This document shows, one piece after another, positions 1 to 64,000 of a stretch of DNA of 64,000 nucleotides (position 1 is the stretch's first letter; each line of letters opens with the position of its first letter). The DNA comes from Prosthecobacter algae (lineage in GTDB: Bacteria > Verrucomicrobiota > Verrucomicrobiia > Verrucomicrobiales > Verrucomicrobiaceae), in the NCBI RefSeq assembly GCF_039542385.1, contig NZ_BAABIA010000001.1:248001-312000 (forward strand), in the 5' to 3' direction. A program made the position numbers and the translations under genes. The notes below the pieces were generated by a model. The model saw only the letters and a program-made list of their open reading frames with translations. It was not told the DNA's origin and made no database searches.

Positions 1-1251
1 TTTGATGTGGAAATCGCCCGACTGGGTGCCGAACGGGTGGTTGTTTGGAAAAAGGCCGGAGTGCTGGGTGTGAACCACCCGGTGCCGGAGGATGCCTCCT
101 CCCAGGGCTGCCGCTGGCCTGAAAGCCTGCGAGTTCCCGTCGCGAAGGATTGGAAATCAGGTTATTACGAAGTCACCTTTCGCACGGCTGATGCTGGGGG
201 TAAATGGACGCATCGCAGCCGACGAACAGCGGAAGGCAGCGCTTTTTTCATTGTTCGCGCAGCGCAGCCAGGCAGCCGCTCCAAGATCCTTATCCAACTG
301 GCCACCAACACCTACAATGCGTATAACAACTGGGGCGGCTTCAGCGTGTATGCGTATAACAGTTTGTCCAACAACCAGGGGCACCGCGTCAGTTTTGAAC
401 GACCCCCGGCCTCCCAGTTCTCCCGCTGGGAACTGCCGTTTGTAAAATGGGCCGAGGCAAATGGTTACGAACTGGAATACGCGGCCAATTCCGATCTCGA
501 ATTCCATCCCGAAATGCTGGCCAGTTACAAGCTGGTGCTCAGCGTGGGGCATGATGAATATTGGTCCACCCCGATGCGGGACCATTTGGAAAGCTGGATC
601 GGCAAGGGCGGAAACGTGGCCTTCTTCAGCGGCAATACCTGCTGCTGGCAGGTGCGCAGTGAGGATGAGGGGCGTGCCTTCACCTGCTGGAAGCAAAACT
701 ACCATCTCGATCCCATTTTCCAGACACGGGAGTTTCAGACGCTGAGCACGCTGTGGAGCCATCACCTGCTGCAACGACCGGAAAATGCCCTCACAGGAGT
801 AGGGTTCCTCTGGGGTGGATATCGGCGCAGCCACGGCCAGTTCATGGAGGATCACGCTGCCTATCAGGTCCATCGCCCAGATCATTGGGCGCTGGCGGGA
901 ACGGGTCTGAAAACCGGAGCTCTGTTTGGCGACAAGGACACGGTGGTGGGTTATGAGTGCGATGGCTGTGAGCTGGAGTGGAAGGACGGGCTGCCATTTC
1001 CCACAGGCCGCGATGGCACGCCGAAATCTTTTGAGGTGCTGGCCACCTGCCCGGTGCGCTGGCATCCCGATGACGCGGAATGGTATGAACGCTGGGAAAA
1101 AGGCCGCACAGGGGCGGCCTGCATGGGCCTCTACACACGCGGGGGCACTGTTTTCACCGCAGGCACCACGGACTGGGCGCACGGTCTGCAAGGTGGCGAT
1201 GCGGCTGTGCAAAAGATCACTCGCAATTTGTTAGACCGTTTGTCGGCATGA
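1..1251 (+). CDS. N,N-dimethylformamidase large-subunit-like protein (5' truncated by window edge)
   Basis: The reading frame is open at the first base, so the N-terminus lies outside the window; 416 residues are visible. A GTG at 7 is in frame but nothing marks it as the start. The visible part starts with a beta-sandwich-like region (to about residue 85), followed by a stretch rich in Asn, Tyr and Trp (NTYNAYNNWGG near residue 105) and the motif VGHDEYWS near residue 183. These are typical of the C-terminal domain of the DMF-amidase beta/large subunit family. Family members hydrolyse small amides, but many PVC homologs have no known substrate, so DMF itself should not be assumed. It precedes a dehydrogenase/cytochrome gene by 46 bp on the same strand and may be co-transcribed with it. 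Confidence 0.75.
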   Translation, partial: FDVEIARLGAERVVVWKKAGVLGVNHPVPEDASSQGCRWPESLRVPVAKDWKSGYYEVTFRTADAGGKWTHRSRRTAEGSAFFIVRAAQPGSRSKILIQLATNTYNAYNNWGGFSVYAYNSLSNNQGHRVSFERPPASQFSRWELPFVKWAEANGYELEYAANSDLEFHPEMLASYKLVLSVGHDEYWSTPMRDHLESWIGKGGNVAFFSGNTCCWQVRSEDEGRAFTCWKQNYHLDPIFQTREFQTLSTLWSHHLLQRPENALTGVGFLWGGYRRSHGQFMEDHAAYQVHRPDHWALAGTGLKTGALFGDKDTVVGYECDGCELEWKDGLPFPTGRDGTPKSFEVLATCPVRWHPDDAEWYERWEKGRTGAACMGLYTRGGTVFTAGTTDWAHGLQGGDAAVQKITRNLLDRLSA

Positions 1252-1297
1252 TCGGGGATCATTTCCGCTGTCTGGGCCCTCCCTCCTCCCGCCTCTT

Positions 1298-3709
1298 ATG
1301 ATCAAAGTTCTCCTTTTCTGCGGTCTGCTGCTTCCCCTATCCCAGGCTGGGCTGACTCCCGAATCGGCGGCAAAAATCGCACCACTGCCCACCGCAGCCG
1401 AGCAGGGAGGTTTGCTTTTTGCGGATCTGAACGCGGACGGGCATGAGGACCTCCTCATTTCCAATCCGCAGAGTTATGGCGTCTATCTTTTCAACCCTGT
1501 GGCCAAGAAGAATGTCCAATGGGAAAAAGGTTGGACGCAGGTCCTGCGCGAAGGCCGCGCGGGTGATGCCTCCAGCCTGCCTCTGCTGGTAGATGTGAAG
1601 GGACAGGGGACCGGAGTGCAGTTTAAAGACGGGGCTCTTCGGGATGCCCAGGGCACCGTACTCATGCCGCTGGCCGAGCTGCTGCGCGTGCCGGGTCCTC
1701 TCCCCCTTTCGCCGGAGGAATCGCTCAAAGCTCTGCGGGTGAAACAGGGCTACGCTGCCAGTTTGGTGGCTCATGAGCCGCTGGTGCAGGACCCCGTCTT
1801 TGTGGACTGGGATGCGCAGGGGCGCATGTGGGTGGTTGAAATGGGCGACTACCCCTTTGCCCCGGGTGAAAAAACCACCGATGGCCGTGGCGGGCAGGAA
1901 AAAGTCACTCCCCTGCAAAATGGCCGCATCAAGATATTGGAGGACACGGATGCAGACGGTGTCTATGACCGCGCCACCCTCTTTCTGGAGGGACTGCGGC
2001 ATCCTACCGGACTGGCTTTTTGGAAAGGGGGTATCTTCATTTCTGCCATTCCAGACATCCTCTATGCCGAGGATACCAATGGAGATGGCGTGTGCGACAA
2101 ACGCGAGCCTTGGTTCACCGGCTTCACGGCAGGGAACCCCCAGCATCTTGTGAACGGCTTTGCCTGGGGGCTGGACGGTTGGTTTTATGGGGCCAATGGC
2201 GACAGCGGTGGCGACATCACCTGTCTGAAAACGGGGGCCAAGGTGAAACTTGGCACCCATGACTTCCGCTTTCATCCTGTCACCGGCGAGTTCCGGCTCG
2301 AAACCGGGCGCTCCCAGTACGGCAAGTGGCGGGACGACTACGGCAACTGGTTTGGTAACAACAACAGCATCCTCGGCTGGCACTACCATGTGCCCATGCA
2401 GTATCTAGAACAGCACAGAGACTTGGTGGCCAAATCGGTGCGTTCAGTCCTGAATGCGGACACTCGTGTCTTCACCATCAGTCCTCCTGTACGTCGCTTT
2501 AACTGGGCAGGGGCCACGCAGGTGCTCACGGCGGCCTGCTCGCCTATGCCTTGGTCAGACGGTAAACATGACTGCCTGCTGATCTGCGAACCGGCCAACA
2601 ACCTAGTCCGCCGGGATGTGCTCAATTACACCCGTTTTCCGCTCACCAGCAGTCGGCATCCTGACGATGCGGAGACGGAGTTTATCGCTAGCACCGACAA
2701 TTGGTTTCGCCCCTCGTTGGTCCGGGAGGGACCCGATGGCGCTCTGTATGTTGTGGATGTGTACCGGCTGGTGCTGGAGCACCCCGAGTGGATACCTGCC
2801 GACATCGTGAAGGGACTGGATCTGCGTGCCGGGGAGGATCGTGGCCGCATTTTCCGCATCGCAGGACCTTCGGCCCGCCAGGTCCGCAAAAGGGTGCTGG
2901 AGGACTTGCCTACAGCCATGCGTTCGGCCCAGCGGTGGCAGCGCGATTCAGCGCAGCGACGCTTGCTGGAGTCTGGAGATCTCATGGCCCTGCCCTGGCT
3001 GTTGGCTCTTGCTCAAGAGGTGCAGGCGACACCCAGGGTGCGTCTTCAGGCGGCCTGGACGGCGGCCCTGCTGGAAGAAAGGCATCGTTCGGCGCTGCTC
3101 GCCTTGTTGCAGAGTTTCCACCCTCAGGTGCGAGGGGCGGCCCTGGTCGCAGCAGGCAGTCAGGACATTTCTTCGGCTGAACTCGCCACTTGGTTCCCCA
3201 AATCAGATATCCCCGCCGCTGCGGCCAGTCTGCCCGCAATCACCCGCAGCAACCCGGACCGTGTGGCGGTGGTGAAACGCTACCTGGATCAGGTCTCCAA
3301 GCTTCAGGGGGATGCTGCCAGGGGCGAAAAAGTGTATCAAAAAGCCTGCATGGCTTGTCATCAATTGAACGGTTCTGGCGCTGAGGTAGGGCCAAATCTG
3401 GAAACCGTGGCGGCCAAACCCATGGAACAGATCCTGGAAGCGATTTTCGACCCCAACAAAGCGGTGGAGCAGCGCAATGTTGCCACGGAAATCACCCAGA
3501 CGGACGGCAGTGTGCTGGCGGGCTTGGTTTCGGCCGATACCCCCGGCGGTCTCAGTCTCCGCCTCCCAGGCGGCGTGGATGTGGCCGTGCCGAGAAGCAA
3601 AATCCGGAGCTTGAAAACACTGCCTCTTTCCCTGATGCCAGAGGGGTTGGAGGCCGCACTCACCGTCCAGGAAACGGCCGATTTACTGGCCCGGATTCAG
3701 CTTCGCTGA
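1298..3709 (+). CDS. PVC-type membrane-bound dehydrogenase with C-terminal cytochrome c (CxxCH)
   Basis: 803 residues starting at ATG with a clear Sec signal peptide (MIKVLLFCGLLLPLSQAG). Residues about 35–60 hold a VCBS/FG-GAP-like calcium loop (DLNADGHEDLL). Residues about 140–545 form the Piru_Ver-type beta-propeller dehydrogenase domain (VDWDAQGRMWVVEMGDYP, DTDADGVYDRATLF, GLDGWFYGANGDSGG). HEAT-like helices follow (about 560–640), then a class I cytochrome c domain with CMACH at residues 684–688 and a downstream MPEGL region. The combination is known from Planctomycetes and Verrucomicrobia and is thought to oxidise sugars or alcohols in the periplasm, passing electrons to the attached heme. 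The substrate cannot be read from sequence. A second protein of this class is at 43116–46148. Confidence 0.85.
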   Translation: MIKVLLFCGLLLPLSQAGLTPESAAKIAPLPTAAEQGGLLFADLNADGHEDLLISNPQSYGVYLFNPVAKKNVQWEKGWTQVLREGRAGDASSLPLLVDVKGQGTGVQFKDGALRDAQGTVLMPLAELLRVPGPLPLSPEESLKALRVKQGYAASLVAHEPLVQDPVFVDWDAQGRMWVVEMGDYPFAPGEKTTDGRGGQEKVTPLQNGRIKILEDTDADGVYDRATLFLEGLRHPTGLAFWKGGIFISAIPDILYAEDTNGDGVCDKREPWFTGFTAGNPQHLVNGFAWGLDGWFYGANGDSGGDITCLKTGAKVKLGTHDFRFHPVTGEFRLETGRSQYGKWRDDYGNWFGNNNSILGWHYHVPMQYLEQHRDLVAKSVRSVLNADTRVFTISPPVRRFNWAGATQVLTAACSPMPWSDGKHDCLLICEPANNLVRRDVLNYTRFPLTSSRHPDDAETEFIASTDNWFRPSLVREGPDGALYVVDVYRLVLEHPEWIPADIVKGLDLRAGEDRGRIFRIAGPSARQVRKRVLEDLPTAMRSAQRWQRDSAQRRLLESGDLMALPWLLALAQEVQATPRVRLQAAWTAALLEERHRSALLALLQSFHPQVRGAALVAAGSQDISSAELATWFPKSDIPAAAASLPAITRSNPDRVAVVKRYLDQVSKLQGDAARGEKVYQKACMACHQLNGSGAEVGPNLETVAAKPMEQILEAIFDPNKAVEQRNVATEITQTDGSVLAGLVSADTPGGLSLRLPGGVDVAVPRSKIRSLKTLPLSLMPEGLEAALTVQETADLLARIQLR

Positions 3710-3849
3710 GGCTGTCCGGCGCGTATTTTCGTTCTCTGACCAGGATCCTTCGTTGCAGTTCACCTACTTGGTCTGTGTGATTTTTGTCCATTATCGAAAA
3801 AAAGCGCAGTTGAGTGCGTAGGTATGTCTCAAGCCCCCTTCTCGTCTCC

Positions 3850-6702
3850 ATGACAACTCCTCGATTCGTTCGCCATTTCACCCTACTAGGCCTTGCCGTG
3901 TCGCCCTCGTTGGCGTTCGCCAACCCGGCCCCAGCATCTGCTGCTCCGGCAGCCGCTGCACCGGTGGATTTTGCCCAGGTTCAGGCTCTGTTGGAAAGCA
4001 AGTGCCTGGAGTGCCACAATCCGGACAAGGTGAAGGGCAAGCTGCTTATGAATACGGCGGAGGCCATGATCAAAGGCGGCTCCTCCGGCACCTCACTGGT
4101 TCCCGGCAAACCGGATGAGAGTGAACTGCTGAAGCGTGTGGTCCTCCCTGCGGATCACGATGACATCATGCCCCCAAAAGGTGGTCCTCTCGCGGCGAAT
4201 GAAATTGACCTGCTGAAGCGCTGGATCGCCGAAGGTGCCCACTGGCCCCAGGGGCTGACCCTTCGTGCCAAAAGCCCCGAGGAGATCAAGGCACTGGCGG
4301 AGCTGAATGCCAAGTTGCCTTCCATGACCAAGCTGGAGATCTTCCCAGACAAGTTTGCTCTCGAAACCAAGCGTGACTTTCATCAGGTGGTCGTCATGGC
4401 CACCTTTGCGGATGCCACCACCCGTGACGTCACCAAATTTTCCAACCTGCGCGTGGCAGATGCAAAGGTCGCCAGCCTGACAGGCGATGTGTTGCAACCG
4501 GTCGCCGATGCTGGCTCAACCGAGTTGTTGGCGACCTTGGGTAGCACCACGGTGAAAGCTCCCGTGAGCCTGAATGGCGGGCAGAAGGAGCGTGCCATTT
4601 CCTTCAATCTGGATGTCATGCCGGTGTTCCTCCGCGGGGGGTGCAATGCTGGCGGCTGCCACGGCGCGGCTCGCGGTAAAGATGGTTTCCGTCTAAGCCT
4701 TTTCGGCATGGATCCACAGGGCGACTACACTCGTCTCACCCGTGAGATGGTCGGACGTCGTGTGAATCTCGCCATCCCTGAGGAGAGCACCTTGGTGGAA
4801 AAGGCTGTGGGCGCGGTGCCTCACTCGGGAAATCAATGCTATGAACCCGAGTCCCAGTATAACAAAGCCATTTTGGAATGGATCAGCAACGGTGCTCAGT
4901 ATGACCCGCCAACCGTCGCCAAGGTGACGGGTATCGAAGTCTTCCCCAAACAGATCGTTCTCGAAGGGCAGGGGAGTACCCAGCAGATCACCGTCCGCGC
5001 GACTTATTCCGATGGCAGTGACCGTGACGTGACCAAGCTGGCCTTGTTCATGTCCAACAACGATCCCACGGCCTCCATCAATAAAGATGGCCTTGTGACC
5101 AGCGGTGACCGTGGCGCAGCCTTTACCCTGGCCCGCTTCGATGTATACAGCGTCACTGCCCAGGTTCTCGTCATCCCTGCCAAGCTGGAATACGAGCGTC
5201 CGAAGCTGGTGGAAAACAACTACATTGACACTCTGGTCAATGAGAACCTGCACAAGCTGCGCATCCTTCCCAGCGGCGTCTGCACCGATGAGGAATTCGT
5301 CCGTCGTGCCTACATTGACGTCATCGGCATCTATCCGAAGCCTGACGAGATCAAGACCTTCCTGGCCGATGCCAATCCGAAGAAGCGCGAGGCCCTGGTG
5401 GACTCGCTGACTCAGCGCAAAGAATTCACTGAAGTGTGGGTGATGAAGTGGGCAGAGCTGCTCCAGATCCGCTCAGGCATCGCTGGCAACAACAATCAGC
5501 CGCCCTTCTACAAGAATGCTCTTCTGTATTATAACTGGCTGGGCGACCGCATCGGCAAAAACGTGCCGTTGGATGAGATCGTGACCGAGCTGCTTTCTTC
5601 CACGGGCGGCACCGTTTCCACCCCGGCTGTGAATTTCTACCAGACTGAGCTCGATCAGCTCAAGCTGACTGAAAACGTGGCCCAGGTGTTCATGGGCATG
5701 CGCATCCAGTGCGCCCAGTGCCATAACCATCCTTTCGACCGCTGGACGATGGATGACTACTACGGCTTCAAGGCCTTCTTCTCCCAGATTGGGCGCAAGG
5801 CCACGGACGACCCTCAGGAAGTCATCATCTTCAATAATAAGGGCGGCGAGTCCCGTCACTTCCTCACCCAGGCTGTCATGAAGCCCAAGTTCCTGGGTGG
5901 CGAATCACCGGAGATCAAGCCTGGCGAAGACCGCCGCAAGATCCTTGCCGAGTGGATTGCTTCGCCGAAGAACCCTTACTTCGCCCGCAACATCTCCAAC
6001 ATCGTCTGGGCTCATTTCTTCGGCCTCGGCATTGTGGATCCCGTAGATGACGTGCGCGTCTCCAACCCTCCTTCCAATCCTGAGCTTCTTGCGGCCCTGG
6101 CGGAAAATCTGACGAACTACAAGTATGACATGCGCCGTCTCGTGAAAGACATCTGCACCTCCATGACCTACCAGCGCAGCACCAAGGTCAATGAGACCAA
6201 TGCCGGGGATAAGAAAAACTTCTCCCATGCCCAGGTCCGCCGCGTGCGCGCTGAGATCCTGCTGGATGCCATTTCGCAGATCACTGAAACGCCGAACAAG
6301 TTCCAGGGCCTGCCTTTGGGTGCCCGTGCGGTGCAGATCGCTGACGGTGCCGTGAGCAACTACTTCCTCACCACCTTCGGCCGCGCCAAACGTGAGTCCG
6401 TCTGCTCCTGCGAAGTGAAGATGGAGCCAACTCTGTCTCAAGCTCTCCACTTGATGAATGGCGATGCCGTCAACGACCGCATCAAGCAGGGTAAAGTGGT
6501 GGCGACACTCATCAAAGAGAAGAAGACCGATGCCGAGATCATCGAAAATCTTTACCTGCGCGTCTTTGGTCGACTACCAAAGGACAAGGAGAAGGAAGCT
6601 ATCAATCAGACTCTCGCGGGTGCAGGTGACCAGCGTCAGTTGGCCCTGGAAGACGTCTTCTGGGCACTGCTAAACTCCAAGGAGTTTTACTTCAATCACT
6701 AA
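3850..6702 (+). CDS. PSCyt1/DUF1549/DUF1553 multi-cytochrome protein with Ig-like domain
   Basis: 950 residues. The ATG at 3850 is preferred over an upstream GTG (3814) because it starts directly with a signal peptide (MTTPRFVRHFTLLGLAVSPSLAFA). Domain order: PSCyt1 cytochrome with CLECH at 52–56 and the PGKPDESELLKRV / MPPKGGPL signature; a beta-rich segment; a second putative heme site at 265 with unusual spacing (CNAGGCH, four residues between the cysteines); a BIG2-like Ig domain (about 365–455); the PSCyt2/DUF1549 domain (LRILPSGVCTDEEFVRRAY) with CAQCH at 621–625; and a DUF1553 domain to the end. This family is hugely expanded in Planctomycetes and Verrucomicrobia and its function is unproven. 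The next cytochrome gene follows after 85 bp. Confidence 0.88.
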   Translation: MTTPRFVRHFTLLGLAVSPSLAFANPAPASAAPAAAAPVDFAQVQALLESKCLECHNPDKVKGKLLMNTAEAMIKGGSSGTSLVPGKPDESELLKRVVLPADHDDIMPPKGGPLAANEIDLLKRWIAEGAHWPQGLTLRAKSPEEIKALAELNAKLPSMTKLEIFPDKFALETKRDFHQVVVMATFADATTRDVTKFSNLRVADAKVASLTGDVLQPVADAGSTELLATLGSTTVKAPVSLNGGQKERAISFNLDVMPVFLRGGCNAGGCHGAARGKDGFRLSLFGMDPQGDYTRLTREMVGRRVNLAIPEESTLVEKAVGAVPHSGNQCYEPESQYNKAILEWISNGAQYDPPTVAKVTGIEVFPKQIVLEGQGSTQQITVRATYSDGSDRDVTKLALFMSNNDPTASINKDGLVTSGDRGAAFTLARFDVYSVTAQVLVIPAKLEYERPKLVENNYIDTLVNENLHKLRILPSGVCTDEEFVRRAYIDVIGIYPKPDEIKTFLADANPKKREALVDSLTQRKEFTEVWVMKWAELLQIRSGIAGNNNQPPFYKNALLYYNWLGDRIGKNVPLDEIVTELLSSTGGTVSTPAVNFYQTELDQLKLTENVAQVFMGMRIQCAQCHNHPFDRWTMDDYYGFKAFFSQIGRKATDDPQEVIIFNNKGGESRHFLTQAVMKPKFLGGESPEIKPGEDRRKILAEWIASPKNPYFARNISNIVWAHFFGLGIVDPVDDVRVSNPPSNPELLAALAENLTNYKYDMRRLVKDICTSMTYQRSTKVNETNAGDKKNFSHAQVRRVRAEILLDAISQITETPNKFQGLPLGARAVQIADGAVSNYFLTTFGRAKRESVCSCEVKMEPTLSQALHLMNGDAVNDRIKQGKVVATLIKEKKTDAEIIENLYLRVFGRLPKDKEKEAINQTLAGAGDQRQLALEDVFWALLNSKEFYFNH

Positions 6703-6715
6703 GCCTTGTCGGAGC

Positions 6716-6733
6716 GCAGGCACCCTTGCCTGC
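6716..6733. repeat. Short hairpin between cytochrome genes
   Basis: A 7-bp perfect inverted repeat (GCAGGCA, 4-nt loop, TGCCTGC) lies 14 bp after the stop of the DUF1549/DUF1553 gene. It is followed by CTTTCCC rather than a run of T, so it is a weak terminator candidate or an mRNA stabiliser. Its core resembles the TGCCTGCA/TGCAGGCA parts of the REP-like hairpins at 35026 and 35818, so it may be a decayed relative. Confidence 0.35.
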
Positions 6734-6787
6734 CTTTCCCTCGGATGCTTTCGCATTCGCTGAGATTCTCCACCCTTTTTCCTAGCC

Positions 6788-9700
6788 ATGAAAACCCACG
6801 CCAAGATCCTTTCCCTCAGCCTTTTCACCGCCGCCGGTGCGGTGGCGCAGGATGCCGAAAAGATCACCTATGAGGACCACGTCCGCCCGCTGCTGGAGAA
6901 CAAATGTTTCTCCTGCCACAGCCCGGACAAGAAGAAGGGCGACCTCGACCTCACCAGCTTTGGTGCAGTCATGACGGGCGGCGGTGGTGGTGCCGTCGTG
7001 GATTCCGGCAACTCGGATGCCAGCCGTCTGTGGACGACCTGTGCTAAGAAAGAGGAGCCTTTCATGCCGCCGGAAGGCGCACCTCTGAATGCCAAGGAAC
7101 TGGAAATTCTGGCCAAATGGATCAGCGGCGGCCTGTTGGAAACCAAGTCCAGCGTCGCCAAAAAATCGTCCAAGCCGAAGGTGGACATGGCTGTGGCCGT
7201 CACCAGCGGCAAACCTCAAGGCCCTATCGCCAAACCAGAGCACGTTCTGCTGGAGCCTGTGGTGGTGACACCGCGCACGACGGCTGTTACGGCCATGGCC
7301 GCCAGTCCCTGGACCTCCTTGGCCGCCATTGCCGGGACCAAGCAGATCCTTCTTTACGATACCGACACCCGTCAGCTCGCTGGTATCTTCCCTTACACGG
7401 AAGGTTATGCCCGCAGCCTGAGCTTCAGCCGCAACGGCTCCCTCCTGGTCATGGGCGGTGGCAAAGGGGGCAAGCTGGGGCACGCCATCGTCTGGGATGT
7501 GAAGACGGGCAAACGCATCGTTGAAGTCGGCAAGGAGTTCGACCAAGTCATGAGCGCTGACATCAGCCCCGACCACAAAATGGTCGTCATCGGCAGCCCG
7601 TCGAAAAAGGTGAAGGTGTACGATACCGCCTCAGGCGAAGAGTTGTACATGATCAGCAAGCACACGGAATGGATTATGGGCACCGCCTTCAGTCCCGATG
7701 GCGTGCTGTTGGCCACCTCAGACCGCAATGGCAACGTCATGGTTTGGGAGGCCGCCAATGGCGGAGAGTTTTATGTTCTGGGCCAGCACAAGGCCTCATG
7801 CACAGACCTGGCCTGGCGCGCCGATTCCAACATCCTCGCCTCCAGCTCCATGGATGGCACCATCAGCCTCTGGGAGATGAATGAGGGCAAGCAGGTGAAA
7901 AATTGGGCCGCCCATGGCGGAGGTGTCCAGTCTGTGTCCTTCACGCCTGATGGTAAGCTGATCTCCAGCGGCAACGACGGTCTCGTCCGCATCTGGGATA
8001 TCAATGGCAACAAGATCGGCGAAGCTGCCAGCCAGGGGGACATAGTCACTAAGGTCATCGCTCTGCACGACTCCCAGTCCACCATCTCCGCCAACTGGCG
8101 CGGAGAGATCAAAGTCTGGTCCGTGGAGGCTAAGATGGCCGAGAAAGGACAGCTTTCCAGCAATCCGCCGCTGATTGCCCAGCGCATCATCGAATCTGAA
8201 AAACAGGCCACGGCCATGGTCGCGCAACTGCCTGAAGTAGAGGCAAAGCTCAAGAAGGCCCAGGATGCTGTTCAGGCTGCCGAAGCCCGTCTGGTAGAAA
8301 CCAAAAAGAAAGCAGCCGATGCTCAGGCTCGCGTCGCTCTTTTGGAAACCGAAGTCAAAGAGCTGCCAGCTAAGATCGCTGCTGCTGAGAAAGCCGTGCC
8401 TGAAGCCCAGGCCAAGAAAGCCGCCCAGGCTGAACTGCTGAAAAAGTACGATCAATCCTTGGCGGAGATCAAATCAACAGAAGCTGCCCTGGCCAAGTTG
8501 AATGCCGATAAGGCTGCACTGACAAAGCCTGAAGACGCCCCGAAAGTGGCTGAGTTGACCAAGTCCATCGCTGAACAGTCGGCCAAGCTCGAGACCCTTA
8601 AAAAAGCAGCGGCGGCGGCACCGCAGCCAGTGGCTGATTTTGACAAGGTCATCAAGGCGGCTCAAGACCAAGTGGCTGCCCTGAAAGCGGCCAAACCAGC
8701 GAAGGAGAAAGAGCTGCCAGTCTTGAAAAAAGGCCTGGAAGCCTGGCCGAAAGCTGTCGCTGATAATGAAAAGCAGATCGCTGACGCCAAGGCCGCTGTG
8801 CCTGCCATCCAGACACAGCTTGCGGATCACAAGGCTCAGATCGCCGTTCTGCAAAAGCTGCCTACCATCCTCAAAGCGGCCCAGTTCAATGTGGGTGTGC
8901 TGACGGAGAAGGAAAAACTGGCCAAGCTGGAAGGTGACTTCAATGACTACACGGCTGCGAAGAAAGAGAATGAAGAAGCCAAGGTGGCCAATGTCGCCCG
9001 CATCGAATCCTCCAAAAAAGTCATCGCGGAATCTGCCAATCAGATCCCCCAGCACGAGGCCACCTTGGCCAAGCTGAAGGCTGAATTGGACGGCATCGAA
9101 AAAGCCACCGAGCCAACCCGCGCGGCAGATGCTGCTGCCGCCGCTAAGCTGGACGAAAATAAGAAAGCCATTGCTGCCCGCGAGGCCGAGGTCGCCGCAC
9201 TGGCGAAAGTTCGTGACGATGGCACTGCCGCTGCCAAGACGGCTGCGGAAGGGATTCAAAAAGCCATTGACCCGCTGGCAAAAAAGCTGGCGGAAGTGAC
9301 TGCAAAGCTCAAGGCTCCCGAAGAGCAGGTGAAGAGCAAACAAGCGAACGTCACCAAATTTGAGACCAACCATGCCACGGCGAAAAAGACTTCTGCGGAT
9401 CTCACTACTGCTCTTCCAGCCAGAGAGAAAGCTGTCAAAGATGCCGAAGCAGCCCTGCCTCCGCTGATGGCAGCTATTCAAGTGTCGGATAAAACACTCA
9501 GCGAAGTTCGTCGTGCCACTGCCGAGGCTGGACGCGGCATCCAACCTGCGCGTCAGGAAATCACCAAAGCTGAAAAAGCTGTGGCAGATGCGAAGGCGAA
9601 AAACGAAAATGCTCAGCCACTCGAGCAGGCCCAGGCGGCTGCTCAGGCAAAGCTGGCGACCGTGGAAAAACAGGCCGCAGATTCTGCTATGAAATTGGCC

Positions 9701-10339
9701 GATGCTCAGGGGGATTTTGATGCTCGTCGTGCCGCCCGTGAAGCTGCTGAAAAGACCTTAGCTGAAGCTCGTCAAACCTTGGGCAAAACCAAGAATGAAC
9801 TGAACGCTGCCAATACCTCCATCGCGCAGACGGAAAAACAGATCTCTCAGAGCAAAGCCGAACTGGCGGCTGCTGAAAAGGCCGCCGCTCCTCATCGGGG
9901 TCAGCATGAAAGCCTGACCAAGGAAATCGCGGCCCAGAAGGCAGCGCTTGCCGCCAAACAGGCCATTCCAGCCGCTTTACAGGCAGAGTTTGCGGCAAAA
10001 TCTCAACCTCTGAATGAGGCCATCGCCCAACTCAAAGCCGCGCAACCGCCGCTGGAAAAGGCCTTTGCTGAAGCCCATGCAAAACTTGAGGCCGAGATGA
10101 AAGTGGTGGAGGCCAAGAAGCTGGAAGTCGGCCAGAGCATCACCGCCCTGGAAGCCGCCAAGAAGAAAAAGACAGAAGCCGAGGCCTCCATCGCCGCTGC
10201 TGAGAAAGACACGCCTCAGCGCGATAAAAACCTCGCCGAGATCAATGCCGAGCTCGCCAAGATGCAGCCTCAGCTCGATCCTCTTCGCACGAAGGTGAAG
10301 CAGATGGAAGAGCAGTATTTCACCATGCTGCCGAAGTGA
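6788..10339 (+). CDS. PSCyt1 cytochrome–WD40 beta-propeller–giant coiled-coil protein
   Basis: 1183 residues with a short signal peptide (MKTHAKILSLSLFTAAGAVAQ). An N-terminal PSCyt1 cytochrome carries CFSCH at 40–44 and the MPPEGAPLNAKELE motif. Residues about 155–465 form a WD40 propeller with repeated SPDG...VWD/VWE units (VKVYDTASGEELYM, VMVWEAANGGEFYV, ISLWEMNEGKQV, VRIWDINGNKI). From about residue 470 to the end the protein is one long Ala/Lys/Glu/Gln-rich coiled coil of some 700 residues, broken by short Pro/Gly kinks. The rest is export-like, so it probably works in the periplasm, perhaps as a long scaffold or spacer carrying a heme/propeller head. The tail codons look like those of its neighbours. 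Function unknown. A good intrinsic terminator follows. Confidence 0.85.
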   Translation: MKTHAKILSLSLFTAAGAVAQDAEKITYEDHVRPLLENKCFSCHSPDKKKGDLDLTSFGAVMTGGGGGAVVDSGNSDASRLWTTCAKKEEPFMPPEGAPLNAKELEILAKWISGGLLETKSSVAKKSSKPKVDMAVAVTSGKPQGPIAKPEHVLLEPVVVTPRTTAVTAMAASPWTSLAAIAGTKQILLYDTDTRQLAGIFPYTEGYARSLSFSRNGSLLVMGGGKGGKLGHAIVWDVKTGKRIVEVGKEFDQVMSADISPDHKMVVIGSPSKKVKVYDTASGEELYMISKHTEWIMGTAFSPDGVLLATSDRNGNVMVWEAANGGEFYVLGQHKASCTDLAWRADSNILASSSMDGTISLWEMNEGKQVKNWAAHGGGVQSVSFTPDGKLISSGNDGLVRIWDINGNKIGEAASQGDIVTKVIALHDSQSTISANWRGEIKVWSVEAKMAEKGQLSSNPPLIAQRIIESEKQATAMVAQLPEVEAKLKKAQDAVQAAEARLVETKKKAADAQARVALLETEVKELPAKIAAAEKAVPEAQAKKAAQAELLKKYDQSLAEIKSTEAALAKLNADKAALTKPEDAPKVAELTKSIAEQSAKLETLKKAAAAAPQPVADFDKVIKAAQDQVAALKAAKPAKEKELPVLKKGLEAWPKAVADNEKQIADAKAAVPAIQTQLADHKAQIAVLQKLPTILKAAQFNVGVLTEKEKLAKLEGDFNDYTAAKKENEEAKVANVARIESSKKVIAESANQIPQHEATLAKLKAELDGIEKATEPTRAADAAAAAKLDENKKAIAAREAEVAALAKVRDDGTAAAKTAAEGIQKAIDPLAKKLAEVTAKLKAPEEQVKSKQANVTKFETNHATAKKTSADLTTALPAREKAVKDAEAALPPLMAAIQVSDKTLSEVRRATAEAGRGIQPARQEITKAEKAVADAKAKNENAQPLEQAQAAAQAKLATVEKQAADSAMKLADAQGDFDARRAAREAAEKTLAEARQTLGKTKNELNAANTSIAQTEKQISQSKAELAAAEKAAAPHRGQHESLTKEIAAQKAALAAKQAIPAALQAEFAAKSQPLNEAIAQLKAAQPPLEKAFAEAHAKLEAEMKVVEAKKLEVGQSITALEAAKKKKTEAEASIAAAEKDTPQRDKNLAEINAELAKMQPQLDPLRTKVKQMEEQYFTMLPK

Positions 10340-10365
10340 CGTAGCAAACAGCCATTTAAAACAGA

Positions 10366-10399
10366 ACACACGGAAGTTTCTTCCGTGTGTTTTTGTTTT
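10366..10399 (+). terminator. Rho-independent terminator after the WD40/coiled-coil gene
   Basis: A perfect 10-bp stem (ACACACGGAA / TTCCGTGTGT) with a 5-nt loop is followed directly by a TTTTGTTTT tract. It lies 26 bp after the stop codon and most likely ends the transcript of the preceding cytochrome genes. Confidence 0.88.
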
Positions 10400-10524
10400 G
10401 AGGGGCAGCGTCTAAGAAGAGTATTTGATTGTCCGGTTCTTCTCCTTCGTGTGGGAAGCTTCACTGGCGCGAAAGGATCAGGCCCTGGGACCGTATCCAC
10501 TCGCCGCTTTGTTCCAACCTTTGC

Positions 10525-13500
10525 ATGAAAACTAGCTTCTCTATCTTCTTCGCCATTCTCGGCTTGGTCGCGCCACTGCGCGCACAGGTCGAGTTTCAAA
10601 AGGGCGATTCCATTGCCATTCTGGGCAACGTCTTGCCAGATCGCTCCCAGCATTATGGCTGGCTGGAGGCCATGCTGACTCAGGCGAATGCGGACAAAGA
10701 CCTCACCTTTCGCAATCTGGCCTTTTCTGGGGATGAAGTGCAGACCTGGCATCGCGTGGATGGCTTTGGCTCCCGGGACGAGTGGCTGTCCAAAGTGAAG
10801 GCCGATGTCATCTTCGCCTTCTACGGTAACAATGAGTCTTTCAAAGGCTATGAAGGTCTCGACGCCTTCAAAAAGAACCTGGACACCTTTTTGAAGGAGA
10901 CCAAGGCGAAGAAATATAACGGCAAAGGAGCGCCGAAGATCGTGCTGTTCTCGCCCATCGCGCTGGAAAAGCTGACGAACCCCAGCTTGCCTCCGGTGGA
11001 AGAAAAGAACACAAATCTGCAGAACTACACAGCGGCCATGAATGAAGTGGCCGCCGCGAATGGGGTGACCTTGGTGGATCTCTTTGCTCCCAGCCAAAAG
11101 ATCGCGAGCCAAGCGCCGTTGAGCCTGAATGGTCTCTACCTGAATGAGCAAGGCGACAAAGCCGTGGCAGAAGCAGCATTCAAAGGCATCACGGGCAAAG
11201 AGGCCCCTCCGGTCAACGACAAGCTGCGTAAAGCCATCGTGGAAAAGAACTGGGAGTGGCATCAGCGCTATCGGACGGTGGATGGTTACAATGTCTATGG
11301 TGGCCGCAGCGGACTGGCCTATGCCCCAGGGGTGGGTGCGTTCAAGCAGAATGAGAAAGATCCGGCCAAGCCTTACACCTCCAATTTTCAGGTGATGCAG
11401 CAGGAGATGTCTCAGCGGGATGTGAAAACCGCCAACCGCGACCTGCGGGTATGGGCTATCGCCAAGGGCGGCGATCTGGTCGTGAAGGATGACAATCTGC
11501 CCCAGGTAGAATCCGTGCCGACCAACATGCCTAACCCGAAGGATGGCAAAGACTTTAACAAGACGCCGATGAAGGGCATGACCTTCACTGAAGATGGGCT
11601 GGTGGCCATTCCGGACGCGGCGGAAAAAATGAAGGACATCCAGGTCCACAGCGGCATGAAGATCCAACTCTTTGCCGATGAAAAAATGTTCCCAGAATTG
11701 GTGAATCCCGTGGCCATGCAGTGGGATACCAAGGGCCGCCTATGGGTGAGCGCCTGGCTGAATTATCCCGGCCGCACGCCTACCAGCCCGAAGGGTGACA
11801 GCCTGCTGATCTTTGAAGACACGGATGGTGACGGCAAGGCCGACAAGATGACCACCTTTGCCGATGACCTGAATTGCCCCACGGGTTTCCAGATTTACAA
11901 AGATGGCGTCATCGTCATGCAGTCCCCCAGCCTGCTCTACATCGCTGATACCGATGGCGATGGCAAAGCCGACAAACGCGAGCGCATCCTCATGGGCCTC
12001 TGCGCGGCGGATAGCCATCATGAAACGTGTTACCTGAGCTATGACAATGGTGGTGCCATTTACCCAAGCGATGGCGTCTTTCATCGCACTCAGGTCGAGA
12101 CGATTTACGGCGTGGTACGCAATACCAACGGAGCCATTTATCGCTACGATTTGAATCGCAATGAGCTGCAACGTTTCACCACGGATGCCACGGTGAACCC
12201 GCATGGCAAGATCTGGGATCGTTGGGGCAATGCCTACTTCACCGATGCGACGGGCAACGTGAACACCTTTGCCGAAGCCTCCTCCAGCTATCTTCCTCGT
12301 GAAGGGGGTGGCAGCGCCAAGATGAAACCCTTTTGGGATCGTCCTGCCCGCCCCAGCCCAGGCAATGGCATCATCAGCAGTCGCCATTTTCCGGAAGAGT
12401 TTCAGAACAATTTCCTGAACTGCAACGTCATCGGCTTCCAGGGCATCTGGCGGGTGAAGCTGGACCAGGACGGTTCTGGCATGAAGGGAGAAACGGTTGA
12501 AGACCTGGTGAAGGCAGACCCGGCGGTGTATCCAACCTTCCGCCCTGCCTGCGTGAGCGTGGGGCCGGATGGCGCGCTTTATTTCTGCGATTGGTCGAAT
12601 GCCATCATTGGTCACATGCAGCACCATCTGCGTGACCCGAACCGCGACCACAAACATGGCCGCATTTACAAAATGACCTATGAAGGCCGTCCTCTGCTGA
12701 AGCCGAAGAAGATTGACGGTGAGCCGATCGCCAACTTGCTTGAACTGCTGAAGGAATGGGAAGATGGCACCCGCCAACTGGCCAAGGTGGAACTGGCGAA
12801 ACATGAGCCGAAAGAAGTCGCCAGCGCTGCAAAAAAATGGGCCGCCGCTTTGGACAAAACGGACGCTGAGTATGAGCACCATCGCCTAGAGGCCCTGTGG
12901 ACTCACCAGTGGGTGGACGTGGTGGATGTGGACCTGCTAAAAGAGGTGCTGGCCTCGCCCGAGCCACGTGCCCGCGCTGCCGCCACACGTGTTCTTTGCT
13001 ACTGGAAAGATCGTGTGCCTGGCGCGCTGGATCTGCTGCGTGTTTCCGTCAATGATGCCGACCCACGTGTCCGCATGCATGGCATCCGTGCCCTCAGTTT
13101 CTACCAGCCGACGGATGAGGCGGAGAAGGCGCTGGAGATCGCCTACGATGTGCTGAAGCACCCGACGGATTACTACATTGATCACGTTTTTAGCGAATGC
13201 CGCAAAGGCCTCCAGAGTGTGTTGAAGACCAAGCTGCTGCCCAAAGATCCCGCCGCCCTGGCGGAGTTCATTGCCAAGACCACCGATGCCGATCTGAAAG
13301 GCCTGCCCGATGTGGAGCCCGTGCTGATCGAAAAACTCACCCGCCCGAAGCTCCCTGCGGACATGCGCGCCTCAGCCCTGATCGAATTGGTGAAACTCAC
13401 GGGGCAAGATCGCACCCTGGAAATCGTGAAATTGCTCCAGCGCATTGATGCTGCAGAAGGTCGTCTGAATGCCACGGCAGAGGAAATTGGAAAAATCCTG

Positions 13501-14481
13501 GTGTTGGAAAATCGTGGGCATCTTGCCCGTCATCGTGATGGCTTGGTAGCTCTGGCGAAGCAAGGTAAACAAGCCCCGGTCATCCGCGCTGCCTATGCCG
13601 CTTTGGTCGTGACGGATCTGGGGCCAGATGAAATCTGGAAAGCCACGGACGCATCATCCCGGCATTACCTCATTGAGTCCATCGGCCTCATTCCGGCCAG
13701 CAGCGCAGGCCTGAGAAACAAATTCCAGCCCCTGCTCATAGCTCTTTTGAAAGAAGGTAAAACGGATGGGCAAACTTTGCGCGCCGTCTTGGCTGCCCTG
13801 CCTTTGATGACGGGGAATCAAACCAGCGCCAACTTCGCCCTCGCTGCCGATCACTTGATCGAAGGCAAGGAACGCAATGCTGCGGCGAAGGCACTGCTGA
13901 AGTTCCCGAAAGCCAACTGGGATGCCGCGAAGGCCAAGCCTCTCACGGACAGTGTTCTGGCCTATGCTAAGACCGTGCCTGCCGGAGATCGCTCCAAGCA
14001 GGAGTATGTCGAAGTCATCACAGCAGCCAAAGAAATGGCCGCACTGCAAGGTGCTGCTGCCGAGGCAGTGCTGAAGGAACTCAGTGCCGTCAGTGTGGAT
14101 GTCTTCATCGTTCATACCGTCCATGAGCAGCTTCGCTACGACACGACCAAGCTGACCGTGAAGGCTGGGAAATCCTTTGAGGTCATCTTTGAAAACGACG
14201 ACGTCATGCCGCATAATTTCGTCATCGTTCCTCCCGGCAAACACATGGAAATCGGCAATGCAGCCATGACCATGACGCCTGATAAGCTGGACAAACAAGG
14301 CCGGGCCTACCTGCCTGCGGCCTTTGAAAAAGACATCATCGCGGCCACGAAGCTGATGGAGCCAGGTCAAAAGGAACAGCTCAAAGTGCGTGCGCCCAAC
14401 CAGCCAGGCGACTATGAATTTGTCTGCACCTTCCCAGGCCATGCCCTCATCATGTGGGGTACCCTCACCGTGACGAAGTAA
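10525..14481 (+). CDS. SGNH-hydrolase/Piru_Ver dehydrogenase/HEAT/blue-copper fusion protein
   Basis: 1318 residues. The ATG at 10525 is chosen because it opens a signal peptide (MKTSFSIFFAILGLVAPLRAQ); an in-frame TTG at 10429 would add a poor leader. Domains in order: an SGNH/GDSL-like domain (about 25–235, FYGNNESF and later LFAPSQK); the Piru_Ver-type propeller dehydrogenase (about 370–770, WDTKGRLWVSAWLNYPG, DTDGDGKADK repeats); HEAT-like helices (about 780–1170); and a C-terminal cupredoxin (about 1200–1318). Type 1 copper ligands are visible: His1230 in MPHNFV, then Cys1301, His1306 and Met1310 with azurin-like C-x4-H-x3-M spacing. There is no CxxCH. The usual cytochrome c tail is thus replaced by a copper domain, which may be the electron acceptor of this dehydrogenase. 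Confidence 0.85.
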   Translation: MKTSFSIFFAILGLVAPLRAQVEFQKGDSIAILGNVLPDRSQHYGWLEAMLTQANADKDLTFRNLAFSGDEVQTWHRVDGFGSRDEWLSKVKADVIFAFYGNNESFKGYEGLDAFKKNLDTFLKETKAKKYNGKGAPKIVLFSPIALEKLTNPSLPPVEEKNTNLQNYTAAMNEVAAANGVTLVDLFAPSQKIASQAPLSLNGLYLNEQGDKAVAEAAFKGITGKEAPPVNDKLRKAIVEKNWEWHQRYRTVDGYNVYGGRSGLAYAPGVGAFKQNEKDPAKPYTSNFQVMQQEMSQRDVKTANRDLRVWAIAKGGDLVVKDDNLPQVESVPTNMPNPKDGKDFNKTPMKGMTFTEDGLVAIPDAAEKMKDIQVHSGMKIQLFADEKMFPELVNPVAMQWDTKGRLWVSAWLNYPGRTPTSPKGDSLLIFEDTDGDGKADKMTTFADDLNCPTGFQIYKDGVIVMQSPSLLYIADTDGDGKADKRERILMGLCAADSHHETCYLSYDNGGAIYPSDGVFHRTQVETIYGVVRNTNGAIYRYDLNRNELQRFTTDATVNPHGKIWDRWGNAYFTDATGNVNTFAEASSSYLPREGGGSAKMKPFWDRPARPSPGNGIISSRHFPEEFQNNFLNCNVIGFQGIWRVKLDQDGSGMKGETVEDLVKADPAVYPTFRPACVSVGPDGALYFCDWSNAIIGHMQHHLRDPNRDHKHGRIYKMTYEGRPLLKPKKIDGEPIANLLELLKEWEDGTRQLAKVELAKHEPKEVASAAKKWAAALDKTDAEYEHHRLEALWTHQWVDVVDVDLLKEVLASPEPRARAAATRVLCYWKDRVPGALDLLRVSVNDADPRVRMHGIRALSFYQPTDEAEKALEIAYDVLKHPTDYYIDHVFSECRKGLQSVLKTKLLPKDPAALAEFIAKTTDADLKGLPDVEPVLIEKLTRPKLPADMRASALIELVKLTGQDRTLEIVKLLQRIDAAEGRLNATAEEIGKILVLENRGHLARHRDGLVALAKQGKQAPVIRAAYAALVVTDLGPDEIWKATDASSRHYLIESIGLIPASSAGLRNKFQPLLIALLKEGKTDGQTLRAVLAALPLMTGNQTSANFALAADHLIEGKERNAAAKALLKFPKANWDAAKAKPLTDSVLAYAKTVPAGDRSKQEYVEVITAAKEMAALQGAAAEAVLKELSAVSVDVFIVHTVHEQLRYDTTKLTVKAGKSFEVIFENDDVMPHNFVIVPPGKHMEIGNAAMTMTPDKLDKQGRAYLPAAFEKDIIAATKLMEPGQKEQLKVRAPNQPGDYEFVCTFPGHALIMWGTLTVTK

Positions 14482-14499
14482 CCTTTCCCAACCCAACCT

Positions 14500-15504
14500 A
14501 TGATCCGTCGTACCTTTCTCACCCTTGCCGCTGCGTTACCGCTGGGCACCTGTTTCGCAGCCGAAGATTTCCTGAGCTATGAGCCGAAAGGCGAGGCAAA
14601 GGGCAAGCATATCGTGCTCCTGGCAGGCGATGAAGAATACCGCAGTGAAGAAGCCCTGCCGATGCTGGCTAAGGTGCTGAGCGAGCGCCATGGCTTTAAA
14701 ACCACAGTGCTCTTCTCGGTAGGTGCAGATGGCACCGTGGATCCCACTGCAGGAGGCAGCCTCACCAATCCTCAGGCTCTGGACAGCGCCGATGCGATTG
14801 TCATGCTGCTGCGTTTCCGCAAATGGAATGAGGAGACTCTGGGCAAATTCGATGCCGCCATCAAACGTGGCATTCCCGTCATCGCCCTGCGCACCAGCAC
14901 CCACGCTTTTGCAGGGATTCCCAATGACAGCAAGTTCGCTTCCTGGAACTGGAACAAGGACGGTGGCTGGGGCAAAAAAGTACTGGGTGAGACCTGGGTA
15001 AGCCACTGGGGCCATCACAAGTTTGAAGCCACTCAAGGCGTCATCGAGGCCGCCAATGCCAGCGACTCCCTTCTCAACGGAGTCACTGATGTCTTTGGCA
15101 CTAGCGATGTTTATGAGGCCTACCCTCCGGCGGATGCGAAGATCCTGATGCGCGGGCGCGTGCTCAAAGGCATGACCCCCGACTCCGGTTCTCTGGAAAC
15201 CGTCAAGGCCCGCGCGACGGACAAGAAGGAGCAGCCTGTGAATGAGCCCATGATGCCCATCGCCTGGACTCGCAGCGTGAAGAACGAGGCTGGCACGGAG
15301 AATAAGATCTTCACCACCACCATGGGTGCCGCCACGGATCTGACCAACGAAAGCCTGCGTCGTCTGGTGCTGAATGGCGTTTACTGGGGTTTCGGCCTGC
15401 CCGTGCCCACAAAGGCAGATGTCTCCCTGGTGGGTGATTACAACCCCACGGCCTACGGTTTTAACGGCTTCAAAAAAGGCCTGAAGATCAGCGATTTGAA
15501 GTAG
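14500..15504 (+). CDS. ThuA-like domain protein, exported
   Basis: 334 residues with a signal peptide (MIRRTFLTLAAALPLGTCFA). The body matches the ThuA-like/glutamine-amidotransferase-like fold: HIVLLAGDEEYRSEEALPMLAKVL at the start, DAIVMLLRFRKW as the middle strand, IPVIALRTSTHAF, and WVSHWGHHKFEA near residue 170. In Verrucomicrobia such proteins usually sit beside Piru_Ver dehydrogenases, as here (18 bp after the copper fusion gene), which suggests one transcript and a joint role in carbohydrate use. The precise reaction is not known for this branch. It is followed by a terminator. Confidence 0.8.
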   Translation: MIRRTFLTLAAALPLGTCFAAEDFLSYEPKGEAKGKHIVLLAGDEEYRSEEALPMLAKVLSERHGFKTTVLFSVGADGTVDPTAGGSLTNPQALDSADAIVMLLRFRKWNEETLGKFDAAIKRGIPVIALRTSTHAFAGIPNDSKFASWNWNKDGGWGKKVLGETWVSHWGHHKFEATQGVIEAANASDSLLNGVTDVFGTSDVYEAYPPADAKILMRGRVLKGMTPDSGSLETVKARATDKKEQPVNEPMMPIAWTRSVKNEAGTENKIFTTTMGAATDLTNESLRRLVLNGVYWGFGLPVPTKADVSLVGDYNPTAYGFNGFKKGLKISDLK

Positions 15505-15528
15505 GGCTCCAAGCTTTCATCTCTATGC

Positions 15529-15561
15529 AAAGGGCGACTGCGAAGTCGCCCTTTGTTTTTT
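15529..15561 (+). terminator. Rho-independent terminator after the ThuA-like gene
   Basis: An 11-bp perfect stem (AAAGGGCGACT / AGTCGCCCTTT) with a GCGA tetraloop is followed by G and six T. It lies 25 bp after the stop codon and ends the copper-dehydrogenase/ThuA transcript. Confidence 0.92.
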
Positions 15562-15632
15562 GATGGATGTGGTGAGGACATGCCCAACAAGCCCCTTTCG
15601 AAGTTCATCAGACGCATTACTCTGTCGGCGAC

Positions 15633-16511
15633 ATGGCAGACCTTGGCAGACTCAATCAACTCCCCGTTCTCTACAGCACCTCGCAGGGCATTTATCTGGG
15701 GGGCGGAGATCATGGAGAGATTCTGCTGCCAAACCGTTACGTGCCACGGGGAACCCAGATTGACGATATCCTGGAGGTCTTTGTTTACCGGGATTCTGAA
15801 GACCGTCTGGTCGCCACCACCGAACGCCCGCTTGCAATGGTCGGGGAATCCGCCCCGCTGCGCGTAGTCAGCGTGAACCGCAATGTTGGGGCATTTCTGG
15901 ACTGGGGCCTCCCGAAGGACCTGCTGCTGCCTTTTCGCCAGCAGGCAGAACAGGTTTTTGTGGGGGACACGGTCATCGCCCACGTCATGGTGGATGCAAA
16001 GACAGACCGCATCATCGCCACAACGAAGATTAACAAACACCTCAACAAAGCCCAACCCGTCGGCTTTAAGCCTGGGCAGCCGGTTGCCTTGGTCATCCTG
16101 GCAGAGACTCCGCTGGGCTACAATGCCATCGTCGAAGGCACTCACCAGGGCCTGCTTTACCACAGCAATGTGGGTGCGACCTTGGAGATAGGGCAGAAGT
16201 TGAAGGGCTTTGTCACTGCTATCCGCCCAGGGGGAAAGCTGGATCTCAGCCTGGATGCGAGGGGGTATCAACGTGTGGCCCCGCTGACCGACCAGATCCT
16301 GCAGGCTCTCCAGGCCAATGGCGGGCAGCTTTCTTTTGATGACGATAGCTCACCCGAGGTCATTCGGCAGAACTTTGATTGCAGCAAAAAAGCTTTCAAG
16401 CAGGCGCTCGGGGCCTTGTTTCGCCAGCGCCGTATCCGCTTCACGAATCCCGGCATCGCCTATGTGGACATCCGCGAAAGCACCGGGCAGGAGTGGCGGC
16501 CAGGGGAGTAG
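15633..16511 (+). CDS. cvfB: S1-domain RNA-binding protein, CvfB family
   Basis: 292 residues, cytoplasmic, with no signal peptide or membrane segment. It has the CvfB layout: repeated S1-like OB folds (GIYLGGGDHGEILLPNRYVP with IDDILEVFVYRDSEDRLVAT; VGAFLDWGLPKDLLLPFRQQ; GLLYHSNVG with GFVTAIRPGGKLDLSL) and a C-terminal winged-helix segment (SSPEVIRQNFDCSKKAFKQALGAL). Family members bind RNA; the Staphylococcus homolog affects virulence-factor expression. The symbol is given by family resemblance. It stands alone between a terminator upstream and a 100-bp gap downstream. The start is the ATG that begins MADLGRLNQLPVL, as in family members. Confidence 0.8.
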   Translation: MADLGRLNQLPVLYSTSQGIYLGGGDHGEILLPNRYVPRGTQIDDILEVFVYRDSEDRLVATTERPLAMVGESAPLRVVSVNRNVGAFLDWGLPKDLLLPFRQQAEQVFVGDTVIAHVMVDAKTDRIIATTKINKHLNKAQPVGFKPGQPVALVILAETPLGYNAIVEGTHQGLLYHSNVGATLEIGQKLKGFVTAIRPGGKLDLSLDARGYQRVAPLTDQILQALQANGGQLSFDDDSSPEVIRQNFDCSKKAFKQALGALFRQRRIRFTNPGIAYVDIRESTGQEWRPGE

Positions 16512-16613
16512 TCCCAAAAGTATTCTTGGACCCGCCTACGGCGTGGACGAACTCAGGTAGTAGCAGCAAAACTCGGTCTTTACCCAGACGTTTTTCCCCT
16601 CTATATCGCGATC

Positions 16614-17711
16614 ATGCACGATCCACGCGTTGACCAGCTCGCTCGCCAACTTGTCCGTTACTCCACCCAAGTGAAAAAGGGGGACTTTGTCTGGATTGAC
16701 TGCTTTGACGTGCCTAACTACGTGGCTCACGCCATGATCCGTGCTGTGGTGGAGGCCAAGGCTCGCCCGATCGTGAAGCTGCATGACACCACCGTTACGC
16801 GCGAGCTGATGATCCATGCCGATGAGACGCAATACGACGTCATCGCTGAAAGTGAGCTGGCGCTCATGAAAAAAATGGATTGCTACATCGCAGTGCGAGG
16901 CAGCCATAACATCACCGAGAACAGCGATGTGCCTGCCGACCGCATGAAGCTGGTGATGGCCAAGCTGCGCCCTCTGCAGAATGAGCGCGTGAACAACACC
17001 CGCTGGTGTGTGCTCCGCTGGCCTACCAGTGCCATGGCCCAGCAGGCAGGCATGAGCACACGTGCGTTCGAAGACTTCTACTTCAAAGTCTGCCTCCTGG
17101 ATTACGCCGCTCTCATCCCCGCCATGAACTCGCTGAAAAAGCTCATGGATAAGGCCAAGGACGTACACATCAAAGGCCCAGGGACAGATCTGCGCTTCAG
17201 CCTCAAGGGTCTGAAGTCCATCGTCTGTGGTGGTAGACATAACATCCCGGATGGGGAAGTCTTCAGTGCGCCCGTGAAGGACAGCGTGGAAGGTGTGATC
17301 AGCTACAATGCGCCGACGATTTATCAGGGCATCGCCTTTGATTCCGTGAAGCTGGAGTTCTCCAAAGGCAAGATCGTCAATGCCACCTCAAACAACACGG
17401 CGGCGATTAACAAGATCTTCGACAGCGATGAAGGTGCCCGTTACATCGGGGAATTCGCCATCGGGTTTAACCGCGAAATTCGCGAGCCCATGCGTGACAT
17501 CCTCTTTGATGAGAAGATCGCCGGCAGCTTTCACTTCACCCCGGGTCAGGCCTACGAAGGCGTGGCGGATAACACCAACCGCAGCCAGGTCCACTGGGAC
17601 TTGGTGTGCATCCAGCGTCCTGATTACGGTGGTGGTGAGATCTATTTCGACGGCGAGCTCATTCGCAAAAACGGTCAGTTTCTGCTGCCTGAATTGAAGC
17701 CCCTGAATTGA
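16614..17711 (+). CDS. M29-family metallo-aminopeptidase
   Basis: 365 residues, cytoplasmic. The C-terminal half contains the M29 metal-site motifs in order: PDGEVFSAPVKDSVEG, YIGEFAIGFN, then FHFTPGQAYEG and VHWDLV, supplying the Glu, Glu, His, Tyr, His and Asp residues used by AmpS/AmpT-type enzymes to bind two metal ions and activate water. The N-terminus (VDQLARQLVRYSTQVKKGDFVWI) is also typical. It releases N-terminal amino acids from peptides. The last codons are unusual: a 14-bp tandem duplication overlaps the stop and has changed the C-terminal tail (see findings). Confidence 0.9.
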   Translation: MHDPRVDQLARQLVRYSTQVKKGDFVWIDCFDVPNYVAHAMIRAVVEAKARPIVKLHDTTVTRELMIHADETQYDVIAESELALMKKMDCYIAVRGSHNITENSDVPADRMKLVMAKLRPLQNERVNNTRWCVLRWPTSAMAQQAGMSTRAFEDFYFKVCLLDYAALIPAMNSLKKLMDKAKDVHIKGPGTDLRFSLKGLKSIVCGGRHNIPDGEVFSAPVKDSVEGVISYNAPTIYQGIAFDSVKLEFSKGKIVNATSNNTAAINKIFDSDEGARYIGEFAIGFNREIREPMRDILFDEKIAGSFHFTPGQAYEGVADNTNRSQVHWDLVCIQRPDYGGGEIYFDGELIRKNGQFLLPELKPLN

Positions 17712-17725
17712 AGCCCCTGAATTGA
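17689..17725 (+). repeat. 14-bp tandem duplication across the aminopeptidase stop codon
   Basis: The unit CTGAATTGAAGCCC occurs at 17689–17702 and 17703–17716, followed by a partial third copy CTGAATTGA. Because 14 is not a multiple of three, the second copy is read in another frame and supplies the present TGA stop. Without one unit, the frame would run CCT GAA TTG AGG TAA. Confidence 0.8.
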
Positions 17726-17740
17726 GGTAATGCCGTTTAT

Positions 17741-17916
17741 CCGCGTCCAACAGGACGCAGGATTTGGGGGGGGCGAAAGCGTGAGAGCTATCGCCCGGAC
17801 CACCCGCTGGCGCGGGCAGCTACGGTGTAGCCGCGTCCACCAGGACGCGGGGTGTTTGGCTTGTCAGAAGCGTGAGAGTATCTACCCGAACCACCCGCTG
17901 AAGCGGGCAGCTACGG
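17741..17916. repeat. Two tandem ~85-bp intergenic repeats
   Basis: Copy 1 is 17741–17825 and copy 2 is 17831–17916. Both start CCGCGTCCA-CAGGACGC, share GCGTGAGAG in the middle and end CCACCCGCTG...GCGGGCAGCTACGG. Each contains two small hairpins (GCGTCC/GGACGC and CCGCT/GCGGG-type). They fill the gap between convergent genes and have no coding signal. They look like a dispersed GC-rich intergenic repeat family. Confidence 0.75.
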
Positions 17917-17923
17917 AAGAAAA

Positions 17924-19294
17924 TCACCAAAGATCAATCGGCGCGTGGGTCTCCGGCCGGATGATTTCGGTGTCGCGGTTCAGGGTCTCTGCAAAACGGG
18001 CGCTGAACCACGCTTGGGAAGGTTCTTCGCCGTGCACCATAAGCAGCTTTTTAGGCTTCACCTTTTCCACGTACTCGGCGATCTGCTCACGGGTGGCGTG
18101 GGCGCTGAGGTCAAAGCTTTCGATGCGGGCATGCAGCTCGACGGCTGGCAGGTCGGCCGAGAGCTTGATCTTCTCACCCGCCTTCGCCGTACGCAGGCGA
18201 TAGCCTGGGGAGAGGGGATCGGTGTAACCCACAAAAGCGACGGCATTGCGCGGGTTATCAATGAACTTGTTCGCGAAGGAGTTCGAAGTCGTGCCTTCCG
18301 TCATCATGCCGCTGGAGAGGGCATAAATGGTGCGGGGCTGGTAATCAATCTGCGGGCGACCTGGGCCGCGTTTGCGGCGCGGTGGCACCAGCATGCTCAC
18401 GTCTTCCAGCAAGCGGAAGCCGGGGTAGTTGCGGCGCACACGGTCCGCATAGTGATCATAGAGTACAGTCACTTTGGTGCCCAGACCACCGATTCGCAGC
18501 GGCATTTCAGGGATGAGACCTTCCTCACGCAGCTCATGCAGCATCAGCATCACTTCCTGGGTTTTGCCCAGGGCAAAGACCGGGATGAGGACGGAACCAT
18601 TGGCATCAAACGTTTCACGGATCAGCGCGGCGAGACGCTCCTTTTCACCTTTGCGGCTGTAGTCGGCAGGCCGTTCATAGGTGCCGCGGGTCGTTTCCAC
18701 CACCAGCACATCAATGCCTTCGGTGGGGAAATCTGCAGCGCGGGTGATGGTTTGGTTCTCGAAATTCACATCGCCTGTGTAAAACAGACTGCTGCCATTC
18801 TGCCGGATCATGATCCCTGCGGAGCCCATGATGTGGCCAGCATCGTGAAAGCTGGCCATGAGATCGCTGTTAGGCACCTCAAACGGGCGCTCCAGGTCAC
18901 GATACACATATTGGGCACGGTTTTCATCCAGCTCACGGTGGGTGAAAAGCGGGTATTCATGGATGCTTTGCTCCTCACGCTGGGAGGTCATCACATTCAC
19001 CGAGTTGTGCAGCATGGCGCTGGTGATCTCCCCCGTCGGCTCCGTCATGAACACCGGACTCTTTGGCTGCTTGCGCATCAGAACCGGCAGCGCGCCGATG
19101 TGATCATGGTGAGCGTGGGTAATGAAAAGGGCATCTGCCGTCTCATGCGGCAGGGCGCCAAAGTCTGGCAGAGCATTGAAACCCACCTCTTTCGGGTGCA
19201 TCCCGGCGTCCAGGACGACTCGATTTTTACCGGACTCGAGAAGGTAGCAGTTGGCCCCGATCTCGCGGCGGCGGGTAAGATTACGGAAACGCAT
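17924..19294 (-). CDS. MBL-fold/beta-CASP RNA-processing nuclease-like protein
   Basis: 456 residues. The ATG at 19294 is chosen (MRFRNLTRRREIGANCYLLE); upstream in-frame codons would add an unrelated leader. The metallo-beta-lactamase metal motif is THAHHDHIG, followed by HDAGHIMGSAG, YTGDVNFE and, in the C-terminal part, LSAHATREQ and MVHGE. The beta-CASP cap has VLIPVFALGKTQE and SSGMMTEG. This matches CPSF-like/RNase J-like exonucleases and endonucleases that act on RNA. It is convergent with the aminopeptidase and downstream of gpmI on the same strand, separated by 245 bp, so it is probably transcribed on its own. Confidence 0.85.
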   Translation of the reverse strand: MRFRNLTRRREIGANCYLLESGKNRVVLDAGMHPKEVGFNALPDFGALPHETADALFITHAHHDHIGALPVLMRKQPKSPVFMTEPTGEITSAMLHNSVNVMTSQREEQSIHEYPLFTHRELDENRAQYVYRDLERPFEVPNSDLMASFHDAGHIMGSAGIMIRQNGSSLFYTGDVNFENQTITRAADFPTEGIDVLVVETTRGTYERPADYSRKGEKERLAALIRETFDANGSVLIPVFALGKTQEVMLMLHELREEGLIPEMPLRIGGLGTKVTVLYDHYADRVRRNYPGFRLLEDVSMLVPPRRKRGPGRPQIDYQPRTIYALSSGMMTEGTTSNSFANKFIDNPRNAVAFVGYTDPLSPGYRLRTAKAGEKIKLSADLPAVELHARIESFDLSAHATREQIAEYVEKVKPKKLLMVHGEEPSQAWFSARFAETLNRDTEIIRPETHAPIDLW

Positions 19295-19485
19295 GTGTTC
19301 GTTTGAAAAGAGACGTAGGGAAGGGGCGAAGCTAGGGGCATGTGGCGAAACTGCAAGCCTTGAGACGCCTAACATTGCAGGCCAACTCAAACCCGAGTCG
19401 CTTCATTGTCGGGCAAAGTGCAATCACAGGGAACGAAGACAGTACGCGTCTCGGCGGTGATTCGACCACCTGTAAACGACATTTT

Positions 19486-19525
19486 CCCCAACTTTCCGCC
19501 TAGTTTTAAGGCGGAAAGTGGGGGG
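19486..19525. repeat. GC-rich hairpin between gpmI and the beta-CASP gene
   Basis: A 15-bp inverted repeat with one mismatch (core ACTTTCCGCC / GGCGGAAAGT, flanked by CCCC/GGGG) with a 9-nt loop lies 15 bp past the gpmI stop. Neither strand has a T run after the stem, so it is a possible factor-dependent terminator or 3'-end stabiliser. The remaining DNA from 19295 to 19485 shows no other clear feature; it should carry the promoter of the beta-CASP gene. Confidence 0.5.
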
Positions 19526-19539
19526 ATGCCGTCACCGAA

Positions 19540-21090
19540 TTACTTTCGGGCGATCAAGGATTCACCTGTCATTTCCGCAGGTTGGGCCACCCCCAGCATG
19601 TCCAGCAGGGTCGGGGCAATGTCAGCCAGTTTGCCGTTTTTCACGGTGTAATTGGCGGCATCGGCAGCCACATAGATGCCATGGACCAGATTGGTAGTGT
19701 GGGCGGTGTTCGGGCTGCCATCAGGATTGCGCATCAGTTCGCAGTTGCCGTGGTCGGCGGTGATGAAGAGCTTGCCACCCAGTTCCAGCACTTTTTCGAC
19801 GATCAGCTTCACGCCAAAGTCGATCGTCTCACAGGCATGGATCCCGGCAGGCACCACGCCGGTGTGGCCCACCATGTCGGGGTTCGCGAAGTTCATGATC
19901 ACCGCATCGTAGTTTTCCAGCCGGCGCAGGACTTCAAAGGTGAGGTCCGGGGCGCTCATCTGCGGTTTTTTGTCGTAGGTGGGCACTTCCTTCGGGCTGA
20001 TGGCCAGATAGCGGTCCTCGCCAGGATTCGGTTCCTCCACCCCGCTGTTAAAGAAGAAGGTCACGTGCGGGTACTTCTCCGTTTCAGCCGCCCGCAGTTG
20101 GGTCAGCCCGGCGGCGGCGATGATCTGGCCCAGGTTGTTGCTGAGGCTTTCAGGGCCAAAGATGACGCGACAGCCTAGGGCATAGTAAGTCGCGTCATAT
20201 TCCGTCAGGGTGTAGTAATTCACCAGCGGGTGGACTTCGCGGTCAAAGCCCTCAAACCCAGTCTTCAAAAAGGCGTCGCTCAACTGGCGGGCACGGTCGG
20301 CGCGGAAGTTGAACCAGACGATGACGTCCCCATCGCGGATACGCTGCTCATCGGCATGGGAGAAAATCATGGGCAGCAGGAACTCATCGCCGCGTGGGTC
20401 CAGATCATAGGCCGCGCGAATGGCGGTGTGGGGCGCATCGCTGCGTTTTTCACCCCGGCCCAGCACGATGGCGTCCCAGGCCAGCTTGTTGCGGTCCCAG
20501 CGGGTGTCGCGGTCCATGGCGTAGTAACGACCGATCACAGTGGCGATCTTGGCCCCGCTAAAGGTCAGGTCCGTTTCCAGCTTGGCCACATAGGCGGCGC
20601 CGCCTTTCGGGTCGGTATCGCGGCCATCGGTGATGGCGTGTACCATGATGTCATCCACGCCCGCCATTTTGGCGGAGTTGCACAGGGCGACGAGGTGCTC
20701 CTGGTGGGAGTGTACCCCTCCATCGCTGATGAGCCCCATGAAATGCAGACGCTTACCTTTGGCTTTATGGAAGGCTTCTACCAAGGCTGGCATGGTGGCC
20801 AGCTCGCCATCGCGGATGCTTTTGTTGATTCGGGTCAGGTCCTGGTACACCACGCGCCCGGCACCCAGATTCAGGTGGCCGACTTCGCTGTTGCCCATCT
20901 GGCCGTCCGGCAGGCCCACATCTTCGCCACTGGCGCTCACGGTGCCGCGCGGGTAGGTGGCGTAGAGGTGATCGTGAAACGGAGTGCGTGCCAGCAGGGT
21001 AGCATCGCCATTCGCTTCAGCTTGCGCTTTGCCGCCGGGATTGATGCCCCAGCCATCACGGATAATCAGAACAACAGGTTTTTTGGCCAT
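19540..21090 (-). CDS. gpmI: 2,3-bisphosphoglycerate-independent phosphoglycerate mutase
   Basis: 516 residues, the usual length for GpmI. Asp12 in LIIRDGWG and the catalytic Ser68 in GQMGNSEVGHLNLGAGR are in place, followed by ISDGGVHSHQEH and ITDGRDTDPKG. The C-terminal alkaline-phosphatase-like metal motifs NFANPDMVGHTG and ITADHGNCE are also present. It interconverts 3- and 2-phosphoglycerate in glycolysis and gluconeogenesis using two Mn ions. The start has a good ribosome site (AAGGAAT 4 bp before ATG). It is divergent from the DapA-like gene across a 96-bp promoter gap. Confidence 0.97.
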   Translation of the reverse strand: MAKKPVVLIIRDGWGINPGGKAQAEANGDATLLARTPFHDHLYATYPRGTVSASGEDVGLPDGQMGNSEVGHLNLGAGRVVYQDLTRINKSIRDGELATMPALVEAFHKAKGKRLHFMGLISDGGVHSHQEHLVALCNSAKMAGVDDIMVHAITDGRDTDPKGGAAYVAKLETDLTFSGAKIATVIGRYYAMDRDTRWDRNKLAWDAIVLGRGEKRSDAPHTAIRAAYDLDPRGDEFLLPMIFSHADEQRIRDGDVIVWFNFRADRARQLSDAFLKTGFEGFDREVHPLVNYYTLTEYDATYYALGCRVIFGPESLSNNLGQIIAAAGLTQLRAAETEKYPHVTFFFNSGVEEPNPGEDRYLAISPKEVPTYDKKPQMSAPDLTFEVLRRLENYDAVIMNFANPDMVGHTGVVPAGIHACETIDFGVKLIVEKVLELGGKLFITADHGNCELMRNPDGSPNTAHTTNLVHGIYVAADAANYTVKNGKLADIAPTLLDMLGVAQPAEMTGESLIARK

Positions 21091-21186
21091 AAGAATTCCT
21101 TCTCATCCGTCAGAATCACCGATTCTGCAACCTCGGGTGATTCTAGTTGACCTCTGGCCTGCCACCTCTTTCCTGCGCGACACTTC

Positions 21187-22101
21187 ATGAAGACCACGCC
21201 TGTCACCACCGCCGACCTCCGCAGCTCCGTCATCGCCGTCCCGCCGCTGTGCCGGAATGCGGACCTCAGTCTCAGCCGTGAGGAGAACAAAAAGCTGATC
21301 GACCACATGTACGCGGGTGGCATCCGCACCCTGCTTTATGGCGGCAATGCGAATCTCTACAACATCGCCATCTCCGAATACGACGCTCTGCTCTCCATGC
21401 TCACAGATCTCGCCCCGGCCGATCTCTGGATGGTGCCTAGCATCGGGCCGATGTACGGCACGGCGATGGACCAGGCAGCCATCCTGAAGGATCACAAGTT
21501 CCCGACAGCCATGCTGCTGCCGACTCTTTTCCCTTCCAAGCCTGCGGGTGTGGCCACGGCCATCCGCCATCTGGTGGAAAAAGCAGGCATGAAGCTGGTG
21601 CTCTACATCAAGGACGAATCCTACATCACCCCGGAACACGCGGCAGAGCTCGTCAATGATGGCCTCATTTCCTGGATCAAATACGCCGTGGTGAAGCCTA
21701 ACCCGGCCGATGACCTTTACCTCACCAAGCTGGTCTCCCTGGTGAACCCAGACCTGATCGTCAGCGGCATTGGCGAGCAGCCTGCCATCATCCATCTGCG
21801 CGATTTCGGCATTACCGGCTTCACCGCAGGCTGCGTCTGCGTCGCTCCACGCCTCAGCATGGATCTCCTCCGCGCCATTGACGCCAAGGACTACGACCGC
21901 GCCGAGCAGATCCGCGAGATCTTCCTGCCTCTGGAAGACCAGCGCAATGCCCACAGTCCCATTCTGGTCCTGCACCACGCCGTCGCCCTCGCAGGCATCG
22001 CCAAAACCGGCCCCGTCCTGCCTCTGCTCACTGAGCTGCCAGATGAACTCCTCCCCGGCATCGAAAAAGCCGCGAAGGACCTGTTGGTGAACGCGGCGTG
22101 A
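21187..22101 (+). CDS. Dihydrodipicolinate synthase/N-acetylneuraminate lyase family aldolase
   Basis: 304 residues, a single TIM barrel of typical length. The Schiff-base lysine is Lys165 in WIKYAVV and the catalytic tyrosine is Tyr140 in LVLYIKDE. The usual GTTGE-type substrate loop is replaced by LLYGGNANLYNI, so it is unlikely to be the housekeeping DapA. It more likely acts on a sugar-acid or other 2-keto acid. Cytoplasmic. It is alone on its strand and ends in a hairpin shared with the convergent cysteine desulfurase gene. Confidence 0.8.
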   Translation: MKTTPVTTADLRSSVIAVPPLCRNADLSLSREENKKLIDHMYAGGIRTLLYGGNANLYNIAISEYDALLSMLTDLAPADLWMVPSIGPMYGTAMDQAAILKDHKFPTAMLLPTLFPSKPAGVATAIRHLVEKAGMKLVLYIKDESYITPEHAAELVNDGLISWIKYAVVKPNPADDLYLTKLVSLVNPDLIVSGIGEQPAIIHLRDFGITGFTAGCVCVAPRLSMDLLRAIDAKDYDRAEQIREIFLPLEDQRNAHSPILVLHHAVALAGIAKTGPVLPLLTELPDELLPGIEKAAKDLLVNAA

Positions 22102-22137
22102 GTCGCTGGCCTGCGCCCCAGAAAAAAGTCACTCAAG

Positions 22138-22197
22138 ACCAAGAAGTCTTTCTCCACGGTGCTAACAGCATCGGAAAGCTTCTTGGTTCTTTGTTTT
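22138..22197. terminator. Probable bidirectional terminator between convergent genes
   Basis: An extended inverted repeat (ACCAAGAAG-t-CTTTC at 22138–22152, matched by GAAAGCTTCTTGGT at 22174–22187, one bulge) is followed on the plus strand by TCTTTGTTTTG. It lies between the DapA-like gene and the cysteine desulfurase gene, which face each other. Confidence 0.55.
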
Positions 22198-22247
22198 GAA
22201 TATTGTTAGCCGGTTGGATTGATCTTTAGCCCTCACGGGAAAGGCTA

Positions 22248-23393
22248 TCATTGCGGCCTGCCACCCGCATCCAGCTCCGCCCCGACTTCTGAAAAGGCGG
22301 CAGTAAGTGCCTGCCAGTCCTCCGCCGAGGTGTCGGGGCCGCTGCTGACCCGAACGACTCGCTTCAACTCCTCCCAACTGGCCCCGAGGGCCTGAACCAC
22401 GACGGAGGATCCTTCTTTGCCAGAGCTGCAGGCGGATCCAGTGGAGATGGCGAAACCACGCCGGGTAAGGCGGGTGAGCCATTTGAGGTTGTCGTGTCGG
22501 GGCATCACCAACAACGAAGTGTTGCTAAGGCGGGAAGCCTTTTCAGAGATCACGCGCAGCCCAGGAAAGGCAGCTTTCATTTCAGCCTCAAAGCTGCCGC
22601 GGTGCTGGCTTTGAGCCTGTTGAGCGGCTTTGATATTCTCAGTAGCAGTCTCAAGGGCAGCGACCATGGCAGCGATGGCGGGGTAGTTTTCAGTCCCTGC
22701 GCGGCGGCTGTTTTCCTGCGGGCCACCGTGCAGGAGGGGAAAGCTTTCTTCCGCATCAGCCAGGATGAGAAAGCCGATGCCTTTGGGCCCACCAAATTTA
22801 TGGGCGCTGCCGGTGAGGTAATCACAAGTGCCGATCTGGCCTGCGGGCTGCTTGCCGATCCACTGGGCGGCATCACTGTGGAAGCGCGCGCCGGATTCGC
22901 GGCAGATTTCCAACAGTTCCTCCCAGGGCTGGAGCACGCCGCTTTCATTGTTGGCAGCCATCAGGGAAACCAGGGCAGGGGAATGCTGCTGAAGAATTCC
23001 TTGCAACACTTCTGGTTGGACCACGCCCTGATCATCCACGGGGATTTCGATCACGCGTCCCCGGCCAAGCCAAGCACGCGCGGCCTCGCGGACGCTGGGG
23101 TGTTCAATCGCAGAAATGGCCACGACCCCATCCGCAGGGAGGCATTTCGAAAGCCCGGCAAATAAGGTGTTGTTAGACTCGGTCGCGCCGGAGGTGAAGA
23201 CCACGCGCTCAGGCTCCACGCCCAGGAGATCGGCGAACTGTTCGCGTGCTGCTTCCAGAGCCTGACTGGTGAGACCTGCCTCACGATAAAGACTGGAGGC
23301 ATTGTGCCAATGCTGATCACTGGCCCGCAACCAGGCCGCGCGGGCCGCCGGGGACAGGGGCGTGGTAGCGTTGTAGTCGAAGTAAGCAGGCAC
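22248..23393 (-). CDS. Cysteine desulfurase family protein (NifS/IscS-like)
   Basis: 381 residues, class V PLP aminotransferase fold. It begins with the family signature YFDYNATTPLSP. The PLP-stacking His98 (AIEHPSV), Lys199 for the Schiff base (GSAHKFGGPKG) and Cys322 on the mobile loop (STGSACSSGKEG) are all present, so it should be an active desulfurase delivering persulfide for Fe–S clusters or thio-cofactors. No IscU, IscA or other cluster-assembly gene is adjacent. Divergent from the Gfo/Idh/MocA gene. The fragment at the right edge of the window may belong to another class V enzyme. Confidence 0.88.
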   Translation of the reverse strand: MPAYFDYNATTPLSPAARAAWLRASDQHWHNASSLYREAGLTSQALEAAREQFADLLGVEPERVVFTSGATESNNTLFAGLSKCLPADGVVAISAIEHPSVREAARAWLGRGRVIEIPVDDQGVVQPEVLQGILQQHSPALVSLMAANNESGVLQPWEELLEICRESGARFHSDAAQWIGKQPAGQIGTCDYLTGSAHKFGGPKGIGFLILADAEESFPLLHGGPQENSRRAGTENYPAIAAMVAALETATENIKAAQQAQSQHRGSFEAEMKAAFPGLRVISEKASRLSNTSLLVMPRHDNLKWLTRLTRRGFAISTGSACSSGKEGSSVVVQALGASWEELKRVVRVSSGPDTSAEDWQALTAAFSEVGAELDAGGRPQ

Positions 23394-23530
23394 AGTGGAG
23401 GTGTAGCATTCCTACACAGGGAATGCCAGGTTTGCCAGTATCTTCGAGCCTCAGAGCCTCTGTTAGGCATGTCCGATCGGGCCTAAAAGTTGACCGACAA
23501 ACAGCAGACGATTTTCGGTATAAAGTCTCC

Positions 23531-24823
23531 ATGAATCGTCGCTCCTCGCTTAAGACCATCCTCGCTACGGGCATCGCCCCCTGGATTGTACCCGCGCATG
23601 TGCTGCGTTCGCAGACTGCTCCTTCGAACAAAATCACCCTGGGGGTCATCGGTTGCGGGTCTCAGGGCATGGTGGACCTGCGCGCCTTCTTAAACCACGA
23701 CGATGTACGCGTGGTGGCGCTCTGCGACGTGAACCGCAAGAACATCGAGAAAGCCAATGGCTACTACCTCAAGGAAAAATATGGCAAGGCCGATGCCCGC
23801 GTGTATTCAGACTTCCGGGAACTCAATCGAGATCCCGGGGTGGATGCGGTGCTGATGGCGCTGCCAGTGCACTGGCACAGCATTCCCTCGGCGGATGCCG
23901 TTCTGAACGGTAAGCACATCTACCATGAAAAACCCATGGCCTTGTCCTTGCAGGAGTCCAAGCTGGTGCGCGCGGCCGTGAAGAAGATGGGGGTGACCTT
24001 TCAGTTCGGGACCCAGCAGCGTTCGGATTTAAAATTCCGCTGGGCGGCGGAGCTGGCTCAAAATGGCCGATTGGGCAAATTGCGCGAGATTCAGGTAGGC
24101 GTACCCGGTGGAAAAACGGCTCCAGTTTGGTCCGAGCAACCCGTGCCTGAGCATGTGGACTGGGATCGCTGGGTAGGCCCGGCACCGATGTCATCCTTCC
24201 ATGAAGAAAAACTGAAGCGTGACAATCACGAAAACATCCGTGCCTTTTCCCTGGGCATGATTTCCTGTTGGGGCATCCACCATCTGGACATCGCCCAGTG
24301 GGGCAATGGCACAGATCATTCCGGGCCAGTCAGCGTTGAAGGCAGCGCCCTTTATCCGGAGTCAGGCGGGTGCGATACCGCACTCTCCTGGCAGGTGCGT
24401 TTTGAATACGCCGCTGCGGCTCCCATCCTCTTTGCCAATGAAAGCGCGGAAGTGGCGCATGGGGCGCGATTCATCGGTGAAAAAGGCTGGGTCCATGTAA
24501 AACGAGGCGTCATCACGGCCAGTAATCCCGAGCTACTTCGAGACCCCGCCAACAAAGTGGGTGCCATGCCGATCAAACTGCCCGTGAGCCTGGAGCACAC
24601 TCGCAATTTTGTGGATGCCATCCAGGGGAAGACCAAGACCATCTGCGACATCGAAACCGCTCTACGTAGTGACACCCTGCCTCAGCTCGCCTCCATCTGT
24701 CTCAAGACGCAGCGCAAGTTGACGTGGAATCCGGAGAAGGAAGACTTTGGTGCCGATCAAGAGGCCAATCGACTGATGCAGTGCCGTGAATTGCGTGGCG
24801 ATTGGAAACTGCCTGTGGTTTAG
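23531..24823 (+). CDS. Exported Gfo/Idh/MocA-family oxidoreductase
   Basis: 430 residues. The ATG at 23531 begins an export signal (MNRRSSLKTILATGIAPWIVPAHVL) with a twin-arginine-like start. The Rossmann motif GVIGCGSQGM is at about 40, and the family Lys in HEKPMALS (about residue 140) is the usual catalytic EKP motif. The C-terminal alpha/beta domain includes GIHHLDIAQW. These enzymes use tightly bound NAD(P) on sugars or sugar acids. Tat-exported versions are abundant in Planctomycetes and Verrucomicrobia. A FAD oxidoreductase gene, also Tat-type, follows after 67 bp, and the two may act together. Confidence 0.88.
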   Translation: MNRRSSLKTILATGIAPWIVPAHVLRSQTAPSNKITLGVIGCGSQGMVDLRAFLNHDDVRVVALCDVNRKNIEKANGYYLKEKYGKADARVYSDFRELNRDPGVDAVLMALPVHWHSIPSADAVLNGKHIYHEKPMALSLQESKLVRAAVKKMGVTFQFGTQQRSDLKFRWAAELAQNGRLGKLREIQVGVPGGKTAPVWSEQPVPEHVDWDRWVGPAPMSSFHEEKLKRDNHENIRAFSLGMISCWGIHHLDIAQWGNGTDHSGPVSVEGSALYPESGGCDTALSWQVRFEYAAAAPILFANESAEVAHGARFIGEKGWVHVKRGVITASNPELLRDPANKVGAMPIKLPVSLEHTRNFVDAIQGKTKTICDIETALRSDTLPQLASICLKTQRKLTWNPEKEDFGADQEANRLMQCRELRGDWKLPVV

Positions 24824-24890
24824 GGCATGCCCAGGCGAGGAAAACCTTTGGTAAAACGCAGGTGCGTGGCAGCGTTTGTCATATCCTGCC

Positions 24891-26324
24891 ATGTCTGACC
24901 TCACTTCCTCCTCCGATTTTAAACGTCGCGCCTTTCTTCGTGCTGCCCTTTCCGGGGCCATTCTGCCGACTGGACTGACGCTGGCCGCAGAGGAGGGGGA
25001 AGCCAAACCGGGCGTTTTTCAGGAGCCTGCCCATGAACTGCCTCTGGTGCAGGATGCAGATGTCATCGTCTGCGGTGCAGGGCCTGCTGGGGTGACGGCG
25101 GCCATTACGGCTGCACGGGCGGGAGCACGTGTGCGCCTGTTTGAATGGCGTGGCTGCCTGGGCGGGGTGTGGACAGCGGGGCTGCTGGGTTATTTTCTCG
25201 ACTTTAACAAACCGGGTTTCGCTAAGGAATTGCGCGATAAACTGGACGCACGAGGAGCTCGAGCGAATTCCACCAGCACCTCCCGGTTCTGTTATGATCC
25301 CGAGGCTTTGAAGCAACTGCTGGAGGAACTTTGTGTGGAGGCGGGCGTGAAATTCCAGCTCCATACCCGCGTGGCAGCCGCTTTTAAAGAAGGTCGTCGC
25401 CTAACCACGATTGTGACAGAGTCCAAATCCGGTCGCCAAGCCTGGACCGCCCCCATTTTCATTGATGCCACCGGTGATGGCGACCTGGGAGCACAGGCTG
25501 GCTGCCAGTTTGAAATCGGCGAGGCCGCCGAGTGTCCCTGCCAGCCCATGTCGCTGAATGCTCTGCTGATGGTGAAGGATGTCGAGCAGATGCGGGAGTT
25601 TGTCCGCTTCGGTGTGCCTAAGCCTGATGAGAACAAAGATGCGGATAAGAAAAAGCTCATCAAGGAAACCATCGCCAGCACGGGGCATTTCCCTTCCTAT
25701 GCAGGGGCCACGCTGTGGCATGTGCATGGCAATCTGGTGTTTGCCATGTTTAATCATGAGTATGGGATTAAGCCCTGGGATGCGGCGGAGATCACTGCCG
25801 CCACGGTGCGGGCTCGCGCGGAGATGCACAAGATGATCAACGGACTGCGCAGCCTCGGGGGAGCATGGGAGGGCGTTCAAATCGTCGCCACGGCGGAACA
25901 AATCGGCGTGCGGGATGGTCGCCGCATCGTGGGCCGTTATGCGGTGAAGCAGGACGACTTGATTGTGGGTGCCCGCCATGAAGATGGGGTCACCCGGGCC
26001 AGCTTTGGGGTGGATGTCCATGCCACCACGGCGGATCACAATAAGCAGGCACCCATTCATGCCACCAAAATCAAAGTGAAGCCCTATGACATCCCTCTGC
26101 GCGCCATGATCGCCGCCGACGTGGATGGCCTCATGATGGCAGGGCGCTGCATCAGCGGTGACTTCATTTCCCACTCCAGCTATCGGGTGACCGGCAATGC
26201 CGTGGGCATGGGAGAAGGTGCAGGCGTGGTAGCCGCAATTGCTGCCACGTCAAAGCGCCTGCCCCATGAGGTGACGTGGGCTGAGGGGGAGGCCAAGCTA
26301 CGCGAGATGAATCAGCGCGTTTGA
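24891..26324 (+). CDS. Tat-exported FAD-dependent oxidoreductase (paralog 1)
   Basis: 477 residues from the ATG at 24891 (a TTG at 24876 is also in frame). A Tat signal is clear: KRRAFLRAALSGAILPTGL. The FAD Rossmann motif CGAGPAGVTAAI is at 61–72, followed by the FAD-dependent family block GGVWTAGLLG, the FIDATGDGDLG strand and the C-terminal MMAGRCISGDFISHSSYRVTGN motif that closes on FAD. It belongs to the FAD_oxidored family of unknown substrate. A close paralog of the same length lies at 29888–31321. Confidence 0.87.
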   Translation: MSDLTSSSDFKRRAFLRAALSGAILPTGLTLAAEEGEAKPGVFQEPAHELPLVQDADVIVCGAGPAGVTAAITAARAGARVRLFEWRGCLGGVWTAGLLGYFLDFNKPGFAKELRDKLDARGARANSTSTSRFCYDPEALKQLLEELCVEAGVKFQLHTRVAAAFKEGRRLTTIVTESKSGRQAWTAPIFIDATGDGDLGAQAGCQFEIGEAAECPCQPMSLNALLMVKDVEQMREFVRFGVPKPDENKDADKKKLIKETIASTGHFPSYAGATLWHVHGNLVFAMFNHEYGIKPWDAAEITAATVRARAEMHKMINGLRSLGGAWEGVQIVATAEQIGVRDGRRIVGRYAVKQDDLIVGARHEDGVTRASFGVDVHATTADHNKQAPIHATKIKVKPYDIPLRAMIAADVDGLMMAGRCISGDFISHSSYRVTGNAVGMGEGAGVVAAIAATSKRLPHEVTWAEGEAKLREMNQRV

Positions 26325-26359
26325 GATTAGACTTTTAGCCATCAGCAGACCTCTACCCC

Positions 26360-26677
26360 ATGGTTGTTTACATTGATGTTGATGACACCCTGATTCGCAG
26401 TGTGGGAACGAAGCGGATACCCATGGTCGCAATGGTCGAGCATGTGAGGCGACTTAAAGCGGATGGAGCTGAATTGTACCTTTGGAGTGCAGGTGGAGCC
26501 GAATATTGCAAGGAGACTGCTGCTGAGCTCGGGATAACGGATTGTTTCGTCGCCTTCTTACCCAAGCCTCGAATTATGATTGATGATCAAGAGGTGAGGG
26601 AATGGGTTTTCTGCACAACTTACCATCCAGCTTCTTGTGCGGGGCGCTCCCTCGCAGATTATCTAGTGGTAGCATAG
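26360..26677 (+). CDS. Small HAD-superfamily protein
   Basis: 105 residues. HAD motif I is DVDDT (Asp6, Asp8, Thr10); motif II is Ser43 in LYLWSAGG; the Lys69-containing LPKPRIMIDD supplies motifs III and IV. All four key elements are thus present in a minimal, capless core, so a small phosphatase activity is possible. The C-terminus is short and contains three cysteines. The gene starts 36 bp after the FAD oxidoreductase and is visibly less GC-rich than its neighbours, which fits acquisition from elsewhere. Confidence 0.65.
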   Translation: MVVYIDVDDTLIRSVGTKRIPMVAMVEHVRRLKADGAELYLWSAGGAEYCKETAAELGITDCFVAFLPKPRIMIDDQEVREWVFCTTYHPASCAGRSLADYLVVA

Positions 26678-26765
26678 TCTTTGGCTGTGATGAGGCGTTA
26701 GCCTAGATATTCAGCAGCCTGAGGTGATCAATATCCCTCAGACCGTGAACATTGACCGGGTAAGT

Positions 26766-27137
26766 TTAAACCATGCTGTGCAGCCCCAGCACGTTGCCTT
26801 CGGTGTCTTCAAGGATGCCAATGAAACCATGGGGAGGGATGGCGAAACGGTCGCGGATCACCTTGCCTCCGGCCGCTGAGATGCGCGAGAGCACTCCGTC
26901 GAGGTCGCCTTCGACATTGAGGTAAACCATGGAGCCACCAGGGCCGGGATTGCAGCCTTCCATTTTGGTCAGGGCACCGCCGATGCCCTGCATGTTGTCA
27001 TAGGGGAAGATGGCCATCTCGCAGCAGTCCATGCCAGCGTCTTGGAGCTTGGCGTTCAGGATGGTTTCGTAAAAAGCGCGGGCGCGGCTGAGATCGGCGA
27101 CGAAGATTTCGAACCAGTTGATGGCGTTGTTTTTCAT
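26766..27137 (-). CDS. VOC-family (glyoxalase-fold) protein
   Basis: 123 residues made of two beta-alpha-beta-beta-beta modules: NWFEIFVADLSRARAFYETIL at the start and VYLNVEGDLDGVLSRISAAGGKV in the second half, ending GNVLGLHS. This is the common glyoxalase/bleomycin-resistance/dioxygenase fold in a small PhnB-free form. A substrate cannot be inferred. It follows a WYL regulator on the same strand by 109 bp, which may regulate it. Confidence 0.85.
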   Translation of the reverse strand: MKNNAINWFEIFVADLSRARAFYETILNAKLQDAGMDCCEMAIFPYDNMQGIGGALTKMEGCNPGPGGSMVYLNVEGDLDGVLSRISAAGGKVIRDRFAIPPHGFIGILEDTEGNVLGLHSMV

Positions 27138-27246
27138 GGTGTGTGGGATTGGAGTTCAGGCCTGCTGTTTTTGCAGGACACCCACATGAAAGCAGGGGCG
27201 ACTGACAACCCTATGTCAGGAGTGATTCTGAATGACTGAAAAAACT

Positions 27247-28191
27247 TCAGGTATGCAAGGCTGCCATCTTCAGCGCTGCCTCCCGCATCTGCTGCCGCAT
27301 CGCGGGCGGATGCTCCACCACTGCCTGTGGGCCCAGGCTCATAAGCCAGCCGATCAGCCATTCCTGAGACCAGGCCAGCAGCTCAATCCGCGTACGCCCA
27401 TCGGGCTGCACCTGCTCCGGGGCACACGTGCAGGGCATCTCACGCCGCACCCGATCCATGATGGCGGGGCTGAAAAGGACCGTGGTCGGCACGATTTCAT
27501 GCTCGTCCAGAGTGTTGGCAAGAAAGGTCTTCACAGAGAAGCCCTCATGCCCCTGGAAGCCTTCGGTAAGCACTTCCCAGCGTACCATCCGGTCTAGCCG
27601 AAAGTCGCGAAAATCACCTCGCAGGCGGCAGTAGGCGATGAGGTGCCACTCCCGCGCGTAAAACATCATGCCCAGCGGCTCCACCGTGCGGCTGGTGATC
27701 TCGCCACGTCCTCCGGCATTGTAGCCCAGGCTCACACAGCGGCGGTGGATAACCGCCTGCTGCAGCGGCATGATGGAACGCTGTTCATCATCCTTGCGAG
27801 GCGAGGAGATCCACACGCCCACCGCATTCTTGAGCCGATTCAGTTGATCTTGACGTTCCTTGGGCAGGACGGCCCGGATCTTGAGCAAGGCGGAGCGCAG
27901 GGAGCCTCGCAGAGAATCATCCGCTACCTGTTCCGTCACCTCACCACTCATGAACAGGGCACTGGCCTCATGCTCAGTGAACATCACGGGCGGCATGTGA
28001 TAGCCGCGCATGAGGCTGTAGCCCACCCCCGCCTCTGCCACGATGGGCACCCCTGCCTCACCCAGCGCCGCGAGATCCCGATACACCGTGCGCACGCTCA
28101 TTTCATAGTGCTCGGCAATCTGCTCCGCCGTGATGACGCGGTGGCTTTGCAGCAGCAGGATCATGCCCGTGAGGCGGTCAATGCGATTCAT
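27247..28191 (-). CDS. YafY-type WYL-domain transcriptional regulator
   Basis: 314 residues. An N-terminal HTH_11/DeoR-like helix-turn-helix (RIDRLTGMILLLQSHRVIT, then MSVRTVYRDLAALGEAG) is followed by a WYL domain (about 135–215: FYAREWHLIAYCRLRGDFRDFRLDRM) and a C-terminal WCX segment. Such proteins repress or activate nearby operons on binding a nucleic-acid or small-molecule ligand. The nearest candidate target is the VOC gene downstream. It is divergent from the DUF234-type ATPase gene across an AT-rich gap containing repeats. Confidence 0.9.
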   Translation of the reverse strand: MNRIDRLTGMILLLQSHRVITAEQIAEHYEMSVRTVYRDLAALGEAGVPIVAEAGVGYSLMRGYHMPPVMFTEHEASALFMSGEVTEQVADDSLRGSLRSALLKIRAVLPKERQDQLNRLKNAVGVWISSPRKDDEQRSIMPLQQAVIHRRCVSLGYNAGGRGEITSRTVEPLGMMFYAREWHLIAYCRLRGDFRDFRLDRMVRWEVLTEGFQGHEGFSVKTFLANTLDEHEIVPTTVLFSPAIMDRVRREMPCTCAPEQVQPDGRTRIELLAWSQEWLIGWLMSLGPQAVVEHPPAMRQQMREAALKMAALHT

Positions 28192-28273
28192 GGAGTGGGG
28201 AGACGAGCCTTAAAACTGGCCGCAGATTTTTCATCGCACAAGAAGCGAATGCAGTCATAAAACGACTTTTACA

Positions 28274-28385
28274 ACAAGTGACAACATGAGTATATTACAC
28301 AATGTAGTAATTGTTGGGTAAAAATAAGCTAAGAATGAGGTCTTGAACAAGTGACATTGTGAGTATATTAAAAATTATGTCACTT
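28274..28385. promoter_or_regulatory. Direct and inverted repeats upstream of the DUF234-type ATPase gene
   Basis: Two 24-bp direct repeats (28274–28297 and 28347–28370, 21 of 24 identical) share ACAAGTGAC and GAGTATATTA and are 73 bp apart. The second also forms an inverted pair with ATGTCACTT at 28377–28385 (9-bp arms, 19-bp spacer). The DNA is AT-rich compared with its surroundings. This resembles an operator region, possibly autoregulatory or bound by the divergent WYL protein. Confidence 0.5.
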
Positions 28386-28397
28386 GAAGAATATCCA

Positions 28398-29822
28398 ATG
28401 CTGGACCGCCCGGTTTTTGTGAATCGTCAGGAGGAGATTGGTTTGTTGGATGCCTTTCGCCGTAAGGCTGGTGCACAGTTCATGGTGGTCTATGGAAGGC
28501 GGCGGATAGGCAAGACCGCGTTGATCACCCACTGGATGTCTGGGCGTCCCCGGACGAAAATTCGTGGTTTTTACTGGGTGGCTCATCGCAGTACGCCCGA
28601 GATCCTGCTGCGCAGTTTTTCTGAAGCCTTAGCTTCTTGTCTTGAGGCTGAAATTGCGGCTCGGCTTAGCTTTGCCACCTGGGAGGATGCCTTTAAGCAG
28701 ATGTTTGCTCTCGCCAAAACGGAGGCTTTGGTGGCGGGGATTGATGAGTTTCCGTACCTGCTGGAAAGTGTCCCTGGTCTCGCATCATTGCTGCAAAAAA
28801 TCTGGGATGGGCATAAACAAGGATCTCAGCTCAAACTGATTTTGTGCGGCTCCCAGTATCACATGATGCATGAGCAGTTTTTTACTCCCAAGCAGCCGCT
28901 CTATGGTCGCGCCACGGCTTCGCTGTTGCTTGATGAGGTTTCGCCGGCCCATCTCAGTCAATTTCTACCGCACTACAGTGCATCCCAGATTGTCGAAACC
29001 TACAGCGTGCTGGGTGGGGTGCCAAAGTACCTGGAGATGTGGGATGACCGGTCGCCTGTGCTAACTAACATTCGCGAACTGTTGCTGTCTCCGGCTACTT
29101 TGTTCAGGCATGAGGCCTTGTTTTTGATTCATGATGAAATCGCCGAGCCGCGTACTTATTTGGGCTTGCTGGAGGCCATTGGCGGTGGGTTACGCACACC
29201 TGTGACCATTGCTAAAATCACAGGGCTGCCAATCACGCATGTGGGCAAATACCTGCATCATCTCCTGGCTCTCAAACTGGTGCGCCGGGTGCAGTCAGCC
29301 GAGGCTCCCAATGTGGCGCAGACTCGCCTCAGTCGATATGAGATCCGCGATCCCTTCATGCGCTTTCATTTTGAATTCATTCATCCTCATCCAGATCTGG
29401 TAGAGAGAAACCGGATGACGGAGCACATGGAAAAAATAACCCAGCGCTTTGATGCTTACGTGGGTAAAACGGGTTATGAGGAGTTGGCACGCCGTCATTT
29501 GGAGGCTCTTGGTTTGGCTGGGAAACTGCCTTTCAAACCGGACACCGTGGGGCGTGCCTGGACCCCACGTGCTGACGTGGATGTTTTTGCCATCAGCCGC
29601 AAATCGCAAACGGCCTTGTTTGGTGAGTGCCGCTGGAACACCCGCAAAATGGACATATCCACACTGACGGAATTGCTGGCCAAGGCGGAGAGCTTCCCGC
29701 GTCTCAAAAAGTGGAAGAAGCACTTTGTCTTGTTTTCAAAATCTGGTTTTACGGCGGAGCTGACACGAGTCGCCAAGAAAGAAAACGTCCTTCTTTATGA
29801 AGGCCCTTTGCTGTCTTTGTGA
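28398..29822 (+). CDS. ATP-binding protein, archaeal-type ATPase/DUF234 family
   Basis: 474 residues. In-frame GTG (28359) and ATG (28377) also exist, but 28398 has the best ribosome site (GAAGA, 7-bp spacing) and begins MLDRPVFVNRQEE, as in family members. Walker A is GRRRIGKT (33–40); Walker B-like AGIDEFPYL follows near 115. A sensor region (LILCGSQ) and a winged helix (ITGLPITHVGKYLHHLLALKLVRR) come before a C-terminal DUF234 nuclease-like domain (DVDVFAISRKSQTALFGECRW: an acidic/E-x-K-like arrangement). Family members are common in archaea and sporadic in bacteria, usually as orphan genes of unknown, possibly selfish or defence-related, role. Confidence 0.85.
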   Translation: MLDRPVFVNRQEEIGLLDAFRRKAGAQFMVVYGRRRIGKTALITHWMSGRPRTKIRGFYWVAHRSTPEILLRSFSEALASCLEAEIAARLSFATWEDAFKQMFALAKTEALVAGIDEFPYLLESVPGLASLLQKIWDGHKQGSQLKLILCGSQYHMMHEQFFTPKQPLYGRATASLLLDEVSPAHLSQFLPHYSASQIVETYSVLGGVPKYLEMWDDRSPVLTNIRELLLSPATLFRHEALFLIHDEIAEPRTYLGLLEAIGGGLRTPVTIAKITGLPITHVGKYLHHLLALKLVRRVQSAEAPNVAQTRLSRYEIRDPFMRFHFEFIHPHPDLVERNRMTEHMEKITQRFDAYVGKTGYEELARRHLEALGLAGKLPFKPDTVGRAWTPRADVDVFAISRKSQTALFGECRWNTRKMDISTLTELLAKAESFPRLKKWKKHFVLFSKSGFTAELTRVAKKENVLLYEGPLLSL

Positions 29823-29887
29823 AGTCCTTCTCTTGCTCTCAATCGTTCTTGGCAAGAGCCCCCATGTCGGCTCAGTATTTATTTGCC

Positions 29888-31321
29888 ATGCCTGCTAAGA
29901 CCGACCTCAATCGCCGCCATTTTTTTCAAACCGCTTTGGGAGGTGTTCTTGCGGCTCCCGCACTCGGCCAAGCTGCAGCGGCGACGCACGTGGACCCTTC
30001 ACGCTTTGCAGAACCAGGGCATGATCTGGCCTGTGTGCAGGATGCGGATGTCATTGTTTGTGGTGCCGGGCCAGCGGGTGTGGCGGCTGCCATCACGGCG
30101 GCGCGTGCAGGGGCTAAGGTGCGCTTGTTTGAGGTGCATGGTTGCCTGGGCGGTGTATGGACCGCCGGGCTGCTGACCTGGATCTTTGACTTTGATAAAC
30201 CGGGCCTCACTCGCGAGATCATCGCCAAGCTGGATGAGCGTGGTGCCCGACGCGGCAGTGACAATGGCCGCTTTGTGTATGAGCCCGATGAAATGAAGCT
30301 GTTGCTGGAAGATCTCTGCGTGGACGCCGGGGTGAAATTCCGCCTGCAAACACGGGCTGTGGCCGCCTACAAAGAGGGCAAACGCCTCAGCACCGTCATC
30401 ACGGAATCTCCCTCAGGCCGCGAGGCTTGGCGCGCGCCCGTCTTTATCGATACCACGGGCGATGGGGTGCTCGGGGCCTTGGCCGGCTGCTCCTGGGATC
30501 TGGGGGACATGGGGCAGGACAAATCCAGCCAGTGCCTGTGCCAGCCGCTCACCATGAATGCCCTGGCCGTGGTGAAAGACGTCACGCAGATGCAGAAGTA
30601 CATCTCCTTTTATGAAGGTGACCTGAAATGGCATGTGGAGGCCACCAAAAACTTCAAGGCCGACATTCAAAAGGCAGGCATTGATCCCTCCTATGGCATG
30701 CCTACTATTTTCCATGTGCGGGACAATGTGGTGCTCATCATGGCTAACCATGAGTATGGCATCCGGCCAGATGATGCCGATGCCCTCACGGCCGCTACCG
30801 TTCGTGCGCGCAAAGAGATCTTTGCCATCACCCGTGCCCTGCGGAAGTTGGGTGGTGTGTGGGACGGTTTCCAGGTCATCGCCACGGCGGAGCAGATCGG
30901 CGTGCGGGATGGCAAGCGTATCCATGGCCGTTACACCGTGGTGAAGGACGATCTCGTTAATGGAGCTCGCCATGAAGACGGCGTCGCCCGGGTGACCTTC
31001 GGTGTGGATATCCACGCGAAGTCCAAGAAAGACAATGACCAGCTTACCATCGAGCGGGGTGGAGTGAAGAAATTCACCCCCTATGACATTCCTCTGCGTG
31101 CGCTCATTGCCAAGGATGTGGACGGCCTCATGATGGCAGGCCGCTGCATCAGTGGCGATTTCGTGGCTCACGCCAGCTACCGTGTCACGGGCAATGCCGT
31201 CGCCATGGGCGAAGCCGCTGGCGTCACCGCAGCACTGGCCGCCGTGTCCAAGCGCCTACCCCACGAGGTAGAGTGGAAAGAGGCCGAGGCGAAGCTCAAA
31301 ACCATAGGCCAGCGGGTGTAA
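29888..31321 (+). CDS. Tat-exported FAD-dependent oxidoreductase (paralog 2)
   Basis: 477 residues from the ATG at 29888, which gives a Tat signal (NRRHFFQTALGGVLAAPALG); an in-frame GTG overlapping the previous stop (29819) would add a leader without homology. The FAD motif CGAGPAGVAAAI, the block GGVWTAGLLT, FIDTTGDGVLG and MMAGRCISGDFVAHASYRVTGN follow the same order as in the gene at 24891–26324, and the two proteins have equal length. They therefore arose by duplication. The substrate is unknown. Confidence 0.87.
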   Translation: MPAKTDLNRRHFFQTALGGVLAAPALGQAAAATHVDPSRFAEPGHDLACVQDADVIVCGAGPAGVAAAITAARAGAKVRLFEVHGCLGGVWTAGLLTWIFDFDKPGLTREIIAKLDERGARRGSDNGRFVYEPDEMKLLLEDLCVDAGVKFRLQTRAVAAYKEGKRLSTVITESPSGREAWRAPVFIDTTGDGVLGALAGCSWDLGDMGQDKSSQCLCQPLTMNALAVVKDVTQMQKYISFYEGDLKWHVEATKNFKADIQKAGIDPSYGMPTIFHVRDNVVLIMANHEYGIRPDDADALTAATVRARKEIFAITRALRKLGGVWDGFQVIATAEQIGVRDGKRIHGRYTVVKDDLVNGARHEDGVARVTFGVDIHAKSKKDNDQLTIERGGVKKFTPYDIPLRALIAKDVDGLMMAGRCISGDFVAHASYRVTGNAVAMGEAAGVTAALAAVSKRLPHEVEWKEAEAKLKTIGQRV

Positions 31322-31348
31322 ATCCCACCCTCGGGCAGAGCTCCCAGA

Positions 31349-32686
31349 TCACGCCAGATCAGGCAGTGGATTGTCGGCATCGCCAAAGTGATCCGTCTTC
31401 ACGCCCATACGTTCCATCATGGCCAAATGCAGGCGGCAGAGCTTGCGGTTCGGATCCTTGCTGTAATCGAAGTACCGGCCTCCGCGCAGGGTGCCGCCAC
31501 CACCACCGGCAAGGATGAGGGGAAGCTGGGTGGAGTCGTGGGCATTGCCATCGTAAAGGCTCGAGGTCAGCATGATCATGCTGTTATCCAGCAGGGTTCG
31601 TTCACCTTCATTGGTCGCTTCCATTTTCTGCAGGGCCTCGGACCACACCTTCACCATGTATTCATTGCCCTTTTGGTAGGAGGCCAGACGATCAGCATCA
31701 TTGGCATGGTGAGACAGCTCATGCTGACCGCCTTTTACGCCTAGGAAGCCGAAGTTCATGTTAGAAAGATCGTTCGTCAGCATGTTCGTCACCACGCGAG
31801 TGCGATCCATCTGGAATGCCAACACCATGATATCGAGCATGAGTTTCACATGCTCCTCCTGCTGGGCAGGAATGCCCGAAGCAGGGCGGGCTAGCCAGGG
31901 TGTCTTCACGCTTGGTTGCCAGCCTCGGGTCGTGGCCTCAGCCGTGCTGAGTTTTTCGGAACGTTCGATGCGCTGCTCCAGATCCCGGACGGAGGTGAGA
32001 TACTCGTCCAGCTTCTGGCCATCGCGACGGCTCAGCTTGCCCCGGAGGCTGCTGGCATCCTGCATCACCAGGTCCAGTACGCTCTTGTCACGGGCACGTT
32101 TACTGCCGTCGTCAAAGAGTTGGTCAAAGGCCTGTTGCGGATAGATTTCCTTGGGGGCCGGTGTCGTGGGACTGCTCCAGGAAAGGTAGGCGGAGTAAAG
32201 GGAAGTGTAACCGCTGTCGGTGCTGTACTTAGGGCCTTCCGTGCCAATAGCTAGGCTGGCCACCGGCGTTTGCTGGCCGATCTTGTTAGCGATGATCTGA
32301 TCCATGGTCAGCCCCACTTCCACGTCCGTGGTGGTTTGCTTCACCTTCAGGCCAGAAAGGATGTTCATCTTCGGGTAGTGGCCACCTGGGCCCGCCACTG
32401 TGGAGGGATTCCACAGTCCCTTGAAGACCATCACCTTGGTCTTTACGGGCTCCAGCGGCTTCAGCGTTTGCAGAAACTCTAGGCCGCCGGGGCTGTTCGA
32501 AGCACCCCAGTGATGAGGGTTCACCCCATTGCCGAAAAAGCAGATGCCCAGACGCCGGGGGGCTTGTGGCGTGCCTTTGACCACCGGAGCGCCAAAGGAC
32601 GACACCGACTCAAACCACGGCAGGCCGAGCATGATGCCGGCACCACGTAAAAACTGGCGACGGGAGAACTGGGAAGAGCTTTTCAT
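31349..32686 (-). CDS. DUF1552-family Tat-exported protein
   Basis: 445 residues from the ATG at 32686, with a Tat signal (SRRQFLRGAGIMLGLPWFES). It matches DUF1552 over its whole length (RRLGICFFGNGVNPHHWG at the start; MFKGL-type strands; the HELSHHAND motif of the HxxSHH superfamily near residue 345). It resembles DUF1501/sulfatase-like periplasmic proteins that normally pair with DUF1587/1592/1588/1585 cytochromes. No such partner is adjacent. It is convergent with the FAD oxidoreductase gene. The function is unknown. Confidence 0.85.
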   Translation of the reverse strand: MKSSSQFSRRQFLRGAGIMLGLPWFESVSSFGAPVVKGTPQAPRRLGICFFGNGVNPHHWGASNSPGGLEFLQTLKPLEPVKTKVMVFKGLWNPSTVAGPGGHYPKMNILSGLKVKQTTTDVEVGLTMDQIIANKIGQQTPVASLAIGTEGPKYSTDSGYTSLYSAYLSWSSPTTPAPKEIYPQQAFDQLFDDGSKRARDKSVLDLVMQDASSLRGKLSRRDGQKLDEYLTSVRDLEQRIERSEKLSTAEATTRGWQPSVKTPWLARPASGIPAQQEEHVKLMLDIMVLAFQMDRTRVVTNMLTNDLSNMNFGFLGVKGGQHELSHHANDADRLASYQKGNEYMVKVWSEALQKMEATNEGERTLLDNSMIMLTSSLYDGNAHDSTQLPLILAGGGGGTLRGGRYFDYSKDPNRKLCRLHLAMMERMGVKTDHFGDADNPLPDLA

Positions 32687-32779
32687 TGGGGGGATACAGA
32701 TACTACGTCGCAAAAGGGCGCAAGTTTTCGGCCAATAAGCCAGGTAGCAATATGCCCGATCCCGCGTATTTTCCAGCCC

Positions 32780-35017
32780 ATGGCTGATTTGACCTCGCTA
32801 GACACCTCGTGGACAGACGCTCTGGCGGATTTCCTTCTCGAACAGCAAGGGGTGGAGGCCATTCGCCTAAACCCCGAAGAGCGCAGTGTCCAGATCGCCA
32901 CGCTGGGGCACGTTGATGCGGCGTTGCTCCAGGCACAGCTCAATGAAGTTCTTCGGGCTCTGGATGCGAAAATACTGGTCACTACCTCCAATGCGACGGT
33001 CAGCGGTCTGACGCTGACCAGCAAAAAGGGCGAGCTGACCCTGCAAAAACCGAGCTGCATCACAGCACCGCGTTTTTGGAAATGGCGTGATTTCGAGTGG
33101 CCCGAGGCCGAGGAAATCGAGCGTCAAAGCGAGGAGGAATGGAAGGAGATGGCCGTTCAGGCTGCCATCTGTGGGGTGGCGCTCGTGAGTGGCTTGCTTG
33201 CCGAAAAGGTTTTTTCTTCGCCTGCTTGGTTGGTGCAAAGTTTGTTCGGTGTCGCCCTTATCAGTGGCGGCTGGGATGCGGCCAAGGATGCGTGGGAAAA
33301 CCTCAAAGAGAAGCGCCTGGACGTGCATTTCCTCATGCTGGCTGTGGCGGCGGGCACTGTGGCCATTGGTGCCTGGGAAGAGGGGGCCTTGCTGCTCTTC
33401 CTTTTCTCCACCTCCGGTGCTCTTGAGCATTATGTACTTCATCGCACCCATCGAGAGATCAATGCCCTGACCAAGGCAGCTCCCAAGCATGCTCGCGTGT
33501 TGTTGCCCGATGGCAAAACCGAAGAGCGTGCAGTTTCCGCTTTGCGCATTGGCGATGTACTGCAGGTCCGCCCAGCCGAACTTTTCCCTGTGGATGGCAC
33601 CATCACACTGGGGGAGTCGGCCGCCGATGAATCCACCCTTACTGGTGAGGCTGTGCCGATTGATAAAGCTGTGGGGGCCGAGGTCTTCGGGGGTACCCTG
33701 AATCTCTGGGGGCTCATCCAGATGCGTGTGGACCGTCTCGCCACCCAAAGCGCCTTGGCGAAGATCATCACCATGATCCAGACCGCCCAGCATCTGCGGG
33801 CTCCCAGTCAGCGTTTCACGGATCGCTTTGGCACCAACTACACACTGCTCACCCTCGCAACCGTCGCGATCATGTTCCTGGTTTGGTGGCTGGCCTTGGG
33901 CATACCTCCCTTTGAAAATACGGAGGCCTCAAAGTCGGCTTTCTACCGTGCCATGACGTTGCTGGTGGTCATGAGCCCCTGTGCCCTGGTGCTCTCCATT
34001 CCCTCCGCCATCTTGGCGGCCATCGCCTGGGGGGCGCGGCGTGGCATTCTCTTCCGTGGCGGTGCCGCTATCGAAAAACTGGCCGAGGTGGACGTCATCG
34101 CCATGGATAAAACGGGCACACTGACGGAGGGTAATTTGAAGGTAGCCCTCGTGGAAAGCTTTCCTCCGGGACGTGAGACGGATGTGTTGCGCCTGTGCGT
34201 GACGCTGGATGCCAATTCCAATCACCCCATCGCCCATGCCATCACACGTCATGCCAAAGAGCAGGGGATCGAGCCGGGCGAGTTGCAGGAGTTCCAGTCC
34301 ATCCCTGGCCAGGGTCTTCGTGGCCTAACCAAAGATGGCGTCACCTACGTGGGCCGGCGCGAGCTGATGAACCAGGGCGACTTTGCCCGCTGGTTAAAAG
34401 ATGTGCCGGATGCGCCCCTGGGCTTCTCCGAAGTCTGGGTTCTGAATGCCCAGACCATGGGCCGGGTGCTGCTGAAGGATGAAATCCGCAGCGGCAGCAA
34501 GGCCGTGCTCGCCACCTTGGCGGCTGAAAACGTGCGCACCATCATGCTCACCGGGGACCGCCGCGCCGCCGCGGTGCAGGTGGCGGAGGAATTGGGCGTG
34601 GCCGATGTACGCGCCGGTCTGCACCCCGAAGACAAAGTGAAAGCCATCCGCGAGCTGACTCTCGAGGGGAAAAAGGTGGCCATGGTGGGCGATGGCGTGA
34701 ACGACGCCCCCAGTCTGGCTGCCGCCTACGTCAGCATCGCCATGGGCGCTCGTGGCAGTGATGCCGCGCTGGAGCAGGCGGATGTCGTCCTGATGCAGGA
34801 CAAGATCGAAAAGCTCCTGTCTGCCCGCCACATCAGCCAACAGGCCCGCCGCATCATCCGGCAAAATCTGGCCATCTCCCTGGGCTCCGTCATCATCATG
34901 GCCGTCGCCTCCTTGTTCGGCCTCGTCCCCTTGACGCTCGGTGTGCTCACCCATGAGGGCAGCACCGTCATCGTGTGCCTCAACAGCCTGCGCCTCCTGT
35001 TTGTAAAAGAAGGTTAA
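32780..35017 (+). CDS. P1B-type heavy-metal-translocating ATPase (SPC, P1B-4-like)
   Basis: 745 residues. The P-type ATPase signature is complete: TGEAVP in the actuator domain, phosphorylated Asp in DKTGTLTEG, the SNHPIAHAI His-Pro motif of metal ATPases and GDGVNDAPSL. The transmembrane metal site reads SPC (MSPCALVL) rather than CPC, and the last helix has HEGSTVIVCLNSLRLL; both point to the P1B-4 group (Co, Fe or Zn export). The N-terminal 130 residues look like a decayed HMA domain without a CxxC. It is probably an inner-membrane exporter. It is single, with no metal regulator beside it, and is followed by a REP-like hairpin element. Confidence 0.9.
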   Translation: MADLTSLDTSWTDALADFLLEQQGVEAIRLNPEERSVQIATLGHVDAALLQAQLNEVLRALDAKILVTTSNATVSGLTLTSKKGELTLQKPSCITAPRFWKWRDFEWPEAEEIERQSEEEWKEMAVQAAICGVALVSGLLAEKVFSSPAWLVQSLFGVALISGGWDAAKDAWENLKEKRLDVHFLMLAVAAGTVAIGAWEEGALLLFLFSTSGALEHYVLHRTHREINALTKAAPKHARVLLPDGKTEERAVSALRIGDVLQVRPAELFPVDGTITLGESAADESTLTGEAVPIDKAVGAEVFGGTLNLWGLIQMRVDRLATQSALAKIITMIQTAQHLRAPSQRFTDRFGTNYTLLTLATVAIMFLVWWLALGIPPFENTEASKSAFYRAMTLLVVMSPCALVLSIPSAILAAIAWGARRGILFRGGAAIEKLAEVDVIAMDKTGTLTEGNLKVALVESFPPGRETDVLRLCVTLDANSNHPIAHAITRHAKEQGIEPGELQEFQSIPGQGLRGLTKDGVTYVGRRELMNQGDFARWLKDVPDAPLGFSEVWVLNAQTMGRVLLKDEIRSGSKAVLATLAAENVRTIMLTGDRRAAAVQVAEELGVADVRAGLHPEDKVKAIRELTLEGKKVAMVGDGVNDAPSLAAAYVSIAMGARGSDAALEQADVVLMQDKIEKLLSARHISQQARRIIRQNLAISLGSVIIMAVASLFGLVPLTLGVLTHEGSTVIVCLNSLRLLFVKEG

Positions 35018-35025
35018 TTCAGCAA

Positions 35026-35127
35026 AAGTGATGCGGGCACTCCTGCCTGCACTGCTTTGACGGCGCTCATTTCCCAAAGTGTCTTTCTTGGCCCCTCGTT
35101 TTGCAGGCAAGAGTGCCCGCATCACTT
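35026..35127 (+). repeat. REP/BIME-like hairpin element, copy 1
   Basis: A 102-bp element with 26-bp terminal inverted arms (AAGTGATGCGGGCACTCCTG... against ...AGAGTGCCCGCATCACTT; one mismatch). It is a near-identical direct repeat of 35818–35919. The pair flanks the transposase gene. Confidence 0.9.
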
Positions 35128-35157
35128 CTCAAAGCCCGGCGTCGGAAAAATGTAACC

Positions 35158-35805
35158 TCACTCGTCCCGAATCTCCCATCGTTGTTCATAGAAATAAGCT
35201 CCTTTCGGCAGACCTGCCTTGGTGGGATTGTCTGCCACATAGCGCTGAAATTTTTTCAGTGATTCCAGGCTGCGCACGATGTGGTCAAAGGACTCGTCCA
35301 TCCATAGCACACCTGACCTGCCGGTCATCTGGTTGATCCGTCTCGCACTCGCTCCTTTGGCAGGCCCCATCAACTTCGAGACGGGTGTTGGCGAAAGCGG
35401 TTTTAATAAAACATGCACATGGTTAGGCATGATCACCACATCGCCTAGATCATAGTGGCGACCATCATCGTGGTACAAGCTCGCCAGCACCTCTTCACGT
35501 AGATTTTCTGTGCGTAGATCACAAGCCCCGTACCCAGCGTCCAGATACTTTTCCATTCGCATCGTAAAACGGCGGTGATATTCCTTTTCGGTCTCTTCGG
35601 ACCAGGGCGGCGGATTTTGCTCCAACCATGCCGTGCGTGCTTGTTTCCACTGCTGTGGCACTTCCAAAGGTACTGCATCGCCGAGTCGAAATGTCACGAA
35701 ATAAATGGCTCCTGGTAAAGTCACATGTGGGAGTCTCCTGCGTCGAGAAATCATGACAGCCTCCCAATCAAAAGGCGTGAAGTCAGCTCGTGTAATGACC
35801 TTCAT
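35158..35805 (-). CDS. REP-associated tyrosine transposase (RAYT, Y1 HUH family)
   Basis: 215 residues from 35805; the ATG at 35754 (MISRRRRLPHVTLPG) would fit family N-termini better and is a possible true start. The HUH motif is His129-Val-His131 in MPNHVHVLL and the nucleophile is probably Tyr189 in KKFQRYVADNP; LPGAIYFVTFRL is the usual first strand. RAYTs are domesticated or semi-mobile IS200/IS605 relatives that nick single-stranded REP hairpins and are thought to spread them. Here two REP-like hairpins bracket the gene closely (30 bp downstream, 12 bp upstream), consistent with one functional unit. It looks intact. Confidence 0.9.
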   Translation of the reverse strand: MKVITRADFTPFDWEAVMISRRRRLPHVTLPGAIYFVTFRLGDAVPLEVPQQWKQARTAWLEQNPPPWSEETEKEYHRRFTMRMEKYLDAGYGACDLRTENLREEVLASLYHDDGRHYDLGDVVIMPNHVHVLLKPLSPTPVSKLMGPAKGASARRINQMTGRSGVLWMDESFDHIVRSLESLKKFQRYVADNPTKAGLPKGAYFYEQRWEIRDE

Positions 35806-35817
35806 TCAGGCAAAAAT

Positions 35818-35919
35818 AAGTGATGCGGGCACTCCTGCCTGCACTGCTTTGACGGTGCTCATTCCTATAATGGCCTCTCTTGGCCCCAGGTTTTGCAGGC
35901 AAGAGTGCCCGCATCACTT
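35818..35919 (+). repeat. REP/BIME-like hairpin element, copy 2
   Basis: A 102-bp direct repeat of 35026–35127 in the same orientation. The inverted arms are the same, and most differences lie in the loop region (around 35853–35890). It ends 8 bp before the yqgE stop. Confidence 0.9.
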
Positions 35920-35927
35920 GATATGCC

Positions 35928-36482
35928 TTAATTCAGCTCCACTCGCTCAGGCGTGTTCGCCATGAGCTGGTAGATAGGGCCCATCTCATCCAAAACAGCA
36001 CCCCACATGGCCGCAGGTTGCTCGACGTCCAGAATGACTTTTTTCGCAGGCGAAATGATCCAGGATTTGCGCTCGATCTCACCCTCGATCTGGCCGCTCG
36101 ACCAGCCGGAGTAACCGACAAATCCACGCACCTCATGTCCCATGCTCAGTTCATGGATGGCATCCGCCACGGAAAGGTGGGTCTGGCAGCGGAGGGTGCT
36201 CTTTTTCCGGTTCCATTGCAGGGAGGCAAACGCCAGCTTGTCAGTAGCCACGGGGCCGCCAATGTACACGGGCACCTGGCCGAGTGCGCCTAGGTCCTGG
36301 TCGGGCAGCAGGTCGGCCACACGCTGGTCCAGTGGACGGTTCAGCACATAGCCAAAGGCCCCGTCCTCGTGGTTGTGCGCAGCCACAAAGATGACCGTGC
36401 GTTTGAAATTCGGGTCCTGCATGGAGGGCACAGCCAGCAGCAGATTCCCGGTGAGGGGCGGCGCGTCGGGGGTGGTCGGCAT
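35928..36482 (-). CDS. YqgE/AlgH family protein
   Basis: 184 residues from the ATG at 36482 (MPTTPDAPPLTGNLLLAVPSM), the normal family start; an upstream in-frame ATG at 36530 would add 16 residues. The family blocks are DPNFKRTVIFVAAHNHEDGAFGYVLNRPL, VYIGGPVATDKL and FVGYSGWSSGQIEGEI. YqgE/AlgH proteins are small cytoplasmic proteins of unclear function, in some species linked to transcription control. The gene is alone here, divergent from the glycosyltransferase gene. Confidence 0.9.
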   Translation of the reverse strand: MPTTPDAPPLTGNLLLAVPSMQDPNFKRTVIFVAAHNHEDGAFGYVLNRPLDQRVADLLPDQDLGALGQVPVYIGGPVATDKLAFASLQWNRKKSTLRCQTHLSVADAIHELSMGHEVRGFVGYSGWSSGQIEGEIERKSWIISPAKKVILDVEQPAAMWGAVLDEMGPIYQLMANTPERVELN

Positions 36483-36596
36483 GATGTGGATTCTGACCGC
36501 ACAGGTAAGGCCAACGTTGCACTTTTGCATGGAAATTCATCGGCACCGGAACATGCCACATCTTGCCAGCGCCCAATCCCCGCCTAGCCTGCCCTC

Positions 36597-38174
36597 TTGA
36601 CCTCTTTGACCGACTCCTCCCCCGATGCTCTCTGGAACCGCCGTTTTGCCTGGCTGCTGGCGGGCGTTTTGGTCTTTCGCCTGGGTTTCATGCTGTTTTT
36701 CACCTCCCAGGCCGATCTGGCTGGCGACGAAGCCTACTACTGGGACTGGGGCCGCCGCCTGGACTGGGGTTACTTCAGCAAGCCACCCATGATTGGCTGG
36801 CTCATGGGCCTCATCGGTCGCCTCACAGGCGATGCGGAATGGGGCATCCGCCTGGCACCGCTGCTTTTCGGCACGGCCACCCTGGCCACCCTTTTTGCGC
36901 TGAGTCGTCGCCTCTTTGGCTCCGCCACCGCTTTCCTAGCCGCACTGCTCATCCTATTTACTCCGGGAAACATCGGGCTGAATCTGTTCTTCACCATTGA
37001 TGCCCCCCTCCTGTTTTTCTGGTCGCTGGCCCTGCTGCTGTTCTGGCTGGCCATGGAAAAACCCACCTGTCTCTGGCGCTGGGCAGCCCTCACGCTGACC
37101 ATCGGCCTGGGCACCTTGAGCAAGCAGATGATGCTCGTTTTCCCTCTGCTCATGGTCGTCTTTGCCATCGTGTCCAGGCAGGATCGCGCCCTGCTGCGGA
37201 ACCCGCGCCTCTGGCTCACCGTCATCATCGGTACCGGTTTTATCACCCCCGTCCTCTGGTGGAACACCCAGCACGACTGGATCACCCTGGAGCATACCAA
37301 GCACCACTTTCAGGGAGACAAGCTCGACTTCGTTGACTGGCTCGGCCGCACCCTTCAGTATCCGGCGCTGCAAACCTTGGTGTATTCTCCCTTAACCTTT
37401 GCCGGGTTGATGACAGTCCTCTTCCTCTCGGTCAAATCTTGCCGTTTGTTGGATCGCCGCTCGCATTACCTCCTGCTCTGTTCCGTGCCTGCCCTGCTCG
37501 CCATCCTGGGCCTGTCCCTGCGGCAGGAGATCAATCCCAACTGGCCTGCCGTCTTTTATGTGCCCGCCTTCATCCTTCTCGCCGCATGGTTGACTGGAAA
37601 GCTGCCCTTCACGGCCCGCCCGTTTTGGAAGACCTGGCCCCTGCGCGTCGGCATCGCCTTTTTTGTCCTCGCCCATCTCGCCGTGGGCGCGGTCCTCCTC
37701 ACCGATCTGAAAGGGAACAAGAAGCTCAAAAAACTTCATGAGATGTGCGGCTGGACGGAAACTGGCCGCCAAGCTGGAGCCTTCCTGGATCGCGTCCCAC
37801 GCCCGCAAAACACCTTCGTCCTTACCAGCAATCTGCGGACCGATGCCGCCCAACTTGCCTTTACCATGCCGCAGCACCCGCGCGTCTATCGGTGGGAGCG
37901 CTCCGGCCAGGTCCTGTCCCAGTATGAAGTCTGGCCCGGACCCGAGGAACGCCTGGGAGACGATGCCCTCATCTTCCAAAATGGCCGCGAAAAGCCCGGC
38001 AACGTTTTTCCCGCCATCTCCACCTGCTTTGAAAAAATCGAGTTCCTCGGCCAGGTCAATGTCACTCTGGGCAAAGGCGACCCCCGCATCTTTGACGTCT
38101 TCCTCGGCCACAGACTCCACAAGTGGGTGAAACCCGGCAAAGCCCCCGCCACCCCCACGGCTCCCGCCCCCTGA
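36597..38174 (+). CDS. ArnT/PMT-like glycosyltransferase, GT39 family
   Basis: 525 residues; the TTG at 36597 is the only start that keeps the first membrane segment. The acidic catalytic motif GDEAYYWDWG (Asp44, Glu45) is followed by YFSKPPMIGW and about ten hydrophobic segments, then a soluble C-terminal part (from about 390). This is the PMT_2/ArnT layout: transfer of a sugar from a polyprenyl-phosphate donor to lipid A or another acceptor at the periplasmic face. The stop overlaps the start of the PAP2 gene by 1 bp (TGATG), which implies translational coupling and a common job in lipid-linked sugar metabolism. Confidence 0.88.
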   Translation: MTSLTDSSPDALWNRRFAWLLAGVLVFRLGFMLFFTSQADLAGDEAYYWDWGRRLDWGYFSKPPMIGWLMGLIGRLTGDAEWGIRLAPLLFGTATLATLFALSRRLFGSATAFLAALLILFTPGNIGLNLFFTIDAPLLFFWSLALLLFWLAMEKPTCLWRWAALTLTIGLGTLSKQMMLVFPLLMVVFAIVSRQDRALLRNPRLWLTVIIGTGFITPVLWWNTQHDWITLEHTKHHFQGDKLDFVDWLGRTLQYPALQTLVYSPLTFAGLMTVLFLSVKSCRLLDRRSHYLLLCSVPALLAILGLSLRQEINPNWPAVFYVPAFILLAAWLTGKLPFTARPFWKTWPLRVGIAFFVLAHLAVGAVLLTDLKGNKKLKKLHEMCGWTETGRQAGAFLDRVPRPQNTFVLTSNLRTDAAQLAFTMPQHPRVYRWERSGQVLSQYEVWPGPEERLGDDALIFQNGREKPGNVFPAISTCFEKIEFLGQVNVTLGKGDPRIFDVFLGHRLHKWVKPGKAPATPTAPAP

Positions 38175-38782
38175 TGTTCCCCTGGGACCTCCAGCTTCTG
38201 CAGCGCATCAATCTCGACTGGACCCATCCAGTGCTGGATTGGCTGATGCCCGCTGTTTCCGCCATCAATGCCTGGATTCCCCTCTTCGCCATCGTGGCCA
38301 TGCTCGTTCTCTGGCGTGGTGGGAAACAGGGCCGCTGGCTACTCCTCTGCATCGCCCTGGCCATCGGCATCGGCGATGGCATCGTCTCCAATACGCTCAA
38401 GAAAACCATCGGCCGCGTCCGTGCCCGCGATGCCGTGGAAGGCCTCGTTGTCCGCGACCTCGCACCTGGCAAACCCGACATCCTGCGGCTGTTCAAAGCG
38501 CCCGAGCAACACCCCAGCAAGCCTCGCAAGGAAACTCGCGGCAAGTCCTTCCCCAGCAGCCACACCGTTAATATGTTTGCCCTCGCCACCGTGGTCGCGC
38601 TTTTCCACCGCCGTTGGGGCGTCCTTCTGTATGGCCTAGCCGCACTGGTGGCCTATTCCCGCCTCTACGTCGCCGCCCATTGGCCCTCGGACATCCCTCC
38701 CTCCATGGCCCTCGGCGTATTAGTGGGGCTCAGCACCGTGTGGGCAGTCCGCGCCATGCAGAGACGTTTTGGCCGAGCCTGA
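38174..38782 (+). CDS. PAP2-family membrane phosphatase
   Basis: 202 residues, starting at the ATG that overlaps the preceding stop. The three PAP2 catalytic motifs are visible: KKTIGRVR(A) (motif 1, degenerate Pro), FPSSHTVN (motif 2) and SRLYVAAHWPSD (motif 3, His nucleophile and Asp), interleaved with about six membrane segments. Its likely role is removal of phosphate from a lipid phosphate such as undecaprenyl diphosphate or from lipid A. Coupling to the GT39 gene suggests recycling of the polyprenyl carrier after sugar transfer. Confidence 0.9.
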   Translation: MFPWDLQLLQRINLDWTHPVLDWLMPAVSAINAWIPLFAIVAMLVLWRGGKQGRWLLLCIALAIGIGDGIVSNTLKKTIGRVRARDAVEGLVVRDLAPGKPDILRLFKAPEQHPSKPRKETRGKSFPSSHTVNMFALATVVALFHRRWGVLLYGLAALVAYSRLYVAAHWPSDIPPSMALGVLVGLSTVWAVRAMQRRFGRA

Positions 38783-38828
38783 GTTCGTCTGAATTTCAGG
38801 ACTCTGAACAGCGTTGGTAGAGACAACC

Positions 38829-39593
38829 ATGCTCAAAAGCACCTTTTCCGCCTGCCTCCTCCTCGTCACAGCCCTCCACGCTGAAGACAAGCCCATCGGC
38901 CTCGGGGCCAAACCCGTTGAAGGAGCCGAGGTCATCCTCGACGGCACCCGCGAAACTCTGGACAGCAAGTGGACCTACTGGAAAGGCCCCCGTTTTGCCT
39001 CCGCCCTGCCCATCAAGTGGAAGGTCGTCGAAGATCCCATCAATGGCGGCACCTGCATCATGACCGATGATCGCGCTGCCGATGGTGGCAAGTACGGCGC
39101 TGCGGACATCGTCACCAACAAGGCCTATCGCGACTTCCGTCTGCACATCGAGTTTCTCGTTATGAACCCTCGTGGCAACAGCGGCGTCTATCTGCAAAAC
39201 CGTTACGAAATCCAGATCCAGGAAGGCGACCGCACCAAGCATGGCATGGGCGCTGTGATTAATGAAACCGACTCGCCCTACCACGCCTTCGCGGGCCTCG
39301 GCAAATGGAACGCCTACGACATCACCTTCCGCGCCGCTCGTTTCAAAGACGGTGTCATGGTCGAAAAACCCCGCGTCTCCATGTACTTCAATGGCCAGAA
39401 AGTACACACCAATGTCGAGATCCAACAAGTCTGGGGCGGCCCCAACTCCGGTGTGGATGGCGGCAACGACGGTGGCAAAGGCATCACCGATACCCCCCAG
39501 GGCCTGAAGCTCCAGTGCGAAGGCCACGACGTCCGCTACCGCAACGCCTGGATCAAGGAACTCGACCTCGCCACGCCAGACACGGATTTCTAG
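38829..39593 (+). CDS. DUF1080 (3-keto-disaccharide hydrolase-like) exported protein
   Basis: 254 residues from the ATG at 38829, with a signal peptide (MLKSTFSACLLLVTALHA). The body is a concanavalin-like jelly roll: DFRLHIEFLVMNPRGNSGVYLQNRYEIQIQ is the DUF1080 core, followed by YHAFAGLGKWNAYDITFRAARF and VEIQQVWGGPNSG. DUF1080 proteins are very common in Planctomycetes and Verrucomicrobia; some hydrolyse 3-keto-glycosides formed by partner dehydrogenases. No transcriptional partner is adjacent here. It is followed by a 447-bp non-coding stretch. Confidence 0.87.
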   Translation: MLKSTFSACLLLVTALHAEDKPIGLGAKPVEGAEVILDGTRETLDSKWTYWKGPRFASALPIKWKVVEDPINGGTCIMTDDRAADGGKYGAADIVTNKAYRDFRLHIEFLVMNPRGNSGVYLQNRYEIQIQEGDRTKHGMGAVINETDSPYHAFAGLGKWNAYDITFRAARFKDGVMVEKPRVSMYFNGQKVHTNVEIQQVWGGPNSGVDGGNDGGKGITDTPQGLKLQCEGHDVRYRNAWIKELDLATPDTDF

Positions 39594-39828
39594 CCAAGGC
39601 TGGAAACAGGTGGAGCCAAAGTACTCCAGAGCTTTAGCTCGGCGAAATCCCCTTTCGGATTCGATGCAGTACTTCGTCAGCTTGTACATGCCCCAAGTAG
39701 CGGGCTAATACCCCGCCCCCAAAGTCGCCTTTCCCAGGCTTGCACACCCTTTGTGCCTCCCGGATATTGTCAGTTCACCGGAGGTTCTCCTCCTTTCCTT
39801 CCTCAATGCACGCGCTGACATCGTTCAT

Positions 39829-39960
39829 TCCCCATGGGGATCGCATGGGGAATCTTTGGGGATGCCATGGGGATCAAAATCCCCATCCTAGTTTGTTGAT
39901 TGTCAGGGGCTTGATGAGGATTCTTCCCCAAATGGGGATTTTTTCGCCTTTTTCCCCATC
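39829..39960. promoter_or_regulatory. Cluster of CCCCAT/ATGGGG sites
   Basis: Within 132 bp there are eight half-sites of the form (A/T)TGGGGA or its complement: a palindrome TCCCCATGGGGA at 39829–39840, ATGGGGA at 39845, TGGGGAT at 39857, an 8-bp hairpin ATGGGGAT-caaa-ATCCCCAT at 39867–39886, TCCCCA-AA-TGGGGA at 39925–39938 and TTCCCCATC at 39952. The last hairpin is followed by TTTTTT. The array lies 80 bp before the peptidase gene. It could be an operator array or a small repeat family. The rest of 39594–40040 shows nothing I recognise. Confidence 0.5.
39925..39944 (+). terminator. Possible terminator within the CCCCAT cluster
   Basis: A 6-bp stem (TCCCCA / TGGGGA, AA loop) directly followed by six T. 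The stem is short and it lies 330 bp after the DUF1080 stop, so it is a tentative intrinsic terminator for that transcript. Confidence 0.4.
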
Positions 39961-40040
39961 TCGCTCCAATGGCATTTCATTCTCCGCCGTTGCCTTGACT
40001 GCAATACGCCCCGTCGTGCGTATGTTCTGACCTATCTGCC

Positions 40041-42971
40041 ATGCGCCTGCTCGTCTCACTTTGCCTCACCCTCACCACCGCCTTCGCCCAGACGGAGGCC
40101 GATTACCTCACGAACATCCGCCAGCTCACCTTTGAAGGACGCCGGGCCGGGGAAGGGTACTTCAGCGCCGATGGGACAAAGATGGTCTTCCAATCGGAGC
40201 GCGAGGAGGGCAATCCCTTTTACCAGATCTACCTCATGGACCTGGAGACGGGCGATCAGGAACGCATCTCTCCTGGTATGGGCAAGACCACCTGCGCATG
40301 GATCCATCCCGATGGCAAACGGGTCCTCTTCGCCAGCACGCACACAGATCCGAAATCCAAGGAACTGCAGGAGGCTGAAATCAAGGACCGCGCCACCAGC
40401 CGCGTGCGCAAATACTCCTGGGACTACGATGAAAACTACGACCTCTGGGAGTACACCCTGGCGGACAAAAGCCTGAAAAACCTGACAAAGACACGCGGTT
40501 ACGATGCCGAAGGCGGCTGGTCTCCAGATGGCAAACAACTGGTCTTTGCCAGCAACCGCTCGGCCTATGAAAAGGAACTGTCCAAAGAAGACGCGGAGCG
40601 CCTGAAGGTGGACAAGCAGTACTTCATGGACATCTACGTGAGTGATGCCGATGGCCAGAACGTGAAGCGGCTGACCGACGTGCCCGGTTACGATGGTGGA
40701 CCTTTTTTCAGTGCCGATGGCAAACGCATCTGCTGGCGCCGGTTCACCCCGAAGGGCGATGTGGCGGAAGTGTGGACAATGAACACCGATGGCAGCGATG
40801 CACGCCCCATCACCAAGCTGGGCGCCATGAGCTGGGCTCCATATTTTCACCCCAGCGGCGACTACCTCATCTTCACCACCAACCTCAATGGTTTCGCCAA
40901 TTTCGAGCTCTACATCGTGGATGCCGCAGGCAAGCACGACCCCGTTCGTGTAACCACTACGGATGGTTTTGACGGTCTGCCAGTCTTCACGCCCGATGGC
41001 AAAAAACTCTCCTGGACCACCGGCCGCACCAGCAATGGCCAGAGCCAGATTTTCCTGGCCGACTGGAACCATGAAGCGGCGAGGAAAGCCCTGGGATTGG
41101 CCAAGGATGAGCCAACGGTCAACATCGCCAAACCGGCTGAACAGCCCGATTTCGCCATCACTCAGGGCGAGGTGACCGAGGCCGACCTGCGCCAGCATGT
41201 GACCTACCTCGCCAGCGATGCGATGGATGGCCGCCTCACCGGCACTCCTGGCGAAAAGCTGGCCACCCAGTATGTGGCGGATGTGTTTAAAGGCATCGGC
41301 CTTGTGCCCTATGGAGACGAGGAATGGTTCGAGCCCTTCGAATTCACCGCTGGCGTCGCCTTGGGCGATGGTAACCGTTTGACCCTCCAGCCTGAAGGCA
41401 AAAGCCTCGTCACCGACAAAGACTGGCGTCCCTTGTCATTCTCTCAGTTAGGAGAAGTGGCGGCCAGCGATATTGTCTTTGCAGGTTACGGCATCGAAAC
41501 TCCCGATGAAGCCACCAGCGAGAACGGGAAAAAGATGGAGACTTACAGCAGCTACGCTCACTTGGAGGTGAAGGACAAATGGGTGCTCGTGTTGCGTTAC
41601 CTGCCGGAAGGAATCACCCAGGAACGGCGCAATGAACTCACTCGCTACGCCAGCCTGCGCCACAAAGCCCTCGTCGCCCGCCAGAAAGGCGCGCGCGGCC
41701 TCATCATCGTCAGCGGGCCGAATAGCAAGGTGGTGGAGCAGCTCGTGCCCATGTCCTTTGATGCCTCCCTGGCCAGCTCGGGCCTCGCCGCCATCAGCAT
41801 CACCGATGCCGTGGCCAATGACCTCCTGAAACCTGCTGGCAAGACCCTGAAGGAACTTCAGGACAAGCTGGATACGGGCGATCTCATGGGTGGCATTGAC
41901 TGCAAGGGCCTGAAGTTCAGCGCCCAGATTGACATTCGTCAGGAAAAGAAAACCGGACGCAATGTCATCAGCGTTTTGCCTGCCCGGGACAAACCGGACC
42001 CGCATGTCGCCCCGCTCATCGTTTGCGCCCACATTGACCACCTGGGCAGCAAAGGTGGCAGCAATTCACGCGCCAAAGGGGATGAGTCCAACAAGATCCA
42101 CCATGGTGCAGATGACAATGCCAGCGGCGTGGCCGGCGTGATCGAAATCGCCCAATGGCTGGCCGAGCAAAAGAAGCAGGGCAAGGTGAAGCTCACCCGT
42201 GACGTCATCTTCGCCACCTGGTCCGGTGAAGAACTCGGTTTGTTAGGCAGCAGTCACTACGTTGAGGCGTTGGCCAAGATGTTCAAGGGCGATCCGAATG
42301 GCAAGCTCACCGGCATGTTCGCCGCCTGCCTGAACATGGACATGATCGGCCGTTTCCAGAAAACGCTCGTGCTTCAGGGGGTCGGCTCCAGCACCTGGTG
42401 GCCGAAGGAAATCGAGAAACGCAATGCCCCCATCGGCCTGCCCATCACCACGCAGACCGATGCCTACCTGCCGACCGATAGCACCATCTTTTACCAGCGT
42501 GGCATCCCCACGCTGAATGCCTTCACGGGCAGCCATGAGGACTATCACAAACCCAGCGATACAGCGGACAAGATTGACTACGTCAATGCCGCCAAGATCA
42601 CCAAACTCATGGGCCTCATTGCACGCGGTGTTGCCACAGCGGATACCAATCCCGACTTCGTGGCCATGGAGGCCCCGAAAAACAAAGACAGCCGTGGCGG
42701 CCTGCGCGCTTACCTTGGCACCATCCCGGACTATGCCCAGGGCGACGTCAAAGGCGTGAAACTCAGCGGCGTGTCCCCCATTGGTCCTGCGGGCAAAGCG
42801 GGTGTCAAAGGCGGCGACATCATCGTCAAGCTCGCCGGGAAGGACGTTCTCAACATCTATGATTACACCTCCCTCATGGGCGAACTGAAGATCGGTAAAG
42901 AAACCTCCATCACCGTCATCCGCGAAGGCAAGGAGGTCGAACTGAAGATCACTCCAGGCTCACGCGAATAG
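40041..42971 (+). CDS. TolB-like beta-propeller/M28 peptidase/PDZ fusion, exported
   Basis: 976 residues with a signal peptide (MRLLVSLCLTLTTAFAQ). Residues about 25–350 hold WD40-like/PD40 propeller repeats (YFSADGTKMVFQSERE, GWSPDGKQLVFASNRS, FFSADGKRICW, YFHPSGDYLIFTTN, VFTPDGKKLSWTT). Then comes an M28 zinc aminopeptidase domain with a PA-like insert: metal residues in CAHIDHLG (His664), HHGADDNASG and WSGEELGLLGS, and a final His in GSHEDYHKPSD. A C-terminal PDZ-like domain (about 880–976, GVKGGDIIVKLAGKDV) ends the protein. It probably degrades peptides in the periplasm, with the propeller gating or binding the substrate. Confidence 0.9.
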   Translation: MRLLVSLCLTLTTAFAQTEADYLTNIRQLTFEGRRAGEGYFSADGTKMVFQSEREEGNPFYQIYLMDLETGDQERISPGMGKTTCAWIHPDGKRVLFASTHTDPKSKELQEAEIKDRATSRVRKYSWDYDENYDLWEYTLADKSLKNLTKTRGYDAEGGWSPDGKQLVFASNRSAYEKELSKEDAERLKVDKQYFMDIYVSDADGQNVKRLTDVPGYDGGPFFSADGKRICWRRFTPKGDVAEVWTMNTDGSDARPITKLGAMSWAPYFHPSGDYLIFTTNLNGFANFELYIVDAAGKHDPVRVTTTDGFDGLPVFTPDGKKLSWTTGRTSNGQSQIFLADWNHEAARKALGLAKDEPTVNIAKPAEQPDFAITQGEVTEADLRQHVTYLASDAMDGRLTGTPGEKLATQYVADVFKGIGLVPYGDEEWFEPFEFTAGVALGDGNRLTLQPEGKSLVTDKDWRPLSFSQLGEVAASDIVFAGYGIETPDEATSENGKKMETYSSYAHLEVKDKWVLVLRYLPEGITQERRNELTRYASLRHKALVARQKGARGLIIVSGPNSKVVEQLVPMSFDASLASSGLAAISITDAVANDLLKPAGKTLKELQDKLDTGDLMGGIDCKGLKFSAQIDIRQEKKTGRNVISVLPARDKPDPHVAPLIVCAHIDHLGSKGGSNSRAKGDESNKIHHGADDNASGVAGVIEIAQWLAEQKKQGKVKLTRDVIFATWSGEELGLLGSSHYVEALAKMFKGDPNGKLTGMFAACLNMDMIGRFQKTLVLQGVGSSTWWPKEIEKRNAPIGLPITTQTDAYLPTDSTIFYQRGIPTLNAFTGSHEDYHKPSDTADKIDYVNAAKITKLMGLIARGVATADTNPDFVAMEAPKNKDSRGGLRAYLGTIPDYAQGDVKGVKLSGVSPIGPAGKAGVKGGDIIVKLAGKDVLNIYDYTSLMGELKIGKETSITVIREGKEVELKITPGSRE

Positions 42972-43115
42972 TACAGTATCCTGCACTCTCCGGGTGCAAC
43001 ATCTACCTTGCTCCCTTGCTTCGTTCCATCTTCCGCCAACGCCCAAAGTCACAGGAATACGCCAACCCGCCACAAGCCCGCCGGAAACCTCATCTCCTCT
43101 GCTGTTCTATCTTTA

Positions 43116-46100
43116 ATGACATCCGCCCGTATTCTCCTCCCCGCCTTGCTTGGCCTTAGCCTGCCCGTGTCTGCGCAGCAGCTCGGGGCCGTGGCCGGCA
43201 ATGAAGAGGTCAAAAAGATCATGGAGACGCGCAAAGGTCGTGGCGTGATGGCGGATGACACCCCGCCGACCCCTCCTCTGAATGCCGTGAAAAAATTCAT
43301 CACCCGCAGCGATGTGGCGGTGGATCTCATGGCCTCGGAACCTGCCGTGGAGCAACCGCTCTACGCCAGTTGGGATTCCAAAGGCCGCATGTGGGTCACG
43401 CAGTATCGCCAGTATCAGTTTCCGGCGGGGCTGAAGATCGTCAGTTACGACCAGCACCTGCGCGCCAAGTTTGACAAGGCACCGCTGCCACCGCCACGTG
43501 GTGAAAAGGGCGGGGACAAAATCACCGTCTTTGAAGACACCGATGGCGACGGCGCTTTCGACAAGCATACGGATGTAATCACCGGCCTGAATATCGCCAG
43601 CGCCGCCCTGCCCGGCATGAGCCGCATCTGGGTGCTGAATCCGCCTTACCTGCTCAGTTATCCTGATGCCAACCAGGATGGCCTGCCCGATGGCGATCCT
43701 GAAGTGGAACTCACCGGATTCGGCTTGGAAGATACCCACGCCGTGGCCACCAATCTCCAGTGGGGCCTGGATGGCTGGCTTTATGGGGCCAATGGCAGCA
43801 CCACTACAGGTAACGTCAGCAGCGCCAATACCAAAAATGTGAAGTGGGAAGGCCAGTGCATCTGGCGTTATCATCCTAACAAAAAGCTCTTCGAAATCTA
43901 CGCCGAGGGCGGTGGCAACACCTTCAGCCTGGACATCGACAGCAAGGGCCGTGTCTTCTCCGGCACCAACAACGGCAGCACCCGTGGCATGCACTACGAG
44001 CAGGGCAGCTACGGCATCAAAGGCTGGGGCAAGCACGGTCCTCTGACCAACCCCTACGCCTTCGGCTGGTTCGAGCACATGAAGCATGAAGGGGACAACA
44101 AACGTTTCCCCCAGGCCTTCGCGATCTATGAAGGCGGTCTGCTCGGCAGCGGTTATGAAGGCAAGATCATCGCCCCCAACTCCTTGGCCAATGTCGTCTA
44201 TGTCAGCGAGCGTTTTCCCGATGGCTCCACCTTTCGCAGCAAGGACGAGGAAAATCTGATGAGCTCCCCCGACCGTTGGTTCCGCCCGGTCTGGGCAGGC
44301 GTTGGCCCCGATGGTGGTTTTTACATGGCCGATTGGTATGACACCCGCCTCAGCCACGTCAGCCCAGTGGATGACTGGCACAAGACCAGCGGCCGCATCT
44401 ATCGTGTGCGCCCAGCGGCAGGTGCCCCCAAGCTGAAGCCCTTTGATCTGGCCAAGGCTTCCCCTGAGGAACTGCTCGGCCACCTCAGCCACACCAACGA
44501 ATGGTTCCGCAAACAGGCTGCCCTGGAGATCGGCTGGCGCGGGTTAGTCGAACTGAAAGACCGCCTCGTCACCCAGGTCAAAACATCGGATGCGTATGCT
44601 CTCGATGCCTTGTGGACGCTGGACATGCTAGGTGCTGCTAATGAGGCCTTGGTGGATTCCTTGTTAGGCAATAAAGACCCTTGCATCCGCCGCTGGGCGG
44701 TGAAGATCCTGGGCGAACAACGTCGTGGATCCGAAGCCCTGGCCAGCCTCGCCAAAACCGAGAAGAACCTGGAGGTGCGGGCGCAAATCCTCGCGTCCGC
44801 CAAACGCCTGAAAGCTTCTGACGCACTGCCCTTGCTCTGGGCTGCTGAAGGCGAAGAAGACATCAGCGGTCACCTTCCTTTGCTGGCTTGGTGGGCCCTG
44901 GAATCCAAAGCTGAGAAAGAGAAGGAAGCCGTTTTCGCCTTCCTGAAAACCGATGCAGCGATGGTAAAAACCGCCGCTTTCCGAGATCACCTCGCAGAGA
45001 AATTGGCCAAGCGTTATGCCCTCGCAGGTGGTGAGGAGAATCTGCAATCCTGTTCGGATCTCCTCACTTTGGCTCCGGGTGATGCCGTTCGCGGTAAGAT
45101 CATCGCAGGAATCGCGGCGGCTTTTGAAGGCGCTGAAATGCCTCCGCTGCCGGACAGCCTGTCCAAGGCCCTGAACGACTACATGGCCAAACAGTCCGGA
45201 GGCAATCTGGCCCTGGCCCTACGCACAGGCAGTGCCGCTGCCCTCAAGGACGCGCTCAAGCTCCTCTCGGACTCCAAAGCCTCGAACGCCCAGCGTATCT
45301 CCATCGCCAAGACCCTGGCGGAGCTGGGCAAACAGGAATCCGTCGCCCCGATGGTGGCCATCTTGAAAGGCGGAGCCAATGCACCGAGCCTGAAACGCGG
45401 CATCCTGCAGGCGGCGGCGAAGTTTGACGACCGCCGCATTCCCGAAGCCCTGCTCACCGGTTATGAGGCCCAAATCGCCGGGGACAAAGCCCTGCGCGAG
45501 GATGCCCTGCGCACGCTGGCGGGCCGCAAGGAATGGGCACTCCTGCTGGTCAACTTTGTCAACGATGGCAAAGTGCAGCCCAAACACATCACCATTGATA
45601 CTGCTCGGCAGCTCAGCCTTTACAAGGATCCTGAGATGGATGCGGCCATCGAGAAGCATTGGAAGGGGCTCCTTATGACTGGGCCTACCGAAGCCAAGGA
45701 AAAGGAGATGGCCCGCATCAAGGCCGTCATCAAAACGGGTCTGGGCGATGCCGACAAAGGCAAGCTTCAGTTCATGGCCCGCTGCGCCATCTGCCACAAG
45801 CTCTTCGGTGAAGGCAACATCATCGGCCCGGAACTCACCGGTTATGACCGCGCCAACCCGGACTTCTGGCTCGATAACATCTTCAACCCCAGTCTCGAAA
45901 TCCGCGAAGGTTTCGGCAACTACATCGTCAAGCTGAAGAACGGCCAGATGCTCACCGGCATCATGGATGCCCAGGATGCCAGCGGCATCGTGCTGAAGGA
46001 CATCGCGGGTAACAAGACTCCCGTGAAGCAGCCCGAAATCGAGAAACTCGAAGCCTCCCCTGTCTCTCTCATGCCCGAGTCCCTCACCATCGGCATGAGC

Positions 46101-46148
46101 GATGCCGACCTGAAGGACTTCTTCGCCTATCTGATGAAGCTGCCGTGA
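43116..46148 (+). CDS. PVC-type membrane-bound dehydrogenase/HEAT/cytochrome c protein
   Basis: 1010 residues. The ATG at 43116 begins a signal peptide (MTSARILLPALLGLSLPVSA); an in-frame TTG at 43008 is rejected. The Piru_Ver-type propeller covers about 65–445 (SWDSKGRMWVTQYRQYQF, DTDGDGAFDKHTDVI, WGLDGWLYGANGS, GPDGGFYMADWYD), followed by HEAT repeats (about 460–830) and a C-terminal cytochrome c with CAICH at 890–894. It has the same domain logic as the protein at 1298–3709 but a longer HEAT part. It probably oxidises a carbohydrate or polyol in the periplasm. It starts 144 bp after the peptidase gene. Confidence 0.87.
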   Translation: MTSARILLPALLGLSLPVSAQQLGAVAGNEEVKKIMETRKGRGVMADDTPPTPPLNAVKKFITRSDVAVDLMASEPAVEQPLYASWDSKGRMWVTQYRQYQFPAGLKIVSYDQHLRAKFDKAPLPPPRGEKGGDKITVFEDTDGDGAFDKHTDVITGLNIASAALPGMSRIWVLNPPYLLSYPDANQDGLPDGDPEVELTGFGLEDTHAVATNLQWGLDGWLYGANGSTTTGNVSSANTKNVKWEGQCIWRYHPNKKLFEIYAEGGGNTFSLDIDSKGRVFSGTNNGSTRGMHYEQGSYGIKGWGKHGPLTNPYAFGWFEHMKHEGDNKRFPQAFAIYEGGLLGSGYEGKIIAPNSLANVVYVSERFPDGSTFRSKDEENLMSSPDRWFRPVWAGVGPDGGFYMADWYDTRLSHVSPVDDWHKTSGRIYRVRPAAGAPKLKPFDLAKASPEELLGHLSHTNEWFRKQAALEIGWRGLVELKDRLVTQVKTSDAYALDALWTLDMLGAANEALVDSLLGNKDPCIRRWAVKILGEQRRGSEALASLAKTEKNLEVRAQILASAKRLKASDALPLLWAAEGEEDISGHLPLLAWWALESKAEKEKEAVFAFLKTDAAMVKTAAFRDHLAEKLAKRYALAGGEENLQSCSDLLTLAPGDAVRGKIIAGIAAAFEGAEMPPLPDSLSKALNDYMAKQSGGNLALALRTGSAAALKDALKLLSDSKASNAQRISIAKTLAELGKQESVAPMVAILKGGANAPSLKRGILQAAAKFDDRRIPEALLTGYEAQIAGDKALREDALRTLAGRKEWALLLVNFVNDGKVQPKHITIDTARQLSLYKDPEMDAAIEKHWKGLLMTGPTEAKEKEMARIKAVIKTGLGDADKGKLQFMARCAICHKLFGEGNIIGPELTGYDRANPDFWLDNIFNPSLEIREGFGNYIVKLKNGQMLTGIMDAQDASGIVLKDIAGNKTPVKQPEIEKLEASPVSLMPESLTIGMSDADLKDFFAYLMKLP

Positions 46149-46178
46149 GCTATTTTGCCAAATCAATAGTTAGGTCGC

Positions 46179-47471
46179 TCATGCATACAGCACGCGGAAG
46201 GGTCTCAGCCAGCTTACCACTACGCCGATGAGCAGGGCGGTAACACCAAACAATTCGGCTGAGGGCAGGGCAACTCTACCGAAGATGGCAGTTGCGATGT
46301 AAAGAGCGCCAAAGCCGGCGATGCCCGCTGCGATAGCATAAAGGTAGCGGCCCAGGTGGTGGTCATTGGTGAAGGCTGCCGCATTGGCGACGGCGGCCAG
46401 AAGGAAGATCAGGGCGGAGTAGCTGCCCGCCTCAATCTGCCAGACATAACCCATCACTAGCGCACCCAGCGAGGCAAAGATCAGCCCACCAACGACGACT
46501 CCTTCCCAGTATTCTCGAGGCCGTAGAGCCTGCCGGGCAAAGCGGTCCATAACAAGGAAGAAGGAGCTGAACCCACGCGCTAGATGCGACCAGAGTGCGA
46601 ACAAAAGCCAAGCCCCAATCATGATCGAACTGAGGATTGGAGACACATCTTGGAGCAGGGTGCTGACCACCTTGTAGGCCACGAAACCACCGATCATGAT
46701 CATGTTCTGCCGGCCTTCGGTGAACTGGTTCATGAAGTGGGCAAAGCGAAGCTGCAGCCGATAGACGGATGAACGTGCACGGAAGGATTCCACCAGGCCC
46801 ATGCGAGCGCTTTCGTTCATGGGGCTGAGCCTCAGGGCTTCCATGAAATGCTGGTTGGCACGCTTGTGATCTCCCTGCATCAGCGCATGCCAGCCAGCGC
46901 TCGTGTGGGCGCTGTCATCATCGGGGTCACGTTGGAGCTGGTAATCAATCAGGCTTTGATGATCCTGGTCCTTCTTCTGCATGAGCAGAGCTGCCGAGAG
47001 GACCTCGGCGGCCATGGTGTTCTCCGTATCCAGTTGCAGGGCTTTGCGTGCTGAGGCTTCCGCCTGCGGGTAGTCGCGTAGCCGCAGATGGATGCGGGCG
47101 GTGACCGCATGGGCGAAGTCACTGTCGGGATCAATGGAGGTGGCTGCTTCGGCATGCTTCAGCGCGTCTTGAATGGCGCTTGTCTGGCCATCTTTGGCCT
47201 TGGCATTCAAAGTTAGGGCCAAGACTCCATGGGCGAAGGGATCTTCAGGCTCCAGTCCCACCGCGCGCTGGGCAGCATCCACGGCATTCGCCACGGTGCT
47301 GTTATCGTTCAGCCAGCACAGCGCCAGCATGACATAACTGGGAGAGTGATTGGGATCCAGCTCCAGCGCCTGCTGGTAGCATTTCACGGCATCCGTGAAG
47401 CGGTGCTGCGTCTGCAAAAGGCGGCCGCGGGCGAAATGCGTGCTGGCGTTGGTGGCTTCGTAATCGGACAT
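46179..47471 (-). CDS. TPR protein with C-terminal multi-pass membrane domain
   Basis: 430 residues. The N-terminal half (about 10–225) is built of tetratricopeptide repeats (FTDAVKCYQQALELDPNHSPSYVMLALCWL; AIQDALKHAEAATSIDPDSDFAHAVTARI; DYPQAEASARKALQLD). From about residue 250 there are roughly six hydrophobic segments (ILSSIMIGAWLLFALW, VVVGGLIFASLGALVMGYVW, YSALIFLLAAVANAAAF and others). No enzymatic motif is seen. It is transcribed right after the TPR–AAA ATPase gene (6-bp gap), so the two very probably form a complex in which this protein is the membrane anchor. Confidence 0.8.
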   Translation of the reverse strand: MSDYEATNASTHFARGRLLQTQHRFTDAVKCYQQALELDPNHSPSYVMLALCWLNDNSTVANAVDAAQRAVGLEPEDPFAHGVLALTLNAKAKDGQTSAIQDALKHAEAATSIDPDSDFAHAVTARIHLRLRDYPQAEASARKALQLDTENTMAAEVLSAALLMQKKDQDHQSLIDYQLQRDPDDDSAHTSAGWHALMQGDHKRANQHFMEALRLSPMNESARMGLVESFRARSSVYRLQLRFAHFMNQFTEGRQNMIMIGGFVAYKVVSTLLQDVSPILSSIMIGAWLLFALWSHLARGFSSFFLVMDRFARQALRPREYWEGVVVGGLIFASLGALVMGYVWQIEAGSYSALIFLLAAVANAAAFTNDHHLGRYLYAIAAGIAGFGALYIATAIFGRVALPSAELFGVTALLIGVVVSWLRPFRVLYA

Positions 47472-47477
47472 GAGGTG

Positions 47478-48887
47478 CTAGCGTTTGAGGAGCCCGAGGT
47501 ACTTCAGCACATCGTCATAGAACCCGCTTTGATTCGAGTACATGGCGTAGTTTTTGGCGCTCTCAAACCAGGCCTTCGTGGTCGGTTTATGGCGGCCTGC
47601 GGCCTTGATCAGTTCCTTGGTGGTCAGGGGCACCACCTTGCCAGTGCGCATGACTTCGGTCAAAACTTCCTCGGTGGCGAGGTCGAAGACAGCCTTCAGA
47701 TCGGCCCCGGAAAAGTCAGGGGTCTTCTTGGCCAGGGCACGCGGATCCAATTCGCCGATAGGCTTTTTCTCGGCCATCACCTCAATGATGGAGGCGCGGC
47801 CCGGTTCATCCGGTGGCGGCACAAACAGCGTGCGGTCAAAGCGGCCCGGACGGCGGAAGGCGGGGTCAATGTGCCAGGGGGCATTGGTCGCACCGAGAAT
47901 CAGGACACCATCGTTTTGGGAGTCGGCTCCATCCATCTCGGAGAGGAACTGGTTGATGAGATTTCGCCCTGCACTTTGGCGCAGATCCCGGCGGTCAGCG
48001 GCCAGGGCATCCACTTCATCAAAGAAAAGCACGCAGGGTGCGTTCTTGCGCGCCAGCTCAAAGACTTCATGCATGTTTTTCTCGGAGTTTCCGATCCACA
48101 TGTCGAGGATTTGATGCAGGCCGAGGGCGATGAAGTTGGCCTTGATCTCACCAGCGGTGGCTTTGCTGATGAGGGTCTTGCCGCAGCCCGGAGGGCCATA
48201 GAGGAGGACTCCACCGCCGACTTTTTTATCGTAGGCTTTGAACAGTTCCGCATGCTGAAGCGGGTACATGATCTTCATGCGGATCTCCTCTTTCAGCGCC
48301 TCCATGCCACCCACGCTGCTGAAGTTCAGCTTGGGTTTTTCAAAGTCGGCGAGGCCCAGGTCAGAGGCGGAGCCGCCACGTGGCTGGCTGTCTTCTTCAT
48401 CCTCGTCTTCTTCCTCATCAGCCTCCACGTAGTCGCCATTGGAGGCGAGGCCGGCGCGTTTGCGGCTACCGGTTTCATCGTCGCTGGGCTTGATGTTGCT
48501 AAGATCCTTCTCCAGACCCGGATCGGAAAGGGAAGGGTTCAGGGCCAAGGCTTTGTCATAGAGGCTGCGGGCGCGGCCGAGTTCGCCTTCGGTGACCAGG
48601 ATGCGCGCCAGCAGGAGATAACCGGGGGCAAAGTCAGGCTTGTTGGCGATCAATTGTTCAGCACGCACGGCGGCTTCGGAATGACGCCCCTGTAGCAGGG
48701 CCACCTGGGCTAGCCCGGTGCGAGCTTCCGCATTGTCCGCGTCTAGTTTGAGGACGCTGTTAAAGGCAGCCTCGGCCTCGTCATGCAGCAATTCTTCCAT
48801 GCAGCCTGCGGCGTAGATCAGGAGCAGGGGCACATTGTCGGGAGAATGTTGCAGGGCCAGACGGAGGGCATCGAGGTTTTGAGCCAT
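47478..48887 (-). CDS. TPR–AAA+ ATPase (CDC48/Vps4-like single AAA domain)
   Basis: 469 residues from the ATG at 48887 (MAQNLDALRLALQ); an upstream in-frame start would add 12 residues. TPR-like helices at 1–120 are followed by a strongly acidic linker (EADEEEDEDEED, about 155–166) and one classical AAA module: GPPGCGKT (231–238) Walker A, FFDEVDAL Walker B near 289, and arginine fingers in RRPGRFDR near 350. The sequence ends with a short helical domain. It resembles eukaryote-like unfoldases. The adjacent TPR-membrane gene suggests a membrane-recruited remodelling complex with an unknown client. Confidence 0.88.
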   Translation of the reverse strand: MAQNLDALRLALQHSPDNVPLLLIYAAGCMEELLHDEAEAAFNSVLKLDADNAEARTGLAQVALLQGRHSEAAVRAEQLIANKPDFAPGYLLLARILVTEGELGRARSLYDKALALNPSLSDPGLEKDLSNIKPSDDETGSRKRAGLASNGDYVEADEEEDEDEEDSQPRGGSASDLGLADFEKPKLNFSSVGGMEALKEEIRMKIMYPLQHAELFKAYDKKVGGGVLLYGPPGCGKTLISKATAGEIKANFIALGLHQILDMWIGNSEKNMHEVFELARKNAPCVLFFDEVDALAADRRDLRQSAGRNLINQFLSEMDGADSQNDGVLILGATNAPWHIDPAFRRPGRFDRTLFVPPPDEPGRASIIEVMAEKKPIGELDPRALAKKTPDFSGADLKAVFDLATEEVLTEVMRTGKVVPLTTKELIKAAGRHKPTTKAWFESAKNYAMYSNQSGFYDDVLKYLGLLKR

Positions 48888-48985
48888 GCCCCTGAGTCCA
48901 GCGTGCGACCTAGGGGCACGCAAGAGATATTATCGTGTCATTCGCTTGAATGGCGGCTGGTTTCCGTGTCCAACCTCATGCCCAT

Positions 48986-49420
48986 TCAGGAACGGAGCGG
49001 CGGGCCGTACCACTGATAGCACATCATGTAAACGATGACGCCTGTGATGGAGACATAGAGCCAGATGGGGGCGGTCCATTTGGCGAGTCGCTTGTGCTTG
49101 TCAAAGCGCTGCCGAAGTGCCGGGATGACCGTCATGATGATCATGGGCAGGTTGACGATGGCCAAAAAGACATGGGTGATCAGCAACCCATAATAGAAGG
49201 TCTTGATGTTCCCTGTACCGGCGAACTTCACATGCAGCACATGGAAGTGATAATACAGGTAGCAGCCCAGGAACACGGCTGAGAAAGTCAGCGCTGTGGC
49301 CATGCAGACGATATGTGCCTTTTTGTTGCCGACCTTGATGAAGATGAGGCCCAGAATAATGAAAACCGTGGCACAGGCGTTCAGGGTGGCATTGATCGGT
49401 GGCAAGTCGTAAACAGTCAT
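48986..49420 (-). CDS. DUF420 membrane protein
   Basis: 144 residues, four predicted membrane segments (LNACATVFIILGLIFI, IVCMATALTFSAVFLGCYL, YGLLITHVFLAIVNLPMIIM, APIWLYVSITGVIVYMM). The DUF420 signature is visible: LPPINATLNACATVFI at the start, YYHFHVLHVKF and THVFLAIVNLPMI with conserved His residues. In other bacteria DUF420 genes accompany heme–copper oxidase assembly genes and are implicated in oxidase maturation. Here it is the last gene of the heme A/heme O/SCO assembly group, which supports that role. Confidence 0.88.
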   Translation of the reverse strand: MTVYDLPPINATLNACATVFIILGLIFIKVGNKKAHIVCMATALTFSAVFLGCYLYYHFHVLHVKFAGTGNIKTFYYGLLITHVFLAIVNLPMIIMTVIPALRQRFDKHKRLAKWTAPIWLYVSITGVIVYMMCYQWYGPPLRS

Positions 49421-49451
49421 AGTGAGGTGCGTGGGTTGAAAAGCGAGGCTG

Positions 49452-50156
49452 TTATTTGCCCTGTTCCTTTTCCTTGAGGATGAAGTTCAGGTCTTTGCGT
49501 AGCTGGGCTTCGAAGTAGTCACCGAACTGGGGGTCGGCATTCATGAGATCGTACTGAGTGCCGCGCACGTGGCCTTTGTGATCCACCAGGGCGACTCGAA
49601 GGTCGTGGATGTACTTGTCATCCGGAGACAGGCGGTCAGCCTCGGGTAGGTCCTGCACGGGGCGGAATTTCATGAACTGGGTCATGTAGTTGCGCACTTC
49701 ATCCTTGGCTCCATTCACGAACCACCAGGGGTCGGTGTCTTGGACGTTGATGCCACGGGCAAATTTCTGCATCATTTCTGGGGTGTCTTCAGGATCCAGG
49801 GTGAAGGAGATGAAGTGGACGTTCGGGTTGTCCTTGTACTCTTCCTGGAGTTTCTTCAGCTTGGCGATGACGCCAGCGCAGCCGCGCGGGCAGCGAGTGT
49901 AAACCCAGGACGTTAGCAGGACCTTGCCGCGCAATTCATCGAGGTGGACTTTGCGACCGTCGCGCTCCGTCAGCTCCAGGTCGCGCTCCAGGCGGCCCAG
50001 GATGGCAGGGCGGTTTTTATCCTCGCTCTTCGCCTGGTCCTGCATCGCGATCAGGTAGTTGTAGAACACCACCACGCCGAGCACGGCGAAAATGATGGGG
50101 ATCCAGATGGCCCAGGGAGTGAGCGAGGGTTTGGGGTCGGAGGCGGGCTGGGACAT
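49452..50156 (-). CDS. SCO1/SenC-family copper chaperone for cytochrome oxidase
   Basis: 234 residues with one N-terminal membrane anchor (PWAIWIPIIFAVLGVVVFYN). The thioredoxin-like domain has the copper site: Cys89 and Cys93 in CPRGC and His184 in YIHDLRVALVD. SCO proteins deliver copper to, or reduce, the CuA site of COX2. The partner subunit, with an intact CuA motif, is encoded at 52262–53062. It lies 31 bp before the DUF420 gene and 35 bp after ctaB. Confidence 0.95.
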   Translation of the reverse strand: MSQPASDPKPSLTPWAIWIPIIFAVLGVVVFYNYLIAMQDQAKSEDKNRPAILGRLERDLELTERDGRKVHLDELRGKVLLTSWVYTRCPRGCAGVIAKLKKLQEEYKDNPNVHFISFTLDPEDTPEMMQKFARGINVQDTDPWWFVNGAKDEVRNYMTQFMKFRPVQDLPEADRLSPDDKYIHDLRVALVDHKGHVRGTQYDLMNADPQFGDYFEAQLRKDLNFILKEKEQGK

Positions 50157-50191
50157 GGTTGGGAAAGGTAGCTTTTAAAAATCGGGAGGCA

Positions 50192-51136
50192 TCAGGCCCG
50201 CTTCCAGGCAATGGAGGAAATGATGAGGATGCCGGGCAGATACATGAGGGTGCAGAAGAAAAGCTTACGGGCAGAGGCGCGCTCGGGATTCTTTTGGAAA
50301 TCGAGGGCCAGTTTGCACAGCCAGCCAGCGAGGGCCAGGGACAGGGGCAGGAAAATCCAGGTGACGACGAGGCCCTGCTGCACGGGATAAAACATGAGCA
50401 GCAGTGTGGCGATGGAGTAGGCCAGGGCGTGTTTGGACGTCCGCACACCTTCATCGTCATCATTGGCCAGCATGATAAAACCACCCCGGCGGTACTCATC
50501 CCGATACATCCAGTTGATGGCCAGGAAATGGGGGAGCTGCCAGAGGAAGAGCAGGGCGAAGAGATAGATGGCCCCGGGCTCCAAGAGAAGCTGCCAGCGA
50601 ACGTAGGCCTCGTCCCGTGGAAGTTGCCCAGCGGCCCCGGCCCAACCAATGAGGGGCGGCAGGGCTCCGGAAACGGCCCCGACAAGGGTATTGGTCGGGG
50701 ACTGCCTTTTTAGCGGCGTATAGATAAAAAGGTAGGTGGCCAGGGTGAGGGCCGTGAGGGCGGCAGCTTCGAAGTTCACCTTGGCGACGAGGTGAATGAG
50801 GGCGAAGGCACTGAGCAGCCAGCCGATGCCAAAGGCAGCGCTGGGACTGATGCGGCCCGCGGGCAGGGGACGGTCGGCTGTGCGGGTCATCCGGGAGTCT
50901 GGCTCGATCTCCATGAGCTGATTGAAAACACCCGCACCAAAGGCGGCAAGGCTGCTGCCGAGGATGGTGTGGAAAAGCAGCCAGCCATCGAGCGAGGTGC
51001 CAGCCCGTAGCCAGAAGCCGACAAAGGTGGTGACGATGACCAGGGCGCTGAGACGGAACTTGGTGAGCACAAGCAGGTCATTCATGCTCCAGGTTTTGGA
51101 GGCAGGCTCGGGGGAGGGGCTGGCGCTTTCGGACAT
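50192..51136 (-). CDS. ctaB: Protoheme IX farnesyltransferase (heme O synthase)
   Basis: 314 residues with about eight membrane segments. The prenyltransferase motifs are present: VFNQLMEIEPDSRMTRTADRPLP, including the MTRT..RPLP block, and the second motif MYRDEYRRGGFIMLANDDDEGVRTSK. It converts heme B to heme O in the inner membrane, the first step to heme A. The first Asp of the usual NxxxDxxxD pattern is Glu here (MEIEPD). It sits 12 bp after ctaA. Confidence 0.95.
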   Translation of the reverse strand: MSESASPSPEPASKTWSMNDLLVLTKFRLSALVIVTTFVGFWLRAGTSLDGWLLFHTILGSSLAAFGAGVFNQLMEIEPDSRMTRTADRPLPAGRISPSAAFGIGWLLSAFALIHLVAKVNFEAAALTALTLATYLFIYTPLKRQSPTNTLVGAVSGALPPLIGWAGAAGQLPRDEAYVRWQLLLEPGAIYLFALLFLWQLPHFLAINWMYRDEYRRGGFIMLANDDDEGVRTSKHALAYSIATLLLMFYPVQQGLVVTWIFLPLSLALAGWLCKLALDFQKNPERASARKLFFCTLMYLPGILIISSIAWKRA

Positions 51137-51148
51137 GGGGAGGGCAAC

Positions 51149-52177
51149 TTAACGCGCTGGCGACAATGCGCCAGAAACACTGACAACCTTTCCGGAAGAA
51201 CCCAGAAGCCAGAGGAAGAGGGCACTGACGAGTAAAGAGGAGAGGCCAATGTGCAGCACCTGGGCGATGCCAACAATCCCTACGTGGGCCAAGACCACAC
51301 CGAGAATCATTTGACTGAAGATCAGGCCAAAGACGCTCCACTCCAGCCAACCAGTGCGGGTGAGGTGACGGCGGCTGAGGTGCAAAAAGGCGGCACCGGC
51401 GAAGAGGATGAGCCAGGAGAAACTGCGATGCAGGAGGTAAACCCAGCTTTGCTCCAGTTCTGTCACCCACTCGCTGCGAGGATGCCCGGCGTGGGTGTGG
51501 GCGAGATGGTCCGTGAGTTCGCGCACCTGCGATCCCATGATGCCTTCGATGACGATGAGGGCAAAAAGTACCCAGGCGATCCGGCGCAGGGCAGGGGAGG
51601 GTTGGCATTTCCACGGGAGCCTCCAAGGGCTGTCATTGGCGCGCCAAGCGGTATAGACCAGGACGCATTGCAGCAGGATGGCCAGGGCCATGTGGAGAGT
51701 GATGATGCCCGGCTTGAGCCCGCTTAAGACCACCCGCATGCCCAGCCATGCGTTCACCAGGACCAGAATGAAAGAGGCGGAGGAAGCCCAAAAGACGCGC
51801 TGCCGATGAAGCCGGATCTGGCCGAAGGAGGCGATGAGAAGGCAGAGCATCGCTATTCCAACAGGCATGCTGGTGAGGCGGTTCACGTATTCGATCCAAG
51901 TGGCGACAGGATCGAACTCTGCCTTTAGGGTTTCAGGGGTGATGGTCGCTGGATCACGTCCATGCGCGGCAGCTTTGGCGCGGAATTTTTCGATCTTAAG
52001 TTTGCTGAAATCGATGTCGTCGGCGCTGGTCGGAGGGACCCAGCAGCCGTAGCATTTAGGCCAGTCAGGACAGCCGAGTCCAGAGCCTGTGGCCCGTACC
52101 ACGGCACCGACAAAAATCAGAACCTCCACGGTAATGAAGGCGATGAGGGCGATTTTTTGAAAGCGGGTCCAGATCAT
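51149..52177 (-). CDS. ctaA: Heme A synthase (COX15/CtaA)
   Basis: 342 residues, eight predicted membrane segments. It has the COX15/CtaA pattern: GAVVRATGSGLGCPDWPKCYG at the N-terminus, EYVNRLTSMPVGIAML with Glu-Asn-Arg, LHMALAILLQ, LLHRSFSWLIL and LHIGLSSLLVSALFLWLL, giving the His residues for heme b and heme o. It oxidises heme O to heme A. CtaA and CtaB together imply that the aa3-type enzyme here uses heme A. It lies downstream of a terminator that follows COX2, so it may be transcribed less than the oxidase or have its own promoter. Confidence 0.95.
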   Translation of the reverse strand: MIWTRFQKIALIAFITVEVLIFVGAVVRATGSGLGCPDWPKCYGCWVPPTSADDIDFSKLKIEKFRAKAAAHGRDPATITPETLKAEFDPVATWIEYVNRLTSMPVGIAMLCLLIASFGQIRLHRQRVFWASSASFILVLVNAWLGMRVVLSGLKPGIITLHMALAILLQCVLVYTAWRANDSPWRLPWKCQPSPALRRIAWVLFALIVIEGIMGSQVRELTDHLAHTHAGHPRSEWVTELEQSWVYLLHRSFSWLILFAGAAFLHLSRRHLTRTGWLEWSVFGLIFSQMILGVVLAHVGIVGIAQVLHIGLSSLLVSALFLWLLGSSGKVVSVSGALSPAR

Positions 52178-52190
52178 GGTCGGTGGTTAA

Positions 52191-52225
52191 AATAAAACGT
52201 CCCGCTCCCTGATCAGAAGCGGGAC
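52191..52225 (-). terminator. Rho-independent terminator after COX2
   Basis: Read on the minus strand, an 8-bp stem (GTCCCGCT / AGCGGGAC, 11-nt loop) is followed by GTTTTATTTT. It lies 37 bp after the COX2 stop and 14 bp before the ctaA start, separating the structural oxidase genes from the assembly genes. Confidence 0.75.
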
Positions 52226-52261
52226 ATTCCCGAAAAAAAATGCTGAACAGGAAAAGTCGGA

Positions 52262-53062
52262 TTACTGGGCGGAAGCCACAGGCGGTGCGGCTGCGGCAGC
52301 CGACTTAGCGGCAGCGGTGGCAGACTGCTCCTTGGCCCACTCATCGTATTCTTTGCCATCCATAACTTCCAGCACGGCACGCATCTGAGCGTGGCCCGGG
52401 CCGCAAAGCTGACCGCAGATGATGTCCCAAGTACCTTCCTTCACCGGCTTGAACCACATGTGGGCTTTCACACCGGGGATGGCATCCTGGGCGGAACGCA
52501 TCGGCACGAGGGCCAGGTTATGGATCACATCCTTGCTGCTGACGTCGACAATGACGGGGCGGCCCACAGGAAGCTTCATGGTGCTAGGGCTGACGAAGTC
52601 GTCCTTGCCGTTCGGGTCCATGAGGTCACGGCCGGTGACGTTCGAAGGGGTAATGCCCTTCATGCTCCAGGTGCTGAGCATCATGTCATTGCCCGGATAC
52701 TGGAAGTTCCAGAGGAACTTCTCGCCCAAAGCGCGGATTTTGATGGTGTCTGGGCTGGTCGGGAAGTCGTCGGCCTGACGGGACCAGAGAGGAAAGGCGA
52801 AACCGAGGAGGAGGATGGCTTCCACCACGACCACGCCGATTTCGATGTGGGTAGATGCATGGCCACGGACGCCGTGGTAGTCGGCAGAGGGGTTTTTCGA
52901 CTTGCGAAAACGGGTGAAGGCGATCGTGAGGAAGATCGACCAGCCGATGAACAGGGCCAGCATGAACCAGTGGACGAAGCCGAGCATGTGATCCACAAGA
53001 CCGCCGTGCTCAGAGGCGTTTTGAGTGATGCCGATCCAGGTATTGATGTCAGAGACGCTCAT
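52262..53062 (-). CDS. coxB: Cytochrome c oxidase subunit II
   Basis: 266 residues. Two N-terminal membrane helices (about 25–50 and 75–95) are followed by a cupredoxin domain. The CuA ligands are complete: His181 (VIHNLALVP), Cys216 and Cys220 (CGQLCGPGH), His224 and Met227. WDIICGQLCG has Gln where many homologs have Glu; that residue binds through the backbone. There is no fused cytochrome c domain, so the enzyme is aa3-like rather than caa3 and must accept electrons from a separate cytochrome, possibly one encoded upstream (57565, 58312 or 62285). The tail is Ala-rich. Confidence 0.96.
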   Translation of the reverse strand: MSVSDINTWIGITQNASEHGGLVDHMLGFVHWFMLALFIGWSIFLTIAFTRFRKSKNPSADYHGVRGHASTHIEIGVVVVEAILLLGFAFPLWSRQADDFPTSPDTIKIRALGEKFLWNFQYPGNDMMLSTWSMKGITPSNVTGRDLMDPNGKDDFVSPSTMKLPVGRPVIVDVSSKDVIHNLALVPMRSAQDAIPGVKAHMWFKPVKEGTWDIICGQLCGPGHAQMRAVLEVMDGKEYDEWAKEQSATAAAKSAAAAAPPVASAQ

Positions 53063-53082
53063 GAGAGATTGCGAGGGGAGAA

Positions 53083-53274
53083 TTAAAACTGCGCGTCAGC
53101 GGAGAGACGGTTTTGTTTACGGACAAAGTTAAAGAAGATCAGACCCACAGCACCCATGCCGAGGGCCAGGAAACCCAACATGACGAGAACGGCCAAGTCT
53201 TGGGCCTGGGCCATCACACTGCCCGGATCTGGGCGGCAAGTGGCGCAGGCAAACTGGAAAAGGGAAGCGTTCAT
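53083..53274 (-). CDS. Small membrane protein in the oxidase operon
   Basis: 63 residues from the ATG at 53274 (a TTG at 53304 would overlap the upstream gene). One hydrophobic segment (LAVLVMLGFLALGMGAVGLIFF) follows a short N-terminus with two cysteines (FACATCRPDPG). It ends basic (RKQNRLSADAQ). Its position between COX2 and another tiny membrane protein suggests an accessory oxidase subunit or assembly factor. The CxxC could bind copper, but this is a guess. Confidence 0.6.
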   Translation of the reverse strand: MNASLFQFACATCRPDPGSVMAQAQDLAVLVMLGFLALGMGAVGLIFFNFVRKQNRLSADAQF

Positions 53275-53296
53275 GAAGGAAGCGAGGGGAAAGGAT

Positions 53297-53503
53297 TTAG
53301 ACAATGATGGTGCGGCTCTTTTTCACCACATACCAAATGCCATAGGCAGTCATCACAAGACTGAGCCAGCCAGCGAAAGCACCGAGCCGAGTCACGCCCA
53401 GGGAAGCCGCCTGCTCAGGGAGCATGCGAGTCCACAGCCAGAAACCTAGGTCACCGAGGATGGCGAAAAAGAGAAAGACGATGTGGAAGTGCTTGAGGGA
53501 CAT
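53297..53503 (-). CDS. Small two-helix membrane protein in the oxidase operon
   Basis: 68 residues from the ATG at 53503 (MSLKHFHIVFLFFAILGDLGFW). Two hydrophobic segments (HFHIVFLFFAILGDLGFWLW and LGAFAGWLSLVMTAYGIWYVV) and a basic C-terminus. No known domain recognised. It begins 16 bp after the subunit IV stop and is probably an accessory subunit or assembly protein of the aa3 oxidase. Confidence 0.65.
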   Translation of the reverse strand: MSLKHFHIVFLFFAILGDLGFWLWTRMLPEQAASLGVTRLGAFAGWLSLVMTAYGIWYVVKKSRTIIV

Positions 53504-53519
53504 GGCCGGATGAGGGGGA

Positions 53520-53846
53520 TCAGTTGTTGCTGTCGTAAAAGCCGTGGAAGACCAACGGGTCACTGGCAGAGAATACGAACAGGAAGAACAACGCGATGGC
53601 GAAGGCTGCGGTGAAAGCGAGGATTTTGTAGATCAGCTTCGCCTCGTGATTCAAGTGCATGAAGATGAGGGCGACGAGACCTGCCTTGAAGGCGGCCAGG
53701 ATCATGCCCACCAGGATGTTCATGCTGTGAGTGGGCAATTCCACGTAGGAAAGACCGACCGTGGCACCGGTGAGGACCGCGAGGGCGGACCCAACGACGA
53801 TGATCTTTTTGATCGACTTGTGGATTTCTTCAGGACTGTCGGCCAT
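53520..53846 (-). CDS. Cytochrome c oxidase subunit IV
   Basis: 108 residues, three membrane segments (IIVVGSALAVLTGATVGLSYV, MNILVGMILAAFKAGLVALIFMHL, ILAFTAAFAIALFFLFVFS). The prokaryotic COX4 signature AFKAGLVALIFMHLNHE is present. It is a small stabilising subunit of the aa3-type oxidase, positioned between COX3 and the two tiny membrane proteins. Confidence 0.9.
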   Translation of the reverse strand: MADSPEEIHKSIKKIIVVGSALAVLTGATVGLSYVELPTHSMNILVGMILAAFKAGLVALIFMHLNHEAKLIYKILAFTAAFAIALFFLFVFSASDPLVFHGFYDSNN

Positions 53847-53882
53847 AAACTTGAGAGAAAAGGGGTGAAGAGAAACTGTCGA

Positions 53883-55298
53883 TTAGAGGAGATAAAGCAG
53901 TGGGAAAAGGAAGATCCACACCAAATCCACAAAGTGCCAGAACAGGCCGCCGACTTCGACTCGATTGGCGAGGCGCTCGGGGTCGTTGCGAAGCATCTTG
54001 CCGTCGAACAGGAGGAAGTAAGTCAGCACCAGGGCACCTGCCACCACGTGCAGACCGTGCAGGCCTGTGAGGGTGAAATAGATGGCGTAGTAGGTGTTCA
54101 GTTTTGGCGTGTAGTTGGAGTAGAAAGCGATGTCTTTCTTTTCCAGGACCACTTTAGGACCGTGGCCAGCGTGCGCGTCATGGGAGTCACCGTGAGCAGC
54201 CTTAGCTTCGGCTGCATGGCCTTCGCCATGGGCGGTAGAGGCTGCAGGGGGCGTGTCAGATTCAACCTTCAAGTAGAAGGCTTCCTTCTGATGGGTAGCG
54301 CTCTTTTGAGGATCGCGGTTCGGGTAGTGTTCCTTGAACTCTGCCTGGGCGTGGTCGCGGTTGGCAATGAAAGCTTTTTTCCAGCCTTCACCCAGATACT
54401 GGCTGCTCCAGGCGAGGGACTTCTCAGCGTCTGGGACGGATCGTGCATCCACGCCATCCACGGTGAGGGTCATTTTGTCGTCAATCAGCTTGCCTTTGGC
54501 GGTGGTGCCGTCGGCGAAAGTGATGGTATCAGCGGAGTAACCGAGAAGCTTGGAAGGCTTGACCTTGAACTTCACAGGCTGGCTGGCGACGATCTTGATC
54601 GTGGTGTCAGGGACGATGTTCAGTTCACGGGCTTTGTCGGCCTTGCCCTGATCACGCAGTTCCTGGCGGCGCTTTTCAAGGGTTTCCTTGGCGGCGGCGA
54701 CGGTCTTCTTGCGGAAGGCTTTGAAAGCGGAGGCTTCCAGGGAGAATTCTTCGCCGGAGTCGAGCTTGAAGGAAGGCAGTTCGCCGTCAACGAAAGGCAC
54801 CACGTAGCCAGCCGGGTCAGCATCAACGGCTTTGTTTTCGCCCGTGATGGTGAGGGTGAAGTCCTTAGCTTCGCCGAATTTGATTTCATAACCCTCGTCC
54901 AGGTGACCCGTGAGGAAGGTGCCATCGGTCAGCTTGACGGCGTAGTGATTGAACTTGGAGCGGTACTCAAAACCCTTGATAACCATGAAAGCCATGGCGC
55001 AAAGGATGGTGAGGGCCATGTACATCTTGAATTTGCCGATGTTACGAAGCTTCAAGTTGGCCCAGGCGAGCAAGACCGTGACGGAAGAGAAGATGAGCAC
55101 CAGGGTGTTGATGAACCCCATGGTCACGTTCAGCTCATGCACGGGCCAGTGATAGTCTGCCCCCACACGCAGGAAGATGTAGGAAGAGAAAAGGCCGCCG
55201 AAAAGCATCACCTCGGAAGCGAGGAAGAGCCAAATGCCCACTTTGGCATTGTAGAGGCCCGTGTCAGGACGGGCGGTTACGGTATAGGGGATGTCCAT
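53883..55298 (-). CDS. coxC: Cytochrome c oxidase subunit III with a ~280-residue periplasmic insertion
   Basis: 471 residues, more than twice the usual ~200 for a five-helix COX3. Helices 1–3 (YNAKVGIWLFLASEVMLFGG; TMGFINTLVLIFSSVTVLLAW; MYMALTILCAMAFMVIKGFEYRSKF) are normal, as are the last two (YYAIYFTLTGLHGLHVVAGAL; VGGLFWHFVDLVWIFLFPLLYLL). Between residues about 116 and 395 lies an extra soluble region with beta-like segments, a charged helix (about 195–225) and a His/Ala-rich stretch (about 357–379). Positive residues after helix 2 (LKLRNIGKFK) place the insertion on the periplasmic side. Its role is unknown; contact with cytochrome c or ActE/ActF is possible. Confidence 0.92.
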   Translation of the reverse strand: MDIPYTVTARPDTGLYNAKVGIWLFLASEVMLFGGLFSSYIFLRVGADYHWPVHELNVTMGFINTLVLIFSSVTVLLAWANLKLRNIGKFKMYMALTILCAMAFMVIKGFEYRSKFNHYAVKLTDGTFLTGHLDEGYEIKFGEAKDFTLTITGENKAVDADPAGYVVPFVDGELPSFKLDSGEEFSLEASAFKAFRKKTVAAAKETLEKRRQELRDQGKADKARELNIVPDTTIKIVASQPVKFKVKPSKLLGYSADTITFADGTTAKGKLIDDKMTLTVDGVDARSVPDAEKSLAWSSQYLGEGWKKAFIANRDHAQAEFKEHYPNRDPQKSATHQKEAFYLKVESDTPPAASTAHGEGHAAEAKAAHGDSHDAHAGHGPKVVLEKKDIAFYSNYTPKLNTYYAIYFTLTGLHGLHVVAGALVLTYFLLFDGKMLRNDPERLANRVEVGGLFWHFVDLVWIFLFPLLYLL

Positions 55299-55344
55299 TG
55301 CGAAAGGAATTGCTCAGGGTTCAGTTCTCAGGTCTGGGCTCGGA

Positions 55345-57297
55345 TCAATGATGAGCAACCGGGGCGGGTGTGGAAGCAGGAGCGGTGGCGGCTTTGCCTG
55401 GCTCGCTTTCCCACTGGGGCAGGTAGTCCTGGGTGCAGCCAGGAACGCTGTATTCGTAAGGGCCACGGGTGACGATGGGCTCGAACGTGAAGTTGCCGTG
55501 CGGAGGTGGCGTTGGGGTGGCCCACTCGAGGGTGGTGCAATGCCATGGGTTGTCGCTGTTGGCCTTCCTACCGCCTTTGATGCTGAGGAAGACGTTCAGG
55601 ATGAAGGGCACCTGGCCCAAGGCGAGGATGGTCGCGCCGAAGGTCATCAGCACGTTCAGGCCAAGGAGGTTGTTGGGGACGTCCATGCCGAAGATACCGA
55701 AGAAGTCCGAAGTCAGCTTGGTCACCCAGTTGGAAGCGCTGCTGGTCTGTTCGAAGTACTTACCACCGTCATACCAGCGGCGGTGGAAGCCGCCCATGCC
55801 CTGAATGAACATCGGAGCAAAGATGAGGTTCATGCCGACGAGGGAAGGCCAGAAGTGCAGCTTACCCAGGAAGTCGCTCATGATGCGACCAGTGATCTTC
55901 GGATACCAGTGATACACGCCTGCGAAGAGGGCGAAGATGGTGCCCGGAGCCACAACGTAGTGGAAGTGACCGATCACGTAGTAAGTATCATGAAGGGCAA
56001 GGTCAATGAAGGTGAAAGCCAGAGGCAGACCGGTAAGACCGCCAATGCCGAACATGGGCAGGAAGGCGGATGCAAACAACATCTGCGGGGTAAACCGGAT
56101 GGAACCGCCCCAGAGGGAGATCATGAGGCCGGTGAGCAGGATCACGGAAGGCACGGAAATGAGCACCGTGGTGATCTGGAAGTAGGTGGACATCATGGTG
56201 CCCATGCCAGTGAGGTACATGTGGTGAGCCCAGACGAGGAAGCTGAGGAAGCCGAGGGTCATGGCTGCATAGACCATGGACTTGTATCCCCAAAGCGGGC
56301 GACGGGTATTGGCCGGGATGACTTCAGACAGGATGGCGAAGGCCGGAAGGATGAGCACGTACACTTCTGGGTGAGCCAGGAACCAGAAAAGGTGCTGGTA
56401 AAGCAACGGACTGCCGCCACCGGAGATATCGAGGTGCTGGCCGCCTTCCATGAGGCCTGTCGGCAGGAAGAAGCTAGAACCGAAGACGCGGTCCACGAGC
56501 TGAAGGAGTGCGGCGACTTCCAGAGGAGGGAAGGCCAGGAGGAGGAGGAAGCTGGTGACGAACATGGCCCAGCAGAAGAAAGGCATCCGCATCCAGCTCA
56601 TGCCTTTGGCGCGGAGGTTGATCACGGTGGTGATCACGTTCACGGAACCCAGAAGGGAGGCGGAGATGTTAAACACCATGGCGGTGAGCCACCAGGTGTG
56701 GCCGTGGGCCCAGACGTTTGTGACGGCCAGAGTAGTGGTGGAAGCGAGCGGGGAATACATGGTCCAGCCTGTCTGCACAGGGCCTGTGCCGACGAAGAAG
56801 CTGTAAATCATCAGGACGCCGCTGACGAAGAAGAGCCAGAAGCTCCACATGTTCAGTTTCGGGAAGGCCATGTCGATCGTGCCGATCTGGAGAGGCATGA
56901 CGAAATTGACGAAACCAGCGAAACCGAGGGGCACGATGCCAAGGAACACCATGATGGTGCCGTGCATGGCACCGAGCATGTTGTAGAGCTCGCCATTGAC
57001 GATGCCGCCAGGAGCCCAGCGACCGATGGTTTCATGGAAAAGAGGGCCGAGGATGGGGAGATTCTCCACGAACAGCAATCCTGGGACGGGCTGTCCTGGG
57101 AAGGCGATGCTCCAGCGCATGAGCAGCATGAGGAAGAAGCCCAGCAGAAGGAAAAGCAATCCGCTAAGTGCGTACTGGATGCCGATGACCTTGTGGTCAC
57201 AGGAGAAGATGTATTTGCCGAAGAATCCCGGCTCGTGGTGGTCATGCGCATGATCAGCTCCGTGGGAGTGATCGTGGGTGGTGGCGGCGGCGCTCAT
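55345..57297 (-). CDS. coxA: Cytochrome c oxidase subunit I (aa3-type), K-channel Lys absent
   Basis: 650 residues, about 12 helices, with a His-rich N-terminus (THDHSHGADHAHDHHEP). All metal ligands are present: His112 (low-spin heme a), His309 with Tyr313 in AHPEVY (cross-linked pair), His358–His359 (CuB), His444 and His446 in IGHFHYV. The D-channel start Asp142 (IDMAFPKLN) and Glu311 are kept. The canonical K-channel block PTGVKVFSW reads PSVILLTGL, so the lysine is Leu387. It reduces O2 to water and should pump protons through the D path. It begins the second transcriptional block after a 267-bp gap. Confidence 0.96.
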   Translation of the reverse strand: MSAAATTHDHSHGADHAHDHHEPGFFGKYIFSCDHKVIGIQYALSGLLFLLLGFFLMLLMRWSIAFPGQPVPGLLFVENLPILGPLFHETIGRWAPGGIVNGELYNMLGAMHGTIMVFLGIVPLGFAGFVNFVMPLQIGTIDMAFPKLNMWSFWLFFVSGVLMIYSFFVGTGPVQTGWTMYSPLASTTTLAVTNVWAHGHTWWLTAMVFNISASLLGSVNVITTVINLRAKGMSWMRMPFFCWAMFVTSFLLLLAFPPLEVAALLQLVDRVFGSSFFLPTGLMEGGQHLDISGGGSPLLYQHLFWFLAHPEVYVLILPAFAILSEVIPANTRRPLWGYKSMVYAAMTLGFLSFLVWAHHMYLTGMGTMMSTYFQITTVLISVPSVILLTGLMISLWGGSIRFTPQMLFASAFLPMFGIGGLTGLPLAFTFIDLALHDTYYVIGHFHYVVAPGTIFALFAGVYHWYPKITGRIMSDFLGKLHFWPSLVGMNLIFAPMFIQGMGGFHRRWYDGGKYFEQTSSASNWVTKLTSDFFGIFGMDVPNNLLGLNVLMTFGATILALGQVPFILNVFLSIKGGRKANSDNPWHCTTLEWATPTPPPHGNFTFEPIVTRGPYEYSVPGCTQDYLPQWESEPGKAATAPASTPAPVAHH

Positions 57298-57429
57298 ATG
57301 ATGATTGAAAAAGGAACCCGAAAACTACGTGGCGAAATCGTGAAAAGACGTGGCCTAGATGGCAAAAAAGTTAGAGATAAAAGTGGCTGAAAGACAGGCC
57401 TTAGAATCCGTGATTTCCAGCGACGAAGA

Positions 57430-57459
57430 ACGATGGTTCAGCACAGGCTGGACCATCGT
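57430..57459. repeat. Strong hairpin in the gap between the cytochrome c and coxA genes
   Basis: A 13-bp inverted repeat with one mismatch (ACGATGGTTCAGC / GCTGGACCATCGT, 4-nt loop) lies in the 267-bp gap 57298–57564. No clear T run follows on the minus strand (TTCTTCG), so it could be a weak terminator, an attenuator or an RNA-processing site. The rest of the gap has no convincing gene; it likely carries the coxA promoter. Confidence 0.5.
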
Positions 57460-57564
57460 TGGTGACATAACATTTTGTTCACTTGGCCACACCGCGACTA
57501 AGACTGCCTGGGGAGCCTTGCCATGGACGGATTGCCATTTGTGAAACATGAAATTAGATCTCGA

Positions 57565-58284
57565 TTACTTGGCAGCAGGGGCCGTGGCACCAGGGCCGGC
57601 AGGAATGTCTCCAGGGACGTTTTTGTCTTTGAAAGCTTCAAGGTCAGCCATGGTCCACTGAGTGGTGCGTTTTTCATCCGCACGGACTTTTTCGACCATT
57701 TCCTTGGTGATCATCGGGGCTTCGTTGCCCCAGGTGTTGCGGATGTAAGTCAGCACGTTGGCGAGATCCGTGGCGGACATGCCAGCACCGAAGGCCTGCA
57801 TGCCGCCGGGGAAGTTGTAGTTCTGTCCTTTGACAGTGACCTGACCGATCAAGCCATGTTGAACAACGCGAATCAAACGCTCTGTGCCACCCAAGACCCA
57901 CTCCGAACCTGCGAGTGGCGGATACTGGCCAGCAAGACCGGCACCGTTGCCCTGATGGCAACCACCACAAACAGCGTAACCATTGGCGCCTTTTTTCATG
58001 GCGGTTTGGAAGGGGTCGGCTGTTTCAACTCCGCCACCTGCACCACCACGAGGGTCGGAGGCCTTGTTGGAGGCAAAAGGATTGCTGACATCGAAGCTAT
58101 ATCCACCGGTCATGGGGCCAAGCTGGCCGCCGGCGATGATGGCGACGATCATGAACAAGAAGATGACCCACATTGGTGCGGGTTCAGTGCCTGGGGCCAG
58201 ATCGGCCTTTTCACGCTTCACGGCGGCGTGAAGGCGGTCCAGATCGTTGCTGTCGGGATTGGGGAAGGAGGAAGGAGCGCTCAT
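57565..58284 (-). CDS. Membrane-anchored monoheme cytochrome c (CcoP-position)
   Basis: 239 residues. A cytoplasmic N-terminus, one membrane segment (MWVIFLFMIVAIIAGGQLG, about 38–56) and a class I cytochrome c domain with CGGCH at 106–110, QYPPLAGSEWV and a Met ligand in the GGMQAFG region. The tail is Ala/Pro/Gly-rich. By position it takes the place of CcoP of cbb3 oxidases, but it has one heme instead of two. It may transfer electrons between the ActE/CcoO-like hemes and CuA of COX2. Confidence 0.87.
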   Translation of the reverse strand: MSAPSSFPNPDSNDLDRLHAAVKREKADLAPGTEPAPMWVIFLFMIVAIIAGGQLGPMTGGYSFDVSNPFASNKASDPRGGAGGGVETADPFQTAMKKGANGYAVCGGCHQGNGAGLAGQYPPLAGSEWVLGGTERLIRVVQHGLIGQVTVKGQNYNFPGGMQAFGAGMSATDLANVLTYIRNTWGNEAPMITKEMVEKVRADEKRTTQWTMADLEAFKDKNVPGDIPAGPGATAPAAK

Positions 58285-58311
58285 GGGCGGGGGTCGCGAG
58301 TGTTCCGAAGG

Positions 58312-59001
58312 TTATTTCTTGGCGGCAGCAGCAGGGGCTGCAGCGACAGCGGCGGATTCGCCAGGAACAGGGTAATCTTTCTTGAGGGAGAGGAGGTAAT
58401 CCACCAGGGCTTCAGCCTCAGGCGTCGGGATCACTTCATAGCCTTCTTTCACGGCGAATTTCTTCGGCAGCTTCAAGGCTTTGTCAGCAGGCTGACCCTG
58501 GGCGAGGCGCTCAGTGTAAAGGTGAGCGAAGGAGGGCATGTTGGACCAATCGTGAAGGGACCGGGGAGCAAACAGCATCTGGTGGATCTTGCTGCGCTCT
58601 GGAGCACGCCAGCCGTAGTTGGTAAGGTCTGGACCGTTGCGCTGGACACCGAGGAAAGCGAAGGGTTCGCCAAGGTAGTCACGAAGGTTGTTGGAACGGA
58701 TTGCGGCAGCCGGGCGGCCTTCCTGGTCCTGGCCCCAGCCTTTGCGCCAGCCGTCGAGAGCAAGCTGCGTCGGGCGGATCATCTGGGTGTGGCACTGGAC
58801 GCAACCCTCACGGGCATAGACCAACTGGCCCTGACGATTGATGGGAGCGGGTGGGTAGAGACCTTCCACGCCGTCACGATCTTTGTCGTAAGCGATTTGG
58901 GTGAGGGCCTGGTATTTGACCGCCGGGATGACGATGAGGCACAGCCAAGGGAGACCAAAGCTGGCAATCAGGGCGAGAATAAAGGTGCGGAACTGGCTCA
59001 T
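58312..59001 (-). CDS. CcoO-like monoheme cytochrome c (cbb3 subunit II family)
   Basis: 229 residues. One N-terminal anchor (FILALIASFGLPWLCLIVIP) and the CcoO heme block GQLVYAREGCVQCHTQMIRP with CVQCH at 67–71. The following WG..SxxxPxxYDxP-type segment is only partly kept, and the tail is Ala-rich. CcoO carries electrons to the CcoN active site in cbb3 oxidases. Its heme site is intact here although the CcoN-like partner seems inactive. It overlaps the CcoN-like stop by 4 bp, implying translational coupling. Confidence 0.87.
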   Translation of the reverse strand: MSQFRTFILALIASFGLPWLCLIVIPAVKYQALTQIAYDKDRDGVEGLYPPAPINRQGQLVYAREGCVQCHTQMIRPTQLALDGWRKGWGQDQEGRPAAAIRSNNLRDYLGEPFAFLGVQRNGPDLTNYGWRAPERSKIHQMLFAPRSLHDWSNMPSFAHLYTERLAQGQPADKALKLPKKFAVKEGYEVIPTPEAEALVDYLLSLKKDYPVPGESAAVAAAPAAAAKK

Positions 59002-60476
59002 GCGTGGGCGGCGTGGGGAAGGGCTTCTTCGTGATCATGCTCAAGCAGCGTCGGGGCAGAGCTGCGGCGGCCAAGACCGGCGACCATGAGCATGAGATGG
59101 ATGAGGAACCAAACATTGGACCAAGTGATCAGGCCCCATGCGATGGCGCGGGCGATGATGTAGGGACGAAGGTTCAGGGCAAGCTGCATGAAATCCTGAT
59201 CCCACATTTCGGGGGAGTTTAGGTCGCCGCCCTGCTGGGCACCGGCGACGAGGCTGGTGACGACGATGGCACCAATGCCATAAACGGAGAACCAGAAGTG
59301 ATTGCGGATGAGGCGGACGGAGAGCCACTCGCAGCCGGTGAGGCGAGGAACGATGTAGTAGATGGCTCCGAAGATGGTCATGCTGAAGAAGCCATAGACG
59401 GCGACGATCTGGAAACCATACCAAGCCTGGGTGAACTGGAGGGCGGCACCTGTGGAGAAGTTGGAGATCAGGGCCAGGATGGCACCGCTAACCGGGTAGA
59501 AAAGGGCTCCGAAAAAGACGAAACGCAGGGTTGGGCTGGAGGCGACCATGCTGTGCTTGCCCAGCGTGGTGAGGTGATGGTTCAGACCTACCACTCCGAC
59601 AGGAATCAGAAGGAGAACACCCGTGGCAGCGCCGATGGCTGGCATCCAGGCGGGAAGAGGGCCGCCCATGTAGTGCTGCATACCCGTCCAACCGCCGAGG
59701 ACTGCCAGGAGCCAGAAACCAATCTGGGAAAGCTGGGAGCTGGCGATGGGTTGACCAGTGATTTTCGGGATGAAGTAGTAAGCTGCACCAATCGCCACAG
59801 GAGCGAAGAACAGCAGAATCATCGTGTGAACGTACCAAGCATTGATACCGGCACCCAGAGCGCCCAGGCCTGGAAGGCAATGAAGGGCGACATTGGCGGT
59901 GACGAAAATCCAGGGGAACCAGAAGCACGCACCGATGATGTACCAGGTGCTGACCATGAAACCTTCGGGACGGAAAGCGCGGCCAAACATGAACACCATG
60001 GGCCAGGCAAAAGCGAGGAAACTGATGAGCAGCACGGGCCAGATGAAGGACGGCATTTCCAGCCACTGCATGGAGGTGCTTTTGCCGAGGAGAATCGCGA
60101 CGAGACCGATGGTGACGGCGATGTTCCAGAAGATGGCGGCCACGTAGAGGACGCTTTTGCCTGTGCGAAGTTCCTGACCAGAACGACGGGCCATGATCCA
60201 GAGCATGGCACCGAGGCCAGCCTGAACACCCCAGCCGTAAACGAGGGCATTGAGGTGAGTGGGCTGGAGGCGGCCGTATTGAAGCACGCTGCAAGCGCCG
60301 AGGAAGTCGGGAGCGAACTGCTTGATGGCGGCCAAGACGCCCAGGATGGTGGAAGCCATCAGCCAGAAAGCGCCGTTGAGGAAGAGGAAGAGCACCGGGC
60401 CTTTCACTGACTTATCAATCGCCGCGCGGCGAAGGTTGTCAGCGAGGGTATCCGTGGATGCTGGGGTGGTCTGCAT
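58998..60476 (-). CDS. CcoN-like protein (cbb3 subunit I homolog) lacking most active-site ligands
   Basis: 492 residues, about 12 helices. The ATG at 60476 (MQTTPASTDTLADNL) is preferred to an in-frame TTG at 60491. It resembles cbb3 subunit I across its length: RLQPTHLNALVYGWG, INAWYVHTM...YYFIPKITG, SSPTLRFVFFGALFYPVSG and FGAIYYIVPRLTG. Of the canonical ligands, His74 (helix 2) and His217 (helix 6) are present. The CuB pair PHHLHY reads TGMQHY, and the helix-10 GHVH reads GFQI (355–357). By ungapped alignment to a remembered cbb3 consensus it therefore lacks the binuclear site and the second heme b ligand. It may be a scaffold, quinone or electron-transfer subunit; oxidase activity is unlikely. 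The C-terminus is His-rich. Confidence 0.88.
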   Translation of the reverse strand: MQTTPASTDTLADNLRRAAIDKSVKGPVLFLFLNGAFWLMASTILGVLAAIKQFAPDFLGACSVLQYGRLQPTHLNALVYGWGVQAGLGAMLWIMARRSGQELRTGKSVLYVAAIFWNIAVTIGLVAILLGKSTSMQWLEMPSFIWPVLLISFLAFAWPMVFMFGRAFRPEGFMVSTWYIIGACFWFPWIFVTANVALHCLPGLGALGAGINAWYVHTMILLFFAPVAIGAAYYFIPKITGQPIASSQLSQIGFWLLAVLGGWTGMQHYMGGPLPAWMPAIGAATGVLLLIPVGVVGLNHHLTTLGKHSMVASSPTLRFVFFGALFYPVSGAILALISNFSTGAALQFTQAWYGFQIVAVYGFFSMTIFGAIYYIVPRLTGCEWLSVRLIRNHFWFSVYGIGAIVVTSLVAGAQQGGDLNSPEMWDQDFMQLALNLRPYIIARAIAWGLITWSNVWFLIHLMLMVAGLGRRSSAPTLLEHDHEEALPHAAHA

Positions 60477-60497
60477 AGGTTCCAGGGGCAAGAAAAA

Positions 60498-60881
60498 TCA
60501 GTTCGCAGGAGGAGTGGCTGCAGGGGCGGCGGGAGCCGGAGCAGCAGGGGCCGGGGCGGCCGCCTGTTTCAGTTGGGTGGGGGAACCAGGGACGACCTGG
60601 GTGCTGACGCCTGCGGGTTTGCCCTTCAGGGTTTCGAGCGTTTTGGTGAAGATGACGGCCTTTTTGGCGGGATCGTTCAGGCCCATCTTGGCGACGAGCT
60701 CATTCTGCGCTTTGAGGATCTCTTCCTTGTTGGCGAGACGTTCAGGCGCACGAGGATCTTCAGCGCCTTGGGTGGCAAAGGAAGCCTGGATTACATAAAA
60801 CAAAACGGCGAAGCTGGCGAATGCGCCAAGCACCCAAAGGAAGGTGGCTCCGGCTTTCGAGGATGTTGCAGTCGAAGACAT
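60498..60881 (-). CDS. Small single-helix membrane protein between ActF and the CcoN-like protein
   Basis: 127 residues. One N-terminal membrane segment (FLWVLGAFASFAVLFYVIQASFA) is followed by a charged helical stretch (APERLANKEEILKAQNELVAKMG) and a low-complexity Ala/Pro tail. No known family recognised. The gaps to its neighbours are only 8 and 21 bp, so it is certainly in the same operon. It probably is a linker or assembly subunit for the ActEF–CcoNO module. Confidence 0.65.
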   Translation of the reverse strand: MSSTATSSKAGATFLWVLGAFASFAVLFYVIQASFATQGAEDPRAPERLANKEEILKAQNELVAKMGLNDPAKKAVIFTKTLETLKGKPAGVSTQVVPGSPTQLKQAAAPAPAAPAPAAPAATPPAN

Positions 60882-60889
60882 GAAAGGGA

Positions 60890-62266
60890 TCAGTTGATGA
60901 CGTTGGCGGACTCGAGGAGGCGCGGGTCGCGGCAGGGGTAGAGGCTGTAACGGGAAAGGCTGCGGAGGAAGACGAAGCCCATGGTGCCGACAACGGCAAA
61001 CAAGGCGACCACATCACCTACCCAGGCACCGTCCACCCACCAGCCGAGGCCGAGGGAAGGGCCGCGCTCTGGGATGACGTTCCAGTAGATGTCCACCAGA
61101 TGCATGAAGAGAATCCAGAGGCAGATCAGACAGACGGCGACGGGGTTCTTCTTGCGGGGCTGGGAGAGAAGAAGGACGAAAGGACCGATGAAGTGGCCCA
61201 CCACGATAAACATGGACACCCAGCGCCAGCCTTCCGTGTTACGGGTCAGGTAGAAGCGAGTTTCTTCAGTGATGTTGGCGTACCAGATGAGGAAATACTG
61301 GCTGAAGGCGATGTAAGCCCAGAACACCGTGAAGGCGAAGAGCAGCTTGCCCATGAGGTGGTAGTGTTCATCGGTGACGACCTGCTTCATGTAACCGAGG
61401 CTCTTGAGCCAAGTGACAAGGAGGATCGTAAGGGCCATGGAGGCCCAGGCGCAGCCGGCGAAGATGTAAACACCCCACATGGTGGAGAACCAGGAGTAGT
61501 CGAGGGTCATCAGCCAATCCACGGCCGCGAAGGTGACCGTCAGAGCGTAGAAGAGGAGCCAGCGGCAGGAGAACGTGCGGGATTTGATGGTGTGAGTGAT
61601 GTCACCATCTTGATCCTGCATGACTGACTTCTTGCGCAGGGTGCGGGCGATGTGCCAGAGAATGAAGAAGTAGAAGGCGAAGCGGAAATACCAGGCATCG
61701 ATGTTCAGATAACCATACTTCTCGACCAGGATGTGGAGATGTGGGTTGCTGAGGGAATTGTGATGAAGCTGCTCCTTGATATTGTGAGGAGCGTGATGCT
61801 CTTCGCCTTCTTCATGGGCAGGGGCAGCGGCGGTTTCAGCGTGTTTGTCTGCACCAGCGTGCTCCGAAGCCACAAGCTGGGTCTTGGCTTCACGGTGATG
61901 GTTCATCCACTCGTATAGATGCGTCTGCACCTGAGGGAAGAGGAGGGGGATGCCCAAAAAAGCGAGCGGGAGAACCATGTTGGCCATTTGCTCCCAAAGA
62001 CGACGAACGGCCACGCCCCAGCCGGAGTTGGAGGCGCTGTGGAGGAGGATCCAGAAGCAGCCGCCGCAGACGAAAGTAAAAGCAAAGAAGAAGGCGAACA
62101 GCCAGCTATATGCAAAAACATCCGGCTTGGCGAAAAACATGTAGGCAGAGCCTGCGATGCCCAGCAAGCCAGCAGCCCCGAAGGCGCTGATGAGCTTGCC
62201 GCCTTTGGCGGTTTCGAATTTCTCACCGCCCGGAGGCAGGTCGTTGAATGTGACGTGGTGACTCAT
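60890..62266 (-). CDS. actF: Alternative complex III, quinol-binding subunit ActF
   Basis: 458 residues with about ten membrane segments. The NrfD/ActF-like core reads DWLMTLDYSWFSTMWGVYIFAGC, FSQYFLIWYANITEETRFYLTRN and HLVDIYWNVIPERG. ActF is one of the quinol-site membrane subunits of alternative complex III, which oxidises menaquinol and reduces a cytochrome. Between residues about 120 and 180 an extra loop is His/Glu/Ala-rich (HAETAAAPAHEEGEEHHAPH). It lies 18 bp after actE. ActA–D (pentaheme, Mo/FeS and NrfD-like subunits) are not adjacent. Confidence 0.9.
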   Translation of the reverse strand: MSHHVTFNDLPPGGEKFETAKGGKLISAFGAAGLLGIAGSAYMFFAKPDVFAYSWLFAFFFAFTFVCGGCFWILLHSASNSGWGVAVRRLWEQMANMVLPLAFLGIPLLFPQVQTHLYEWMNHHREAKTQLVASEHAGADKHAETAAAPAHEEGEEHHAPHNIKEQLHHNSLSNPHLHILVEKYGYLNIDAWYFRFAFYFFILWHIARTLRKKSVMQDQDGDITHTIKSRTFSCRWLLFYALTVTFAAVDWLMTLDYSWFSTMWGVYIFAGCAWASMALTILLVTWLKSLGYMKQVVTDEHYHLMGKLLFAFTVFWAYIAFSQYFLIWYANITEETRFYLTRNTEGWRWVSMFIVVGHFIGPFVLLLSQPRKKNPVAVCLICLWILFMHLVDIYWNVIPERGPSLGLGWWVDGAWVGDVVALFAVVGTMGFVFLRSLSRYSLYPCRDPRLLESANVIN

Positions 62267-62284
62267 GCCTTGAAATGCCTGCTG

Positions 62285-62950
62285 TTACTGGACGGACACG
62301 TTGTTTTCCTTCACCGCCACCTGCATGGCGCGGATGTAGGCCACGATGGCCCAGCGATCTTGAACGGTGATGTTGCCGCCGTAGGGGCCCATCAGTCCTT
62401 TGCCGTTCGTGATAACATCGTAAATGGCACCGTCCGCACGGTAGGCACCCGCATTGGCTGGGTCGGTGCTGCCGTTTTGGTGCAGGTTGAAGGCGGTCAT
62501 GATGCCGTACTTCGAGGTGACGCCCTTGCCGTTGCCGGAGGCACCGTGGCAGACGGCGCAATAGATGTTAAACTGGCGCTCACCGCGCTCCAGAAGGCCT
62601 TTGCTCAGGGTCACTTCCGCAGGGAGGCCGTCTCCGTAGTAGTCACCGATTTTGCCAGTGCTGTAATAGTCGAGTCCGTTGGCGAAACCATACTGCGGCG
62701 GCTTGAAATCAGGGGCGGAAGCAGGCTTGGCCGGGATTTCGAAACCGACTGGGACCGTGCCTTTGACAGGGCGGCGGGCACCGAGGCCATCAGCAAAGAA
62801 GTCGCTCTTGGCTTGATACTTCACTTTGGCCTGATGATCCATGTCTTGGAAGATTTCCAGGGGCGGCAATTCAGACTTGCTGCCACGTGTGCCAAAGGCA
62901 GCGACGACGATCGCGGCAACAAAGAGGTAGCTGAGGAAGAAATATTTCAT
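62285..62950 (-). CDS. actE: Alternative complex III, monoheme cytochrome c subunit ActE
   Basis: 221 residues. An N-terminal hydrophobic anchor (YFFLSYLFVAAIVVAAFG) is followed by the ActE block FQDMDHQAKVKYQAKSDFFADG...RPVKGTVPVG, then a cytochrome c domain with CAVCH at 131–135. Its heme is the likely outlet of alternative complex III toward the oxidase. It is the first gene of the respiratory cluster, preceded by a 135-bp gap that includes a perfect CRP/FNR-like palindrome. Confidence 0.92.
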   Translation of the reverse strand: MKYFFLSYLFVAAIVVAAFGTRGSKSELPPLEIFQDMDHQAKVKYQAKSDFFADGLGARRPVKGTVPVGFEIPAKPASAPDFKPPQYGFANGLDYYSTGKIGDYYGDGLPAEVTLSKGLLERGERQFNIYCAVCHGASGNGKGVTSKYGIMTAFNLHQNGSTDPANAGAYRADGAIYDVITNGKGLMGPYGGNITVQDRWAIVAYIRAMQVAVKENNVSVQ

Positions 62951-62981
62951 GGAACGGGCTGGCGAGAGACGCCTGATCTGA

Positions 62982-63003
62982 GCTTGTGAAAAATTTCACA
63001 AGC
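62982..63003. promoter_or_regulatory. CRP/FNR-family operator upstream of actE
   Basis: A perfect inverted repeat of 10-bp arms (GCTTGTGAAA / TTTCACAAGC, spacer AA). Its core TGTGA-N6-TCACA at 62985–63000 matches the CRP consensus exactly. It is 31 bp before the actE ATG. The regulator is not in the window, so whether it responds to cAMP, oxygen, redox or NO is open. Its location suggests control of the whole respiratory operon. Confidence 0.7.
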
Positions 63004-63085
63004 ATGCGAAGATTAAAAACTCACAGTCACATTGCAAGGACGATTTCGATTTTCTCAGGCCCGAAAATCGAAGCTCCAGGCAGTT

Positions 63086-63727
63086 TTACCGCACAATGAG
63101 CTTGAAAGCGGCCTGTCCCTGCTGGTCTTCCGAATTTGAGACCAAGAGCTGGCCAAGGTGATGGCCTGTTTTCCAGGGAGCCCCGTTGATGGGTTTGGTC
63201 TGGAGGAGGTAGGCTCCCGTTCCGGCATTGCGGAAGGAGCTGATGCTGTTGCTGAAGGGGGCGACCTGCCCAGGAACTTCGAAGTGTTCCATGAGCGTGA
63301 AATGGTTTTTGTCTAGTTCGGTGACCGGCCAGCCGGCGCAAGTGACAATAACCAAGAGATTGGCCGGGTGGGTGTTGCCATTGGCCGCCATACCCTGGGA
63401 GGTCTGCACACTGACGCTCAGCGGGACGGTTTTGGGCAAGCAGTAAGGGACTGTTTCCACAGGCTCGGGCGTTGCGACGGCGGGGACTGAAGGGGGAGCA
63501 GATGCCACGGGTGGCGGAGGTGGCATGTTCTGGGGGGCTGGTTTGGAAACGGCTTTGACGGGAGGCTGGGCGGTGGGCTTGGGGCCTGGTTTCGCCTGGG
63601 GCTTGGAGGCTGGTTTGGCGATGGATTTTGGCGGGGCGACCTTCGTGCCGGGGGCTGGAGCGGGCTTTTTGTTGGCACCCGCAGGCTTCTTCGCCACCGG
63701 TTTCTTGAGGGTCGCTTTTTTGGCCAT
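63086..63727 (-). CDS. Lys/Pro/Ala-rich protein with a C-terminal beta-rich domain, function unknown
   Basis: 213 residues. The first ~95 residues are almost only Lys, Ala and Pro (AKKATLKKPVAKKPAG at the start), like histone-H1-like or Pro-rich tails. The C-terminal ~120 residues look folded and beta-rich (LSVSVQTSQGM, ANLLVIVTCAGWPV, HFTLMEHFEVPG, GAYLLQTKPINGAPW, AAFKLIVR), like a small Ig-type or lectin-like domain. No signal peptide. It lies upstream of actE on the same strand but is separated from it by 135 bp. No known family recognised. Confidence 0.7.
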   Translation of the reverse strand: MAKKATLKKPVAKKPAGANKKPAPAPGTKVAPPKSIAKPASKPQAKPGPKPTAQPPVKAVSKPAPQNMPPPPPVASAPPSVPAVATPEPVETVPYCLPKTVPLSVSVQTSQGMAANGNTHPANLLVIVTCAGWPVTELDKNHFTLMEHFEVPGQVAPFSNSISSFRNAGTGAYLLQTKPINGAPWKTGHHLGQLLVSNSEDQQGQAAFKLIVR

Positions 63728-63850
63728 AACGCGGAATTTCTAAATTTCCGGTTAGGCTATGCGAAAAATGCCGGGGCTGTCGAGCCTCGTGTTGAGGCTG
63801 CCAGTCCCGTGAAAACGTGCTTCGAGGAGCCTTGAGACTGTTTTTAAAGG

Positions 63851-64000
63851 TCAGTCCGCCGGAGTGGCTGCGATGGCATCCACCACGCGGTCCATTTCGG
63901 CCTCGGTGTTGTAAAAATGCGGGCTGAAGCGCAGGTAAGGCTGGCCTGCGCGGTCGAAACGCAGTGAGGGGCTGATCTTTTGACGAGTAAGATGATCGTA
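63851..64000 (-). CDS. Aminotransferase class V-like protein, C-terminal fragment (cut by window edge)
   Basis: Forty-nine codons and a stop read in from the right edge. The end PYLRFSPHFYNTEAEMDRVVDAI is typical for the C-terminus of PLP-dependent class V aminotransferases (SufS/CsdA and isopenicillin-N-epimerase-like). Only the tail is visible, so neither catalytic residues nor the exact family can be judged. Confidence 0.6.
   Translation of the reverse strand, partial: YDHLTRQKISPSLRFDRAGQPYLRFSPHFYNTEAEMDRVVDAIAATPAD

Follow-up and report, generated by a model that had tools for sequence, protein, structure and literature searches.

A gene in an alternative complex III (ACIII) operon of Prosthecobacter algae encodes a full-length homologue of the cbb3 oxidase subunit I, CcoN, in which a usable ligand set for heme b3 and CuB is lacking. 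We call this protein NLP; the window is the whole stretch of 64,000 nucleotides in which the gene lies. Comparison with relatives shows that the loss of ligands is polyphyletic and started from ancestors whose active site was complete and whose gene lay in this operon too. NLP is probably a subunit I of the C family of heme-copper oxidases that was retired from catalysis and now acts as a cofactor-free scaffold. That ACIII can have a C-type oxidase gene as its neighbour was already known; for the repeated loss of the metal site, no earlier description was found in the open full-text literature, a scope outside which Refojo 2010 and 2013 fall.

The protein and its neighbourhood

The top match of NLP in the PDB, a whole-length alignment, is cbb3 subunit N (3mk7_A, 5.2e-26); the profile of the NLP family reaches 9g6b_A at 1.3e-43, and NLP matches Pfam COX1 at 6.5e-46. 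The AlphaFold2 model, built with 39 homologues, has a pLDDT of 90.6 and a pTM of 0.91. In structural comparison, five solved CcoN entries rank first (Z 45.8-47.6, rmsd 1.9-2.4 Å, 443-451 residues), with 3mk7 at Z 47.6 and 1.9 Å over 443 residues, while NOR reaches a Z of about 40-42 and the A-type oxidases about 35; an intact-type homologue yields an equivalent helix pattern. Both the full-length sequence homology and the CcoN-type fold that characterize the C type of the heme-copper oxidase superfamily are thus found in NLP, and the model indicates that the complete fold is kept, with only the cofactor chemistry absent. The whole-length alignment with cbb3 subunit I that a first-pass annotation of this DNA had proposed is borne out by the PDB, COX1 and fold matches, and the structure prediction that it had suggested as a check returns the retained CcoN fold just described.

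Compared with the CcoN subunits of 3mk7, 8smr and 6xkw, NLP shares the fold over about 443 residues, including the twelve-helix core, and has likewise a CcoO-like mono-heme cytochrome c partner encoded just downstream. It differs in that none of the three cofactors, heme b, heme b3 and CuB, has a complete ligand set, in the absence of the helix VII tyrosine, in its score of 121 bits with the ccoN model TIGR00780, which misses the equivalog cut-off of 583, and in its place in an ACIII operon.

Features of the window around the gene of NLP
Feature	Description	Position	Strand	Evidence
NLP	CcoN-fold protein without the heme/CuB ligand set, 492 aa	58998..60476	(-)	homology, model, fold comparison
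OLP	CcoO-like membrane-anchored mono-heme cytochrome c	58312..59001	(-)	Pfam FixO 2.1e-17; PDB CcoO 1.2e-12
cytc	mono-heme cytochrome c (CXXCH), CcoP-like domain	57565..58284	(-)	Pfam Cytochrom_C 7.8e-11; conserved adjacency to OLP
127-aa ORF	N-terminal hydrophobic segment, Pro/Ala-rich tail	60498..60881	(-)	kept in Prosthecobacter relatives
ActF	NrfD-type quinone-site subunit of ACIII	60890..62266	(-)	PDB 6f0k_F 4.9e-56
ActE	mono-heme cytochrome c of ACIII	62285..62950	(-)	PDB 6f0k_E 1.5e-26
CoxA	aa3-type subunit I	55345..57297	(-)	Pfam COX1 1.7e-125
CoxC	subunit III, long hydrophilic insert	53883..55298	(-)	sequence and family matches
Subunit IV	caa3 type	53520..53846	(-)	TIGR02229
CoxB	subunit II with CuA motif (CGQLCGPGHAQM)	52262..53062	(-)	motif and family matches

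The order of transcription is ActE, ActF, the 127-aa ORF, NLP, OLP, cytc, and then the aa3 oxidase operon (CoxA, CoxC, subunit IV, CoxB, CtaA, CtaB and Sco). ActE and ActF both match chains of solved ACIII, and OLP has what identifies a CcoO, a FixO domain with a CXXCH heme c site: it keeps CVQCH and the methionine of its NMPSF motif. An operon with ActE, ActF and a CcoO-like protein whose heme site is intact, as first annotated, is therefore present. The start of OLP overlaps the stop of NLP by 4 bases, which suggests coupled translation. The translation of CoxA contains all the motifs for heme a, heme a3 and CuB (GAMHG, HPEVY, AHHMY and GHFHY).

Two smaller observations concern these neighbours. 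Family profile searches gave no family match for the 127-aa ORF; the gene at its position in the f2 relatives (L156 10231-10914, (-)) has a similar N-terminus and, after it, a cytochrome c domain. The ORF of the window may thus have lost a heme domain. The insert of CoxC is also His-rich and spans roughly residues 119-394, between two COX3 stretches; the COX III of the same f2 relatives (L156) likewise matches as two separated pieces.

Statements about whole genomes rest here on sequence searches of those genomes. In the genome of the window, ActABCD is found on contig C1 at about 134.1-140.4 kb, about 170 kb away; these genes (L181 5170-11380) are split from ActEF (60890-62950 in the window), while the two groups are adjacent in family members L049, L060, L065 and L067. 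A canonical fused CcoNO, with all ligands present, lies at C2:515.9 kb, and a further short heme-copper protein is read as NorB.

The gene of NLP is found throughout Prosthecobacter, which supplies its closest named relatives, in related genera and across the class Verrucomicrobiae. A scan of contigs with the single NLP protein, which detects close relatives only, matched Verrucomicrobiota exclusively. The order ActE-ActF-NLP-OLP-cytc is conserved across the class, usually with ActA-D upstream, and is followed by aa3 genes in several families.

Such a neighbourhood might point to a role in assembly, with NLP as a placeholder that stabilizes or matures OLP, cytc or the aa3 oxidase and then leaves. 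The 4-base overlap, the fact that the natural partner of CcoO is CcoN, and the proximity of Cox and Cta genes all agree with this idea. However, NLP stays between ActF and OLP in the Act block even when no cox genes follow, and CtaA, CtaB and Sco are already encoded in the window: we regard a role in assembly as quite unlikely.

Ligand positions in NLP and its relatives

Positions are numbered as in P. stutzeri CcoN, whose six histidines and one tyrosine are H60, H207, Y251, H257, H258, H345 and H347. In cbb3 oxidases, H345 is the ligand of heme b3, H347 is a ligand of heme b, and H257-H258 is the CuB pair. The equivalents in NLP are H74 for H60, H217 for H207, G261 for Y251, Q267 for H257 and H268 for H258; in helix X, GHVH becomes GFQI, with F355 at the position of heme b3 and I357 at that of heme b. 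Only three of the six histidines of a C-type subunit I are thus present (H74, H217 and H268), and the cross-linkable tyrosine of helix VII is a glycine; no lost-type relative has a tyrosine there.

The first-pass annotation had read the helix X pair in the same way, as GFQI at 355–357, but its reading of the CuB pair as Gly265-Met266 is two residues off: without gaps, W-T-G-M-Q-H pairs with W-A-G-P-H-H. The pair is Q267-H268, and one of the two CuB histidines reported as gone survives. The conclusion that no normal heme–CuB centre is possible holds in spite of the corrected register. His74 and His217, listed as remaining, are indeed there, but they are not features of the family: at H74, H217 and H268, relatives can have F, S, N, K, R or T.

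Could NLP still be a terminal oxidase or a gas reductase that uses non-canonical ligands? The three remaining histidines are what speaks for it. Against it, these three vary freely in relatives, the axial position of heme b3 is taken by F, Y, M, L, V or Q, the helix VII tyrosine is lost, and an intact aa3 oxidase is encoded next door; the proposal is very improbable. A usable ligand set for the low-spin heme b is likewise missing in nearly all relatives, and no conserved replacement His, Met or Cys was found in the lost clades.

Two simpler accounts of the substitutions were rejected. His300 and His301 are not displaced CuB ligands, since the NHH motif is found in intact homologues besides all the canonical ligands. 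A frameshift or sequencing error is excluded by the open frames of close relatives, and by substitutions that differ between clades (H to Q, F, A or S).

The extent of the loss was evaluated on a sample of 96 ACIII-linked homologues, scored at the six histidines and the tyrosine. All seven positions are kept in 25 of them, the other 71 keep between zero and three, and none falls between these two groups. The loss is not due to chance, being seen in 71 of the 96 homologues, all with open frames. Whether the substitutions are conserved among homologues, a check suggested at the outset, thus has a divided answer: loss is widespread among relatives, but the replacing residues differ from clade to clade. 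Pfam COX1 scores are 234-262 bits for intact members, 49-163 for lost ones and 195 in family f10. In f10 and in one member of f6, the b3 and CuB ligands and the tyrosine are lost and the heme b pair H60/H347 is kept; these homologues look like intermediates. The intact versions, which in related families sit where NLP does in the operon, are apparently catalytic.

All loci examined, of the intact and of the lost type, have an OLP that retains CXXCH. Among the OLP genes of L137-L256, the variant CxYCH is found in 25/25 intact-type loci and in 7/71 lost-type loci; this covariation with the state of NLP comes down to three independent tree pairs, only one of them concordant, and is not significant, a hint of co-evolution at most. 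Besides the lost-type, ACIII-linked NLP, some f9 genomes (L162, L164 and L171) have a second CcoN that stands alone and retains every ligand; the gene after it encodes a two-heme CcoO fusion.

Repeated losses and selection

The tree of NLP was computed with the seven ligand columns excluded and with canonical CcoN as outgroup. Three losses have to be placed on it, each forced by starred branches, and a tree with a single lost clade is worse by 110 log-likelihood units (p-AU 0.00025). The tree of ActC, a slowly evolving partner, has nine changes, at least five of them forced by starred branches; because long branches meet there, it leaves the precise count of losses uncertain. The AU test and the ActC tree together rule out a single ancestral loss. 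The changes are read as losses, since it is implausible that seven residues would be regained. L226 is the most clear-cut example: its ActC is 93% identical to that of intact relatives, its NLP only about 60%, and all seven positions are changed.

NLP is under purifying selection: within the genus, its dN/dS is 0.03-0.17, like those of CoxA and ActF. When pairs of equal ActC or ActF divergence are compared, lost NLPs have changed more rapidly than intact ones: at ActC identity of 70-80%, the median pairwise identity of NLP is 59% for intact members and 32-41% for lost ones. Intact members share 148 invariant positions; both large lost clades have given up 41 of them and keep 30; the released positions include Tyr251, H207, H257, H258, H345 and H347, together with other invariants of canonical CcoN. 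These comparisons suggest that the constraint on the core was released after ligand loss and that the protein itself is still maintained.

The acceleration after ligand loss is what one would expect of a decaying pseudogene or of a neutral passenger of the operon. However, frames are open throughout the sampled set, dN/dS is like that of CoxA and the fold is predicted with high confidence; decay is thus barely credible, and the original claim that NLP is maintained as a protein agrees with the open frames and with purifying selection.

The retained positions can be interpreted in another way, namely that NLP has taken up a new role in redox or quinone chemistry: it would bind quinone, or heme through new ligands, and relay electrons or couple the electron flow of ACIII to proton transfer. 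The twelve-helix core and the 30 positions survive in both lost clades, the f10 and f6 lineages keep the H60/H347 heme b pair, and the neighbouring ActF is by homology a quinone-site subunit. On the other hand, the lost clades have no conserved new His, Met or Cys, and polar or aromatic core residues conserved in intact members are released (the Y251 column; Y327 and S250 in P0001 numbering). A new function of this kind is possible but unlikely. It is also doubtful that the metal-free fold gained an active role in ACIII, for example as a quinone-binding or proton-conducting module that aids energy conservation; if it did, the core of a heme-copper oxidase would have been reused as a redox-silent coupling subunit of ACIII.

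A probable scaffold role and the methanotroph genes

Of the functions first proposed for NLP, the scaffold is the best fit and the electron relay does not stand, given that the heme ligands drift and no His, Met or Cys replaces them. Synteny and knowledge of the family suggest that NLP would be a cofactor-free membrane scaffold in an ACIII assembly with OLP and cytochrome c, where it would anchor the heme c domain of OLP. Electrons could then pass from menaquinol to the hemes of ActA and ActE, to the heme c of OLP or cytc, and to the CuA of an A-type oxidase; in this genome, the acceptor would be the neighbouring aa3 oxidase, and electrons would bypass NLP. With another oxidase as acceptor, the catalytic centre of NLP would become dispensable, and its docking surface would still be needed.

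At least one A-family oxidase is found in all lost-type genomes tested. It is also found in most intact-type genomes, so redundancy alone does not predict loss. In f10 and in the lost clade f9/f13, the flanking DNA that was fetched with the operon contains no coxA, which implies that a fixed partnership of ACIII and aa3 is not universal, and the faster evolution of lost NLPs implies that the constraint on the surface is not very strict.

ACIII-aa3 supercomplexes are established in Flavobacterium johnsoniae and Rhodothermus marinus (PMC8552683; PMC8361435); contact with the oxidase is through COX III (PMC8361435) and electrons leave from ActA/ActE (PMC8552683). As in the ACIII-aa3 of F. johnsoniae and the ACIII-caa3 of R. 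marinus, ActEF is here encoded beside aa3 genes and a path from heme c to CuA is expected; no module resembling CcoN/CcoO is described for these supercomplexes in PMC8361435 and PMC8552683. In the bc1-cbb3 supercomplexes of Rhodobacter capsulatus (6xkw) and Pseudomonas aeruginosa (8smr), a CcoN fold is likewise associated with a quinol-oxidizing complex, but there CcoN is the catalytic oxidase, whereas NLP would keep the fold without the cofactors.

The metal centre is what defines a heme-copper oxidase: NLP fails this defining test, yet it is maintained. If the scaffold reading is correct, these proteins form a family of respiratory pseudoenzymes and a natural record of the passage from enzyme to scaffold, in which intact members can be compared with fully lost ones and with intermediates that have the heme b pair only. 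In much of Verrucomicrobiae, annotations that rely only on the family name would be misleading.

C-type oxidase genes adjoin ACIII in Opitutaceae and in verrucomicrobial methanotrophs (PMC8498564, citing Refojo 2010). NLP has the same operon position, and the intact members, L138-L148 and others, fit that description; most members here, including those of Kam1 and of a putative SolV, differ from the published enzyme in having lost the ligands. In verrucomicrobial methanotrophs, the ACIII-adjacent enzyme has been called a cbb3 oxidase (PMC6688271; PMC8498564), a cbb3-type oxidase is also listed in PMC10205796, and PMC6688271 ties the ACIII-adjacent enzyme to a high oxygen affinity that would explain growth at low oxygen. 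In Kam1 and putative SolV, the gene between ActF and OLP is a lost-type NLP, with S, E, S, S, H, F and V at H60, H207, Y251, H257, H258, H345 and H347, and searches of both genomes found no other C-type subunit I. It thus appears that the published "cbb3 oxidase" of Methylacidiphilum Kam1 and putative SolV is not an oxygen reductase, in which case the oxygen affinity must come from other oxidases. Family f8, to which these two genomes belong, carries several copies of pmoA. In one methanotroph locus (L175 10300-17600), about 7.4 kb separate ActF from NLP, which fits a nos cluster inside the ACIII cluster, as reported for M. caldifontis IT6 (PMC11102522).
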